Of a stretch of 46,540 nucleotides of DNA, positions 1 through 46,540 are shown one piece after another. The notes beneath the pieces were generated by a model. The model did no database searches, had not been told where the DNA came from, and saw nothing but the letters and a program-made list of their open reading frames with translations. Origin of the DNA: Candidatus Gastranaerophilales bacterium (GTDB lineage: Bacteria > Cyanobacteriota > Vampirovibrionia > Gastranaerophilales > Gastranaerophilaceae); contig JAFYOU010000004.1 of the NCBI GenBank assembly GCA_017560095.1, forward strand, positions 1 through 46,540, written 5' to 3'. A program made the translations under genes and the position numbers. Each line of letters starts with the position of its first letter. The stretch's first letter is position 1.

Positions 1-49
1 ATTATATTTTTTGTTTTTTTAATAAATAAAAAAATGATATTATTTTACA

Positions 50-206
50 TATTTACAAAGACTTGACAATGTAAAGCAATATGTAAAGATATGTAAAGTT
101 CAATATTATTCAATAATGAACATTGACACTTTATTTACTACTCCCCTATCCCCCTCATGTGTAAAGCAAATGTCCAGAATTACCTCTCTTTACAACTACA
201 CCAAAA
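50..206. repeat. TGTAAAG repeat cluster
   Basis: The heptamer TGTAAAG occurs at 70-76, 82-88, 92-98 and 160-166, with an inverted copy CTTTACA at 188-194 and a related TTTACAAAG at 52-60. The first three copies are 12 and 10 bases apart, close to one helical turn. The same heptamer recurs in the gene-free regions near 43920-44045 and 45980-46072. It may be a binding site for a phage replication or regulatory protein; that is inference. No coding frame is seen in 1-357. Confidence 0.5.
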
Positions 207-246
207 AAATTAATTTGACATTACCCAAAAAAGTGATATACTTAAG

Positions 247-304
247 AGGAATGGAAAAAATGTATACCATTCCTTGCGTAAGGACATAGAAATATGTTCT
301 TTTA
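247..304 (+). terminator. Tandem hairpins, possible terminator
   Basis: Two adjacent hairpins: AGGAATGG (247-254) pairs with CCATTCCT (267-274), and AGGACATA (281-288) pairs with TATGTTCT (293-300) with one mismatch and a GAAA loop. The second is followed by a short run of T. It could stop transcription arriving from the left of the window, or insulate the promoter just downstream. Confidence 0.4.
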
Positions 305-306
305 AT

Positions 307-335
307 TTGCATAAAAAAAGATAATATGCTATAAT
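307..335 (+). promoter_or_regulatory. Promoter for accessory operon
   Basis: TTGCAT (307-312), 17-base spacer, then consensus TATAAT (330-335). Transcription would start near 342 and run into the operon beginning at 358, whose ribosome site GGAGGTAGG lies just before the ATG. Confidence 0.65.
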
Positions 336-357
336 GGATATAGTGGAGGTAGGATAA

Positions 358-696
358 ATGAAATTTAAAATGAATGATAGAGAATGGGAGATAAAAGAAT
401 TAACTCAAGAAGAAATAAGACAACATTTTATAAACTACAAATATGATGGTGAGCCTGTTGGAGGAAAATACTATGGATTAACTTATATGGACGAGCAAAC
501 AATATATATTGATTGTGGTTTACATATAGAGCAAAAGAAACAAACCTTAATGCACGAACTAATGCACTGCTACATAGGTTGTTATATAACACATCAAGAA
601 AAACAATATACAGAAGAAGATTTGTGCAATATAAGTGCTAATTCTCACTATATAATACATAAGATAGTAGAAGAATACTTTAAGGAGAATAAATAA
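358..696 (+). CDS. Putative zinc metallopeptidase (HELMH)
   Basis: A 112-residue protein with a single recognisable site, HELMH at residues 66-70, inside TLMHELMHCYIG. This is the HExxH zinc-binding signature of gluzincin or IrrE/ImmA-like small metallopeptidases, in which the two histidines bind zinc and the glutamate is the catalytic base. No signal peptide or membrane segment is seen, so it is probably cytoplasmic. It is the first gene of an operon; its stop overlaps the next ATG by one base. The substrate is unknown. ImmA-type proteins cleave phage repressors, but no repressor partner is adjacent, so that role is only a possibility. Confidence 0.6.
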   Translation: MKFKMNDREWEIKELTQEEIRQHFINYKYDGEPVGGKYYGLTYMDEQTIYIDCGLHIEQKKQTLMHELMHCYIGCYITHQEKQYTEEDLCNISANSHYIIHKIVEEYFKENK

Positions 697-1496
697 TGAA
701 TAAAATGAAATTAGTGTCACAATATACAGATTATGGAAGAAAAGACTATTGGGATAACAATAGTCCTGTAAAATGTGTAGTAGATGAACAGATATATGCT
801 AATCAAAGGACGGGTAAACAAGTGATGCTTTTAATAGAACCTAGACCAATACAACCTAATGTTTATGAATATGCTTTACAAGTAGCAGACCAGTATGAAT
901 ATGTATTTACACACGATAGTAAGTTATTAAATGCTTTACCTAATGCAAAACCAATATTGTGGGGTGGAGTATGGTGTAGATGTAAAAATCCTAAAAAGAC
1001 TAAATTAATATCAATGACAAGTAGTGATAAAGAACTGTGTGAACTACATAAAGAGAGAAAAAGGATTGCTAGAAAATATAAAGATAAAATAGATGTGTAT
1101 GGAACAATAGATGGTGGTGAGTTTACAGACCCAATAGATACATTAAGAGATTATAAATATGCCGTTGTAATAGAGAATTATAGAGACGATATATGGTTTA
1201 CCGAAAAATTACTAAATTGCTTTGCAACAAAGACAATACCTATCTATTATGGGGCTAGAGATATAGCAAAATATTTTAATAGATATGGAATAATAAAGTG
1301 CAATAGTTTACAAGAATTAGAAGATGTAATTGATGGAATAATAGAAAAGCCTGATGATGCTGAATATTTATATAATTGTGATAGTACACAACAAGAATTA
1401 GAAGAAAACTACGAATTATCAAAACAATATGAAAAATTTGATGAATGGTTCTATAAAACTTATGAAAAAGAAATAGGAGGTTTATTTAATGAATAA
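696..1496 (+). CDS. GT10-like (fucosyltransferase-family) glycosyltransferase
   Basis: A 266-residue protein whose C-terminal half carries the donor-binding signature of family GT10 alpha-1,3-fucosyltransferases: VVIENY at 157-162, FTEKLLNCF at 168-176, then TIPIYYGA at 180-187. The N-terminal half (acceptor side) is not obviously conserved. It would transfer a sugar from a nucleotide donor to a glycan or protein acceptor, here unknown. The start has a good AAGGAG site 9 bases upstream. It sits between the metallopeptidase and a methyltransferase and overlaps the latter by 8 bases, so the genes are co-translated. It could alternatively be a related GT-B enzyme with another sugar specificity. 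Confidence 0.65.
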   Translation: MNKMKLVSQYTDYGRKDYWDNNSPVKCVVDEQIYANQRTGKQVMLLIEPRPIQPNVYEYALQVADQYEYVFTHDSKLLNALPNAKPILWGGVWCRCKNPKKTKLISMTSSDKELCELHKERKRIARKYKDKIDVYGTIDGGEFTDPIDTLRDYKYAVVIENYRDDIWFTEKLLNCFATKTIPIYYGARDIAKYFNRYGIIKCNSLQELEDVIDGIIEKPDDAEYLYNCDSTQQELEENYELSKQYEKFDEWFYKTYEKEIGGLFNE

Positions 1497-2028
1497 TGAA
1501 GTAATTGACACTGCAACATCTTATCCACTTTATAAAGAAGAAGTAAGGGATTATTTAAAAGAAAAGTTTGACAATGAATGTGAAATATTAGACGTTGGTG
1601 CTGGATGTGGGAATTATTATAATCTTTTACACGATTTTTATAATAAAATAGACGCAATAGAAATATTTGAACCTAACATAAAGAATTATGAATTAGAAAA
1701 TAAATATAGAAAGGTTTATAATATTGATATTTGCAATTTTAAATACACTTTTTACGACATTATTATATTTGGTGATGTAATAGAACACTTAAGTGTAAAA
1801 GAGGCACAGAATGTATTAAAATATGCTTTTGAAAGATGTGAAGAAATGATAGTTGCTGTTCCTTATATGTGTCCACAAGGTGAATATGGTGGAAACGTGT
1901 ATGAAATACACAAACAAGATGACCTTACTAAAGAAAATATGCTAGAAAGATACCCAATGCTTAAATTACTATATGCCGACGATAAATATGGATATTATGT
2001 AAAGGATGTGGATTATGAAGAAAGTTAG
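1489..2028 (+). CDS. Class I SAM-dependent methyltransferase
   Basis: A 179-residue Rossmann-fold methyltransferase. Motif I is ILDVGAGCG at 33-41, motif II has IEIFEP at 57-62, and the post-II/motif IV region is YDIIIFGDVIEHL at 89-101, typical of the small-molecule/glycan branch (Methyltransf_11/23-like). No DNA target-recognition domain or NPPY/DPPY motif is seen, so it is unlikely to be a DNA-adenine methylase. GGAGG precedes the start, which overlaps the glycosyltransferase. In this cluster a sugar or glycolipid acceptor is a reasonable guess. Confidence 0.7.
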   Translation: MNNEVIDTATSYPLYKEEVRDYLKEKFDNECEILDVGAGCGNYYNLLHDFYNKIDAIEIFEPNIKNYELENKYRKVYNIDICNFKYTFYDIIIFGDVIEHLSVKEAQNVLKYAFERCEEMIVAVPYMCPQGEYGGNVYEIHKQDDLTKENMLERYPMLKLLYADDKYGYYVKDVDYEES

Positions 2029-2620
2029 TGTTATAATTCCTGTCTTTAATCAAGAAAAATTAATAAGAAAGTGCTTAGAAAGCATACCTAAGAGAGATGA
2101 TATAGAGATAATAGTTGTAAATGATGGCTCTACAGACAAAACAATGGGCTATTTAAAGAACTTTAAGGCATTTGGTAATAAAGACCTTATAATTATTGAT
2201 TATGGTGAAAATAAAGGTGTTTCTTATGCTAGAAATGCAGGTATAGAAGCATCTAGTGGCGAATATCTAGTATTTATTGATAGTGATGACTATATTTATC
2301 CAAAAGTATTCAATAAAATAGTTGATAATTACCTAGATGGTGAAAATCAACTTGTATTTTATGACTTAGAAAATAATGCAAAATATAGATTTGAAGCAAC
2401 TCAAGAAAATTATAAATGCAAATATGGTAATTTTAAGTTCATAAAAAGAGAATTTTTAGGTGATTTAATATATACTGAAGGCAAACAATATGCTGAAGAT
2501 AAAGAATTACACTTAAAATTAATGGAAAAATACCCAAAATGCTATTTTACTAACGAAGTTATGTATCATTATAACTATCCAAGAAAGGGTAGTTTGAGTG
2601 CAATAGGTGAAAATAGATAA
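2015..2620 (+). CDS. Family 2 glycosyltransferase (GT-A fold)
   Basis: VSVIIPVFNQ at 4-13, IIVVNDGSTDKT at 32-43, GVSYARNAGIEASSGEYLVFIDSDD at 68-92: this is the complete nucleotide-sugar binding half of GT2, with the DxD-type metal motif DSDD. A later EDKEL motif fits the catalytic-base region. ATG at 2015 is chosen over 2006 because AAAGGA lies at the right distance from it. At 201 residues it is a short, single-domain enzyme without a membrane anchor. It overlaps the methyltransferase gene and closes the operon; a strong promoter and a terminator follow. It likely works with the GT10-like enzyme to decorate a glycan. Confidence 0.8.
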   Translation: MKKVSVIIPVFNQEKLIRKCLESIPKRDDIEIIVVNDGSTDKTMGYLKNFKAFGNKDLIIIDYGENKGVSYARNAGIEASSGEYLVFIDSDDYIYPKVFNKIVDNYLDGENQLVFYDLENNAKYRFEATQENYKCKYGNFKFIKREFLGDLIYTEGKQYAEDKELHLKLMEKYPKCYFTNEVMYHYNYPRKGSLSAIGENR

Positions 2621-2621
2621 T

Positions 2622-2650
2622 TTGACAGGATTTACCTATTGCTGTATAAT
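2622..2650 (+). promoter_or_regulatory. Consensus promoter driving a short untranslated unit
   Basis: TTGACA (2622-2627), a 17-base spacer and TATAAT (2645-2650): both hexamers are perfect. Transcription should start near 2657. Only about 110 bases later there is a strong terminator and there is no open frame between them. Confidence 0.85.
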
Positions 2651-2656
2651 AAAAAT

Positions 2657-2768
2657 GGTGATTATATAAGTAAAATATTGTTTTTCTATTATGTAAGCAC
2701 CACGTTTTAACCCCTTTTCTATTCTTTTTACCGAAATGGAATGTTTTATCGTTCCATTTCTTTTTTTA
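2657..2768 (+). ncRNA. Putative small RNA
   Basis: Between the consensus promoter (2622-2650) and the terminator hairpin (2733-2768) there is no usable reading frame; the only ATG near the start (2655) runs for four codons. TGGTG near 2656 can pair with CACCA near 2699, giving a 5' stem-loop, followed by a pyrimidine-rich stretch and the terminator. This is the arrangement of a small RNA gene or a leader controlled by attenuation. Function and targets are unknown. Confidence 0.5.
2733..2768 (+). terminator. Rho-independent terminator
   Basis: GAAATGGAA (2733-2741) and TTCCATTTC (2752-2760) form a perfect 9-bp stem with a 10-base loop, followed by eight T. It ends the short transcript that starts near 2657. 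Confidence 0.85.
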
Positions 2769-2770
2769 AT

Positions 2771-2800
2771 TTGACTTAAATCAAACTATTATGATATATT
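2771..2800 (+). promoter_or_regulatory. Promoter for small membrane-protein genes
   Basis: TTGACT (2771-2776), an 18-base spacer and TATATT (2795-2800), immediately after the terminator. It would drive the genes from 2879 onward. Confidence 0.5.
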
Positions 2801-2878
2801 CTTATTGTAAATACATATAATATCAAAAGAACATTTCGGCATCAATGTTATGTATTAAAAAAGTAAAGGAAGGATAAT

Positions 2879-2959
2879 ATGGCTTTTATAGTAGGACTTT
2901 TTTCTGGTTTTTTTATTGGATTTATTACTGGGGCAATAATAACAAACGAATATAAATAA
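2879..2959 (+). CDS. 26-residue single-span membrane microprotein
   Basis: ATG at 2879 follows AAAGGAAGGATAAT, a strong ribosome site. Of the 26 residues about 20 form one hydrophobic helix with small-residue spacing (G at 6, 10, 14, 18), which favours tight helix packing. The tail NEYK is hydrophilic. The family is not recognised. The good ribosome site and the promoter at 2771 argue that it is translated. It may be a holin-like or accessory membrane peptide; that is speculation. Confidence 0.5.
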   Translation: MAFIVGLFSGFFIGFITGAIITNEYK

Positions 2960-3012
2960 AAACATCTTTGTGTGTTTTTTTGAATAGAAAAAAGTATTAG
3001 AAGGTGAAGGGT

Positions 3013-3381
3013 ATGTCAAATGAAAGTGTAATTAAATCTTTTATGCTAGAGATAAAAGAAATCAGGTTTGATGGTGTTGATGAGTTTATGGAAAAAAAGG
3101 AGTTTATAAAAGAAAAATTTAAAAGTTTAAATTCCGAAGTAAAAGAAATATACCAATGGTATTTCTATCATCAATTATGTCTTTTAACACAAAAACAATA
3201 TTTGTTAAAAGATTTAATGTGGCTATACACAACAGGAGAAGATGTTTTATCAGATTTAATGTTGCAGTATCGTTTATTTTGCGAAAAAAGGAATAAAATA
3301 GATTATAAATGTGGATTGGAAAGTATTGTTAATGATGATAATGCAAATGAAATAAAGGTGACGATTTCTCGATGTTATTAG
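3013..3381 (+). CDS. Hypothetical protein
   Basis: A 122-residue, mostly helical charged protein starting MSNESVIKSFMLEIKEI. A GTG lies three codons earlier (3004), but ATG 3013 is better placed after GAAGG. No motif, signal peptide or membrane segment is recognised. It lies in a rightward run of small genes between two membrane-protein genes. Confidence 0.6.
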   Translation: MSNESVIKSFMLEIKEIRFDGVDEFMEKKEFIKEKFKSLNSEVKEIYQWYFYHQLCLLTQKQYLLKDLMWLYTTGEDVLSDLMLQYRLFCEKRNKIDYKCGLESIVNDDNANEIKVTISRCY

Positions 3382-3462
3382 ATATTACTGCTTGAAAAAC
3401 ATCATTTGACCAAAATTATAGTTTGTGATATAGTTTTATTCGAAAAAAGGAGTTGTACACCT

Positions 3463-3720
3463 ATGGAAATAACAATTGCATTGGCATTAAGCATTCTAGG
3501 TTCAGTAATAAGTGTATCTAATTTTGCCTTGACAAGAAAAGATAAAGCAGTTAAAGATGCTAAAGAAACTAATTTTGAACTTATAAATTTTAGACTTAAT
3601 GAATTAGATAGGAATGTTCAAAAGATACTAGATAAACTAGATGGTTATGAAAAGGAAATAGATGTTCAAATTGAAAAAGCAATTGAACACCACATAAAAG
3701 AATATCACAGGAAGGTATAA
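3463..3720 (+). CDS. Membrane-anchored coiled-coil protein
   Basis: ATG 3463 follows AAAAAAGGAG at 3443-3452. The 85-residue product has one N-terminal hydrophobic segment (residues 4-22, ITIALALSILGSVISVSNF), then a charged heptad-like helix (about 30-80) with LNELDRNVQKILDKLDG. The shape recalls XhlA-type phage lysis accessory proteins, although there the membrane segment is at the other end. It is followed two bases later by another single-span membrane protein, so the two may act together. Confidence 0.55.
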   Translation: MEITIALALSILGSVISVSNFALTRKDKAVKDAKETNFELINFRLNELDRNVQKILDKLDGYEKEIDVQIEKAIEHHIKEYHRKV

Positions 3721-3722
3721 AA

Positions 3723-4064
3723 ATGAGAGAAAGGATTATAGAAATGCAAAAAGAAATAAAATCTATAAAAAAAGAAAGTGAAAGTCTTGCAATGGAAATG
3801 ATTAAAGATAACAATAAGACAAAAAGAACAATGGCAATTGCCTTTTCATGTGCAATTATAATAATGTCAATTTCGTTTTTTGTGGCAATATGTATGTTTT
3901 TAAAATATATAAAAGAAACAGGAGTAGAAGAAACTATTGCAACAACAAAAACACAAGAAATCCAAGATGTTGATAGTATAGATAATAGTAATATAGTAAA
4001 TGGTGATATGAATGGTAAAAATCAAGCAAAAAATAACAACAGTAAGAAGAAGAAGAAGAGTTAA
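3723..4064 (+). CDS. Single-span membrane protein with acidic Asn/Lys-rich tail
   Basis: A 113-residue protein: a charged N-terminal helix (1-35), one transmembrane span (about 37-60, MAIAFSCAIIIMSISFFVAICMFL), then a polar tail with DNSNIVNGD and a terminal run NNNSKKKKKS. The DNS/NG-rich tail resembles small membrane proteins common in gut Firmicutes phages (recollection, unverified). Its last 53 bases also encode the start of another small protein in the +1 frame. Confidence 0.55.
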   Translation: MRERIIEMQKEIKSIKKESESLAMEMIKDNNKTKRTMAIAFSCAIIIMSISFFVAICMFLKYIKETGVEETIATTKTQEIQDVDSIDNSNIVNGDMNGKNQAKNNNSKKKKKS

Positions 4065-4116
4065 AGTTAAGTATGTCAAAAAATGTTTAAACTGTGGAAA
4101 GTTTGTAAAGAAGTGA
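4012..4116 (+). CDS. Overlapping 34-residue basic CxxC protein
   Basis: ATG 4012 follows GGTGAT and opens a 34-codon frame that overlaps the end of the upstream membrane-protein gene by 53 bases in the +1 frame. The product starts MVKIKQKITTV, has five consecutive arginines (12-16), then VKVKYVKKCLNCGKFVKK. The CxxCG knuckle next to basic residues suggests a nucleic-acid binding or zinc-stabilised peptide. Similar tiny Arg-rich proteins ending in C-x-x-C-G-[RK]-F are common in gut phages as far as I recall. Its stop is 4 bases before the next ATG. Confidence 0.55.
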   Translation: MVKIKQKITTVRRRRRVKVKYVKKCLNCGKFVKK

Positions 4117-4120
4117 TATA

Positions 4121-4324
4121 ATGAATATTTTTGATTTTACAAAACAAGAAATTGATGAAATAAAGTCCAAAATATATCTAACCGAATTACAAGAAAAAAT
4201 ACTTGATATGAAATTAAAAGGTGACTTAACTGAATATGGAATGGCAATTAAGTTAGGTGTAAGCGAAAGTACTATCACTTATCAATGGAAGAAAACAAAA
4301 AAGAAAATGTTAAAGGTAATTTAA
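4121..4324 (+). CDS. Small HTH protein (sigma/LuxR-type)
   Basis: 67 residues with a C-terminal helix-turn-helix: LTELQEKILDMKLKGDLTEYGMAIKLGVSESTITYQWKKTKKKML, residues 20-64. The pattern (hydrolysable loop, then A-x-x-L-G-V-S-x-S-T-I) matches the sigma-70 region 4/GerE-type HTH used by phage transcription activators such as ArpU-like late regulators. It lies at the end of the small-gene run and immediately before a terminator, a place suited to a regulator of the downstream virion genes. DNA-binding is confident by pattern; the target is not known. Confidence 0.6.
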   Translation: MNIFDFTKQEIDEIKSKIYLTELQEKILDMKLKGDLTEYGMAIKLGVSESTITYQWKKTKKKMLKVI

Positions 4325-4334
4325 AGGTATTTTA

Positions 4335-4369
4335 AAAGAAACTTAAAGAGATTAGGTTTCTTTTTTTTT
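4335..4369 (+). terminator. Rho-independent terminator
   Basis: AAAGAAAC (4335-4342) pairs with GTTTCTTT (4356-4363), with a 13-base loop and nine T in the 3' strand and tail. It closes the 2879-4324 gene run. Confidence 0.75.
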
Positions 4370-4479
4370 GTAAAATTTTAAGTAAGGAAGGAGAAAAACA
4401 CTTAATAGATTAATTTAAAACATTATTCGAGGAGTTGTAAGTTTTTTCTCTCTTTCTATTTTTTGTTTAGGAGGAATAT

Positions 4480-4647
4480 ATGAAAAAGAAAGAAGAAAAA
4501 AATACAGAAGAATTATTAAAATTATTGAATGAAAATAATAATCAAACTGATTATAGTTTATGGATTTTATTATTTATAACTTTAATGGGAATAAATATTA
4601 ATCCAGCACCATCAAAAATAATTAATGTTTATTTAGGAGATGATTAA
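4480..4647 (+). CDS. Small membrane protein
   Basis: ATG 4480 follows AGGAGGAAT. The 55-residue product has a charged N-terminus (MKKKEEKNTEELLKLLNENNN) and one hydrophobic helix at about 28-41 (WILLFITLMGININ). No family is recognised. It is followed one base later by the next start. Confidence 0.55.
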   Translation: MKKKEEKNTEELLKLLNENNNQTDYSLWILLFITLMGININPAPSKIINVYLGDD

Positions 4648-4648
4648 T

Positions 4649-5131
4649 ATGTATAACAATGGATATATGCCTAATGTTTATAATCCACAACCTAGTTTAG
4701 ATAGAATAAACGAACAAATCAACCAACTAGAAGTAATGAAAAAACAATTACAACAACCACAACCAACACCTACAAACTTAACTCAAAACTTCCAATTAGC
4801 ACCAACTAATAAAGAAGTAATAAGATATGCAAATTCAATTGATGAGGTTGAAAGAGATATGGTTATGGGTGATACACCATATTTTAGTAAAGATATGAGT
4901 GTAGTTTGGGTAAAGAATACACAAAATCAAATTAAAACATATGAATTAAATGAAGTTGTTTTAAAAGATGATAAAGATTTAATGATTGAAAGTTTACAAA
5001 TACAATTAAATGAAATGAAAGGGATGATTGAAAATGCAAAATCAAATGATGTCAATGATGATGAACCAGTTAAAAGCAAAAAATCCACAAATGTTTCAAG
5101 CAGTAAATCAAGCAATACAAAACAAAGATAA
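4649..5131 (+). CDS. Hypothetical phage protein, Gln/Pro-rich N-terminus
   Basis: ATG 4649 is chosen over 4640 because AGGAG lies 10 bases before it. The 160-residue product has a Gln-rich helix (SLDRINEQINQLEVMKKQLQQPQP), a short conserved-looking domain (VIRYANSIDEVERDMVMGDTPYFSKDMSVVWVKN) and a Lys/Ser-rich tail. Proteins with a Q-rich N-terminus and a domain of the type N-S-I-D-E-[AV] before virion genes are frequent in gut Firmicutes phages, function unknown (recollection). Its last 104 bases are shared with the next gene in another frame. Confidence 0.6.
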   Translation: MYNNGYMPNVYNPQPSLDRINEQINQLEVMKKQLQQPQPTPTNLTQNFQLAPTNKEVIRYANSIDEVERDMVMGDTPYFSKDMSVVWVKNTQNQIKTYELNEVVLKDDKDLMIESLQIQLNEMKGMIENAKSNDVNDDEPVKSKKSTNVSSSKSSNTKQR

Positions 5132-5267
5132 TCCAATGGAACTTTTTAAACAAGTTACAAGTGGCTATGATGATAAAACAAAAAATGCCTTTTTTCAACA
5201 AGCAAGGCAAATGGGTTTTAGTGAAGAACTAATAACTCAAGCACAAAATGGTATCAACTCTAGATAG
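5028..5267 (+). CDS. Hypothetical helical phage protein overlapping its neighbour
   Basis: A 79-residue protein rich in Met, Gln and Asn (MKMQNQMMSMMMNQLKAKNPQMFQ) with a C-terminal segment KNAFFQQARQMGFSEELITQAQ. It starts inside the upstream gene, 104 bases before that gene ends, in the -1 frame (+2). AAATGAAAGGGATG precedes it. An alternative in-frame start is ATG 5034. The overlap seems real because the C-terminal part lies outside the upstream gene and has ordinary amino-acid composition. Confidence 0.6.
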   Translation: MKMQNQMMSMMMNQLKAKNPQMFQAVNQAIQNKDNPMELFKQVTSGYDDKTKNAFFQQARQMGFSEELITQAQNGINSR

Positions 5268-5298
5268 AGTTTGATATAGATAAACGAAAGGAGGAAAA

Positions 5299-6003
5299 AT
5301 GGATAATATGAATAATGCAACTACAACAGGTGTATTACCAACAGTACCATTAGCATCTGGAGATGGATTTGGTTTTGGTGGAGATGGTATCTGGGCATTG
5401 TTAATCTTTGCTATGATTTTCAATAATGGTTGGGGATTTGGTAATGGTAACAACAATTTAGCAACACAAGATTATGTAGCAAGTGAATTTACACAACAAG
5501 CAATAAATAATGGATTTGAAAATGTAAATTCTAATATTGCTAATGGTTTTGCTAGAACTAATGACAACTTATGTGATGTTAGACAAACAGTAGCAACAGG
5601 AGATATGGCATTAAACTCAAGTATTCTTGAAAATAGATATACAGGACAACTTTCTGCCTGTCAAACTCAGAGAGATATTCTTACACAAACTAATGAGTTA
5701 AATACTAACTTATTAACTACTGCATTGCAAAATCAAGCAAAAATGGATGAATGTTGCTGCTCAATAAGAAATGCCATTCGTGAAGATGGTGAAGCAACTA
5801 GAGCACTAATTACTCAAAATACTATTCAAGACTTAAGGGATAGATTAAATAATGCTGAAACAGTTATATCAAATAACACAGTAATTAATACTTTAGCACC
5901 AAGAAGCATACCTGCTTATATAACAAGTTCACCATATCAATCAATTTATAATCCTTATGGTGGATTTTATGGAAATGGCTTCTATGGCAACACAGTAATT
6001 TAA
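5299..6003 (+). CDS. Gly/Asn-rich conserved gut-phage protein
   Basis: 234 residues. N-terminal GDGFGFGGDGIWALLIFAMIFNNGWGFGNGN (about 20-52) contains a short hydrophobic helix flanked by glycine. The centre is polar and helical with a CCCSIRNAI motif near 152-160 and QNTIQDLRDRLNNAE, and the C-terminus is Tyr/Gly/Pro-rich (YNPYGGFYGNGFYGN). I recognise this architecture from phages of gut Clostridia and Bacilli, where it is conserved but uncharacterised; it could be a virion surface or internal head protein. AAAGGAGGAAAA precedes the ATG. A double hairpin and terminator follow. Confidence 0.6.
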   Translation: MDNMNNATTTGVLPTVPLASGDGFGFGGDGIWALLIFAMIFNNGWGFGNGNNNLATQDYVASEFTQQAINNGFENVNSNIANGFARTNDNLCDVRQTVATGDMALNSSILENRYTGQLSACQTQRDILTQTNELNTNLLTTALQNQAKMDECCCSIRNAIREDGEATRALITQNTIQDLRDRLNNAETVISNNTVINTLAPRSIPAYITSSPYQSIYNPYGGFYGNGFYGNTVI

Positions 6004-6047
6004 TAGCATAATGTCTTATGACAATCTCAATAGAGAACTTGCTAACA

Positions 6048-6065
6048 ACTTGCTAACTAGCAAGT
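6048..6065 (+). other. Hairpin preceded by a repeat
   Basis: ACTTGCT (6048-6054), loop AACT, AGCAAGT (6059-6065). The left arm is a direct repeat of 6037-6046 (ACTTGCTAAC), so either copy can pair with AGCAAGT. This gives two alternative stems just before the terminator at 6068. Confidence 0.5.
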
Positions 6066-6067
6066 AT

Positions 6068-6100
6068 AAGAGAACAGGCAAGTCTTGTTCTCTTTTATTT
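6068..6100 (+). terminator. Rho-independent terminator
   Basis: AAGAGAACA (6068-6076) and TGTTCTCTT (6086-6094) form a perfect 9-bp stem with a 9-base loop, followed by TTATTTT. Confidence 0.8.
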
Positions 6101-6118
6101 TAAGAAAGGAGAGATAAT

Positions 6119-6565
6119 ATGATACAAGCATTACAAATTTTACCACAAGCATTAACAAGCAATACTGATGATATTAACTTCACAACAGTTGATTTAAGAA
6201 CAGGGAGTGCTAGTTGTAATGGATGGTTACAATATAATCCAGGTTCAAGTAATTTTACTTTAATTGGTGGAGGAGTGTTTGAAATAACATTCAATGCTAA
6301 TGTTACAAGTGCATCAACAGGTCAAGTAGCAATAGCATTAAAATCAGGTGGAAGTGATATAGAAGGAACTGAAATGGATGAACAAATAACAACTGCTAAC
6401 ACTTATCGTAGTATATCAATGTCAAAAGTAATAAGAGTGTGTCCTAAGACTAATACTACAATTAGTGTAGGTTCTTTACCAGCAATTGGTGGAGTAACAC
6501 CTGCTGTTTCTACACAAATCCCAATTATTAAAGATGCTAATTTTGTCATTCGTAGAATTGCTTAA
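6119..6565 (+). CDS. Jelly-roll (BclA/TNF-like) surface protein candidate
   Basis: 148 residues, beta-rich, with NGWLQYNPGSSNFTLIGGGVFEITFNANVTS (about 34-64), GQVAIALKSGG (68-78) and a C-terminal strand ANFVIRRIA. The succession of strands and the pattern GGGVFEITFNANV resemble the TNF/BclA-like trimeric jelly-roll found in phage head fibres and exosporium proteins. A virion decoration or host-binding role is inferred from this resemblance. AAGGAGAGATAAT precedes the start, and the gene follows a terminator, so it may rely on read-through or an unrecognised promoter. Confidence 0.45.
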   Translation: MIQALQILPQALTSNTDDINFTTVDLRTGSASCNGWLQYNPGSSNFTLIGGGVFEITFNANVTSASTGQVAIALKSGGSDIEGTEMDEQITTANTYRSISMSKVIRVCPKTNTTISVGSLPAIGGVTPAVSTQIPIIKDANFVIRRIA

Positions 6566-6567
6566 TT

Positions 6568-6792
6568 ATGAAAAATAAACAATTTGATTATTTAGATATT
6601 ATAACTGTGATGTCATTTGCAATAGGTCTAGAAGCATTAGAACTTGCAAAGAGTAATTTAATGGAAAATAGACAACAAACAGATGATACACAAAATATAT
6701 TAAATGATTTGCAAGAACATTTAAAACAGCAAGATGAAATATTAGCAAACCAAGATGAAATACTTTATAAACTTAACGAAAGGAGTAAATAA
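6568..6792 (+). CDS. Coiled-coil phage protein
   Basis: 74 residues: an N-terminal hydrophobic-rich helix (DYLDIITVMSFAIGLEALELA) and a long amphipathic helix with repeated QDEILANQDEILYKL. No catalytic motif. The F-D-[YF]-L-D-I-[IL]-T N-terminus recurs in small proteins of gut phages next to the following gene (recollection). The stop overlaps the next ATG by one base (TAATG), so the two are translationally coupled. Confidence 0.6.
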   Translation: MKNKQFDYLDIITVMSFAIGLEALELAKSNLMENRQQTDDTQNILNDLQEHLKQQDEILANQDEILYKLNERSK

Positions 6793-7244
6793 TGGGAAAA
6801 ATAAAAAAATACATTGATATGATAGTCGATAATGGCAAAAGAGAAGAAATGGAATGTTTAAGCGATATGCTAAGTGATGTAATATATATGCTTAAAGATG
6901 AACACTATGACAAATATGAAAAATATAAAATGAAATTGTATGGTATGGCTTATGGCTATCAATTTAATGAAGATATGGCACATGAAATAGTAGAAGATAT
7001 GAAGCCACTTGGTGAATATTGGGATATGAAAACAACTACAAGTGTTAAAAATCAATATAGCATCAATGTTGATGATTGTACATTTTATGTTGTTATGAAT
7101 AGTTTGGTTAATGATTATCACGATGCAATTAACCCTGAAGAAGTTGAAACTTATGTTAAAATGGCTTATGCATTTATTAACGATGAAGATGCAAAACGTG
7201 ATAAAGTTTGGAAATATTTTACAACCATTCCAAATAGAGATTGA
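6792..7244 (+). CDS. Conserved hypothetical gut-phage protein
   Basis: A 150-residue soluble, acidic, helical protein. The central and C-terminal parts (MKPLGEYWDMKTTTSV; FYVVMNSLVNDYHDA; YVKMAYAFINDEDAKRDKVWKYFTTIP) match a pattern I associate with an uncharacterised family found next to the preceding coiled-coil gene in many gut phages. No enzyme motif is visible. Its last codons overlap the -35 box of a promoter at 7241. Confidence 0.6.
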   Translation: MGKIKKYIDMIVDNGKREEMECLSDMLSDVIYMLKDEHYDKYEKYKMKLYGMAYGYQFNEDMAHEIVEDMKPLGEYWDMKTTTSVKNQYSINVDDCTFYVVMNSLVNDYHDAINPEEVETYVKMAYAFINDEDAKRDKVWKYFTTIPNRD

Positions 7245-7269
7245 CAATTGTTTTAATATGTGATAATAT
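7241..7269 (+). promoter_or_regulatory. Strong promoter for a second untranslated unit
   Basis: TTGACA (7241-7246), 17-base spacer, TAATAT (7264-7269). The -35 overlaps the stop codon of the upstream gene. The expected start site (about 7276) coincides with the first base of a 14-bp perfect stem. Confidence 0.75.
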
Positions 7270-7275
7270 TAGGAT

Positions 7276-7385
7276 GCAAATAAACGTTAGATTATAGCGA
7301 CATAATACTGTTTGTATTAACGTTTATTTGCTTTCTTTTCAAAACTATTTTTTATAAAAAAAGAACTGCTATTAGTTCTTTTTTT
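7276..7385 (+). ncRNA. Putative small RNA with 14-bp 5' stem
   Basis: GCAAATAAACGTTA (7276-7289) is the exact reverse complement of 7318-7331, giving a 14-bp stem with a 28-base loop that can itself form TAATAC/GTATTA. The stem is followed by CTTTCTTTTC and then by a perfect terminator at 7356-7385. There is no reading frame. The transcript would end either after the first stem (about 60 bases) or at the second (about 110). It is convergent with the RuvC gene, so it may also be antisense to that mRNA's 3' end. Confidence 0.5.
7356..7385. terminator. Bidirectional terminator
   Basis: AAAAAAAGAACT (7356-7367) and AGTTCTTTTTTT (7374-7385) form a perfect 12-bp stem with a 6-base loop; both strands end in a T run. 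It serves the rightward small RNA and the leftward RuvC operon. The stop codon of the RuvC gene (7372-7374) lies inside it. Confidence 0.85.
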
Positions 7386-7851
7386 GCTTATCTAACCAAG
7401 TTATTCCAACTGCATAAGCACTCCATACATCTTTTTTAAATCCATAAAAGAAATCCTTGTCTTTTTTTGTTCCTTTACCATTTTTGAAATCAAATTTTGC
7501 AAATCTATCTATTAATGCTTGTCTTATATTGCTATCCTTTGCTTTCATAGAATGGCATAAATTCATTTTTTCTTCTCTCCTGTATATATATTCATAATCA
7601 GGGCATTTTCTTTTTTGTATAAATCTACCAATCCAAACACAAGTATCAAAAATACTAGCACCAACTGCCATACCATATGAGGCAATCATTTCTATTATTA
7701 ATTTATCATATTGTAACTCATTTAATTTAATCAACATTGAATGATTATCTATTTTTCCAAATTCTATTGGAGTGTATGTGTCTTTATCAATTATGCAATA
7801 TGCACTCTCTATATTTCCTGGGTCGATTGATAATATGTAATTATTTTTCAT
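7372..7851 (-). CDS. RuvC-like Holliday junction resolvase
   Basis: 159 residues with an RNase H-like fold pattern: ILSIDPGNIESAYC at 6-19 (first catalytic Asp, D10), KLIIEMIASYG at 50-60 (E54), and KDVWSAYAVGITWLDK at 140-155 (D141, the C-terminal acidic residue). The spacing fits RuvC, normally about 170 residues. It should cut branched DNA during recombination or clear junctions before packaging. It is transcribed leftward with the upstream coiled-coil gene, with which it overlaps by 11 bases, away from the terminase operon. Phage RuvC enzymes are often found next to terminase genes. Confidence 0.8.
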   Translation of the reverse strand: MKNNYILSIDPGNIESAYCIIDKDTYTPIEFGKIDNHSMLIKLNELQYDKLIIEMIASYGMAVGASIFDTCVWIGRFIQKRKCPDYEYIYRREEKMNLCHSMKAKDSNIRQALIDRFAKFDFKNGKGTKKDKDFFYGFKKDVWSAYAVGITWLDKQKKN

Positions 7852-8038
7852 TTTTTCTCAATTCCTTTTCTAATCTAATCCTAAATTTAACTTGTTCTAT
7901 TTCTTCCTTTACTTCTTTTATTCTGTTAAATAGTTTGGTTCTTTTTTCATAATCATAATAATTTGTATCTAACCCTCTAATCAAACTATTTTTTTCTAAT
8001 TTTAGTCTTGCTAATTCGTCTATTAATTTATCATTCAT
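7841..8038 (-). CDS. Small coiled-coil protein upstream of RuvC
   Basis: 65 residues starting MNDKLIDELARLKLEKNSL; the rest is a charged helix (RIKEVKEEIEQVKFRIRLEKELRK). The internal ATG at 8038 is chosen because TAGGGAT lies just before it; longer in-frame extension to 8089 lacks a ribosome site and would run through the promoter. It is the first gene of the leftward pair. No function is known; it may be a partner of the resolvase. Confidence 0.6.
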   Translation of the reverse strand: MNDKLIDELARLKLEKNSLIRGLDTNYYDYEKRTKLFNRIKEVKEEIEQVKFRIRLEKELRKNEK

Positions 8039-8060
8039 AAATATCCCTACTTTTTTTGTA

Positions 8061-8089
8061 ATTTTAACACAAATTGACTTTGAAATCAA
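8061..8089 (-). promoter_or_regulatory. Leftward promoter (RuvC operon)
   Basis: On the minus strand TTGATT (8089-8084), a 17-base spacer and TAAAAT (8066-8061). Its -35 box lies within the spacer of the rightward promoter at 8074-8102. Confidence 0.7.
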
Positions 8090-8102
8090 GTTATGGTACT
8101 AT
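8074..8102 (+). promoter_or_regulatory. Rightward promoter (terminase operon)
   Basis: TTGACT (8074-8079), a 17-base spacer and TACTAT (8097-8102), with start expected near 8109, 18 bases before the small terminase ATG. It overlaps the leftward promoter, so polymerase cannot occupy both at once. Confidence 0.7.
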
Positions 8103-8126
8103 CTTATTAGTTTAGAGGGTGAAAAG

Positions 8127-8816
8127 ATGGCTAATAATAAACAGAAAAATTATGAAATAAGAAAGAAAAATCAAAATGATTTAAGAGAATTGGAACAATT
8201 TTATACTGAAGGCAAAATTGACAATATGCTAGAAACTATACAAGAAAGAAAAGAAGAATTAGTAAAACAAATGATTAAATATCACGATAACCACTTAAAA
8301 GAGTGTAAATGGGATAAAGAAGGTAATCCTATTGCTTGGAAAGTTGATATAAATCCTTTAGTTATAAATAATTACTTTTTTAAACCAATTACACCTATAG
8401 GTTGCCAAGAACCAGCATACAATGCAGAAAAATTGAGCATGGTATTTGATTATTATTGTGATATACTTGCTGAAGTAAATGATAAGATAGGTAATTATCC
8501 TAGTTCATTAACATCATTCTGCCGATTTTCAGGAATAACATATAATACATTAAGGCAATATAAAAACAGTCAAGATTATAATATGAGAGTTATTGCAGAA
8601 AAGATATATGACCAAATTGGTGATGAAAATGTAACTATGTCACAGATGGGTTTTGTTAAAGAGAGAACAACTTTATTTAAAATGAAATCTCAAAATGAAA
8701 TGGTAGAAAAAGTTCAACCACAAGTAAAAGTAAATGTTAGTGCTGAAATTGACATGGATAGAATAAACGAAAGATTGAACAAATATAAAAGATTTGCTAG
8801 TAAGAAGGAAAAATAA
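8127..8816 (+). CDS. terS: Terminase small subunit
   Basis: 229 residues: N-terminal helical region, a helix-turn-helix-like segment NYPSSLTSFCRFSGITYNTLRQYKNS (about 120-145), then YDQIGDENVTMSQMGFVKERTTLFKMKSQNEMVEK and a basic C-terminus. This HTH plus downstream helical region matches phage small terminase proteins that recognise the packaging site. Position supports this: its stop overlaps the large terminase ATG by one base (TAATG). GAGGGTG precedes the start. The gene symbol is by role, not by a sequence match. Confidence 0.75.
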   Translation: MANNKQKNYEIRKKNQNDLRELEQFYTEGKIDNMLETIQERKEELVKQMIKYHDNHLKECKWDKEGNPIAWKVDINPLVINNYFFKPITPIGCQEPAYNAEKLSMVFDYYCDILAEVNDKIGNYPSSLTSFCRFSGITYNTLRQYKNSQDYNMRVIAEKIYDQIGDENVTMSQMGFVKERTTLFKMKSQNEMVEKVQPQVKVNVSAEIDMDRINERLNKYKRFASKKEK

Positions 8817-10585
8817 TGGATAGTAAACAAATATATGATGCAATAGATAAGACACTAACTATTCTTGAAAATAATTATCGTTATTCTTTTGGCAAAAAAA
8901 TACCTTATTCTGAAATATTCGAGATGATGAAAGATTTATATGCTTTGTTTTGCAATTTTGAAAAAAACACAAAACAATGTGGAAAGATAGCAATCAAAAG
9001 ATATATTCCATTACTTGATTTACTTGTTAAAATAGATAACAACAGCAATCATTTAGCAGAATATTACAAACAACTTAAATATGCTTATAAATTGGGTGCT
9101 AGGGTTAGTTTAGAACACTATTTTGTTTATAGAGAATGGGAATTTCCTGAAAAAGATAAATTCTTTGCCCCTAGATATCCAGCAATATGTGGATACATAC
9201 ACTTTTTGCAAGAAATAGTATTAAATCCTAGATTTACTGATTTAGTGTTTAATGCTCCAGCAGGATTTGGTAAAACATTCCCTGAAAAGATTACAGAGGC
9301 TTGGTCTTTTGGAATAGACCCAACAGGAGCAATAATGGCATTGTGTTCAAACGATACAGTTGTTAAAAATGGGTCTGCATTAGTTAGACAAGAAATGAAA
9401 AGTGATGCTTTTGGTGAAGTATTTCCAAAAATGAAATGGAGTAAAGACAATAAAGATTACTTTTTAAAAGAAACCGATGGTGACTGGAAATTAAAACAAT
9501 GTAAATTAGGTGCGAGTTACAATGCTTCTACAAGTAATTCAACAGTTATTGGACAAAGAGCAAGTAAATGGATACATATTGACGACTTATATAAAGGTTA
9601 TAAAGAGGCAATGAACCAAACGACAAATATTGAATTATACAATGAATGTCAACTTTCTTGGAGAACAAGGTTCATATTAAATGCAATTCCGAAAGTAATT
9701 ATTACAGGTACACTTTGGGCGAGTGGAGATTTTATGGATTTGGAAATACAACAAATGAAGAAAGAACATAAATTTAAAAAACATCCTAAATATCCATACA
9801 CATTAGTTAGTGAAGATGGCACTTGTGCAATTATACAATTACCAGCACTAGATGAATTTGGTGAGAGTGTATTCCCCGAATTAAAATCAACACAAGAATT
9901 ATTAAAAATCAAAAATAGACTTGCAGAATACTTATGGGAGAACAATTATATGCAACACAGCACTGACCCCGAAGAACTTATATTTAGTTATGGGTCTTTA
10001 AGAACTTATGAAACTATACCTGAAACTGATTATAAAGGTGCTTATGCTGTTATAGATGCTAATAGAAAAAGTGGCAAGGACTTCTTTGCTATGCCAATAT
10101 TTAAAAAAGTAGAAAATGATAATGTATTTGATTATTATTTGAGAGATTGTATTTTCTCAAAAATAGCAACCAAAGACTTGTATGACGAAATAACCAACAA
10201 AATTATAGAACATCATATAATTAAATTAGTAATTGAAAGTAATGTTACAAGTGAATTAAAACAAAACATTGAAAATAATTTAAAATCAAGAGGATATAAT
10301 TTTTGCGAAATTGTAGAAAAATGGCACGAAGAAAAAAAATCAGCAAGAATTACTGATGCAAGTGGTGCAGTAAAAAGACAGTTAGTTTTTCCAAAGAGAG
10401 AAATGTATGGGATAAATACTGATATTGGTAAATTTATGAACAACTTAACAACATATAACTCAACTGGAAGGAATGAGAATGACGATGCTCCTGATAGTTG
10501 TTCTATGTTTTGTAATGAAATAATAGATGGTGGTAGTGTAACACAGATAGCCGAACCATTAGATTTTGTAAGACAATATATGTAA
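8816..10585 (+). CDS. terL: Terminase large subunit
   Basis: 589 residues. ATPase domain: Walker A APAGFGKT at 147-154, Walker B WIHIDD at 252-257, coupling motif TGTLWASGD near 295. The RNase H-like nuclease domain follows with AVIDANRKSGKD near 405 (first Asp), LVIESNV in the middle and a final DAPDS near 565. It pumps DNA into the prohead and cuts concatemers. Length is normal for the family. The N-terminal 110 residues before the ATPase are longer than in minimal terminases. Its stop lies in the loop of the following terminator. Confidence 0.92.
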   Translation: MDSKQIYDAIDKTLTILENNYRYSFGKKIPYSEIFEMMKDLYALFCNFEKNTKQCGKIAIKRYIPLLDLLVKIDNNSNHLAEYYKQLKYAYKLGARVSLEHYFVYREWEFPEKDKFFAPRYPAICGYIHFLQEIVLNPRFTDLVFNAPAGFGKTFPEKITEAWSFGIDPTGAIMALCSNDTVVKNGSALVRQEMKSDAFGEVFPKMKWSKDNKDYFLKETDGDWKLKQCKLGASYNASTSNSTVIGQRASKWIHIDDLYKGYKEAMNQTTNIELYNECQLSWRTRFILNAIPKVIITGTLWASGDFMDLEIQQMKKEHKFKKHPKYPYTLVSEDGTCAIIQLPALDEFGESVFPELKSTQELLKIKNRLAEYLWENNYMQHSTDPEELIFSYGSLRTYETIPETDYKGAYAVIDANRKSGKDFFAMPIFKKVENDNVFDYYLRDCIFSKIATKDLYDEITNKIIEHHIIKLVIESNVTSELKQNIENNLKSRGYNFCEIVEKWHEEKKSARITDASGAVKRQLVFPKREMYGINTDIGKFMNNLTTYNSTGRNENDDAPDSCSMFCNEIIDGGSVTQIAEPLDFVRQYM

Positions 10586-10599
10586 ATATTGTCTTTTTT
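10571..10599 (+). terminator. Terminator overlapping the terL stop
   Basis: AGACAATAT (10571-10579) and ATATTGTCT (10586-10594), a perfect 9-bp stem, then TTTTTG. The 6-base loop holds the terL stop codon, so ribosomes finishing terL cover the hairpin. Confidence 0.8.
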
Positions 10600-10607
10600 G
10601 TGTCAAT

Positions 10608-10636
10608 TTGACAAAAATTAAAAAATGTTATACATT
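10608..10636 (+). promoter_or_regulatory. Promoter for portal-capsid operon
   Basis: TTGACA (10608-10613) with TACATT at 17 bases (10631-10636) or TATACA at 15 bases (10629-10634). It lies between the terL terminator and the portal gene, so head genes have their own promoter. Confidence 0.65.
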
Positions 10637-10681
10637 TATTATTTGAATAAGGGCAAACTATTAAGTGAGGAGTTGAAAAAA

Positions 10682-12214
10682 ATGAATACATACGGAAGAA
10701 CGTGTATATTTGCAAATTATACAGAAGAACAACTTCTTGAAGGAAATCAAGCACAAAAAGATGCTAAAATTATAGATATATTAAGTAATAGTGTAGATAT
10801 TCATAATATTAATAAAGACCAAAGCAAATATTTACAAAATTATTTGTATGGTGACCAAGATATTAAAAACAAAAAGAAATTAACAAGAACAGAAATCAAC
10901 AATAAAGGTGTTGAAAACTGGGCTTGGGCATTTATGGATTGGAAAAAAGCATTTTTATTAGGAAAACCTATCCAATATGCTCCACTAGATAATGTTGCTA
11001 ATGAAGAAATATCACTATTAAATAATTATGTTACATATGAAGATAAAGACCAAAAAGACCAAGAATTATATGAAGATATATTTACGGTTGGTAGAGCATT
11101 TAGATATATAAATTACACTAAAACAAGTGAAGATGATGAAGCACCATTTGAATTAGTTAATTTGGATGTTTTAAATACTGAAGTTGTATATTCAAGTTCA
11201 ATAAGACACGAACAATTATTATCTTATGTTGTAACAAGTAAAAAATATATAACTCAAGAAGTAAATCCTGAAACAGGAAAAAAAGAAAATGTCGATAGGT
11301 ATTATGATGAATACACTGTTTATACAAGAAATATGCAATATGTTATTGAAAATAAAACAGGTAGTTTTAATATAACAGATAGAAAACCAATAATTCAAAA
11401 TATACATTTAATTACCGAATATTACTTTAACAAACCAAGAATGAGTTTATTAGAAATATGTAAAGATATATTTGATGATATAAACTATGTAGAAAATCTT
11501 GATAAAGACGATATTGAGGCATTTGTTAATAGTATTATGGTATTTACTAATGCTGAAGTTGATGCAAAAGGTATGGAAAAAATCAAAGAATTTGGTGCTG
11601 TATCAATTAAATCAACTGACCAAAAGAAAGCAAGTGTTGAATTGTTACAATCAAGACTAAAATCATTAGATACACAAATATACTATTTAAGAAAATTAAG
11701 TGCATTACACGCAATATTAAGTGTTCCTGAAGCAACTCAAAATGGAACAATAAGCAACGCTGAAACTGGTAAAGCAGTATTAACTGGACAAGGATTTACA
11801 AGTGCAAGTGTTAGAGTTGAAAATGAAGAAAAAGCATTTAAGAAATGTGATAGAAATGCTTTAAAAGTATTGTTAAAAATTTGTAAAAATGCAAGTGATA
11901 GTGAAATTAAAGAACTTAAAGTTAGTGATGTTGATATAAAATTCTCAAGAGATTTAAGTGATAATTTACTTGTTAAGACACAAGCATTAATGAATTTACA
12001 AAGTGCTAATATACCTCCTGAAGTTGCAAACGCAGTTATAGGATTATTTAGTGATAGTGTAAAAGTTACACAATTACAAGAAGCATATATGGAGCAAAAA
12101 CAAAAATTAGCACAAGAAATACAAAACAGACAATCAAACAACAATGAAAATGGCATAAATGAGCAAAATAACAATATGCAAGACACTGAAGAACAAAATT
12201 CTCAAGAGCAATAA
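10682..12214 (+). CDS. Portal protein (SPP1 gp6-like)
   Basis: 510 residues. The pattern KKLTRTEINNKGVENWAWAFMDWKKAFLLGKPIQYAP and the middle segment PFELVNLDVLNTEVVYSSSIRHEQLLSYVV, followed by long helices (LLQSRLKSLDTQIYYLRKLSALHAI) and a Gln/Asn-rich tail, fit the SPP1-type portal family (usually 450-510 residues). Twelve copies form the DNA channel at one head vertex. ATG 10682 is chosen over 10625 because GAGGAG sits about 10 bases before it and 10625 is upstream of the likely mRNA start. Position between terminase and scaffold agrees. Confidence 0.85.
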   Translation: MNTYGRTCIFANYTEEQLLEGNQAQKDAKIIDILSNSVDIHNINKDQSKYLQNYLYGDQDIKNKKKLTRTEINNKGVENWAWAFMDWKKAFLLGKPIQYAPLDNVANEEISLLNNYVTYEDKDQKDQELYEDIFTVGRAFRYINYTKTSEDDEAPFELVNLDVLNTEVVYSSSIRHEQLLSYVVTSKKYITQEVNPETGKKENVDRYYDEYTVYTRNMQYVIENKTGSFNITDRKPIIQNIHLITEYYFNKPRMSLLEICKDIFDDINYVENLDKDDIEAFVNSIMVFTNAEVDAKGMEKIKEFGAVSIKSTDQKKASVELLQSRLKSLDTQIYYLRKLSALHAILSVPEATQNGTISNAETGKAVLTGQGFTSASVRVENEEKAFKKCDRNALKVLLKICKNASDSEIKELKVSDVDIKFSRDLSDNLLVKTQALMNLQSANIPPEVANAVIGLFSDSVKVTQLQEAYMEQKQKLAQEIQNRQSNNNENGINEQNNNMQDTEEQNSQEQ

Positions 12215-12221
12215 TGCTCTT
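12204..12221 (+). terminator. Weak hairpin at the portal stop
   Basis: AAGAGCA (12204-12210), loop ATAA, TGCTCTT (12215-12221). The stop codon is in the loop. Only TTT follows, so termination would be partial and could lower capsid gene expression or simply protect the mRNA end. Confidence 0.4.
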
Positions 12222-12225
12222 TATA

Positions 12226-12353
12226 TCGGCAATAACAGTATTCGGTAGGTGCAACTCCTACTAGCCGACCCAAAAATTGGATATAACATTTGGTTTGCTT
12301 ACAAATGTTATACATATATCTCTAAAAGGTTTGTAAGTTCCGTAAAAACTTAT
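12226..12353 (+). ncRNA. Structured leader with T-arm-like hairpin
   Basis: Three consecutive structures in the 159-base gap before the scaffold gene. First, TCGGC (12226-12230) pairs with GCCGA (12264-12268), enclosing GTAGG/CCTAC with the 7-base loop TGCAACT, which has the T54, C56, R57, A58, T60 layout of a tRNA T loop. Second, an 11-bp perfect stem 12282-12292/12302-12312. Third, GTAAGTT/AACTTAT (12333-12353) ending close to the AGGAGG of the scaffold gene. It may be a regulatory leader or a processed RNA. It does not match any riboswitch or ribozyme I know. Confidence 0.45.
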
Positions 12354-12373
12354 CGTATAAAGGAGGAGAAAAT

Positions 12374-12973
12374 ATGAACAGGGAAAAAGCAAGAACAATA
12401 TTAGGGGAAGGAGCAACTGAAGAACAAGTAACAAACTTCTTAAATGAATGGCACAATGCTAAAAAAGAAGAAGTTAGCACTTATGAAAATCAATTAAATG
12501 ATTTAAAAAGTCAAATTGATAAGTATAGTGATTATGATGAAATCAAAAAACAACTAGATGAAATTAATAGGGCTAATATGAGTGAACAAGAAAAACTTGC
12601 TCAAGAAAAACAAGAAATACAAAAAAATCTTGCAGAAAGTCGTATTATTAAAAATACTGCTAAAGCAAAAAATATATTAGCAGGATTAAATGTTAAAGAT
12701 AGTATAATTGCTAGATTAGTAAGTGAAGATGAGAACGAAACATTAAATTCAGTAAATGAATTAAAAGCAATGTTAGAAACTCAAAAAGAAACAGTTGCAA
12801 AACAAACTAAAGAAAGTTTACAAACTTTAAATTTAGACCCTACTTTACCAAATGTTAATCAAAACGAAGGTAATGATGTTATTGACACATTTGAAAAATT
12901 TGGCAAATTAAGTGCTGAAGAACAAAACAAATGGATTAATGAACACCCAACAGAATTTGAAAATTTAAGTTAA
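12374..12973 (+). CDS. Scaffolding protein (DUF4355-like)
   Basis: 199 residues, strongly helical: ARTILGEGATEEQVTNFLNEWHNAKK at the start, a coiled-coil core with repeated Gln/Glu/Lys (about 35-100), and a C-terminal acidic segment NVNQNEGNDVIDTFEKFGKLSAEEQNKW. Highly charged coiled-coil proteins between portal and capsid act as internal scaffolds that guide capsid assembly. AAAGGAGGAGAAAAT is a very strong ribosome site, in line with high expression. Confidence 0.75.
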   Translation: MNREKARTILGEGATEEQVTNFLNEWHNAKKEEVSTYENQLNDLKSQIDKYSDYDEIKKQLDEINRANMSEQEKLAQEKQEIQKNLAESRIIKNTAKAKNILAGLNVKDSIIARLVSEDENETLNSVNELKAMLETQKETVAKQTKESLQTLNLDPTLPNVNQNEGNDVIDTFEKFGKLSAEEQNKWINEHPTEFENLS

Positions 12974-12994
12974 TAAAAGAAGGAGAGATAATTT

Positions 12995-14029
12995 ATGGAA
13001 AAATTTAGAGATAAGATTTTCAATGAAGAAGTTTTTGAAAAATATAGAAAAACTTTACCAAGTACAAAAGAGAATTCATTAATTAAAAATGGTTTATTCA
13101 CAGTAGTAAACAAATATAAAGGACTAATGGATGAACAAACTGGTGGATACCAAGTATTAGAACCAATCAAAGGTAGAATTGGTGGAACACCTGTAAACTA
13201 TGATGGAAATACTGATATTCCAGCAGGAAGCGAAAGAGATACTTTCTATCAAAATAAAATTTGTTATGGTCGTGCAAAGGCTTGGGGAGAATATGACTTT
13301 GCAAGTGATATAACTGGTGAAAACTTTATGGCTGAAGCAAATGAAGTTAATGAATACTGGGATGAACAAAGACAATCAACAGTATTAGCAATTTTAGCAG
13401 GTATATTTGGAATGACTGGTGGTGTAAATGGACAATTCGTTTCTAAACACACTTATGACATTACTGCAACTGCTAATCCAAATTTAAGTGCAGATGCATT
13501 AAATAGAGCATCTCAAAAAGCATTAGGAGATAAAAAATCAAAATTAGATGTAATCTTTATGCATTCAGCAGTATCTACAAATCTTGAAGGATTAAACTTA
13601 ATAGATTTCTTAAAATATACTGATGCAAATGGTATTCAAAGAGATTTAACTATTGGTACTTTCAATGGTAGATTAGTTATCGTTGATGATGAAATGCCTG
13701 TAACAAGTGATAGTACAGGAGATATTTATACATCTTATGTATTCCAAAAAGGTTTCTTTGAATATGAAAATATTGGTGCTACAAAAGGTAGTGAATTAGT
13801 AAGAAATGCTTACGAAAAAGGTGGTAGAACTGACCTTATCACTCGTATAAGAGAAATGATAGTTCCAATGTATATTTCTTATAAAGGAACTGGTGCTGTA
13901 TCACCAACAAATGAAGCATTTGCAACTGGTTCTAACTGGGAATTAGCAAACAATGCTAAAACTGGTGCTAGTAAAGTATACGTTGATGATAAACTTATAC
14001 CTTGTGCTCGTATAATTTCAAGAGGATAA
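12995..14029 (+). CDS. Major capsid protein
   Basis: 344 residues. The order fits an HK97-fold capsid: an N-terminal arm, then VLEPIKGRIGGTPVNYDGNTDIPAGSERDTF, the spine-helix region ANEVNEYWDEQRQSTVLAILAGIFGMTGG (about 112-140), the A-domain-like KSKLDVIFMHSAVSTNLEGLNLIDFLKY (180-207), and a C-terminal beta-rich part. It is preceded by AAGGAGAGATAAT and by the scaffold gene, the classic order. It forms the icosahedral shell. No decoration domain is seen. Confidence 0.85.
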   Translation: MEKFRDKIFNEEVFEKYRKTLPSTKENSLIKNGLFTVVNKYKGLMDEQTGGYQVLEPIKGRIGGTPVNYDGNTDIPAGSERDTFYQNKICYGRAKAWGEYDFASDITGENFMAEANEVNEYWDEQRQSTVLAILAGIFGMTGGVNGQFVSKHTYDITATANPNLSADALNRASQKALGDKKSKLDVIFMHSAVSTNLEGLNLIDFLKYTDANGIQRDLTIGTFNGRLVIVDDEMPVTSDSTGDIYTSYVFQKGFFEYENIGATKGSELVRNAYEKGGRTDLITRIREMIVPMYISYKGTGAVSPTNEAFATGSNWELANNAKTGASKVYVDDKLIPCARIISRG

Positions 14030-14050
14030 TTAGAATAGGAGATGAAACTT

Positions 14051-14413
14051 ATGGAAAGTGCAGAACAATTAGGTTTATTAAAGGAAAGAATAGAGTTTGA
14101 TGAAGATATTTTTACCGATGATGATACTTATACGAAAGTCTTAAATAGATTATTAGAGGATAGTAAATTTATAGCACTTTCCTTAAGGTATCCTTATAAA
14201 GATTATTCAGGTATTGAATTACCATTAAGATATTACAATTGGCAATTAAGGTGTGCTTATGAAATTTATAATGGAATTGGTACTGAAGGAATTAAATCTT
14301 ATAGTGAAAACGGATTAAATTGGACTAGAGATAGTGGTTATATTTCAAACGAATTAAGAGGAGAAATAGAACCAATGGTAGGATACATAGAAGAAAGTGA
14401 TGAAAATGAGTAA
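14051..14413 (+). CDS. Head-tail connector (gp6/gp15-like)
   Basis: 120 residues. ATG 14051 is favoured over 14042, which has no room for the AGGAG at 14037-14041. The helical N-terminus MESAEQLGLLKERIEFDED and the region NRLLEDSKFIALSLRYPYKDYSGIELPLRYYNWQLRCAYEIYN resemble small helical connector proteins that bind below the portal. It follows the capsid gene and precedes a second joining protein, as in SPP1 and HK97-like phages. Confidence 0.65.
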   Translation: MESAEQLGLLKERIEFDEDIFTDDDTYTKVLNRLLEDSKFIALSLRYPYKDYSGIELPLRYYNWQLRCAYEIYNGIGTEGIKSYSENGLNWTRDSGYISNELRGEIEPMVGYIEESDENE

Positions 14414-14804
14414 TTTTAATCCAAGAAACAATATCTATAGAAATTGGAAGAAAAATATGTATATTGCCAATAAAAAAGAAGTTCAAGTTGATGACTATAA
14501 CAATGAAATAGTTGTTTATAATAAGCCGTTTTACTTTGGTAAAGTTAATTACCAACCATTGACTACAAAACAATTAGAAGCATATATTAAAACTTATGGT
14601 GAAACTGAAAATAATGTAGTTAGTTGTTTAATCGATTATAAAGACAAAGATAAATTTAATATATTTGATGTAGCATATTTATATAATGCAAGTCCTATTA
14701 ACGAGGTCAAAAACGGTGCTAATGCTAATTATAAGGTAAGAGCATTTAAACCACAAAATACTAAGATAATGGTGGTTCTTGAAGAAATTATAAAGGAGGA
14801 TTAA
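14406..14804 (+). CDS. Head closure/head-tail joining protein
   Basis: 132 residues, beta-rich: NMYIANKKEVQVDDYNNEIVVYNKPFYFGKVNYQPLT, then a middle segment and ANYKVRAFKPQNTKIMVVLEEI. The order in the operon (after the helical connector, before gp10-like and terminator proteins) fits the head closure protein. ATG 14406 overlaps the end of the previous gene by 8 bases; ATG 14400 is an alternative. Confidence 0.6.
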   Translation: MSNFNPRNNIYRNWKKNMYIANKKEVQVDDYNNEIVVYNKPFYFGKVNYQPLTTKQLEAYIKTYGETENNVVSCLIDYKDKDKFNIFDVAYLYNASPINEVKNGANANYKVRAFKPQNTKIMVVLEEIIKED

Positions 14805-14808
14805 TAAT

Positions 14809-14958
14809 ATGGAAAAAGTTAAAATAAAAGATATTAAAACAGGTGCAACTAAAGAAGTAAAAAAATCTTTAGCTGGTGACTATATAGGAACTGGTAAATT
14901 TGAACTTGTTGATGAAAAAGACAAAAAAAAGGTGACATCATTTACTAAAAAAGATTAG
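14809..14958 (+). CDS. 49-residue hypothetical protein in head-tail region
   Basis: ATG 14809 follows AAAGGAGG. The small product starts MEKVKIKDIKTGATKEVKKSLAGDYIGTGKFELVD and has a compact beta pattern ending in a Lys-rich tail. It looks like a small SH3-like or minor connector subunit. Tight packing between joining-protein genes supports a virion role. Confidence 0.6.
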   Translation: MEKVKIKDIKTGATKEVKKSLAGDYIGTGKFELVDEKDKKKVTSFTKKD

Positions 14959-14970
14959 GAATGATACATT

Positions 14971-15549
14971 ATGGCAATAGATTTTAAAGTAAATACAAAA
15001 GTTGATGGATTAGATAAATTCAAAAAATATATCGAATATGTTAGTAATATTGCAAAATTAAGTAATGATAAAAAATTTCAAGAATTTTTGCAAAAAAAAT
15101 TTCTAAATACTGTAAATTTTATATCTCAAATATATTTACCAGACAATGCAATGAAATCTGAATATATAAAAAATAATCAAATAAGACCAATGGACAATGG
15201 GTTTATTATATATAATAATACTGCTATTGATACTGATAGTGCAGGTTATGGTGGTAAATTCTCAATTGCTTTAGCATTTGAATATGGTACTGGTATTATA
15301 GGACAAAATAATCCAAAAGTTGGTGCTTGGCAATATAATGTTAAAGGTCATACAGATGGATGGTGGTATCCGTCAAACGAAAAAGATACAAATCCTATTA
15401 AATTTGTAACAAAAGATGGTCTAACATTGGCTTGGACTAAAGGTTTTGAGGGATATGAAATATATAGATATTCAAAAGAAGAAATAGAAAAAAACTTACC
15501 ATATTGGGTAAAAGAATACACAGGAAATAATGGAGGTGTCGGTAGATGA
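14971..15549 (+). CDS. HK97 gp10-like tail completion protein
   Basis: 192 residues. N-terminal GLDKFKKYIEYVSN helix, then a central FSIALAFEYGTGIIGQNNPKVGAWQYNVKGHTDGWWYPSNEK region (about 91-135), where [LF]-x-[FY]-G-T-G followed by W-x-Y is characteristic of HK97 gp10-like proteins. C-terminal WTKGFEGYEIYRYSKEEIEKNLPYW is also typical. It joins tail to head. It overlaps the next gene by 4 bases. Confidence 0.7.
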   Translation: MAIDFKVNTKVDGLDKFKKYIEYVSNIAKLSNDKKFQEFLQKKFLNTVNFISQIYLPDNAMKSEYIKNNQIRPMDNGFIIYNNTAIDTDSAGYGGKFSIALAFEYGTGIIGQNNPKVGAWQYNVKGHTDGWWYPSNEKDTNPIKFVTKDGLTLAWTKGFEGYEIYRYSKEEIEKNLPYWVKEYTGNNGGVGR

Positions 15550-15968
15550 TAAATAAATATAATGAAATTTTTAAAGATTATAAAGAATTTATTATTGCAA
15601 AATCTAAATATAACCCTAGAGTTGTTAAAGATTATACTAGCACCTCCACCTATTTTCCAATTATATCTTGTCAATTAAGTAACTTTATAGATACTGATTA
15701 TTGTACGATAGATATGATTGAAAAACATGAAGAAATGTATTTAACTATTGACATATATACTAAAAATAAGACAATTGACAATAATGAAGTTGCTTCGCAA
15801 TTGGTAAATGATGAATTAACAGATTTGACAATTCAATTCTTTAATTCAATAAAAATGAAAAGAAATTTATGTAGACTTACACCAAATGCCGATATAAGTA
15901 TTACAAGAAGAACAATACAATATCAAGGTTTAATAAGTTCTACAAGAGGAAATATAATAAGGAGATGA
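15546..15968 (+). CDS. Tail terminator protein
   Basis: 140 residues: MINKYNEIFKDYKEFIIAKSKYNP, then FPIISCQLSNFIDTDYCTIDMIEKHEEMYLTIDIYTKN and a C-terminal half with NDELTDLTIQFFNSIKMKRN. The alpha/beta pattern and the position between the gp10-like and major tail genes match tail terminator (Gp17/gpU-like) proteins, which cap the tail tube. It starts ATGA over the previous stop. Confidence 0.65.
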   Translation: MINKYNEIFKDYKEFIIAKSKYNPRVVKDYTSTSTYFPIISCQLSNFIDTDYCTIDMIEKHEEMYLTIDIYTKNKTIDNNEVASQLVNDELTDLTIQFFNSIKMKRNLCRLTPNADISITRRTIQYQGLISSTRGNIIRR

Positions 15969-15974
15969 TTTTAA

Positions 15975-16676
15975 ATGTTTAATAGTATTGAAGATAGAGC
16001 ATTAAGTGAACACCGTGGTAGTGCATTATTGATGAAAAAATCAAATGGTAAGTATTCTATATTACTTCCAGTAACAGGAACAGGTGAAAATGGTGCTACA
16101 CCAGCACAATTAGATAAAACTGCAATTGGTAATAGACAATCTACATCAACTGAAGGTCGTCAAGAAAATCCACAAAAAACTTTACCATTCTTCTTACATA
16201 GAGATAATATCGCTGTGTTAGAAAAAATAAAAGGTGAAACTCATGAATTCTTGAGATTACTACCTGACTTTACAGGTTTTAAATATTCAGGAAAAGTAAG
16301 TTATAAAGCAAATAACACTGATGTTGGTTCACTAGAACAAGGTGAAATGACAATTACACCAGAAACATCTGATGAATTTGTTGAAAATTGCTACGATTTA
16401 GTAGAAGATACTGTAGTATTTACTTCATCTATTGATGATGTTGTAGTGTTATCAGGAGATGAAACTACAAAGACAATTTCACTATCTACAAATCCAAGCA
16501 ATGCTACAATAACTGCTACAAGTGATAGTACTGGAGTTGCAACTGTTGCTTATACTGCATCAACTAATTCAATTACAATTACAAAAGTAGCAAGTGGTAG
16601 TGCTGTTATTAAACTAGTAGCAAGTGCATCTAATCATGCTTCATTTACTAGAACAATATTAGTTGTAGTAAAATAA
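15975..16676 (+). CDS. Major tail protein with C-terminal Ig-like domain
   Basis: 233 residues. The N-terminal about 150 residues (KFLRL-type core with HEFLRLLPDFTGFKYSGKVSYKANN and MTITPETSDEFVENC) form the tail-tube unit. The C-terminal 80 residues (from FTSSIDDVVVLSGDETTKTISLSTNPSNATITATS) form an Ig-like BIG_2 domain with the typical ATSDSTGVATV and KVASGSAVIKL strands. Such domains protrude from the tube and bind host surfaces weakly. AAGGAGATGATTTTAA precedes the start. It ends before a long hairpin. Confidence 0.8.
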   Translation: MFNSIEDRALSEHRGSALLMKKSNGKYSILLPVTGTGENGATPAQLDKTAIGNRQSTSTEGRQENPQKTLPFFLHRDNIAVLEKIKGETHEFLRLLPDFTGFKYSGKVSYKANNTDVGSLEQGEMTITPETSDEFVENCYDLVEDTVVFTSSIDDVVVLSGDETTKTISLSTNPSNATITATSDSTGVATVAYTASTNSITITKVASGSAVIKLVASASNHASFTRTILVVVK

Positions 16677-16687
16677 TTAAATTAAAG

Positions 16688-16757
16688 GCTATTTGAGGAC
16701 ATTTTTAAGGTTTCTGGTACAATGTATCTAATTAATCTTAAAAGTGTCTTAAATGGC
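16688..16757 (+). other. Long hairpin upstream of chaperone gene
   Basis: GACATTTTTAAG (16698-16709) pairs with CTTAAAAGTGTC (16737-16748); beyond a one-base bulge the stem continues with ATTTGA/TTAAAT and GCT/GGC, for about 21 pairs. The loop is 27 bases. No T run follows, so this is not a simple terminator; it may be an mRNA stability or processing element separating the abundant tail-tube mRNA from the chaperone genes. Confidence 0.55.
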
Positions 16758-16798
16758 ATAAAAATAATAAAATAATGGAAAATAGGAGATAGATAATT

Positions 16799-17254
16799 AT
16801 GAAGAAAAATGAAATTATAGAATTAAATGGACAAGAATATACTTTAGAGTTAAATAGAGATAGTTTTATACAAATTGATAGGCTATGTAATATACAAAAG
16901 TCTATGGATATAGTTCAAAGAGGTCTATATGAATATATGGATGAAGAAGAATTAGATGATAATTTTGACATTAATTCTTTATCAATAGATGAAGAAAAAA
17001 TGGAACAAGAAGTTGAACTTAAAGAAAAAACATTACATAAAATTATTGAAAGAGCATTTCTTATTTGGTTAAATCCAAATCATCATCTTAAACCAAGTGA
17101 AGTTAAAGAAATACTTAAACCTTACTTTGAAGATGAGGATAAGGCTGACTTTTTAGCAAGAAAATATATGGAATATTTACAAGAATGTATTGAAATTCGT
17201 GAAAGTTATAATGAAGAACAAAAAAACTTGAAAGCCCAAGCCAACAAGAAATAA
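16799..17254 (+). CDS. Tail assembly chaperone G
   Basis: 151 residues, acidic and helical, with ELNGQEYTLELNRDSFIQIDRLCNIQ at the N-terminus. It lies between the major tail protein and the tape measure gene, the position of lambda gpG-type chaperones. At 17221-17227 the heptamer A AAA AAC lies in its frame, and the -1 frame is open from there to 17736, so a minority of ribosomes should make a G-T fusion. GATAGATAATT after TAGGAGA gives a normal start. The short form coats the tape measure during assembly. Confidence 0.8.
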   Translation: MKKNEIIELNGQEYTLELNRDSFIQIDRLCNIQKSMDIVQRGLYEYMDEEELDDNFDINSLSIDEEKMEQEVELKEKTLHKIIERAFLIWLNPNHHLKPSEVKEILKPYFEDEDKADFLARKYMEYLQECIEIRESYNEEQKNLKAQANKK

Positions 17255-17736
17255 TAAAAACAGAAGAAGATATATTTAAAAAATATAATAATTCTTATTA
17301 TGAATATTATTGTAATTATCTTTTTCCACAAGCAATAGAGTACGGAATGACAAGTGAAGAATTTTGGAAAGATGACCCACAATTATTCGTTTCATACCGT
17401 ACTTCTTTTATTAATAAGAAAAAAAGAGAAAAGGAAGAACTTGATTATAAATGTTGGTTACAAGGGCTATATATACATGATGGAAACGGTAAATTGTTTA
17501 TGTCACTAAAGCAATTTATTGGGAATATACTTGCTAGTATGTTTAAAGGTAGCAAAGACAATTCAAAAATAGATACTTACCCATCAAAGCCATATGGAGA
17601 ACTAGAGAAAGAAGAAAACAAGAATAACAAAGAAAAAGACAAAAAACAAAAGTATGAAGAATATGAAAACTCTCTTGCGTATTTTGGGACATTAAAAAAA
17701 CAATATTTAGATAAATTAAGCAAGAAAGGAGAGTGA
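17227..17736 (+). CDS. Tail assembly chaperone T domain (via -1 frameshift)
   Basis: The -1 frame after the slippery AAAAAAC reads LESPSQQEIIKTEEDIFKKYNN and continues open for 169 codons with NYLFPQAIEYGMTSEEFWKDDPQLFVSYRTSF. There is no start codon or ribosome site at the beginning; the first ATG (17347) is internal to the conserved-looking part. The fusion of G (143 codons) and T would be about 312 residues. Its T part recruits the tape measure and the tail tube protein in lambda-like phages. The stop is just before the tape measure ATG. Confidence 0.8.
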   Translation, partial: LESPSQQEIIKTEEDIFKKYNNSYYEYYCNYLFPQAIEYGMTSEEFWKDDPQLFVSYRTSFINKKKREKEELDYKCWLQGLYIHDGNGKLFMSLKQFIGNILASMFKGSKDNSKIDTYPSKPYGELEKEENKNNKEKDKKQKYEEYENSLAYFGTLKKQYLDKLSKKGE

Positions 17737-17740
17737 ATTG

Positions 17741-18379
17741 ATGGATAATGAAACAAGAATATCACTTAGTTTTAAAAATGACGTAACTGGTGATGAAAAG
17801 TTAAAAGAATATGAGAAGCGACTTAAAACTATTTATTCTATGCTTGATGCCTTTAATACAGGAAAAGCAAAAAATATTTCTCTTGTAGAAAAAGAAACAA
17901 AACAACTTGGAAATACTACAGCAAATGTTGCAAAATCAAACGATAAAATGGCAAAACAATTTGATAGTATGTTCAAGACAGGGGGATTGTTTTTATATAC
18001 AAGACAATTATCAAAGTTAATTAAAACAATGGCAAGTGCAACTCAATTAAGTGTTGATTATGTTGAAAACACAAACTTATTGGAAGTTGCTTATGCAAGA
18101 ACAGCAAATAGTACAGAAGATTACAATCAAGCAGTAGAAGAAAGTTCTAAAAAAGTAAAAGGCTTAATCGACCAAATGTCTAAAGTTTACGGATTTGATG
18201 AAAACCGTTTAACAAGAAGTTTTGGTATTTTTAAGCAAATGGCTAATGCTATGAAATTACCAGATGAAACAGCAGAGAACTTATCAGAACATTTAGTTAA
18301 AATGTCTAACGATATAGCATCTTTATACAACTTAGATTTGAAAAGAGCAGAAAATGCTTTGCAAAGTGCTTTAGCGGGT
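17741..18379 (+). CDS. Tape measure protein, exon 1
   Basis: First 213 residues of the tape measure protein: a coiled-coil N-terminus (KLKEYEKRLKTIYSMLDAFNTG) and FDSMFKTGGLFLYTRQLSKLIKTMASATQLSVDYVENTNLLEVAYARTA, then ALQSALAG. The frame hits TAG immediately after GGT (18377-18379), exactly where a group I intron starts; exon 2 (19251-22034) continues with QVRPIR in phase. ATG 17741 follows AAAGGAGAG; the TTG three bases earlier is not needed. The spliced protein is about 1140 residues, setting tail length. Confidence 0.85.
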
Positions 18380-19250
18380 TAGTAACTTGGCTCGCTTAAA
18401 ACCTACTAAATGCTGGAACACCCTAAAGGCTTTGATACCAAAGTGTAACAATTCAAAGTATGAAACAATGGGCAATCAGCAGGCTATTTACAAATTAGGT
18501 CGATTACGATATACTATTGCTAGGTGATAGTATGAAAGAAGTAAAATGGAAACCTATAAATGGATTTGAAGATTATGAAATAAGTAATTATGGCATTGTT
18601 AGAAGAATAAGATACAATAATGCTGGTAACAAATCACAATATAAATTACCTTATTATATAAAGCCTAAATTGGATAAAGATGGGTATTTAAAATACACAT
18701 TGTGTAAAAATGGTAAAAACAAATGTATTTTTGCACATAGATTAGTTGCGTTACATTTTATTCCAAATCCTAAAAATAAACCCCAAGTAAATCATAAAAA
18801 CGGTAAAAAACAAGATAATAGAGTTAAAAATCTTGAATGGTGTACACAAAAAGAAAATAATAAACACGCATTAAAAACAGGATTAAGAAATATGAAGAAT
18901 AATAAAATGTCAAAAGTAGTTATTCAAAAAGATAAAGATGGAAACATAATACAAGAATATAAAAGTAGCGGAGATGCTGGAAGAATAAATAATTTTCATT
19001 CATCACATATACGAGATTGTTGTAGAGGTGTGTTAAAGACATATAAAGGATTTATTTGGGAATACAAAAGTAAATAACCTCAAAGACTATCGAAAACACA
19101 TAGAAATATGGAAGTTAGTAGAGTACATTCAAGCGAATGGAAACGGTAGGCAATTAGAAATAATTGAAGATATAGTCTGTCTTATATGAAAGTATAAGGA
19201 GTTCATAAGAGAACCGTACATATTTAGCGAATATGTATGAAATACGAACA
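18380..19250 (+). ncRNA. Group I self-splicing intron in tape measure gene
   Basis: P1: exon AGCGGGT (18373-18379) pairs with GCTCGCT (18390-18396), ending with the usual U-G wobble at the splice site. P3: CTACTAA (18403-18409) with TTAGTAG (19115-19121). P4: TGCTG (18411-18415) with CAGCA (18477-18481). P7: GACTAT (19085-19090) with ATAGTC (19172-19177). P8: CATTC/GAATG (19126-19139). P10: AACTTG (18384-18389) with exon 2 CAAGTT (19251-19256). These are all core helices of a group I intron. The homing endonuclease gene lies between P4 and P7. The 3' boundary is the less certain end: the last base before CAAGTT is A, not the usual G. Confidence 0.85.
18532..19077 (+). CDS. Intron-encoded HNH homing endonuclease
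   Basis: 181 residues. NUMOD4 domain at the start (EVKWKPINGFEDYEISNYGIVRR), HNH_3-type core (IFAHRLVALHFIPNPKNKPQVNHKNGKKQDNRVKNLEWCTQKENNKHA, about 65-115), with the two catalytic histidine positions and the LEWCT motif, then a NUMOD1-like tail (SSGDAGRINNFHSSHIRDCCRGVLKTYKGFIWEYK). It cuts intron-less alleles and spreads the intron. ATG 18532 follows TAGGTGAT; the TTG at 18517 is less likely. It has its own stop, so it is translated from the unspliced or excised RNA. Confidence 0.88.
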   Translation: MKEVKWKPINGFEDYEISNYGIVRRIRYNNAGNKSQYKLPYYIKPKLDKDGYLKYTLCKNGKNKCIFAHRLVALHFIPNPKNKPQVNHKNGKKQDNRVKNLEWCTQKENNKHALKTGLRNMKNNKMSKVVIQKDKDGNIIQEYKSSGDAGRINNFHSSHIRDCCRGVLKTYKGFIWEYKSK

Positions 19251-22034
19251 CAAGTTCGCCCCATAAGAACAGCGACAGGGGCTGATATTACTGAAAAAAC
19301 ACTTCAGGGAACTGTTGATAAATTAGGTTTAGATAAAAGTATAAGTGACCTATCATATGTTGAAAAAAGGTTAATAATGGTAATTTCATTAACAGAACAA
19401 TTAAAAAAATCACAGGGGGACTATGGCCGTACGATAGAAAGCAGTTCAAATCAAATTCGTGTTATGAAAGAACAATGGGCAAGGCTTTCAAGAGCAGTTG
19501 GTAATGTATTTTTACCAATATTACAAGCAGTTTTGCCTTACATAAATGCAATATTAATGGTTTTAACCAAAGTATTTAATATGTTGGCAAGTTTACTTGG
19601 ATTTAAAATGCCAAAATTTGACTATAGTGGACTAGCAAAAGTTGATGATGCTGTTAGTGATGTTGTAGATGGAATGGATGATGTTTCTGATAGTGCAGGT
19701 AATGCTGGTAAAGCAGTAGATAAATTAAAAGATAAAATGTCAGGACTAAGAGGATTTGATAAACTTAATGTAATAAATTCTCCAAGTGACAAAGGTAGTA
19801 GTGGTTCTGGTTCTGGTTCTGGTGGTGGTGCTGGAGGTGGAATAGACCCAGCAATATTAGATGCTTTTAATGATATTTTTGGAAAATATGATGATATGCT
19901 TGATGGTATCAAAATGAAAGCAACAAAAATAGCAGAAGCATTTGAGGCTTGGGCTACTTGCTTAAAGCCATTAGAAAAACCTCTAAAAGAAATAGCAGGG
20001 CTTACTTATTCAGGATTAATCTATGTATGGAATAATGTGTTAAAACCACTAGCAAAATGGACTGCATATAAATTGATACCTCAATTAGTAAAAACAACAG
20101 CAAGTGCTTTAGAAGTAGTTTATGAAGTAGGTAAAGTACTATTTAAAATATATAAAACTATTTATGAAACAATAGTATTACCATTTGCAAGGTCAATAGG
20201 AAATGCAATAATAAACACATTAAAAGTTGTTGCTAATGTTTTAAATGCAATATCAAAAAGCAAAGTTGCAACTACTTTGTTAGCATTGGCAGTAGCATTT
20301 ACAAGATTGAAAACAGTTGCAAATTTATTCATAAAAACTAAAATAGGGGGATATTTAAGTACTTTTGGTTCATTATTATTAGAACCAATCAAAGGAACAA
20401 GAAATTTAACAACAGTATGGAAGAATTTTATTTCTCTTGTAACACCTTTAAAACTAAAAAGTATTACAGGTGAATTAACAACAATGCAAAAAGCAACTAC
20501 AATTTTAGGTAATGCTATGAAAGCATTAGGAACAATAGTAGCAGGAGTATTAATATCTTTTGCAGGATTTCAAGTCTTAAAAGGAAGTCTTGAAGATATT
20601 AGTGAAAATGGTGCTAAAGTTGGTAATGTTTTGGGTGCTTTAGCAGGTTCAGTTATGGTTGCAGTTGGTGCAGTAACAGCACTTAATGCTATAACAGCAA
20701 TTTTTGGAGTAACATTAACTGCATTACCAATCATAGGAGTAGTTGCAGGATTAACTTCATTAGGAGTTGCTATTGCAGGGATAATATCTTCTCAACAAGA
20801 ATTCTCATCAGGAGCAGGATATACAAAGAAAGCAATAAGTGAAATTGATGAGGCTTACAAAGATTTAGATAAAACATTGGGTGATTTAAGTAAATCACAT
20901 AAAGAAGCAATGGATGGTTTTACTAAAAGTTATGAAGCCAAATTAATGGAATTAGAAGGCTCTAAAGCCTACATTGATGCTTTAGATGATGTAGTTGATG
21001 GCAATTATAGAGTTAAACAAGGATATGAGAGTGTTGCTGAAACTATATTAGGTAAGTTAAATGATGCTTATGGCGCTGAATTAAAACTTGAAGATGGAGT
21101 TATCAAAAATGGTAATGATATAGTAAATGGCAAAACAAAAATGATAAATATAACTGACCAATATATAGAAGCAGTTAAAAAACAAACTTTATATGAAGGT
21201 TATCAAACTATGTATAAAAAAGCAATAGATGACCAAATAGAAGCAAAAATACAGTATAAAAAGACTACCGACCAAATTAACACATCATTGGAAGAAACAG
21301 CAAAGAAATTGAAAAATGGAGAAATAACGGCAGACCAAGCAGGTAAAGTTGCTAAATCAGCCCACGAAAAGCAAGAAAAAGCAGTCAAAAAGTACAAAAA
21401 AGTTTTAGGCGAAACAAACGGTGTAATTAGTGGTTTGGATGATGTTACAAAAGCATATGCAAAAGGTTCTTCAAAAGAGTTAGAAGAAACGATTGTAAAA
21501 GTATCATCAACTTCAAAAAAAGCAAATATTGAAACAGACAAATCATTTGACTATAACTATAAAAAATTGAAAGAAACAATCAAAAAAGTTAAAGACGACC
21601 ACGATAAAACACTTCAAAAAATGAGAAATAACTCAAAATTGACTGTTGAAATGAAGTTAGATACCAGCAAAGCAGTAAAAGCATACAACAAGTTTGCTAG
21701 TGACATAAATCAAAGTTCTGGTGGAGGTTCACCAATCTTAAAATATATTCCAACAGCAAAAACATATGCAACAGGTGGTTTGCCTAAAGTAGGTCAATTA
21801 TTTGTTGCCAATGAACAAGGTCCTGAACTTGTTGGTAACATAGGTGGACAATCATTTGTAGCAAACCAAAATCAAATGATGGATTTATTAGACAGAAAGA
21901 TTGGTAATGCTCAATCTAAGCCAATGAATGCAACATTTGTTATTCAAGTAGGTAGCAAAGAAGTTGCAAGACAAGTAATAACAGATTTACAAGGAATGGC
22001 AAAAACTAATGGTAAGCCAATTACAATAGGGTAA
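19251..22034 (+). CDS. Tape measure protein, exon 2
   Basis: The in-frame continuation of the tape measure protein starts QVRPIRTATGADITEKTLQGTVDKLGLDKSISDLSYVEKRLI. 927 residues follow: a hydrophobic segment region (about 300-530 of this part, with AVAFTRLKTVANLF and GTIVAGVLISFAGFQVL), a Gly/Ser hinge SGSGSGSGGGAGGG, and a C-terminal region PKVGQLFVANEQGPELVGNIGGQSFVANQNQM typical of tape measure C-termini. An ATG at 19233 lies in the intron and is not a start. The hydrophobic helices likely enter the host membrane during DNA ejection. Confidence 0.85.
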   Translation, partial: QVRPIRTATGADITEKTLQGTVDKLGLDKSISDLSYVEKRLIMVISLTEQLKKSQGDYGRTIESSSNQIRVMKEQWARLSRAVGNVFLPILQAVLPYINAILMVLTKVFNMLASLLGFKMPKFDYSGLAKVDDAVSDVVDGMDDVSDSAGNAGKAVDKLKDKMSGLRGFDKLNVINSPSDKGSSGSGSGSGGGAGGGIDPAILDAFNDIFGKYDDMLDGIKMKATKIAEAFEAWATCLKPLEKPLKEIAGLTYSGLIYVWNNVLKPLAKWTAYKLIPQLVKTTASALEVVYEVGKVLFKIYKTIYETIVLPFARSIGNAIINTLKVVANVLNAISKSKVATTLLALAVAFTRLKTVANLFIKTKIGGYLSTFGSLLLEPIKGTRNLTTVWKNFISLVTPLKLKSITGELTTMQKATTILGNAMKALGTIVAGVLISFAGFQVLKGSLEDISENGAKVGNVLGALAGSVMVAVGAVTALNAITAIFGVTLTALPIIGVVAGLTSLGVAIAGIISSQQEFSSGAGYTKKAISEIDEAYKDLDKTLGDLSKSHKEAMDGFTKSYEAKLMELEGSKAYIDALDDVVDGNYRVKQGYESVAETILGKLNDAYGAELKLEDGVIKNGNDIVNGKTKMINITDQYIEAVKKQTLYEGYQTMYKKAIDDQIEAKIQYKKTTDQINTSLEETAKKLKNGEITADQAGKVAKSAHEKQEKAVKKYKKVLGETNGVISGLDDVTKAYAKGSSKELEETIVKVSSTSKKANIETDKSFDYNYKKLKETIKKVKDDHDKTLQKMRNNSKLTVEMKLDTSKAVKAYNKFASDINQSSGGGSPILKYIPTAKTYATGGLPKVGQLFVANEQGPELVGNIGGQSFVANQNQMMDLLDRKIGNAQSKPMNATFVIQVGSKEVARQVITDLQGMAKTNGKPITIG

Positions 22035-22049
22035 GGAGATGATTGGTAA

Positions 22050-22466
22050 ATGCAATATGATAAATTATATATAAGACCTTATGGTAGCAATAGCACTTAT
22101 CAGGAGTTTCCTTATGCTATTGCAGGAGTTAACACTTTACCAGAACATGATGTAGGGGCAAATGATGTTGACTTAGATAGTTATACAAATACAGCAGGAT
22201 ATACAATAAGAAATAGGGTTAGACATGATGTAGCAAGTTTAAGTTTTAATGTTCCTACTATGACAGGTGATGAACTACATAAATTACATCAGAGAACAAC
22301 TAATGTGTGGTTAGACTGCAAATTCTTTTACGAACCAAGTTGGGGATTTGTAAGTAAAAAGATGTATAGAAGTGGAACTATAAAATATCATAAATATTAT
22401 GTTCACCCAACAGACCCATCAAAAAACATATATACAAATATAACATTTGATTTTGTAGAGGAGTAG
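22050..22466 (+). CDS. Distal tail-associated protein (DUF6711-like)
   Basis: 138 residues, beta-rich: YDKLYIRPYGSNSTYQEFPYAIAGVNTLPEHDVGANDVDLDSYTN, TIRNRVRHDVASLSFNVPTMTGDELHKLHQRTTNVWLDCKFFYEPSWG, ending in TNITFDFVEE. The position after the tape measure and the pattern of a small distal-tail beta domain suggest a tail tip component; I associate it with DUF6711 in gut phages (recollection). AAGGAGATGATTGGTAA precedes it. Confidence 0.55.
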   Translation: MQYDKLYIRPYGSNSTYQEFPYAIAGVNTLPEHDVGANDVDLDSYTNTAGYTIRNRVRHDVASLSFNVPTMTGDELHKLHQRTTNVWLDCKFFYEPSWGFVSKKMYRSGTIKYHKYYVHPTDPSKNIYTNITFDFVEE

Positions 22467-22473
22467 TGATTAT

Positions 22474-24537
22474 ATGGCATATATACCAAATAACAACAAT
22501 TACAAAAGCATAATATATAGTGGTGAGAGTGAACATAAAATAAAAATATTATTTGATGATGTTGAACTAGAAGATGCTGATAGATATTGTGAAAAATTAA
22601 CATTAAAGAGAAACATATTACCAGATGATGGTTCTAAAAGATTTTCTTTAGATAATTTTGTTTCACAAGAAGCAGAATTAATATTACATGATATAAACGA
22701 AACAATAACACCAATTATTAAAGGTCAAGTAGAAATTTCAATAGGAACGAAAGTAGGTAGCACAAGTTTAGGTGACACCTATGAGTATGTTCCTCTTGGA
22801 ATATTCAACATACAAGACACACCAAAGACTGATAAAAATAAGATAACATTAACATTAAGAGATAATGCAGTTTTATTTGATTTTTATTATGATGCTAAAT
22901 CTTTAGAAGAACAAGGCAATAGTGCAATGACTAAATTTAACATTTTACAAGATATATGTTCAAAAGCAAATGTCAGATGTAGTGTACAAAGTTTTAATGG
23001 AATGAATGATGTTGTTTCAACATACGATAATACAATAACAGCAAGAACTTATGTTTCTTATTTAGCAGAACAAGCAGGGGCATTAGCAACAATAGATAGA
23101 AACGGTGAATTAAAGTTTGTTTATTTGAATGAATTAGTAACTCAAAAAATACCTTTGTATGTTGTAGAAAAATATGAAAAAGGTGAGAGTTATGAAATAG
23201 ATAGAGTTGTTTATGAAGATGCTATAAGAAAATTTGAAACAAATAGTGATGAAAATGAAACAACATTGTATATCAATAGTGCAAACCCTTATATATCATA
23301 TCAAGAACAAATAAATAGCATATTTGATATTGTTGGTGGATTTCAAATAGATAGTTTAAGCACAGGTAGAATATTAGGTGACCCTACAATAGATTGTTAT
23401 GACATAATAGAGATTTATGGATATTATGATAATGATAATCATTTTGTAAATGATGAAACAACAATAGTAGCAAGAACATTAGCAAATCACACTTTAGTAT
23501 ATAATGGTTCAATAATAAACCAATATAATACTCAAATAGGGATTGAGGAAAGAACAGAAAATGTAACATTAAAATCAGAACCTACATTTCAAAAATATGC
23601 AAAAACATTAATAGATAATATAGAAAATAAAATTGAATTAGTTGTTGCTGAACAAAATGAGCAAAAAAATCAAATAGCAGAAACAAAAATAGAAGTTGAT
23701 GGAATACAAAACTTATTCCAAATAACTGGTGGTAGTAATATGATTAAAGACAGCCAGTTATTAATAAATGATGAAAATATGTGGATAAAAGGTAATATAG
23801 CCCAAAACAGTTTTTTTCCTTCTAGTGATACATATCCTTCTTCATCAGAATATCCTTTGGAATATTATTTTAACAATCCTAATTATGTTGGTGGATATGA
23901 TGCTTCTTTAATAGGTAAAACATCTTCTGTTGCTAAAATAGGTGTCAGTAATGGTAAAATAACAACATCAAACATAAATATAACAGAGTTAATAATTGGA
24001 GAAATGTACACGTTGTCATTTAAAATATCTAATGATGATGGAACAAATTCAAGAATAAAATTGACAGGAAATAATAATGTTGTATATGATGGTGTTTTTG
24101 AAGAAGAACTTGATATGGAAGATGTATCTTATAGTTTTGTTGCACAAACATCAAACTATATATTATCAATACAATCATCTTCTGTAGATGATGGATTTGT
24201 CTACGTTTATGACTTAATGCTAAATAAAGGTGATAGGAAAGAATGGCAACCAGCATCAGGAGAATTAGTTAGTACAACAGTCAAATTAAGTCAGTTAGGG
24301 GTTCAAGTTTACAGCACAGGTAGTGAAATAGCAACATTAATGACTAGCGAAGGGTTTCAAATAAGAAGATTTCAAAACAACACATTGTATGAAATAGTTA
24401 CTGAATTTACTAAAAATGGTTTTAGCAGTAAAAAAGGTATTGTGGAAGAATTACAAGTTAAAAATTATGATTTTAGGACAATAGATTATCAAGGATATGA
24501 AACTCTAATTTTATATAAAAAGGAGAGTGAACAATAA
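22474..24537 (+). CDS. Tail hub / prophage tail protein
   Basis: 687 residues. N-terminal HDII-like beta region (KIKILFDDVELEDADRYCEKLTLKRNILPDDGSKRF), then ELILHDIN, VPLGIFNIQDTPKTDKNKITLTLRDNAVLFDFYYDAK (about 110-150) and ISYLAEQAGALATIDRNGELKFVY, the signature of hub proteins of the gp27/Prophage-tail type. The C-terminal half has a carbohydrate-binding-like segment (about 420-600, DASLIGKTSSVAKIGVSNGKITTSN). Last residues overlap the next ATG by one base. It links tail tube to fibres and may carry a peptidase; no catalytic motif is seen. Confidence 0.7.
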   Translation: MAYIPNNNNYKSIIYSGESEHKIKILFDDVELEDADRYCEKLTLKRNILPDDGSKRFSLDNFVSQEAELILHDINETITPIIKGQVEISIGTKVGSTSLGDTYEYVPLGIFNIQDTPKTDKNKITLTLRDNAVLFDFYYDAKSLEEQGNSAMTKFNILQDICSKANVRCSVQSFNGMNDVVSTYDNTITARTYVSYLAEQAGALATIDRNGELKFVYLNELVTQKIPLYVVEKYEKGESYEIDRVVYEDAIRKFETNSDENETTLYINSANPYISYQEQINSIFDIVGGFQIDSLSTGRILGDPTIDCYDIIEIYGYYDNDNHFVNDETTIVARTLANHTLVYNGSIINQYNTQIGIEERTENVTLKSEPTFQKYAKTLIDNIENKIELVVAEQNEQKNQIAETKIEVDGIQNLFQITGGSNMIKDSQLLINDENMWIKGNIAQNSFFPSSDTYPSSSEYPLEYYFNNPNYVGGYDASLIGKTSSVAKIGVSNGKITTSNINITELIIGEMYTLSFKISNDDGTNSRIKLTGNNNVVYDGVFEEELDMEDVSYSFVAQTSNYILSIQSSSVDDGFVYVYDLMLNKGDRKEWQPASGELVSTTVKLSQLGVQVYSTGSEIATLMTSEGFQIRRFQNNTLYEIVTEFTKNGFSSKKGIVEELQVKNYDFRTIDYQGYETLILYKKESEQ

Positions 24538-26660
24538 TGGCAACACTAACAACCAGTTATCAAAAAATTGGTGAAAAAGCAATTGCTTCTACTGGTTACG
24601 GTACTCTATATGCAAGAATATATGCTAAATACAATTCTTATAGTTCTGGTGCAGGTACAGTTAATGTAACAACACTATTTCAATTGTATTTAAGTGGTGG
24701 TTCTGCACATTCTAACGGATGTACTGCTTCAATAGATGGAGCAAGTTGGTCTGGGAATATTAGTATTAGTGCTGGAGAAGGAAATGTTAAAAATTTAGTA
24801 ACAAAAACTTATAATGTTTCTACAAACTCAGATGGTTCATCAAAAGGATATAAATCAAATGCAAGTTATAACATTTATGGTGCTAGTGGAAGTTTTTCGG
24901 CTAGTTTCAATACTCCAAAAGTTCCAAGATATGCTAACATAAAAAGTTTTACAGTTTCTAAAAGAGATGAAACAAGTGTTACTGTTTCATGGGGTGCAGA
25001 TGCCAGATGTGATGCTGTTTGGTATTCAACTAACAACGGTTCAAGTTGGGTTGGAACAGGTGGTTCAACATTTGTAATAAGTGGGTTAAGTGCTGGTACT
25101 TCATATAATTTTAGAATAAAAGTAAGAAGGGCAGATAGTCAATTAACAACAACAAGTGGAACATATACTCAATCAACATATGATTATCCTTATTGCACAT
25201 CATCACCTAATTTCATTATAGGACAGCCATTAACATTAAATCTTTATAACCCTTTAGGGAGAAATGTTAATGTTTTGGGTATAGGTAAAGATAACACACA
25301 AATATTTAGTGGTTCTACTACAGGAACAAGTTTGGTTGGGTTTAATGATAGTGAAAGTGTTGATGCTCAATATAATTCAATACCTAATGATGCAAGTAGT
25401 ACATATCAAGTTAAGGTTATTTATAATAACATAACAAAGACAAGAAATGAAGGAAATACTTATTATGTTGACGTTAATAATGCAAAACCTGTTTTTGAAG
25501 ATTTTAACTATTCTACAAATTATTATGAACTGACAGGTAACACAAATACAGTCATAGATGGTTTGACAACTATAACATTCTCTATACCTGTTGCAAAAAA
25601 AGCAATTGCACAAAATGGAGCAAGTATTACAAAATATGTTTTTTCTTGTGATATAGAACAAGTTCAATCTGCTTATTCTTCTTCAAGTGCAGTTTCAAAC
25701 AAAATATATAATTGCAAAAGCAATATAATAAAAGTTACAGCAATAGATAGTCGTGGATTAGAAACATCAATAGTAAAAACGATACCAAACTTTAAAAGTT
25801 ATCATCAACCAGCATTTGTAAGTGAAAATGCTGATAGAAAAAATGGTGTAGAAGAAATTGTTTATTTAGATACAAAATTAAACTTTTGGAATAAAAGTTT
25901 TGGTAGTGAAAGAAATAGAATAATTTCACTTAAATATAGAGTTAAAGAAACAGGTTCTAGTAATTGGTCAAATTGGTTTTCTGCAAATGAAGGAGAACTT
26001 GTTATAGTTAACGAAGAAGCAACATTAGAAAATTATCGTATTTATCTAAATGGGATTAGTACTGGTTTTTCAATAGGTACACAATATGATTTACAATTAC
26101 AAGTAACTGATGGTGTAAATAATATAGCATTAAATACTATTGAAAGTGACATATTTAGTTTAACAGATGGTATAGTTGCCTTTAGTGTTTTAAAAGATAA
26201 TAGTGGTGAATATCATTTAGGTATTGGTGGAATGCCAAACAGTAATTATGATTTATTTGTTAATGGTAAAATGAATGTTTTTCCAATAGGAGCAATTTAT
26301 CTTTCAATAAATAATACAAATCCATCTACATATTTTGGTGGAACATGGGAACTTATTTCTCAAGGAAGGACTTTAGTTGGTGTTGATGAAAATGATACTG
26401 ATTTTAATGCTTCACAAAAAACAGGTGGGGAGAAAGAGCATACATTAACGATTGATGAAATGCCTGAGCATAATCATGGAGAAAGAGGCTATTATAGCAC
26501 AAATACTGGTGTAACAACAGGTAATCATGGTCATGTTCGTTCAAGAAACCCAATATCAAGCGACCCTTTAGATAGTTCTATGGAAAATGTTGGAGGAGGG
26601 CAACCTCACAACAATATGCCACCATATTTTACTTGTTACATATGGTGTAGAACTGCATAA
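24537..26660 (+). CDS. Tail fibre with FN3 domain and C-terminal collar
   Basis: 707 residues. A beta-rich N-terminus, a fibronectin III domain (about 130-215, VSKRDETSVTVSWGADARCDAVWYSTNNGSSWVGTGGSTFVISGLSAGTSYNFRIKV region), a middle domain, and a C-terminal collar-type segment: GAIYLSINNTNPSTYFGGTWELISQGRTLVG, TGGEKEHTLTIDEMPEHNHGERG, HNNMPPYFTCYIWCRTA. This matches tail-tip host-recognition proteins of Firmicutes phages. The collar resembles that of the next gene. Confidence 0.75.
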   Translation: MATLTTSYQKIGEKAIASTGYGTLYARIYAKYNSYSSGAGTVNVTTLFQLYLSGGSAHSNGCTASIDGASWSGNISISAGEGNVKNLVTKTYNVSTNSDGSSKGYKSNASYNIYGASGSFSASFNTPKVPRYANIKSFTVSKRDETSVTVSWGADARCDAVWYSTNNGSSWVGTGGSTFVISGLSAGTSYNFRIKVRRADSQLTTTSGTYTQSTYDYPYCTSSPNFIIGQPLTLNLYNPLGRNVNVLGIGKDNTQIFSGSTTGTSLVGFNDSESVDAQYNSIPNDASSTYQVKVIYNNITKTRNEGNTYYVDVNNAKPVFEDFNYSTNYYELTGNTNTVIDGLTTITFSIPVAKKAIAQNGASITKYVFSCDIEQVQSAYSSSSAVSNKIYNCKSNIIKVTAIDSRGLETSIVKTIPNFKSYHQPAFVSENADRKNGVEEIVYLDTKLNFWNKSFGSERNRIISLKYRVKETGSSNWSNWFSANEGELVIVNEEATLENYRIYLNGISTGFSIGTQYDLQLQVTDGVNNIALNTIESDIFSLTDGIVAFSVLKDNSGEYHLGIGGMPNSNYDLFVNGKMNVFPIGAIYLSINNTNPSTYFGGTWELISQGRTLVGVDENDTDFNASQKTGGEKEHTLTIDEMPEHNHGERGYYSTNTGVTTGNHGHVRSRNPISSDPLDSSMENVGGGQPHNNMPPYFTCYIWCRTA

Positions 26661-26686
26661 ATAAAATTAGAAAGGAATGATAAAAT

Positions 26687-28009
26687 ATGGCAAGAACATA
26701 TACACCAGTTGGTTGGCAAGATGGTGAAGTGTTAGAACCTGCAAAAGTAACTGTTGCAGGAACAGAATATGAAGTTGTACCTAGGGTTGTTTCTGGGAAC
26801 ACACCAGTTAATGCTTCCAACTTAAAAAAAATGGATAATGAAATTAAAAAAATAATAGAAGAAGATATTCCAGAAACATTGAATGTTGAATTAAAGGCTG
26901 TTACTGATGTAGAACCATCAGAATGTGCAGTAGGAGATAAGTATTTTAATACAACAACAAATATGATTTATACAGCAGTAGCAACAGATACTTGGGATAC
27001 AACAGGAGAAACACCAATTGTTGGTATTCTATATGTAATTTTTAGTGAACAAACAACATATGCTTATAATGGTACAACATTAATAAGTGTTGGTGGTGGT
27101 AGTGCTGATATTCCAGGAGGAGAAACATTAAAAATAGGATGTATTATCCCTTTTTCTGGAACTAATGCTCCTGACGGGTATTTGTTGTGTGATGGTAGTG
27201 CAGTAAGCAGAACAACATATGCAGACTTGTTTACTACAATAGGAGTAACATACGGTGCAGGTGATGGTTCTACTACCTTTAACCTACCAAATTTAAAAGG
27301 TAGAACTCTTGTAGGATTAGATGGTAATGATACTGATTTTGACAATTTAGGAGAAACAGGTGGAGAAAAGACACATACTTTAACAGTAAATGAAATGCCT
27401 TCCCATAGCCATGCATGGACATTAGGTGCGAATGTAGTGGCTAATGCAATTTCATCTTCTGCAGTAACTAATTACAATAGTACAGGTGGAGGATTAGGTG
27501 TAGCAACGATGAAAAACACAGGTGGTAGCCAATCTCATAATAACTTACAACCTTATTTAGTTGTTAATTACATTATAAAAGCAATGAATACAACAGCAAC
27601 TCAAGCACAAATAATGTCATCATATTCAACAAGTGTAACAGATGGATATTGTTGCGATTATATTAATAATGCAATATCAACAGCAACACAAAATAATTAT
27701 TCAACAAGCGAAATTAAAACAAACAAATTATGGATAGATGGAAAACCTATTTATAGGAAAGTATTTAAAACAAATTCATGGACATCATCAATAGATATAT
27801 CAGATTTGAATATAGAAACACCTATTGAAGCGTATGGATATGTATATACTAATGATAATCAATGGAGGCATTTACCATTTTATGGTTCTGATGCAAATCA
27901 TTCAACAATAGATATTAAAACAAACGAATTAATCATCACTGCAGGCACTGGTGGTTATTGTAAAGGACCGTTACAAATAATTTTTGAATACACGAAAACA
28001 ACAGATTAA
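26687..28009 (+). CDS. Tail fibre with phage collar domain
   Basis: 440 residues. N-terminal AKVTVAGTEYEVVPRVVSGNTPVNASNLKKMDNEIKK, then a phage tail collar domain (about 155-300): IGCIIPFSGTNAPDGYLLCDGSAVSRTTYADLFTTIGVTYGAGDGSTTFNLPNLKGRTLVG, TGGEKTHTLTVNEMPSHSH, NNLQPYLVVNYIIKA. The C-terminal 130 residues are another beta domain. These are receptor-binding tail proteins of the MdpB/collar type. AGAAAGGAATG precedes the start. It is followed by the lysis genes. Confidence 0.75.
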   Translation: MARTYTPVGWQDGEVLEPAKVTVAGTEYEVVPRVVSGNTPVNASNLKKMDNEIKKIIEEDIPETLNVELKAVTDVEPSECAVGDKYFNTTTNMIYTAVATDTWDTTGETPIVGILYVIFSEQTTYAYNGTTLISVGGGSADIPGGETLKIGCIIPFSGTNAPDGYLLCDGSAVSRTTYADLFTTIGVTYGAGDGSTTFNLPNLKGRTLVGLDGNDTDFDNLGETGGEKTHTLTVNEMPSHSHAWTLGANVVANAISSSAVTNYNSTGGGLGVATMKNTGGSQSHNNLQPYLVVNYIIKAMNTTATQAQIMSSYSTSVTDGYCCDYINNAISTATQNNYSTSEIKTNKLWIDGKPIYRKVFKTNSWTSSIDISDLNIETPIEAYGYVYTNDNQWRHLPFYGSDANHSTIDIKTNELIITAGTGGYCKGPLQIIFEYTKTTD

Positions 28010-28018
28010 TTAATAAAA

Positions 28019-28047
28019 TTGATGCTTTTGCTAATTAATGATATAAT
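28019..28047 (+). promoter_or_regulatory. Promoter before the lysis genes
   Basis: TTGATG (28019-28024), a 17-base spacer and TATAAT (28042-28047). It gives holin and endolysin their own start within the tail gene block. Confidence 0.65.
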
Positions 28048-28071
28048 CTTAAAAGAAAGGTAGATGAGATT

Positions 28072-28278
28072 ATGAAACTAAGTAATAAAAATTATGATAA
28101 TCTAAAAAAATGTGTTATGTATATACTTCCTGCATTAGTAACATTTGCAGGAGTTATCATGAACACATTAGAATTTGAATATACTGATAAAGTGCTAACA
28201 ATATCAACGGCATTTATAACATTTTTAGGCACTTGCTTAGGTATATCAAATTATAATTATAATAAAGGAGATGAATAA
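28072..28278 (+). CDS. Holin (phiLC3-like)
   Basis: 68 residues with two hydrophobic spans (about 14-32, CVMYILPALVTFAGVIMNTL, and 42-60, LTISTAFITFLGTCLGISN), a charged loop between them and a charged C-terminus NYNKGDE. The layout and the motif N-Y-D-x-L-K-x-x-V at the start resemble the phiLC3 holin family. It permeabilises the membrane so that the endolysin reaches the cell wall. It sits immediately before the M23 endolysin. Confidence 0.8.
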   Translation: MKLSNKNYDNLKKCVMYILPALVTFAGVIMNTLEFEYTDKVLTISTAFITFLGTCLGISNYNYNKGDE

Positions 28279-28279
28279 T

Positions 28280-29044
28280 ATGGAAAAGGCAAAATTTCCA
28301 ATGCCAACTATGGCAATTACACAAGGTTATAATGTAGGTACACATAAAGGCACTTATGCTTTAGATATGGCAGGTGAAGATGGTGGTATTGACTGGGTAC
28401 TAGCACCATTCACTTGTAAAGTTAAGCATGTTGAAAGCAATAAAGGTTATGGTAACTGGTATTGGGTAGAAAGTGTAGAACAAGTTTTATGTGCAAATGG
28501 AGAAGTTACTAAACTTACTGCTATGTTTGGACATGACAATAAAATGCGTCACAAAGTAGGAGATGTTATTAAACAAGGTCAACCACTTTGTGCAGAGGGT
28601 ACAAGTGGTAATGCAACAGGTAATCACTGTCATTTTGAACTTGGTAAAGGTTCATATGTAGGAACTTGGTATCGTAACTCTTATGGTGTTTATATGCTAT
28701 ATAACGAAGTAAAACCTAATGAATATCTATGTGTACCTGATAGTTACAGAATTAAAAACAATGGTGGGTATAGTTGGAAAAAAGAAAGTCAAGTAAATCA
28801 AAAAAGTCAAACAAGTGGACAAAAACTTTATTTACCAAAAACTGCAACTTCTTGGAGAATTTATCCAACAAATAAAAAACCAGTTGCAGGTAACGAATGT
28901 GGAAGATTAAATCCAAGTAAATTTGGTGGTCTTACTTATGACATCAAAGGCTGGGCAAGTCCTAATGTGGCATTAATCGACACAAGAGATTTTGGTAGAG
29001 TTCAAATATTTGTAGCACCTTCTACTGGAGCAGTAGTTAAATAA
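28280..29044 (+). CDS. M23 endopeptidase endolysin
   Basis: 254 residues. M23 peptidase domain at 1-140: H22 and D29 (HKGTYALDM), H85 (MFGHDN), and the HxH motif at 116-118 (NHCHFEL), all in the order expected for zinc-binding and catalysis. A linker follows (QVNQKSQTSGQ), then a C-terminal SH3-like wall-binding region (about 180-254, TATSWRIYPTNKKPVAGNECGRLNPSKFGG). It cuts peptide cross-bridges of the host peptidoglycan. ATG 28280 follows AAAGGAG; 28271 is too close to it. No signal peptide, so the holin is required. Confidence 0.85.
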   Translation: MEKAKFPMPTMAITQGYNVGTHKGTYALDMAGEDGGIDWVLAPFTCKVKHVESNKGYGNWYWVESVEQVLCANGEVTKLTAMFGHDNKMRHKVGDVIKQGQPLCAEGTSGNATGNHCHFELGKGSYVGTWYRNSYGVYMLYNEVKPNEYLCVPDSYRIKNNGGYSWKKESQVNQKSQTSGQKLYLPKTATSWRIYPTNKKPVAGNECGRLNPSKFGGLTYDIKGWASPNVALIDTRDFGRVQIFVAPSTGAVVK

Positions 29045-29058
29045 AAGGAGGTTTCTAA

Positions 29059-30228
29059 ATGAAAATAATAGTTAATCCACACGAGATAGAAATACATAAA
29101 GAAGAAGAAGTCAACAAAAATGAGTACAAAATAAATAAGTGTGAATTTGAATTTAGTGAAGAGTACACAAACGACTTAGTAAAAGTAGCATTATTCACTA
29201 ACTCTGCAGGTACTTATAAACAATATATAGTTAATAATGAATGTGATATACCAGCAGAGATATTAGCAAAACAAGAACTATGTGTTTTAGGAGTTTATGC
29301 TTATAAAGAAGATAACAACGAATTAAAATTAAGATATTCTCCAGCAACGAAAAAGTTTTATGTTACAGATGGTTCATATAAAGAAAATGCAAGTAATAGT
29401 GAGCCAATAACACCAACAGATAAAGAACAAATGGAACAAGCAATATTAGATATGGAAACACAAATAGATAATCTTGATATAGATGCAGAAAAAGTAGATA
29501 AGACAACAACTATAACAATAACAAAGAAAGATGGAACACAAGAAGAAGTAGAGATACTTGATGGAGAAGATGGAACTTCATTAGAAAATATAGAAATAAA
29601 AAATAGAGATTTGTATGTTACTTATGGAGGTAGTGAAAGTGATTTAGGACAAGTTGCTCCAAATATACAAATAGGAACAACAACAACAGGGTTGCCAAAT
29701 AGTCAAGCAAATGTTGTAAATGTAGGAACTGACTTAAATCCAATATTAAACTTTACTATTCCAAAAGGGGAAGCAGGAAGTATTAAGTTTGAAATAGTAG
29801 CAGAACTACCTGAAACAGGACAAGAAGATACAATATATCTAGTACCATTAGAAACACCTGATACAAGTGGAAATAACTATGCTGAATATATATATATCAA
29901 TAATGCTTGGGAATTATTAGGAAAAATAGGTGTACAAGTTGATTTAACTGATTATGTAAAGAATACTGATTATGCAACAAATAGTGTAGGTGGAGTTACA
30001 AAAGTTCAAAAAGATGTATATGGTATTGGCATTGATGGTAATGGTTTTTTAAGTCCACAATTAATAGAATATCCTATGTATTTAACTAGGTCTAATTATT
30101 ATTGTATCTCAAAAGGTACATTAGAAAATGTGATAACAGGAAAAGGTTTAACAACAAAATCTTATGTTGATGGTTTAGTAGGAGATATAGCAACTGCTCT
30201 TGATACAATTCAAGGGGAGGTAATCTAA
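29059..30228 (+). CDS. Upper baseplate/tail fibre protein (BppU-like N-terminus)
   Basis: 389 residues. N-terminal about 115 residues form a beta domain (EYKINKCEFEFSEEYTNDLVKVALFTNSAGTYKQYIV) that resembles BppU-type N-terminal domains, followed by a helical linker (KEQMEQAILDMETQIDNLD), a short collagen-like stretch EDGTS, a second beta domain and a C-terminal FVGLT-like end. It is downstream of the endolysin, so the tail-tip genes continue after the lysis pair. It should build the host-binding tip. Confidence 0.6.
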   Translation: MKIIVNPHEIEIHKEEEVNKNEYKINKCEFEFSEEYTNDLVKVALFTNSAGTYKQYIVNNECDIPAEILAKQELCVLGVYAYKEDNNELKLRYSPATKKFYVTDGSYKENASNSEPITPTDKEQMEQAILDMETQIDNLDIDAEKVDKTTTITITKKDGTQEEVEILDGEDGTSLENIEIKNRDLYVTYGGSESDLGQVAPNIQIGTTTTGLPNSQANVVNVGTDLNPILNFTIPKGEAGSIKFEIVAELPETGQEDTIYLVPLETPDTSGNNYAEYIYINNAWELLGKIGVQVDLTDYVKNTDYATNSVGGVTKVQKDVYGIGIDGNGFLSPQLIEYPMYLTRSNYYCISKGTLENVITGKGLTTKSYVDGLVGDIATALDTIQGEVI

Positions 30229-30229
30229 T

Positions 30230-31552
30230 ATGGGTACTATAAGCGATAAATTAACATATTTAAATGAAACAAAAAACCAACTAAAGACAATGATTTCATA
30301 TGGATTAGAAACACCATTGTCAAATGAAACATTTAGGGAATATGTAAGTGCATTAAAACAAGCATTAATCAATTCAATGAGTGATACACTAAACCCAACT
30401 TGGAATAATCTACCAAAGATAAGTTCAACACCTGCAACAAGTCTATCAATAAACAACACATTAGAAGCACCAATGAGGGTAGAATTAAATCCTAGTGAAT
30501 TAAGTCAAGATGGAACACCAACACCAAGTAGTCCACAAGATATACATACTATAAGTGGAGATAATACAATAAGTGTAAAAGATGAAAACAATGCTAATGG
30601 TACAGATTATAGTGTTAATTTAGACAACATAGAATATTGTAAAATAGGAAACTATGAAGATAAGTTTATTAGAACAAGTGGGAAGAATTTGTTGCCAACA
30701 CAAGAAAATGATTGGGAACAAGGAAGTCTTGATACAAATGGTGAAGTATCATCAACAACAAGAATTAGAACAAAAGAATATTATTTAATAGAAAATGACA
30801 CAAATTATCATATAACAATTACAAATACCAATTATTGTTTTTTAAACATTTATTTATACAACAGTAGCAAACGATATATAGGCCAATATTACAGTATAGA
30901 ACCTTCAATCAATGGTACTAGAGATATGACAATTAATATACCTAGTTCTTATGCTTCTAATTTGGCATATATGAGAGTAATAATAAAAAAAAATGATAAT
31001 ACATCAACAATAACTCCAAGTGAAATAACAACAATACTACCTATGATAAACGAAGGCACAACAGCCCTACCATACGAACCTTATGGAACAAATGAATGGT
31101 ACATTAAAAAGAATATAGGTAAGAAAGTATATAGTGGTACAAGTGATGAAAGTTGGATATTTGAGAAAACAGGTAGTTATAATAGATTTTATATACTAAT
31201 AGATGATGCTTATGTTGGAACAAATAGGAAAGTATGTTTATCAAATTATTTCAAAAATAACCTTACAAGAAATGATGATGGAATATGTTTTATAGTTAAC
31301 AGAAATGTATTTTTATACAATAATGATATAACTACTGCAAATGATTTTAAAACATGGTTATCTACTCATAATACAGGAGTATATTACATATTAGCAACCC
31401 CAACCTATACAAAAATAACAGGAACACTAGCAGAACAACTAGAGAGTATTTACAATGCTATGAGTAAAGATGGACAAACTAACATATCACAAACTAATGA
31501 TGATTTGCCATTTATTTTAGATGTTACGGCTTTAGAGAAATTAGAGATTTAA
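30230..31552 (+). CDS. Receptor-binding tail protein
   Basis: 440 residues, beta-rich. N-terminal helical segment LTYLNETKNQLKTMISYGLETPLSNETFREYVSALKQALI (attachment), then a domain with RVELNPSELSQDGTPTPSSPQDIHTISGDNTISVKDEN (about 80-125), a pattern frequent in Firmicutes phage tail and receptor-binding proteins. A C-terminal carbohydrate-binding-like part follows (NYHITITNTNYCFLNIYLYNSS). The stop lies in the terminator. It likely determines host range. Confidence 0.6.
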   Translation: MGTISDKLTYLNETKNQLKTMISYGLETPLSNETFREYVSALKQALINSMSDTLNPTWNNLPKISSTPATSLSINNTLEAPMRVELNPSELSQDGTPTPSSPQDIHTISGDNTISVKDENNANGTDYSVNLDNIEYCKIGNYEDKFIRTSGKNLLPTQENDWEQGSLDTNGEVSSTTRIRTKEYYLIENDTNYHITITNTNYCFLNIYLYNSSKRYIGQYYSIEPSINGTRDMTINIPSSYASNLAYMRVIIKKNDNTSTITPSEITTILPMINEGTTALPYEPYGTNEWYIKKNIGKKVYSGTSDESWIFEKTGSYNRFYILIDDAYVGTNRKVCLSNYFKNNLTRNDDGICFIVNRNVFLYNNDITTANDFKTWLSTHNTGVYYILATPTYTKITGTLAEQLESIYNAMSKDGQTNISQTNDDLPFILDVTALEKLEI

Positions 31553-31568
31553 TAAAATCTCTTTTTTT
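31543..31568 (+). terminator. Terminator after the tail genes
   Basis: AGAGATTT (31543-31550) and AAATCTCT (31555-31562), loop AATA, then TTTTTT. The gene's stop codon lies in the hairpin. It ends the late operon. Confidence 0.85.
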
Positions 31569-31582
31569 ATACAATTAAGGTA

Positions 31583-31611
31583 TTGACAAGTATAAATTAG
31601 TATGATAATAT
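31583..31611 (+). promoter_or_regulatory. Early promoter
   Basis: TTGACA (31583-31588), a 17-base spacer and TAATAT (31606-31611). It drives the RHH gene and the replication operon. Confidence 0.8.
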
Positions 31612-31632
31612 GATGTCAAGGTAGGTGATATG

Positions 31633-31755
31633 ATGAAAGAAAAAATAGCAATATCTATTGATAAAGATGTGCTAGATAGAATTAGAAAAATTGCTGAAAA
31701 AGAAAACAGAACATTATCTAATTTTATTGAAACCGTTCTAAAAGCAATTAAATAG
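31633..31755 (+). CDS. Ribbon-helix-helix regulator
   Basis: 40 residues: KEKIAISIDKDVLDRIRKIAEKENRTLSNFIETVLKAIK, a complete Arc/CopG-type fold, a beta strand with alternating residues (KIAISI), helix A and helix B with the S-x-F/I core. As a dimer it should bind operator DNA. Two ATGs overlap at the start (31630 and 31633); 31633 is used here. First gene under the early promoter, 22 bases after the -10, so it may be autoregulatory. The segment downstream can fold into two alternative hairpins. Confidence 0.7.
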   Translation: MKEKIAISIDKDVLDRIRKIAEKENRTLSNFIETVLKAIK

Positions 31756-31828
31756 GGCATACAGAAACGAAACATATAGTCCTAGTGCAATTGGACTAAA
31801 AGAATAAAAAATGCCTAAAAAGGGCATT
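31755..31828 (+). promoter_or_regulatory. Alternative hairpins in replication leader
   Basis: TAGTCC (31777-31782) pairs with GGACTA (31793-31798); AATGCC (31810-31815) pairs with GGCATT (31823-31828). The earlier GGGCAT (31755-31760) can also pair with ATGCC (31811-31815), so two mutually exclusive folds exist. This could control expression of the replisome organizer, whose ATG is 18 bases further on. Confidence 0.4.
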
Positions 31829-31845
31829 AGAAAGGAAAATAGAGT

Positions 31846-32652
31846 ATGGCAGATATTAAAAAATATTATTACTTAAAATTAAAGGATAATTTTTATGATA
31901 GTGATGCTATGATAATTCTTGAAAGCATGGAAAATGGATATTTATATTCGAATATTTTAATGAAAATGTACTTAAGAAGTTTAAAAACTAATGGCAGATT
32001 AATGTTCAATGACAGAATACCTTATAATTCACAGATATTAAGTAAAGTTGTTGGTCATAACAAAGATATTGTCGAAAAAGCAATTCAAATATTTAAACAA
32101 TTAGACTTAATTGAAATATTAGACAATGGTGCAATATACATGTTAGATATTCAAAACTACATAGGTCAAAGTTCAACTGATGCAGATAGAAAAAGAATTT
32201 ACAGAGATAGAATTAAGAATGAAAAAATACTAATTGGACAAATGTCGGACAAATGTCCAGACAAAACTCCACCAGAGATAGATATAGAGATAGAGAAAGA
32301 TATAGATATAAATAATATATATCCCCAAAATGAGGTAAATGAAGTAACAAAAAATACCTCAAATGATGAACTTTTTGATAGATTTTGGCATCATTATCCG
32401 AGGAAATTAGATAAAAAAAATGCTAAAAAAAGTTTTAATAAATTAAAACCTGATGAAGAATTAACTGAAACTATTATAAAACAACTTGAAAGATTTAAAG
32501 ATACTAAAGAGTGGAAAGATGAAAATGGCAAATATATTCCTTACCCATCTACTTGGTTAAATGGAAGAAGATGGGAAGATGAATTTGAAACTGATACTGA
32601 AAGAGAAGAAAGAATAGATAGAGAAATAATGGAGGGAAATTATGGAACTTAA
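31846..32652 (+). CDS. Replisome organizer (Rep_Org_N, DnaD-like tail)
   Basis: 268 residues. N-terminal phage replisome organizer domain: YYYLKLKDNFYDSDAMIILESMENGYLYSNILMKMYLRSLKTNGRLMFNDRIPYN at 7-61, then a winged-helix continuation. C-terminal DnaD-like segment ends YIPYPSTWLNGRRWEDEF. It binds the phage origin and recruits the host helicase through the loader encoded next. AGAAAGGAAAA precedes the ATG. An origin is often inside such genes; the AT-rich middle (about 32270-32370) is a candidate. Confidence 0.85.
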   Translation: MADIKKYYYLKLKDNFYDSDAMIILESMENGYLYSNILMKMYLRSLKTNGRLMFNDRIPYNSQILSKVVGHNKDIVEKAIQIFKQLDLIEILDNGAIYMLDIQNYIGQSSTDADRKRIYRDRIKNEKILIGQMSDKCPDKTPPEIDIEIEKDIDINNIYPQNEVNEVTKNTSNDELFDRFWHHYPRKLDKKNAKKSFNKLKPDEELTETIIKQLERFKDTKEWKDENGKYIPYPSTWLNGRRWEDEFETDTEREERIDREIMEGNYGT

Positions 32653-33187
32653 AGATGTTAAGATAATTTTAAACAGAATAAAAGTTAATTATCCAAGTTT
32701 TGTTAATGATGATTACACTAGAAGTGAATGGTATAAAGAACTTAAAGATTATTCTTTGGAAGATGTTATGAAAAAATTAGAGCAACATTTTAGAAGTGAA
32801 CAATATGGAAATTCAATACCAAAAGTTTACTTTCTAACTAAATACTTAACAAAAGAAAAAGAAAAAAAGGCAAAAGAAAGCATATATTACATATGTCCTT
32901 TTTGTAAAAAAAACGTTTTACCAGAATTTTATGAAGAACATTACAGTAAATGCAGTTCTATTGATTATTTAATGAATTTATCAAAAAAATATTTTGACAA
33001 ACCATTAAACAAAGAAAAGTTAGAACAAGCAGATGATGATGTTTTTGAGGAATATTATTGGACTTTTTCATATAAACTTTTAGATGTTTTAGAAAAAGAC
33101 ACACCTCAATATAAAAGTCTTGAAAACAAAATAAAGTCTTATGAAAATAAAGAAATTAATTTTAATGTTGAGGATATATTAGAATGA
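32642..33187 (+). CDS. Helicase loader (G39P-like) with zinc finger
   Basis: 181 residues. N-terminal MELKDVKIILNRIKVNYPSFVNDDYTRSEWYKELKDYSLEDVMKKLEQHFRSE resembles the G39P helicase-loader/inhibitor family of SPP1-like phages. A zinc finger follows (CPFCKKN...YEEHYSKC, about 84-103, CxxC and HxxxC). It should deliver the host DnaB/DnaC helicase to the organizer. It overlaps the organizer gene by 11 bases, and its stop overlaps the next start (ATGA). Confidence 0.65.
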   Translation: MELKDVKIILNRIKVNYPSFVNDDYTRSEWYKELKDYSLEDVMKKLEQHFRSEQYGNSIPKVYFLTKYLTKEKEKKAKESIYYICPFCKKNVLPEFYEEHYSKCSSIDYLMNLSKKYFDKPLNKEKLEQADDDVFEEYYWTFSYKLLDVLEKDTPQYKSLENKIKSYENKEINFNVEDILE

Positions 33188-33348
33188 TAGATTTTATTAT
33201 TGATAAACTTACCGAATTATTAATTAAAACAGATTTTGAAGAAAGACAAAATAAGCAAGAAATTTATATCAGAAAAACAAGTGCTTATCGTGACATTATT
33301 AAATTATTAAAATATTATCAAAAAAATATTGACAACAAATCAAAATAA
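33184..33348 (+). CDS. 54-residue hypothetical protein
   Basis: ATG 33184 overlaps the previous stop as ATGA. The product MIDFIIDKLTELLIKTDFEE and a Lys/Tyr-rich tail is helical and basic at the end. Translational coupling to the helicase loader makes translation likely. Family not recognised. Its last codons contain a -35 box. Confidence 0.5.
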   Translation: MIDFIIDKLTELLIKTDFEERQNKQEIYIRKTSAYRDIIKLLKYYQKNIDNKSK

Positions 33349-33358
33349 ATGATATAAT
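33329..33358 (+). promoter_or_regulatory. Consensus promoter inside the early operon
   Basis: TTGACA (33329-33334), an 18-base spacer and TATAAT (33353-33358). It starts a second early transcript before the HTH gene at 33385 and includes the stop of the upstream gene. Confidence 0.75.
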
Positions 33359-33384
33359 TGTAACAGAAAGGTAGGTAGATATTA

Positions 33385-33582
33385 GTGTATTATTTTAAGA
33401 AAAACATCCCTAATATTTTTAATCATAGTTCAATTGCTAGAGAAACTGGTCTTGCTGTTGAAACAGTTAATAGAATATTTAACAGGAAACAGACTTGTTC
33501 TAAAGTTACTGCATTATGTATAACAAAACTTATTTGTAGTGATGCTGAAATTGAATACTATTTTGAAAGGAATGGTGAATAA
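33385..33582 (+). CDS. Small HTH DNA-binding protein
   Basis: 65 residues, GTG start after GGTAGG. A helix-turn-helix: IFNHSSIARETGLAVETVNRIFNRKQTCSKVTALCITKLICSDAEIE, XRE/Cro-like. It is the first gene behind the promoter at 33329. It may be a Cro-like early regulator. No operator is evident, but its own promoter is the natural site to test. Confidence 0.6.
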   Translation: MYYFKKNIPNIFNHSSIARETGLAVETVNRIFNRKQTCSKVTALCITKLICSDAEIEYYFERNGE

Positions 33583-33583
33583 T

Positions 33584-33787
33584 ATGCAAGATAATGATAG
33601 TTTTGCAGGTGGAACATATCCAACACCACCAGAACCTAAAGTTATTGAAAAATCTTTTAAGGTGCTTGTCGAATATACTTTTAGAGATATACAACTTTAT
33701 GAAGATGAAACTATTAAAGATTATCTTGAATGTGATGGATTTGGTGGCAATGATAGTTATAAAATCATAGAAATTGAGGAGAGTTAA
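33584..33787 (+). CDS. Hypothetical 67-residue protein
   Basis: ATG 33584 is chosen since GGTGA lies before it and it overlaps little of the HTH gene; ATG 33572 would extend it by four residues. Product MQDNDSFAGGTYPTPPEPKVIEKSFKVLVEYTFRD: a Pro/Gly-rich start, then a beta pattern and an acidic end. Family not recognised. It lies directly before the DUF1351 gene. Confidence 0.55.
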   Translation: MQDNDSFAGGTYPTPPEPKVIEKSFKVLVEYTFRDIQLYEDETIKDYLECDGFGGNDSYKIIEIEES

Positions 33788-34612
33788 ATGAACAATATTA
33801 ATCTTAATGAAATAGTTAAAATTGAACAAATGCCTAAAGTATTTTCTCAATTAGAAGAAATAGGTAAATTTATAGATAAAAACACAAAAGATTTAGACGA
33901 ATTAGAATGTACTGAAGATAACAAGCAAAAAGTAAAAAACAGAAGAACTGAAATTAATAACACTTTAAAAGCATTGGAAGATAGACGAAAAGAAATAAAA
34001 AGTAAATTACTTGAACCTTATGAATTGTTTAATAAAAAATATGAACAAGAATGTAAAGTTAAATTAAAAGATGCTAGTAATTTATTAAAAACTAAAATTG
34101 ATAATATTGAAGAAGAACAAAAAAAAGAAAAAAAAGAAGAACTAGAATTATTTGCTAAAGAACATATTGAATTTAATAATTTAGAAAATATTATTAGTTT
34201 TGATGATATTGGTCTTAATATTACATTAAGTGCTAGTATGAAATCACTTAAAGACCAAATATTAGAATTTGTTAAGAAAATCAGTAATGATATAGAATGT
34301 ATCTCTAGTGATGAAGATAGAGATGAAATCCTTTATGAATATCAACATAATGGATTTAATTATCAAAATGCAATATTAACAGTTAGAAAAAGAAAAGAAG
34401 AAATTAATAAACTGCAAGAACAGCACAAAGAAGTTCAATTAAGAATTGATGAAGATGCTAAAGTTGTTGAAAAGGTTGATGAGATTGTTGCTCCAAAGCA
34501 AATTTTAGAAGATGATGAAATATTAAAAGTAACATTTACAATAGAAACAACTAAATCAAATATAGTTGAACTTAAAAATTGGCTAAAGGAAAGAGGTATA
34601 AAATATGAGTAA
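33788..34612 (+). CDS. DUF1351-like coiled-coil protein
   Basis: 274 residues, helical: a long coiled-coil with repeated Lys/Glu (NRRTEINNTLKALEDRRKEIKSKLLEPYELFNKKYEQ at about 50-90), a middle domain and a C-terminal beta region DDEILKVTFTIETTKSNIVELKNWLKERGIKYE. This order is that of DUF1351, found beside RecT in many Firmicutes phages. Its role is not known; it may bind the recombination proteins. It overlaps the RecT gene by 8 bases. Confidence 0.75.
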   Translation: MNNINLNEIVKIEQMPKVFSQLEEIGKFIDKNTKDLDELECTEDNKQKVKNRRTEINNTLKALEDRRKEIKSKLLEPYELFNKKYEQECKVKLKDASNLLKTKIDNIEEEQKKEKKEELELFAKEHIEFNNLENIISFDDIGLNITLSASMKSLKDQILEFVKKISNDIECISSDEDRDEILYEYQHNGFNYQNAILTVRKRKEEINKLQEQHKEVQLRIDEDAKVVEKVDEIVAPKQILEDDEILKVTFTIETTKSNIVELKNWLKERGIKYE

Positions 34613-35411
34613 TGAAATAACAAAATCAAATGCAAGTAATAAAATTGGATTTACAAGTTATATAACATCTAATACTATTACAAAAAAAATAAATGGAATA
34701 ATTGGTGATGAAAAAAGAGGAGCAAGATTTATTTCAGGTATGGTAAGTGCTGTTAATGCTAACCCTGCACTAAAAAAATGTGACCCACAAAGTATTATTA
34801 GTGGTGCATTACTTGGAGAAAGCCTTAACTTAAGTCCATCACCACAATTAGGTCAATATTATTTAGTTCCTTACAATGATAAGTCAAGAGGACCAATAGC
34901 AACTTATCAAATGGGATATAAAGGTTATATTCAATTAGCAATTCGTAGTGGTCAATATAAAAAACTTAATGTACTTGCTATTAAAGAAGGTGAATTAATT
35001 AAATATGACCCACTTAATGAAGAAATAGAAGTACAATTAATTGAAGATGAAGAAAAAAGAGAAAGTGCTAAAACTATCGGTTATTATGCCATGTTCGAAT
35101 ATGTCAACGGATTTAGAAAAACTATGTATTGGAGCAAATCACGTATGGAAAAACATGCATTACAATATTCAAAGGGGTATGCAAAAAAATCTGGATACAC
35201 ATTTTGGGAAAAAGACTTTGATGCTATGGCATATAAAACTATGTTAAGACAATTAATTTCTAAATGGGGTGTTATGAGTGTTGATATGCAACAAGCATTT
35301 GAAGGTGATATGGCAGTAATTAACGAAGATGGTTCTAAAGATTATGTTGATAATGGTGATGATTTTGTTGTAGTTGAAGAACCTAAAGAAGTTAGTTTAG
35401 ATGAAATATAG
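34605..35411 (+). CDS. recT: RecT family single-strand annealing protein
   Basis: 268 residues. Conserved RecT core: ARFISGMVSAVNANPALKKCDPQSIISGALLGESLNLSPSPQLGQYYLVPYND, then YQMGYKGYIQLAIRSGQYKKL, FEYVNGFRKTMYWSKSRMEKHA, DAMAYKTMLRQLISKWGVMS. It anneals complementary single strands during phage recombination. The partner exonuclease is usually encoded next door; here the neighbour is an MBL-fold protein. It overlaps that gene by 11 bases. Confidence 0.92.
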   Translation: MSNEITKSNASNKIGFTSYITSNTITKKINGIIGDEKRGARFISGMVSAVNANPALKKCDPQSIISGALLGESLNLSPSPQLGQYYLVPYNDKSRGPIATYQMGYKGYIQLAIRSGQYKKLNVLAIKEGELIKYDPLNEEIEVQLIEDEEKRESAKTIGYYAMFEYVNGFRKTMYWSKSRMEKHALQYSKGYAKKSGYTFWEKDFDAMAYKTMLRQLISKWGVMSVDMQQAFEGDMAVINEDGSKDYVDNGDDFVVVEEPKEVSLDEI

Positions 35412-36075
35412 TATTATAGGTTCATCATCAAAAGGTAATTGTATAATAGTAGAAGATGTATTAATGCTTGATGTTGGTTTGAGTTATAGTAAAATTAAAA
35501 AATACTTACCAAAAGTTAAATTAATATTTATTTCTCATTCACATCAAGACCATCTTCTATCTAGTACAATTAAAAAGATAGCATACAACTATCCTACAAT
35601 TAAGTTTCTTACAGGTAGCGAAGTTGTAGTTGAAAAGTTAGTAGAATGTGGTGTTAATAAGAAAAACATATATATTCTAAAAAGTAACAAAAAATACGAT
35701 TTAGGACTACTTAAAGTCAAATTGGAAGAATTGTATCACGACACACCAAATTATGCTATGAAATGGGAATATAAAGGTAAAAAGGGAGTGTACATTGTGG
35801 ACACATCTAATGTTGAAGGATTAGTTGCTAGAGATTATGATTTGTACCTAATAGAAAACAATTATCGTGAAGATATATTAGAACAACATCTCAAAGATGC
35901 AATAGATAATGACGATAATAACAAAATATTTTATTTACAAAGAACTATACAAACTCACTTGTCTAAAAGTCAATGTGATAGTTTCTTGATAGAAAATATG
36001 GGTAGTAATTCAGTATATGAATATGTGCATCTATCAAAATATAATAATACTGAAAATGGAGATTTTGATAAATAA
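35401..36075 (+). CDS. MBL-fold nuclease/hydrolase
   Basis: 224 residues with the metallo-beta-lactamase signature: LIFISHSHQDH at 41-51, giving HxHxDH at 46-51, then YHDTPNYAMKWEY, VYIVDTSN and a final QTHLSKSQC (histidine ligand). It resembles the small MBL proteins found beside RecT in phages (YycJ/VicX-type), which are thought to act as the nuclease that prepares ends for RecT. That role is inferred from context. Confidence 0.75.
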   Translation: MKYSIIGSSSKGNCIIVEDVLMLDVGLSYSKIKKYLPKVKLIFISHSHQDHLLSSTIKKIAYNYPTIKFLTGSEVVVEKLVECGVNKKNIYILKSNKKYDLGLLKVKLEELYHDTPNYAMKWEYKGKKGVYIVDTSNVEGLVARDYDLYLIENNYREDILEQHLKDAIDNDDNNKIFYLQRTIQTHLSKSQCDSFLIENMGSNSVYEYVHLSKYNNTENGDFDK

Positions 36076-36092
36076 AATATTTATGATATAAT
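36065..36092 (+). promoter_or_regulatory. Promoter for a third untranslated unit
   Basis: TTGATA (36065-36070), a 16-base spacer and TATAAT (36087-36092). The expected start (36098) coincides with the beginning of a structured element. The -35 is in the last codons of the MBL gene. Confidence 0.65.
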
Positions 36093-36095
36093 AAT

Positions 36096-36190
36096 TATGT
36101 TGAGTAGCAAGAGAGAATTTATATGAGTATATAGGTATGCTACTCAACATATTGTACCTGTATATTCATATAAGTTCTCTTTTGTTTTAT
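36096..36190 (+). ncRNA. Putative small RNA with interlocked inverted repeats
   Basis: Helix A: 13 bp, 36096-36108 with 36139-36151 (core GTTGAGTAGC/GCTACTCAAC). Helix B: 36109-36137 with 36155-36181, about 27 pairs including AAGAGA/TCTCTT, TTATATGA/TCATATAA and AGGTA/TACCT. The 5' arm of B lies in the loop of A, and the 3' arm of A lies in the loop of B, so they are interlocked like a pseudoknot. TTTTGTTTTATT follows. No reading frame. The promoter at 36065 would start it at base 36098. Confidence 0.5.
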
Positions 36191-36210
36191 TCATAGATAG
36201 GAGAGATAAT

Positions 36211-36693
36211 ATGGAAAAAGAAATATGGAAATCAATAGAAAACTATGAAAATTATATGGTAAGTTCTAAAGGAAGAATTGCTAAAATATTAATTGGCGAC
36301 AGTAATGGTAAAGGTTATAGATTTATAAAATTTCCTGATGGTAAGAGAATATACATACATCAAATAGTAGCGAAAGCATTTATACCTAATATTGAAAATC
36401 ACCCAATAATTAATCACATTGATGGCAATAAATTAAATAATTGCGTAGATAATCTTGAATGGTGCAATTATTCTCATAATTGTAAAGAGGCATATAGATT
36501 AAAATTACACATTCCAAAAGGTATACCTGTTGTTCAAAAAACATTAGATGGTATTCTTGTAAAAAAATGGGATAGTATGAGAGAAGCAGAAAGAGGAACA
36601 GGGATTTGTTATCTTTGCATAAGTAGATGTTGTAAAGGTATACTTAAAACATCAGGTGGATATAAATGGGAATTTTACGAAGAAATTGATTGA
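36211..36693 (+). CDS. Free-standing HNH homing endonuclease
   Basis: 160 residues: NUMOD4 (KEIWKSIENYENYMVSSKGRIAKI), HNH_3 core (YIHQIVAKAFIPNIENHPIINHIDGNKLNNCVDNLEWCNYSHNCKEA, about 49-95) and a NUMOD1 tail (VVQKTLDGILVKKWDSMREAERGTGICYLCISRCCKG). It is related in layout to the intron-encoded enzyme, but no intron surrounds it. AGGAGAGATAAT precedes the start. A mobile gene inserted between the MBL gene and small early genes. Confidence 0.85.
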   Translation: MEKEIWKSIENYENYMVSSKGRIAKILIGDSNGKGYRFIKFPDGKRIYIHQIVAKAFIPNIENHPIINHIDGNKLNNCVDNLEWCNYSHNCKEAYRLKLHIPKGIPVVQKTLDGILVKKWDSMREAERGTGICYLCISRCCKGILKTSGGYKWEFYEEID

Positions 36694-36703
36694 AAGGACA
36701 ATT

Positions 36704-36886
36704 ATGGAAGAAGATATAAAATATTTAAAAGAACAAATAGTAAAATTGGCTGAATGGGAAGTTTATAATAGTTATTTATTACAAGTTCTTTTACTAGAAA
36801 AATTAGGAAAAAAAGAAACGACAAAAGTAATGAGAGAATGTCAAAAGTTGACAAAAGAAACATTTGAGGAGGAAAATAATGATTAA
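36704..36886 (+). CDS. 60-residue helical hypothetical protein
   Basis: MEEDIKYLKEQIVKLAEWEVYNSYLLQVLLLEKLGKK and a charged tail. Mostly amphipathic helix. The ATG follows AAAGGAC, so it is translated as the first gene after the HNH. No family recognised. Confidence 0.5.
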   Translation: MEEDIKYLKEQIVKLAEWEVYNSYLLQVLLLEKLGKKETTKVMRECQKLTKETFEEENND

Positions 36887-37046
36887 AATACATTTTGATA
36901 ATAAAGATAGTATTAGAGTAAATTGTACATTAGAAGATTATATAGAATGTATAAAAGAAATTCAAGAAACAAAATATAATACAATAGTTTTAGATAACAA
37001 AGTAATTATAGAATATAGTAAAGTAGTTTATGTTGAGGAGGTATAA
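36879..37046 (+). CDS. 55-residue hypothetical protein
   Basis: ATG 36879 follows GAGGAGGAA. MIKIHFDNKDSIRVNCTLEDYIECIKEIQETK then beta strands VLDNKVIIEYSKVVYVEEV. A compact alpha/beta protein. It overlaps the previous gene by 8 bases. Confidence 0.5.
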   Translation: MIKIHFDNKDSIRVNCTLEDYIECIKEIQETKYNTIVLDNKVIIEYSKVVYVEEV

Positions 37047-37047
37047 T

Positions 37048-37326
37048 ATGAAACTATTTAAAAATTATAAAAAATTATATGAAAGTGAATTAAATAATAG
37101 AAAATTATATGAAGAACAATATAAAAAAATATATGAAGAAAATATAGATTATCAAAAAGAAATTAAATGTTATAAAGAAAAATGTGGAAGATTAACTATT
37201 GATTTAGAAGATGTAGATGGATTACTTAAGCAAGAAACTGAAGCAAAAGAAGAACTATTAAAGCAAAGAAAAAAATTAAGAACAATGATAACTAAATTAG
37301 GTGGTGATTGGAAAGATGCAAAATAA
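37048..37326 (+). CDS. Coiled-coil hypothetical protein
   Basis: 92 residues, Lys/Glu/Tyr-rich, almost wholly helical (KLYESELNNRKLYEEQYKKIYEENIDYQKEIK), with a C-terminal TKLGGDWKDAK. GAGGAGGTATAAT precedes the ATG, which lies one base after the previous stop. It overlaps the next gene by 11 bases. Confidence 0.55.
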   Translation: MKLFKNYKKLYESELNNRKLYEEQYKKIYEENIDYQKEIKCYKEKCGRLTIDLEDVDGLLKQETEAKEELLKQRKKLRTMITKLGGDWKDAK

Positions 37327-37540
37327 AGAAGAAAAATACTATGTAAGAAGCAATGGTGAAAAAGTTAGTTTGTCAACTATTGATACAACTCATTTGAAAA
37401 ATGCAATGGCTAAAAAGATGGAAGATTTGTTTTATACTAATAGTAAAGATGAATTTGCTGAAAAACTAAAAGAAGTTAATGACTTAAAAGATGAATATTA
37501 CAAAAGAATAAATAAACATTATGAGGAGTTGAAAGACTAA
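37316..37540 (+). CDS. Hypothetical protein
   Basis: 74 residues. ATG 37316 is preceded by GGTGGTGATT. KYYVRSNGEKVSLSTIDTTHLKNAMAKKMEDL: an N-terminal beta part, then helices. Family not recognised. Directly followed by the OB-fold-like gene. Confidence 0.55.
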   Translation: MQNKEEKYYVRSNGEKVSLSTIDTTHLKNAMAKKMEDLFYTNSKDEFAEKLKEVNDLKDEYYKRINKHYEELKD

Positions 37541-37541
37541 T

Positions 37542-37928
37542 ATGGAAGAAAAAAAAGAATATGGATTTCATAAACTAGAAGTTGGTCAAAAAATAAGAGT
37601 GTTTAAATCAACTTGGAATGACAAAAACTATTACAAATTTCAAGTTACACAGAAGCACTACGATGGAACATCTAGTAAATTTTATATAAATTTACAATTT
37701 AAAAAAGGTGTAGATATTCCAAATGAAAGTGATATAGTTGTAAAAGGCTTTGTTGAAAATCTTCGTGAAAATAAGGCTGATAAATATAATCCAATCCATT
37801 ATTATCAAATAAATGACTTTGAATTAATTGAAAATCAAGAACAAATGATAAATGATGCTTATGCTGATTTTAGAGAAAACTTAGATGAAAATGAACAAGT
37901 AGAAATTTCAGATAATTTCCTTGACTAG
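37542..37928 (+). CDS. OB-fold-like protein, possible SSB
   Basis: 128 residues. A beta-barrel pattern: LEVGQKIRVFKSTWNDKNYYKFQVTQKHYDGTSSKFYINLQFKKGVDIPNESDIVVKGFVENLRENK (about 11-80), then a helix and an acidic C-terminus (ENEQVEISDNFLD). The acidic tail and placement in the recombination region fit a single-stranded DNA binding protein, but no SSB signature is strong enough to be certain. Confidence 0.4.
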   Translation: MEEKKEYGFHKLEVGQKIRVFKSTWNDKNYYKFQVTQKHYDGTSSKFYINLQFKKGVDIPNESDIVVKGFVENLRENKADKYNPIHYYQINDFELIENQEQMINDAYADFRENLDENEQVEISDNFLD

Positions 37929-37943
37929 AAAAGAGGTGAAAAT

Positions 37944-38195
37944 ATGTTAGCAATTTTATGGACAATATTTAAAATTTTATTGTTAGTTTTTGGTATTATT
38001 GTTGTTTTAGACCTTATTGTTAGTTTGGTTACTGCATCATATAAAGAGAAAAAAAGAAAAGAAGAAATCAACAATTTTATTAGTGAGTTAGACAAGACTG
38101 CCAAAGATTGTATTGAATGTATTGAAAAAATTCAAAAACATAAAGAAAAAACTAAAAAAACTACTAAAAAAACAACAAAAAGCAAAGAAAAATAA
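37944..38195 (+). CDS. Membrane-anchored Lys-rich protein
   Basis: 83 residues. One long hydrophobic segment (about 1-30, MLAILWTIFKILLLVFGIIVVLDLIVSLVTA) then a charged helix and KKTTKKTTKSKEK. AGAGGTGAAAAT precedes it. A small inner-membrane protein with a basic cytoplasmic tail; function unknown. Confidence 0.55.
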   Translation: MLAILWTIFKILLLVFGIIVVLDLIVSLVTASYKEKKRKEEINNFISELDKTAKDCIECIEKIQKHKEKTKKTTKKTTKSKEK

Positions 38196-38212
38196 AAAAC
38201 TTTGCTTTTTTA
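38177..38212 (+). terminator. Rho-independent terminator
   Basis: AAAAAGCAAAG (38177-38187) with CTTTGCTTTTT (38200-38210), an 11-bp stem, and following T. It overlaps the stop of the upstream gene. Confidence 0.8.
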
Positions 38213-38224
38213 ATACATTTATGC

Positions 38225-38253
38225 TTGACAAATATATAATAGTGTGCTATCAT
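38225..38253 (+). promoter_or_regulatory. Promoter of the recombinase gene
   Basis: TTGACA (38225-38230), a 17-base spacer and TATCAT (38248-38253). The recombinase gene thus has its own promoter after a terminator. Confidence 0.75.
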
Positions 38254-38279
38254 GTTTATAGTGATAGGAGGAAGAAAGA

Positions 38280-39179
38280 ATGAAAGAAATAGTTTTGAAA
38301 AGAAATAATGAATTAACATTAGAACCTCTAATGAAAAAATTCTTAAATTACATTGATGTTAGTGATAATACAATGAAAACTTATAATGTAGGTTTAGTTC
38401 AATTTTGTTATTATTTAAAAGATAACAATATTAAAGAGCCTACAAGAGAGGATATTATTAATTTTAGAGAATATTTAAGAGAAACACATAAACCAAACAC
38501 TGTAAATGCTTACTTAATAGCAATTAGAAATTTTTATTCTTGGTTAGAATATGAAGATATTTCTAAAGATATTTCTAAAAAAATAAAAGGAATAAAATTG
38601 GAAAGGCATCACTTAAAAAGAGGTTTGTCACCTGAAGAAATTAAAAAAATCATAGATGTATGTAAAGACACAAGAGAAGAATTAATTATTAAACTTGCTA
38701 TAACTTGTGCATTAAGAATAAATGAAATAAGAAATATAAGGATAGAAGATTTTTATGATGACAAAGGTGTTGTTATGCTTAAAGTATTAGGTAAAGCAAG
38801 AGATGGATTGAAACAAGATAGTGTAAAAATTGATGATAGAATATTTGAACTTATAAAACAATATTGTAAAGAATATAATGTTAAAGATTATTTGTTCTAT
38901 TCTACAAGCCCTAACAATTATGGAAATATGATGACTACAACATCATTGAGAAAGATAATAAATAATTTATATAAAAGAGCAGGGCTTGATATGGAAAAAC
39001 TTTCACCACATTCAACAAGACATACTTCTGTTGAATTGGCTTTAGAAAGTGGGATACCTATTCAAGAAGTAAGTGAATTTGTTAGACATAAAAGTATAAA
39101 TACAACTATGGTTTATGCAAAAGAATTAAATCAAAGAAATAGTCAAATCGCAAACACATTAGGTGATTTTGTGTTTTAG
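38280..39179 (+). CDS. Tyrosine recombinase (integrase/Xer-like)
   Basis: 299 residues. N-terminal SAM-like core-binding domain (LMKKFLNYIDVSDNTMKTYNVGLVQFCYYLKDN, about 17-90) and a catalytic domain with R146 (ALRINEIR), K172 (LGKAR), H244-x-x-R247 (HSTRH), H270 (RHKS) and the nucleophile Y279 (VYAKEL). All catalytic residues are present. It could integrate the phage or resolve multimers. No attachment site is recognised nearby. AGGAGGAAGAAAG precedes the ATG. Confidence 0.88.
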   Translation: MKEIVLKRNNELTLEPLMKKFLNYIDVSDNTMKTYNVGLVQFCYYLKDNNIKEPTREDIINFREYLRETHKPNTVNAYLIAIRNFYSWLEYEDISKDISKKIKGIKLERHHLKRGLSPEEIKKIIDVCKDTREELIIKLAITCALRINEIRNIRIEDFYDDKGVVMLKVLGKARDGLKQDSVKIDDRIFELIKQYCKEYNVKDYLFYSTSPNNYGNMMTTTSLRKIINNLYKRAGLDMEKLSPHSTRHTSVELALESGIPIQEVSEFVRHKSINTTMVYAKELNQRNSQIANTLGDFVF

Positions 39180-39187
39180 GAGGTTTT

Positions 39188-40093
39188 ATGGAAAATAATT
39201 ACACAGTTTATATGCACATTTTTCCAAACAATAAAGTTTATATTGGGATAACAAACAAAAATGTCAATTCTAGGTGGAGAAAAAATGGCGTTGGATATAC
39301 AAATTGTCCTAGAATGAACAATGCTATAAATAAATATGGTTGGGAAAATGTTGAACATAAAATATTATATGAATATTTAACTAAAGAAGAAGCAGAGCAA
39401 AAAGAAATTGAACTTATTGCACAATATAAAAGTAATTATAGAGAATTTGGTTATAATATTGCTAATGGAGGTATGCACAAAGGGAAATGTAGTGAAGAAA
39501 CCAAAAAGAAAATTAGAAATTCTGGTGCATCAAAAACATTCTTTAAAAAAGGAGAAACTTCTTGGAATAAAGGAATACCACAAAGTAGTGAAGCAAAAGA
39601 AAAAAATAGAATTGCACATATAGGTAAAAAGCAAAGTCAAGAAACAAAATTAAAAAGGAGTAAATCATTAAAAGGACATAGAATGAGTGAAGAAACAAAA
39701 TTAAAAATAAAACAAACAAAACAAGAACATTATCCTAATGGCTATCGTCATTCAATAGAAACAATTAATAAAATTCAAGAAAATAGAAGTAAAATTAGAA
39801 GTGATGAAGCAAAGCATAAGCAATCAAATACAATGAGAGAAAAATATAAAAATGGATATATAAGCCCTATGATTGGTAGAAAAGCAATAAATAGGAAACC
39901 AATTATACAATTAGATTTAAATGACAATTTCATAAGAGAATGGGATTGTATCAGTGATGCTTCAAAATATTATGGAATAAATTCAAGTAGAATATGTCTT
40001 GTGCTAAAGAAAAAAAGAAATCAAACAGCAGGATATAAGTGGATATATAAGAATGAATACAATGTAACAAATGCTATTTTAGGAGGTGTGTAA
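39188..40093 (+). CDS. GIY-YIG homing endonuclease
   Basis: 301 residues. N-terminal GIY-YIG domain (YTVYMHIFPNNKVYIGITNKNVNSRW, with the second YIG intact; the first is YMH), then a region with NUMOD3 repeats (KGKCSEETKKKIRNSG; PQSSEAKEKNRIA; SLKGHRMSEETKLKIK), and a C-terminal NUMOD1 domain (PIIQLDLNDNFIREWDCISDASKYYGINSSRICLVLKKK). It is a free-standing mobile nuclease placed after the recombinase gene. GGAGGTTTT precedes the start. Confidence 0.85.
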   Translation: MENNYTVYMHIFPNNKVYIGITNKNVNSRWRKNGVGYTNCPRMNNAINKYGWENVEHKILYEYLTKEEAEQKEIELIAQYKSNYREFGYNIANGGMHKGKCSEETKKKIRNSGASKTFFKKGETSWNKGIPQSSEAKEKNRIAHIGKKQSQETKLKRSKSLKGHRMSEETKLKIKQTKQEHYPNGYRHSIETINKIQENRSKIRSDEAKHKQSNTMREKYKNGYISPMIGRKAINRKPIIQLDLNDNFIREWDCISDASKYYGINSSRICLVLKKKRNQTAGYKWIYKNEYNVTNAILGGV

Positions 40094-40094
40094 A

Positions 40095-40277
40095 ATGAAA
40101 AAAGAATTAATAGATAAACTATTCGATGAATTTGACAAAGATAAAGACATAATTGAAAGAAATTTACTAGAAGTTATGAATATAATACATCTTGAAACAA
40201 AAAATAAATATGGTAAATTAACTTTAACAATTAAGTGTGAAAGGAATGATAACAATGAAACAAATAATAACAACTAA
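40095..40277 (+). CDS. Hypothetical 60-residue protein
   Basis: ATG 40095 follows AGGAGGTGTG. MKKELIDKLFDEFDKDKDIIERNLLEVMNIIHLETKNKYG then a short beta end and an Asn run. It overlaps the next gene by 23 bases. Family not recognised. Confidence 0.5.
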   Translation: MKKELIDKLFDEFDKDKDIIERNLLEVMNIIHLETKNKYGKLTLTIKCERNDNNETNNNN

Positions 40278-40455
40278 AAAAGGAACAACATATGAAAGAA
40301 ATGCAAGAGAAAAAAAGTATGATACTATGTTATGGACTAGATTTAGTAGTGAAAATGTAGAAAAATTAAAAAATATTGCTAGTGATAAAGGAATTTCATT
40401 AAGCACATTTGTTAGAAATATATTAGAAGATTATTTAGAAAGCAAAGGAGAATAA
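40255..40455 (+). CDS. Ribbon-helix-helix protein
   Basis: 66 residues. ATG 40255 follows AAAGGA. C-terminal RHH core: MLWTRFSSENVEKLKNIASDKGISLSTFVRNILEDYLESKGE with the S-x-F/I pattern of CopG/Arc. A possible regulator of the small-gene cluster or of early genes. The N-terminus KQIITTKKGTTYERNAR is basic and may contact DNA. Confidence 0.65.
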   Translation: MKQIITTKKGTTYERNAREKKYDTMLWTRFSSENVEKLKNIASDKGISLSTFVRNILEDYLESKGE

Positions 40456-40457
40456 GT

Positions 40458-40727
40458 ATGAAAAAATTATATAAAGTAGTAAATGGTAAAAAATTATTAA
40501 AAATGTTTTATAAAGGTAAAATTACAAATCAATTAATTGTTGAAGATGTAAAAGGAAATCATAGAATTGGATTATATATAGGTAGTGAACATTATTCAAC
40601 AGGTAGGTCAATGTCTTTATATGAATTGTTAGGAAATAATACATTTTATATTTATGAAAATAATGAAGATAACTATGCTATGATAACTTCTAAAATTACA
40701 AAAGAAGATAATCAATATTTTAAATAA
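40458..40727 (+). CDS. Hypothetical protein
   Basis: 89 residues with alternating beta strands (KLYKVVNGKKLLKMFYKGKITNQLIVEDVKGNHRIGLYIGSEHYS) and a helical/beta end. GAATAAGT after AAAGGAG precedes it. No family recognised. Confidence 0.5.
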   Translation: MKKLYKVVNGKKLLKMFYKGKITNQLIVEDVKGNHRIGLYIGSEHYSTGRSMSLYELLGNNTFYIYENNEDNYAMITSKITKEDNQYFK

Positions 40728-40753
40728 TTTAGAAAGTCAGGTGAATTAGATTT

Positions 40754-40903
40754 ATGAAAATTCAAAAATATATTAAGAAAATAGAAAAGTTAAAAAACAA
40801 GTCATACAATGCTTATAGAAATGGAAATCTAATAAAATATACAATTTATGAATTAAGAATAATGCAATTAGAAAAAATATTATATTTAGAAAGTCAGGTG
40901 TAA
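40754..40903 (+). CDS. 49-residue basic helical protein
   Basis: MKIQKYIKKIEKLKNKSYNAYRNGNLIKYTIYELRIMQLEKILYLESQV. Preceded by the repeated AGAAAGTCAGGTGAATTAGATTT leader. Helical and basic; the last codons are part of the next copy of the repeat. Function unknown. Confidence 0.45.
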   Translation: MKIQKYIKKIEKLKNKSYNAYRNGNLIKYTIYELRIMQLEKILYLESQV

Positions 40904-40911
40904 ATAGAATA

Positions 40912-41049
40912 ATGAATAGAAATGAATTTGTTATTGTTGCTTGTGGAATATTAATATTATTACTAATTACAGTTTTGTATAATGTTGGTATAATTGCAAT
41001 AGACCAAGCAGAGGTAATCAGAGGATATGAAACAGAGTGTAACAATTAG
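40912..41049 (+). CDS. 45-residue single-span membrane protein
   Basis: MNRNEFVIVACGILILLLITVLYNVGIIAIDQAEVIRGYETECNN: one transmembrane helix (about 6-30). Its ribosome site is in the repeated AGAAAGTCAGGTG leader. Unrecognised. Confidence 0.5.
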   Translation: MNRNEFVIVACGILILLLITVLYNVGIIAIDQAEVIRGYETECNN

Positions 41050-41076
41050 CAATATAAAATATAAGGAGGGGAAGAT

Positions 41077-41292
41077 ATGAAAATAACAATAAATAGAATG
41101 GAAATATCTAAATACAAAAGAAGAATTAATACATTAGAATTAGAAAAGAAAGAATTAGAAGAAATAATCAAAGATGGTTTATTTAAAGAGTTTATAAAAA
41201 AGATAAACGAACCTTTAGAGTTAGAAAGACTAAGAAAAGAAAATAAAAGACTTAGAAAGAAAATAAAAGATTTGAAAGAGGAGATGAAATAA
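41077..41292 (+). CDS. Coiled-coil basic protein
   Basis: 71 residues, strongly helical (RRINTLELEKKELEEII; ELERLRKENKRLRKKIKDLKEEMK). AAGGAGGGGAAGAT precedes it. Its stop overlaps the next ATG by one base. Confidence 0.5.
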   Translation: MKITINRMEISKYKRRINTLELEKKELEEIIKDGLFKEFIKKINEPLELERLRKENKRLRKKIKDLKEEMK

Positions 41293-41462
41293 TGACAGAA
41301 AAAGAAAAACTACAAGAATTAAGAAAAATGCTTATAGCATTACAAAATGAAACTCAAACATATTATAAATTAATCGAAAGAGATAAATTTTATCCAAGTT
41401 TAATAGTATATGATTTTGATTGTCATGTTAAAAAATTGATAAAAAAAATAGATGAAAAATGA
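41292..41462 (+). CDS. 56-residue helical hypothetical protein
   Basis: ATG 41292 overlaps the previous stop as TAATG, after GAGGAG. MTEKEKLQELRKMLIALQNETQTYYKLIERDKFYPSLIVYDF; a helical protein with a C-terminal Lys-rich end. Unrecognised. Confidence 0.45.
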   Translation: MTEKEKLQELRKMLIALQNETQTYYKLIERDKFYPSLIVYDFDCHVKKLIKKIDEK

Positions 41463-41497
41463 AAACAACAATAAAAATAAAAATGTAGGTGATAGAT

Positions 41498-41914
41498 ATG
41501 AAAATAATATTAAATAAATGTTTTGGAGGATTTGGCTTATCAAAAAATGCTCATGAATTATATGCAGAGAAGAAAGGCATGAAAGTATATGAATACTATC
41601 AAGACTATAGAAAAGGACTTGATTGTTTTAAAAAAGGTGATAGTGGAGTATGCAAATTTTATTTTACAAAAGATTTTGGTGAAGAAATAGAATTAAATGA
41701 TGAAGAATACGATAAATATTGTTTAAATCTAACAAGTGAAAATAGAACTGATAAAACTTTAATAGAGGTAGTAGAAGAGTTAGGGCAGAAAGCAAACAGC
41801 GGTTTTAGTGAATTAGAAGTGGTTGAAATACCTGATAATTCATTTTATAAAATAGATGAATATGATGGAGTAGAAACAATTTATTATTCTGATGCTGAAA
41901 TAAAAGAAAAATAA
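41498..41914 (+). CDS. Conserved hypothetical phage protein
   Basis: 138 residues. The N-terminus MKIILNKCFGGFGLSKNAHELYAEKKGMKVY is a pattern I recognise from many Firmicutes phages, where it is uncharacterised. It continues with an acidic segment and a C-terminal EVVEIPDNSFYKIDEYDGVETIYYSD. ATG 41498 follows GTAGGTGATAG. The G-G-F-G-L-S sequence suggests a loop or ligand site but no function is assigned. Confidence 0.6.
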   Translation: MKIILNKCFGGFGLSKNAHELYAEKKGMKVYEYYQDYRKGLDCFKKGDSGVCKFYFTKDFGEEIELNDEEYDKYCLNLTSENRTDKTLIEVVEELGQKANSGFSELEVVEIPDNSFYKIDEYDGVETIYYSDAEIKEK

Positions 41915-41937
41915 TTTAGAAAGTGAAGGGAATTAGT

Positions 41938-42120
41938 ATGTTTAATAATTTAGATACAATAAAAGCAACAAAATATAATATTTTAATTAAATGGTTAAAA
42001 GAACAACTTGAAAACAATAAGAAAATAAAAGAAGAAGATTTAGAATTATTATTGTCAAGTTTAGATGTTGAAATTAAACATAAATGTCAAGTTCAAGAAT
42101 TAAAAAGTGGAGTGAATTAG
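41938..42120 (+). CDS. 60-residue hypothetical protein
   Basis: MFNNLDTIKATKYNILIKWLKEQLENNKKIKEEDLELLLSSLDVEIKHKCQVQELKSGVN; helical. The ATG follows the repeated leader AGAAAGTGAAGGGAATTAGT. Confidence 0.45.
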   Translation: MFNNLDTIKATKYNILIKWLKEQLENNKKIKEEDLELLLSSLDVEIKHKCQVQELKSGVN

Positions 42121-42123
42121 ATT

Positions 42124-42303
42124 ATGAAATATATATTATATTTTGATGGTTATGATAATGATACTTATTTTTATAAAACAATTGAACAATTATTAGAAAA
42201 TTGGCATTGTAAAACATTAGAAGAATTTAAAGAAAAACATAAAAGAAAATATTTTTGTATTTTAAAAATAGAAGAAGTTATTTTAGAAAGTGAAGTGAAT
42301 TAG
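42124..42303 (+). CDS. 59-residue hypothetical protein
   Basis: MKYILYFDGYDNDTYFYKTIEQLLENWHCKTLEEFKEKHKRKYFCILKIEEVILESEVN. An alpha/beta pattern. It follows the repeated leader, and its own last codons form another copy (VILESEVN). Confidence 0.45.
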   Translation: MKYILYFDGYDNDTYFYKTIEQLLENWHCKTLEEFKEKHKRKYFCILKIEEVILESEVN

Positions 42304-42306
42304 ATT

Positions 42307-42531
42307 ATGAAAAATAAAAAATTTATAATATACAACAATACTACTTCATTTGATGACTATGAAATATTTGAATTTATAATTTATGTTATGAAAAAAGGTT
42401 TATTAAGTAATAAAGAAACAGAATATTGCTATTGTACAGTTAGACAATTTGAAACAAAAGAATTAGTATGTACTTTTAATAAGACAAAAAATAATTATAG
42501 AATTGATGTATATGAGAAATCAAGTCAATAG
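42307..42531 (+). CDS. 74-residue hypothetical protein
   Basis: Beta-rich: KFIIYNNTTSFDDYEIFEFIIYVMKKGLL, then YCYCTVRQFETKELVCTFNKTKNNYRIDVYE. The start follows the repeated leader AGAAAGTGAAGTGAATTAGATT. Unrecognised. Confidence 0.45.
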   Translation: MKNKKFIIYNNTTSFDDYEIFEFIIYVMKKGLLSNKETEYCYCTVRQFETKELVCTFNKTKNNYRIDVYEKSSQ

Positions 42532-42568
42532 TAACTCGTGAGCAGTTTGAAAGAATGGAGTATAGATT

Positions 42569-42796
42569 ATGAATTCAAAAGAAATGTTTTTTAATATAGG
42601 TTATAGAGATTATTTTAACAATGGTTTAAGAATAACTTATAGTAATTTTGATAAAGAATGTAAAATGATAGAATTTGATTTAAAGAAAAAACAATTAGTA
42701 TTAGCAGATGATAGTGAAGAAGTTTTTGAATTATCATTAGAAGAACTACAAGCAATAAATCAACAATGTCGTGAATTGGGGTGGTTTGATGAATAA
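42569..42796 (+). CDS. 75-residue hypothetical protein
   Basis: Beta-rich: MNSKEMFFNIGYRDYFNNGLRITYSNFDKECKMIEFDLKKKQLVLADD, then an acidic helix. ATG follows GAATGGAGTATAGATT. It overlaps the next gene by 8 bases. Confidence 0.5.
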   Translation: MNSKEMFFNIGYRDYFNNGLRITYSNFDKECKMIEFDLKKKQLVLADDSEEVFELSLEELQAINQQCRELGWFDE

Positions 42797-43055
42797 TGAG
42801 ATAAAAGAAATATTAGATATTGAAAGATATAGAAATAAAGATGGTTATGTTGAAAATATAAACTTAACACCTGATGAATTACATTTATTATTAGATTACA
42901 TAACTAATTTAGAAGAAGAAAATGAAGAATTAAATAACAAATTTAAAAAAATAAAAGAAGTTATTAACTACTATGCAATAGAAGATGAAGATTATAGCAA
43001 AATTTATAATGATGAAGAAAAAGAATTACTTAAAGTTTTAGATGGTGATGAATAA
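42789..43055 (+). CDS. Acidic coiled-coil protein
   Basis: 88 residues. ATG 42789 follows GGGGTGG. EIKEILDIERYRNKDGYVENINLTPDELHLLLDYITNLEEENEELNNKF, then ELLKVLDGDE. Acidic helical protein. Stop adjacent to the next ATG. Confidence 0.5.
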   Translation: MNNEIKEILDIERYRNKDGYVENINLTPDELHLLLDYITNLEEENEELNNKFKKIKEVINYYAIEDEDYSKIYNDEEKELLKVLDGDE

Positions 43056-43341
43056 ATGAGTGAAGAAGAATATATAACATTAGATACTAAACAAACAGCA
43101 ATAATTTATAAAAGATTGTGGTTTTGAGAATACACAACAATTAGCATTGGAATATATAAGTTTGAGAGAAGAAAAAGAAAATTATAAATTAAGAATAGAT
43201 AAGACTATTGAATATATAAACAAATATGAATATGAAAGATATTGTCATAGCCCTTATGAAAAAGGTAAATACATTATGAGAGAAGAAAAAGAAGGACAAG
43301 ATTTATTAAATATCTTACAAGGAGAAGAAACTAGAACTTAA
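43056..43341 (+). pseudogene. Frameshifted small gene
   Basis: ATG 43056 opens a frame that reads MSEEEYITLDTKQTAIIYKR and stops at 43127. In the next frame, KDCGFENTQQLALEYISLREEKENYKLRIDKTIEYINKYEYERYC continues without a start to 43341. The two parts would join if one A of the AAAA run at 43110-43113 were absent. Either a mutation, a sequencing/assembly error, or a translational +1 shift. The intact form would be about 94 residues and helical. Confidence 0.6.
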
Positions 43342-43342
43342 T

Positions 43343-43371
43343 TTGACATATATATAATTGTATTCTATAAT
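43343..43371 (+). promoter_or_regulatory. Consensus promoter
   Basis: TTGACA (43343-43348), a 17-base spacer and TATAAT (43366-43371), both perfect. TGACAT (43344-43349) and ATGTCA (43370-43375) flank the spacer as an inverted repeat and could be an operator. Confidence 0.85.
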
Positions 43372-43439
43372 GTCATATAGAAACAAGAACTAAATAGATA
43401 TATTATTATATATTATATTTAGTAGAAAGGAAAATGAAT

Positions 43440-43697
43440 ATGGCTAGTACAACAAAACAAAAAAATGCAAGTAAGAAATACTATGCAACTCATAAAAAAT
43501 ATAGAGAAGAAAAAATAAAAAAAGAAACAGCAAAACATAAAGCAAACAAACCAAAGGCTAATAAAGAACAAAGAGAATATTATGCTGATAGTCCTAAATA
43601 CCGTCGTTATAAAAAGAAATATAGTAAAGAGTATAAAAAAAGAGAACCAATAAAAAGTTTACCAAAAAATAAAAGAAAGGCTCTTAAAGGAAAATAA
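43440..43697 (+). CDS. Lysine-rich basic protein
   Basis: 85 residues; more than a third Lys/Arg. MASTTKQKNASKKYYATHKKYREEKIKKETAKHKANKPKANKEQREYYADSPKYRRYKKKYSKEYKKREPIK; the repeat of Y-x-K and KY suggests nucleic-acid binding. ATG 43440 is favoured over 43434 because AGAAAGG is nine bases upstream. It has its own consensus promoter and terminator, so it is expressed independently. Similar small basic proteins of the pattern K-x-x-Y-Y-x-x-H occur in Clostridia phages (recollection). Its role is unknown. Confidence 0.6.
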   Translation: MASTTKQKNASKKYYATHKKYREEKIKKETAKHKANKPKANKEQREYYADSPKYRRYKKKYSKEYKKREPIKSLPKNKRKALKGK

Positions 43698-43728
43698 TTT
43701 TAAAATGACAAGAGTATAGAAGAAATAA

Positions 43729-43761
43729 AAAAAGAATATTTAGACCATATTCTTTTTATTT
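43729..43761 (+). terminator. Rho-independent terminator
   Basis: AAAAAGAATAT (43729-43739) with ATATTCTTTTT (43747-43757), loop TTAGACC, followed by ATTTT. Confidence 0.8.
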
Positions 43762-43798
43762 TGCCATATCATATAAATTTCAAAATATATTAGTCAAA

Positions 43799-44045
43799 GT
43801 ATATTGTTAGCATATATTAGTGTATTTATTACAATATATCCCAAAATATATTGTTTACAGTATATTTACAGTATATTTACAGTATATTTTGCCAATATAA
43901 TGTCAGCAAAACATCATTTGTGTAAAGTTTACATTAACTTTACTTTACATTTTACATTAGATTTTACTGTAAATATACAAATCATTGACTTGTAAACATA
44001 ATATACTATAAATATATAATATAGTCAATATACATTTACTTTACA
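43799..44045. repeat. GTATATT iterons and TGTAAAG motifs
   Basis: Three exact tandem units of TTTACAGTATA (43854-43864, 43865-43875, 43876-43886) put GTATATT at 43860, 43871 and 43882, one per 11 bases; a further GTATATT is at 43799. An inverted copy (TACTGTAAATATA) is at 43965-43977. TGTAAAG lies at 43921-43927 and CTTTACA at 43943-43949 and 44039-44045. No coding frame is convincing in 43762-44350. It looks like a binding region for a replication or partition protein. Confidence 0.5.
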
Positions 44046-44352
44046 TATATATATTATATGTAAATATTTGATAAATATATATAAAAATGTAAATGCCTTT
44101 AATTCCCTATTTAAAGCACCATTTTAGAGAGTTTTAACTATTATAGTATAATTGCACTAAAACTTGATAAATCACTCTAAAAACACCATAAAAATAGCAT
44201 ATAAGACTATACTAATAACATAATATAGTCTTATTTCTTTATTTAAGGTATCATATAGCCTTGAAAATGTCTTTCTAGTGCAATTTATCTAGTCTAATAT
44301 AAAATGCTTTAAAATAGCCTTTAAAATAGCAAAAAATGATATATCTGTAATA

Positions 44353-44380
44353 AATAAAAGACTATTTCTAGTCTTTTATT
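44353..44380. terminator. Terminator of the leftward gene block
   Basis: AATAAAAGACTA (44353-44364) and TAGTCTTTTATT (44369-44380), a perfect 12-bp stem with loop TTTC. On the minus strand it includes the TAG stop of the gene 44368-44580. Confidence 0.75.
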
Positions 44381-44580
44381 TCTTCATATAATCTATAACA
44401 ATAATATTTTATCAAACTAATCAATTCGTCTTTTACTTCTTCATTTCCTTTAAAATAAGATAATATACTTGATATTTGACCTACTATGTCATAGTCATCT
44501 TCAATGCTATCATCCCAAACACCATTTATATCATAACTAATATCATTAAAAATATTTTGCAATTTTTCTTCTTTGTTCAT
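44368..44580 (-). CDS. Acidic 70-residue hypothetical protein
   Basis: MNKEEKLQNIFNDISYDINGVWDDSIEDDYDIVGQISSILSYFKGNEEVKDELISLIKYYCYRLYEEIKD; acidic, helical. Last gene of a leftward block. ATG 44580 directly follows the preceding TAA, with GGTGG upstream. Confidence 0.5.
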   Translation of the reverse strand: MNKEEKLQNIFNDISYDINGVWDDSIEDDYDIVGQISSILSYFKGNEEVKDELISLIKYYCYRLYEEIKD

Positions 44581-44700
44581 TTATTCCACCACCATTTCTA
44601 TTGCTAACATAAATGCACTTTCATATGTTGCTCCTAATTTTAAGTATAAATCAATATATTCTTTTAAATCTTCAAACTTAATATCTTTTAAACTTTTCAT
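44581..44700 (-). CDS. 39-residue helical protein
   Basis: ATG at 44700 follows AAGGTGATGTAAT on the minus strand. MKSLKDIKFEDLKEYIDLYLKLGATYESAFMLAIEMVVE. Unrecognised, in the leftward operon. Confidence 0.5.
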   Translation of the reverse strand: MKSLKDIKFEDLKEYIDLYLKLGATYESAFMLAIEMVVE

Positions 44701-44711
44701 ATTACATCACC

Positions 44712-44786
44712 TTAATTCCATCTAGTACCATCATTTAAACCTTTAAAAATTGCATATATTGTTGCTAAAATATAAAGTATTATCAT
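44712..44786 (-). CDS. 24-residue possible microprotein
   Basis: ATG at 44786, with a weak upstream purine stretch. MIILYILATIYAIFKGLNDG and a hydrophilic end TRWN: a hydrophobic helix. It fits tightly between its neighbours, but the ribosome site is weak. Confidence 0.3.
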   Translation of the reverse strand: MIILYILATIYAIFKGLNDGTRWN

Positions 44787-44787
44787 C

Positions 44788-44949
44788 TTAAACGTTCACT
44801 TTCTTAAATATATTTTTAATATCTTTTATAAATTCTTTTAAATTAACTTGTCTATCTTTTACTAGATATATTATTGTTGCTATTGTATTTACTTTTATTT
44901 CTGTTGTTGTCATTTTTTCTAAATTATCCCATAATTGTTTACTATTCAT
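44788..44949 (-). CDS. 53-residue hypothetical protein
   Basis: ATG 44949: MNSKQLWDNLEKMTTTEIKVNTIATIIYLVKDRQVNLKEFIKDIKNIFKKVNV. An amphipathic helical protein. It overlaps the upstream gene by 8 bases, with GAGGTG before the start. Confidence 0.5.
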   Translation of the reverse strand: MNSKQLWDNLEKMTTTEIKVNTIATIIYLVKDRQVNLKEFIKDIKNIFKKVNV

Positions 44950-45154
44950 TTTCTAACACCTCTTTTAAATGTTTCATTACTTTATTATATGTATCATTAT
45001 ATTCGTTTTTTGTAATCAATTTAAAATTAAATAATTCTATCATTAAATCAACTAAATCATAATAATTAGTTATGCCAAACTCGTCCACCAAAAACTCGCT
45101 TAATTCTTGTATATTTTTTTGTAAACTATTATGTATAATATCATATTTATTCAT
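44942..45154 (-). CDS. 70-residue helical hypothetical protein
   Basis: ATG 45154 follows AGAGGTGCTGATT. MNKYDIIHNSLQKNIQELSEFLVDEFGITNYYDLVDLMIELFNFKLITKNEYND. Acidic helical. Unrecognised. Confidence 0.5.
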   Translation of the reverse strand: MNKYDIIHNSLQKNIQELSEFLVDEFGITNYYDLVDLMIELFNFKLITKNEYNDTYNKVMKHLKEVLENE

Positions 45155-45398
45155 AATCAGCACCTCTTTCTTTTACTAAAATATATCTTACATAACTTGC
45201 ATTGTTGCCATATCTATCTTTAAAGCCTATTTCTTGATTAATTATATTCATATTATAATTATGTCTTAAATTATATATTATAGCACTTAATCTTGTTGCA
45301 CCATATTCTTTTATTGCCGTCCAAGTATCAATATAACCATATTTTTCTAAATGTTTTATAATTGCCATAGTTTTATTCATTCTTTTCCATTTTGCCAT
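45147..45398 (-). CDS. Winged-helix DNA-binding protein (HTH_39-like)
   Basis: 83 residues. Core TMAIIKHLEKYGYIDTWTAIKEYGATRLSAIIYNLRHNYNMNIINQEIGFKDRYGNNASYVRYIL: the first helix, the T-x-x-x-A-x-x-x-x-G-A-T-R-L-S-A recognition region and the wing with YVRYIL match the small HTH_39 family in phages. AGAGGTGTTGTT precedes the start. A candidate to bind the nearby iterons or its own promoter. Confidence 0.65.
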   Translation of the reverse strand: MAKWKRMNKTMAIIKHLEKYGYIDTWTAIKEYGATRLSAIIYNLRHNYNMNIINQEIGFKDRYGNNASYVRYILVKERGADYE

Positions 45399-45418
45399 AA
45401 CAACACCTCTTTCCTTAA

Positions 45419-45463
45419 GAAACTAGAACTATATATATAATATATATAGAAACTAGAACTATT
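45419..45463. repeat. 15-bp direct repeat before the HTH gene
   Basis: AGAAACTAGAACTAT occurs at 45419-45433 and 45449-45463, 30 bases apart (close to three helical turns), within 70 bases upstream of the HTH gene start on the minus strand. It could be an operator pair. Confidence 0.5.
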
Positions 45464-45492
45464 TATATTTATTATATATATGTATGTATTGA

Positions 45493-45723
45493 TTAATATT
45501 CTATATATAATATTTCTTGTTTATAACCATTTTCATTTTGTGAAATGTTTCTATAATGAACTTTAACACATACATTGCCTTTTTTAATGCATTTAGTTAT
45601 ACAATCATTTCTTGACATTTCATTTAATATTGAATAACCTTTGCTTTCTAAATTTCTAAAAACATTATATATGTCTTTTGCATTCATAAGTTTGTTTTTT
45701 ATGTTTTTTGCTTCGTCAAACAT
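45493..45723 (-). CDS. 76-residue hypothetical protein
   Basis: MFDEAKNIKNKLMNAKDIYNVFRNLESKGYSILNEMSRNDCITKCIKKGNVCVKVHYRNIS: an N-terminal helix, then a beta part with two Cys. GAGGTGTTGAAAAA precedes the ATG. First gene of the leftward block, driven by the promoter at 45757. Confidence 0.5.
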   Translation of the reverse strand: MFDEAKNIKNKLMNAKDIYNVFRNLESKGYSILNEMSRNDCITKCIKKGNVCVKVHYRNISQNENGYKQEILYIEY

Positions 45724-45756
45724 TTTTTCAACACCTCTTTCCTTTTTTTCACACTA

Positions 45757-45779
45757 ATTATAGCACTCAATATACTCTA
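45757..45779 (-). promoter_or_regulatory. Extended -10 promoter with operator-like element
   Basis: On the minus strand TGCTATAAT (TATAAT at 45762-45757) with an upstream TG, giving an extended -10. The -35 is poor. TAGAGTATATTGAG (45779-45766, minus strand) lies in the spacer and recurs exactly on the plus strand at 45942-45955 in the iteron array. Confidence 0.55.
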
Positions 45780-45827
45780 AAAGTGAAAAGCGTGAGTTTT
45801 TTATTTTTTATTTTTTGATTTTATGCC

Positions 45828-46115
45828 GTATATTCTAATTAAGATATTTAGATTATATCCTTGATAGAAATTATATATACATATATATTCAAATCATATT
45901 TTATATTATATACAGCATATTATCTTATATTAAGTATATTATAGAGTATATTGAGCGTATATTAGCGTATATTTCAAGATTTGTAAAGCGTTTGTCAAGT
46001 TTCGTAAAGTTAATGTCAATTTACATTTGCTTGATATGTTAATTTACACTTCTTTACACTGTAAACTTTACACTTGAAATGTCAATAAATTGTCAAATAA
46101 CAATTTGTCAATAAG
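45828..46115. repeat. GTATATT iterons, TGTAAAG and TGTCAA repeats
   Basis: GTATATT at 45828, 45934, 45946, 45957 and 45967; the last four are 12, 11 and 10 bases apart, close to a helical turn. TGTAAAG at 45982-45988, CTTTACA at 46052-46058 and 46066-46072. TGTCAA recurs near 45992, 46014, 46080, 46091 and 46107. No coding frame is convincing in 45780-46360. It resembles an origin or partition region. Confidence 0.5.
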
Positions 46116-46307
46116 ATGTAAACAAAAACTCAATAAAATGTAAATGTATTTTTGGCTTGTTTTTGTCTTTTTTCTTGCTGTTCGTGTTAATTGTATCACT
46201 TGAAACGCTCAAAAAGTGAAAAAATAAAAAAATATTTTTTTAATAATATAATGTAAGTGGCTTTTTGCCTTTATTTTATAAGGGAAAACCTCAAAAAAAG
46301 TAAAAGT

Positions 46308-46336
46308 TTGACAAATACTAAAAAAAGGTGTAATAT
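46308..46336 (+). promoter_or_regulatory. Promoter of the rightward unit at window end
   Basis: TTGACA (46308-46313), a 17-base spacer and TAATAT (46331-46336), divergent from the leftward block. Confidence 0.8.
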
Positions 46337-46360
46337 AGTAGACAAGAAAGGAGGGAAAGC

Positions 46361-46462
46361 GTGAGGAAAAAAGGTTTTATCTTAAAAGGTTCTATCAATG
46401 AAATTATAGAACAATTAAAAGAACTACAAAAAAAATATTATTATGTAAAAGAAGTAAAATAA
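46361..46462 (+). CDS. 33-residue basic protein
   Basis: GTG start at 46361 after AAAGGAGGGAAAGC, a strong ribosome site. RKKGFILKGSINEIIEQLKELQKKYYYVKEVK: a basic start and an amphipathic helix. Behind a consensus promoter, so translation is likely. Unrecognised. Confidence 0.5.
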   Translation: MRKKGFILKGSINEIIEQLKELQKKYYYVKEVK

Positions 46463-46481
46463 TAAGAAAAGAGGTAAAAAA

Positions 46482-46540
46482 ATGGAAACGATAGAAAAAA
46501 TAAGAAAAGAAAACTACAACTATTTAGCACGTGATAAGAA
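46482..46540 (+). CDS. Truncated gene at window edge
   Basis: ATG 46482 follows AGAGGTAAAAAA. METIEKIRKENYNYLARDK is all that is visible before the window ends. No domain can be assigned. Confidence 0.5.
   Translation, partial: METIEKIRKENYNYLARDK

Follow-up and report, generated by a model that had tools for sequence, protein, structure and literature searches.

Homing endonucleases propagate through DNA cleavage, and their activity needs to be restrained. For those of phage T4 the published account names promoter timing, autorepression by the protein, internal terminators, processing of the transcript and hiding of the ribosome-binding site as means of control, and it describes seven free-standing endonucleases as promoter-less (PMC2988022). 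In what the same account says of individual genes, I-TevI acts as its own repressor by way of an operator which overlaps its promoter, and seg43 of Aeromonas phage 25 has a very stable hairpin just before a ribosome-binding site which is not hidden (PMC2988022).

Our computational analysis of the window, by which we mean the whole stretch of 46,540 nucleotides from contig JAFYOU010000004.1 of a Candidatus Gastranaerophilales bacterium, shows a conserved promoter, two covarying interleaved helices, a T-rich stretch, a ribosome-binding site and an endonuclease gene. We read this element as a 5' leader belonging to a mobile homing-endonuclease cassette, most likely working as a transcription attenuator, and give this reading a probability of roughly 0.5. 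It resembles the hairpins which hide the ribosome-binding sites of I-TevI, I-TevII, I-TevIII, segB and mobE of Aeh1, in that RNA structure together with promoter choice would control a phage homing endonuclease, but these T4-type leaders are described as hiding the ribosome-binding site on longer transcripts, whereas the present leader leaves the site open, has its promoter ahead of the structure and is built of two interleaved helices (PMC2988022). Unlike the seven promoter-less T4 endonucleases, the cassette also has its own promoter (PMC2988022). With the seg43 hairpin it shares the stable hairpin before the open ribosome-binding site of a homing endonuclease, although that hairpin is described in this source without an interleaved partner helix or a T-rich stretch (PMC2988022).

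At the gathering score Rfam gave no match in the window or in L022/L023, and only two tRNAs in nine further loci. The literature on interleaved repeats, homing-endonuclease leaders, attenuators and pseudoknots, mostly that outside subscription journals, yielded no description of such an element, and together with the absent Rfam match this agrees with an earlier, sequence-only reading of this DNA, to which no described phage element of this layout was known. What is new is the topology and the promoter-borne cassette, while a structured homing-endonuclease leader is in itself of a known kind.

Architecture of the element

The element and the gene behind it consist of the following parts.

36065..36092, plus strand: promoter TTGATA-16 nt-TATAAT, with TG one base ahead of the -10 box and 11/12 consensus matches
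36096..36109, plus strand: A arm, complementary at 14/14 positions to 36138-36151; predicted transcription start at its first bases
36106..36139, plus strand: B arm (core 36109-36137), 34 contiguous RNA pairs with 36153-36186, G.U counted
36138..36151, plus strand: A' arm, inside the apical loop once B/B' forms
36153..36186, plus strand: B' arm, RNA pairing with 36106-36139, with covariation
36181..36192, plus strand: T-rich tract in and just past the base of the B/B' stem, putatively terminator-like
36200..36205, plus strand: ribosome-binding site GGAGAG, all six bases of which the predicted B/B' fold leaves unpaired
36211..36693, plus strand: free-standing homing endonuclease gene, NUMOD4 and HNH_3 by Pfam, 160 aa

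A and A' (36096-36109 and 36138-36151) form 14 bp with 100% complementarity, one pair more than the 13-bp repeat of the sequence-only reading, whose coordinates hold. As DNA, B and B' (36108-36137 and 36155-36184) are 87% complementary over 30 nt (26/30); the four non-complementary positions, read off both arms, are all G.U in the plus strand RNA, in which the pairing runs to 34 contiguous pairs (36106-36139 with 36153-36186), so that the repeat of nearly 27 pairs proposed earlier is both confirmed and lengthened. Along the RNA the arms alternate as A-B-A'-B', in agreement with the interleaving claimed. The statement that the arms share no bases is right in so far as they are nearly separate, but the fully extended helices have a few bases in common, at 36106-36109 and 36138-36139. 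Given the tight spacing, with A meeting B and B meeting A', it is implausible that both helices are fully formed together, as the topological constraint recognized in the sequence-only reading implies. The arm order is that of H-type pseudoknots; unlike in those, the helices are of 10-15 and more than 20 bp, no more than 3 nt separate A from B, and the two cannot both form fully. A linker of 3 nt is too short to span a helix of 24-34 bp, therefore a complete pseudoknot is unlikely.

The promoter and the T-rich tail at 36181-36192 were found as previously reported, with transcription predicted to start at about the first base of A. Among the 23 promoter-like sites in 35300-37300 (16.4 expected from shuffles) the element's promoter scores highest (11/12), and a promoter-like site on the minus strand at 36235-36206, from which an antisense transcript across the leader might start, scores 9/12. 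The start codon of the HNH gene lies 24 nt past the end of B' and 18 nt past the T tract. This gene (36211-36693), which the sequence-only reading did not mention, matches HNH_3 (E 4.9e-8) and NUMOD4 (E 5.8e-7) in Pfam, both above the cut-off. An RNA element with its own promoter is thus retained from the earlier proposal, while leader of the HNH gene is a better name for it than stand-alone small RNA.

Other repeats and hairpins were noticed by inspection elsewhere in the window. At 7244-7395 a promoter-like TTGACA box stands close before a 19-nt inverted repeat (7271-7289/7318-7336), beyond which lies a terminator-like hairpin; together they make a small-RNA-like unit which by eye is not interleaved. 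At 6030-6121, ahead of another gene, two alternative hairpins and a T-rich stretch are seen by eye, and the part at 6087-6121 ends like the element, with an 83% match. An A/T-rich block at 43780-44090 carries repeated GTATATTTACAGTA-type direct and inverted repeats and is possibly a replication or partition site.

Insertion of the cassette

In eight of the nine relatives of the upstream metallo-beta-lactamase-fold (MBL) gene that were examined (L004, L005, L006, L022, L023, L101, L102 and L103), MBL directly adjoins the next conserved gene, which corresponds to the window gene near 37045; in the ninth and more distant one (L007, 39% identity) another gene follows MBL. Since the two genes are adjacent in relatives, the window carries an insertion made up of the promoter, the element, the HNH gene and at most two small open frames. 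One of these frames, at 36704, had no relative in the viral collection. With its insertion between genes which adjoin each other in relatives and its HNH_3 and NUMOD4 domains, the unit fits a free-standing homing-endonuclease cassette.

A link to RecT and MBL genes had been proposed in the sequence-only reading, together with a search beside them in other phages. Two members of the family described below (M6 and M7) do precede DUF1351-RecT genes; the link to RecT/MBL, however, is unsupported, and the element goes instead with the endonuclease cassette. A RecT/MBL-linked small RNA is rejected in view of the insert-free MBL relatives and of the nine of 13 loci at which the element stands before homing-endonuclease genes. 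In L214 (5326-7190) a gene which looks by eye like RtcB lies between MBL and the next conserved gene and is flanked on each side by one endonuclease cassette.

A family of 13 loci

Besides the window (M1), 12 further loci have the same layout of promoter, A, B, A', B', T-rich stretch, ribosome-binding site and gene; they emerged from interleaved-helix scans, DNA-pattern searches and covariance models.

M2 and M3: both on one contig, L251/L214
M4: L215/L253
M5: L243
M6: L023
M7: L022, with identical sequence in L130
M8: L269
M9: L283
M10: L286
M11: L284
M12: L285
M13: L287

At all 13 loci the promoter equivalents score 9.5-11.5 of 12.5, the end of the -10 box is 3-7 nt from A, and the first base of A is 103-127 nt from the start codon. 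The helices measure 10-15 bp and more than 20 bp, and in the other members too the T-rich stretch lies on the 3' side of the stem. As M1/M4, M9/M10 and M11-M13 are near-copies, the family amounts to about nine independent members.

The interleaved pair in the window has a summed stacking energy of -62 to -64 kcal/mol, against a best value of -38.1 in 100 window-sized, first-order Markov simulations, and the minimum free energy (MFE) of 36090-36200 (111 nt) is -46 (z -9.2), a value which none of 200 shuffles reached. In G+C-rich DNA the score alone fails, since controls in mixed loci reached -64.5 and -83.3, and a promoter-filtered scan gave 129 matches against 100 in controls. In 87 loci with a G+C content no higher than 42%, scores of -61.6, -59.8 and -53.4 were obtained for the three elements known at that point, against -44.0 for the best control and -28.0 for the best control with a good promoter. 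Support for the family is therefore a matter of A/T-rich loci, promoter, layout and covariation, and not of score alone. In the model phages two matches above the control of that scan (L229 and L232) were rejected: both lie within coding genes, their pairing is ragged and the promoter is weak or lacking. A loose-helix scan was swamped by chance pairs, and under its overlap rule the target was absent among the strongest matches listed; a DNA-seed scan missed the element, which a trimmed scan recovered.

A first DNA pattern matched three viral contigs, two of them interleaved. The final degenerate pattern, which specified B and B' only, matched seven contigs of the viral collection, and in all seven a promoter and an interleaved A/A' were present. 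A short pattern applied to nine other genomes gave no promoter-led element, L225 showing a weak A/T-rich interleaved pair. From a training set of four members, covariance model R1 found M3 (E 4.3e-7), which was not in that set, and gave no match to M6 or M7 at E up to 1; with model R3, built on eight members, M7 was modest (E 0.0017) and M6 not significant (E 0.13). The membership of M6 and M7 hence rests mainly on architecture. Over 383 genomes of the order R1 matched 13, with the element present in the window's own genome and in G297 and in none of the other 11, while R2 (289 genomes) and R3 (194 genomes), run on partly overlapping draws with stricter filters, matched only the window's own at E at or below 0.001. 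By blastn the window element had no convincing homologue among phages and plasmids, M2 and M8 gave short matches or none among phages, and in 29 genomes of the genus only short A/T-rich stretches were seen among the matches listed. Rfam matches at a loose threshold were discarded, being mostly to microRNA models, which any long hairpin will match. A weak R3 match at L287 9824-9891 (31.6 bits, E 0.007), which the interleaved-helix scan did not call, looks by eye like a shorter version of the interleaving, with helices of about 6 and 14 bp and a terminator-like hairpin behind them, and is a possible mini variant of the element.

Covariation and the RNA nature of the element

As MAFFT misaligned the helices when whole elements were used, each helix was counted on its own alignment. 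The covariation that the sequence-only reading had suggested looking for is present in both. For A/A', with 8 distinct sequences, both-sided changes occur at 8/12 pairs and 96/96 cells are paired; the rows omit M6 and M7, the arms of which were not alignable, and hold one each for M9/M10 and M11-M13, with the inner 12 pairs taken as identical. The covariation score is 0.726, against 0.210 in shuffles (0/500 as high, the shuffles ignoring relatedness) and at most 0.171 when the arms are slid, in which case at most 45% is paired. For B/B', with 8 sequences (M3, M6, M7, M12 and M13 omitted for indels or as near-copies), both-sided changes occur at 10/21 pairs, 97.6% is paired, and the score is 0.415 against 0.233 in shuffles (again 0/500, relatedness ignored), while sliding gave no more than 0.177. 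Further pair types were no more numerous in this helix than in shuffles (406/500). A preliminary pair count, in which M3 and M6 entered only up to relative position 2 and M7 and M8-M13 were absent, took its pairs from predicted folds, and full pairing there is partly by construction.

Across the 13 members the B/B' helix comprises 356 Watson-Crick pairs, 63 G.U pairs and 5 single A.C mismatches. That the odd pairs are G.U on the transcribed strand argues that the element acts as RNA; the RNA-energy scan by which some members were found favours G.U over A.C, and the members found by DNA patterns (M4 and M9-M13) behave alike, with 29 G.U against 3 A.C. Moreover, the plus strand fold is stronger than the minus strand fold in all 13 members. 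Comparison of the members thus indicates that both helices are under selection and that the element is RNA.

These observations bear directly on the idea that the region serves as DNA, as an operator, a cruciform or a homing site recognized by the endonuclease, for which the self-repression of I-TevI at an operator overlapping its promoter is a described precedent (PMC2988022). The G.U bias and the weaker minus-strand folds speak against it, as does the presence of one leader type before both HNH and GIY-YIG-type genes, and the resemblance of the window leader to three empty sites was unconvincing, with 161, 20 and 167 of 300 shuffles at least as good. We judge a DNA operator unlikely on the grounds of G.U bias, strand asymmetry and empty-site comparison, and the DNA reading as a whole, including the cruciform or protein-binding site which the sequence-only reading had named as its alternative, to be highly improbable.

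Folding and proposed mechanism

The predicted energies are about -14 to -20 kcal/mol for A/A' and about -34 to -47 kcal/mol for B/B'. In all seven members folded stepwise (M1-M7) the MFE fold just after A' emerges is A/A', and B/B' becomes lower once enough of B' exists. The computed barrier from A/A' to B/B' is 21-35 kcal/mol in 13/13 members on pseudoknot-free paths only; pseudoknotted intermediates are left out, and the true rearrangement may be much faster. On such paths the A/A' fold could be a lasting trap. A consensus scan of 35300-37300 found no canonical intrinsic terminator: the B/B' hairpin has a loop of about 15 nt, compared with 3-8 in the canonical form, and an A/T-rich stem base, while the T-rich stretch is present. 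With this stretch 3' of B', B/B' is read as a terminator-type hairpin and A/A' as the first-come blocker; because the scan made no call here, we infer the termination step.

According to the attenuator reading, RNA polymerase would start at A, and A' would emerge ahead of B', so that A/A' closes with B trapped in its loop; B' would then be unable to pair fully, and the polymerase would read through into the endonuclease gene. If a bound RNA, a bound protein or slow transcription kept A off A', B/B' as the more stable hairpin would form beside the T-rich stretch and transcription would stop, giving an RNA of about 95 nt. The two states would be mutually exclusive by topology and hardly by way of shared bases, and a DNA-cutting gene would in this manner be kept low and self-limited wherever the cassette lands. 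Besides the leader there may thus be a terminated RNA of about 95 nt. Antisense-driven attenuators of the pT181 repC type likewise have a leader RNA whose pairing decides terminator formation; they depend on a transcript of the opposite strand and on competing arms which share bases, whereas the arms of the present leader are nearly separate and it has no known antisense RNA. The design of clashing folds is probably an on/off switch which travels with nuclease genes.

Control of translation through a hidden ribosome-binding site would agree with the structured leaders by which T4 homing endonucleases are described as regulated (PMC2988022). In the window member, however, GGAGAG (36200-36205) belongs to neither helix, and the MFE fold of 36096-36205 leaves it unpaired, which makes this explanation quite improbable. 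A long near-perfect RNA duplex near the ribosome-binding site could also serve processing or stability, with RNase III cutting B/B' or a 5'-end A/A' helix protecting the mRNA, and with no control of termination; as this leaves the interleaving at 13/13 loci, the double covariation and the T-rich stretch unexplained, we consider it unlikely.

Another reading has the element acting in trans. In the B/B' fold A is mostly single-stranded on the 5' side and A' lies in the loop, and a terminated RNA of about 95 nt would expose both, A as a 5' tail, and might capture a partner copy or a nascent leader; capture would favour B/B' and termination and so provide self-limiting feedback. Among ten representatives the own A-A' duplex is computed at -14.5 to -20.2 kcal/mol and is the strongest of its row in nine, the exception, M4, pairing equally with its near-copy M1, and the A/A' sequences diverge yet stay complementary. 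Such divergence is, however, expected of any cis helix too, some cross pairs are not weak (M5/M11 -15.7, M1/M11 -15.1), part of A in the predicted folds of M1 and M4 pairs with the T-rich stretch, and the short RNA is itself hypothetical. Action in trans is therefore doubtful in our estimation, and we retain the cis-acting attenuator as the preferred reading.

Genes behind the leader

The leader stands before HNH genes at 8/13 loci (M1, M2, M3, M4, M5, M8, M9 and M10), before a GIY-YIG-type gene at 1/13 and before other phage genes at 4/13. Of the six HNH proteins submitted to Pfam (M1, M2, M4, M5, M8 and M9) all showed NUMOD4 above the cut-off and five HNH_3; M3 was assigned to HNH from its first 62 residues, the record ending within the gene. 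The HNH genes of M9 and M10 are interrupted and read as two overlapping frames each, of 105+101 and 103+101 residues, which may reflect decay or a frameshift signal; the split falls at the same place in both (L283 2590-3172 and L286 9901-10483). The broken frames, along with the four loci which lead other genes, count against the attenuator reading.

The protein downstream of M11 is 51% identical over 137 positions to the window endonuclease at 39188, which scores as GIY-YIG in Pfam, whereas the M11 protein (150 residues submitted) showed NUMOD3 only. The window gene itself (39188-40093, GIY-YIG/NUMOD3/NUMOD1) begins 8 nt past the integrase gene, with no room for an interlocked leader, while its relative in L284 does carry one. 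M12 and M13 have leaders nearly identical to that of M11 and the same first codons, soon followed by another phage gene, which is what deletion of the nuclease with retention of the leader would look like. At M5, M8, M9 and M10 the cassette is oriented against a neighbouring gene and therefore needs its own promoter; one pairwise comparison showed the genes next to M5 and M8 to be related (E 3e-19).

Related HNH genes mostly do without the element: of 17 matches to the HNH alignment in 18 related records, some of them partial, 13 lack it and 4 carry it. Five stretches of Lactococcus, Enterococcus and crAss-like phage records contain 15 genes annotated as HNH, I-HmuI or homing endonuclease, and none of these carries it. 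The element is thus no general companion of HNH genes. A second NUMOD4-HNH gene of the window (18517-19077) splits a tape-measure-like gene into 17738-18382 and 19233-22034, and its flanks within 18383-19232 resemble a group I intron by eye, with no Rfam match at the gathering score.

Implications

A more speculative and likewise unlikely extension is that the leader is the self-sensing RNA of a mobile gene, copies of which meet in trans and shut off the nuclease according to copy number, and that it outlives the nuclease. If this were true, a 5' tail and a loop which are complementary and cannot meet within one molecule would recognize each other through dimer formation or by catching a leader still being transcribed, divergence of A/A' would set up separate incompatibility groups, and a surviving leader would be taken over as the promoter-switch of recombination genes. 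If the preferred reading of a cis-acting attenuator is true, the leader would be a portable expression module, common to HNH and GIY-YIG-type nucleases and able to land anywhere with its own promoter, and a small natural model of how the helix formed first can lock a nascent RNA. The loci where the leader is present and the nuclease absent suggest a route by which phages take over such modules.
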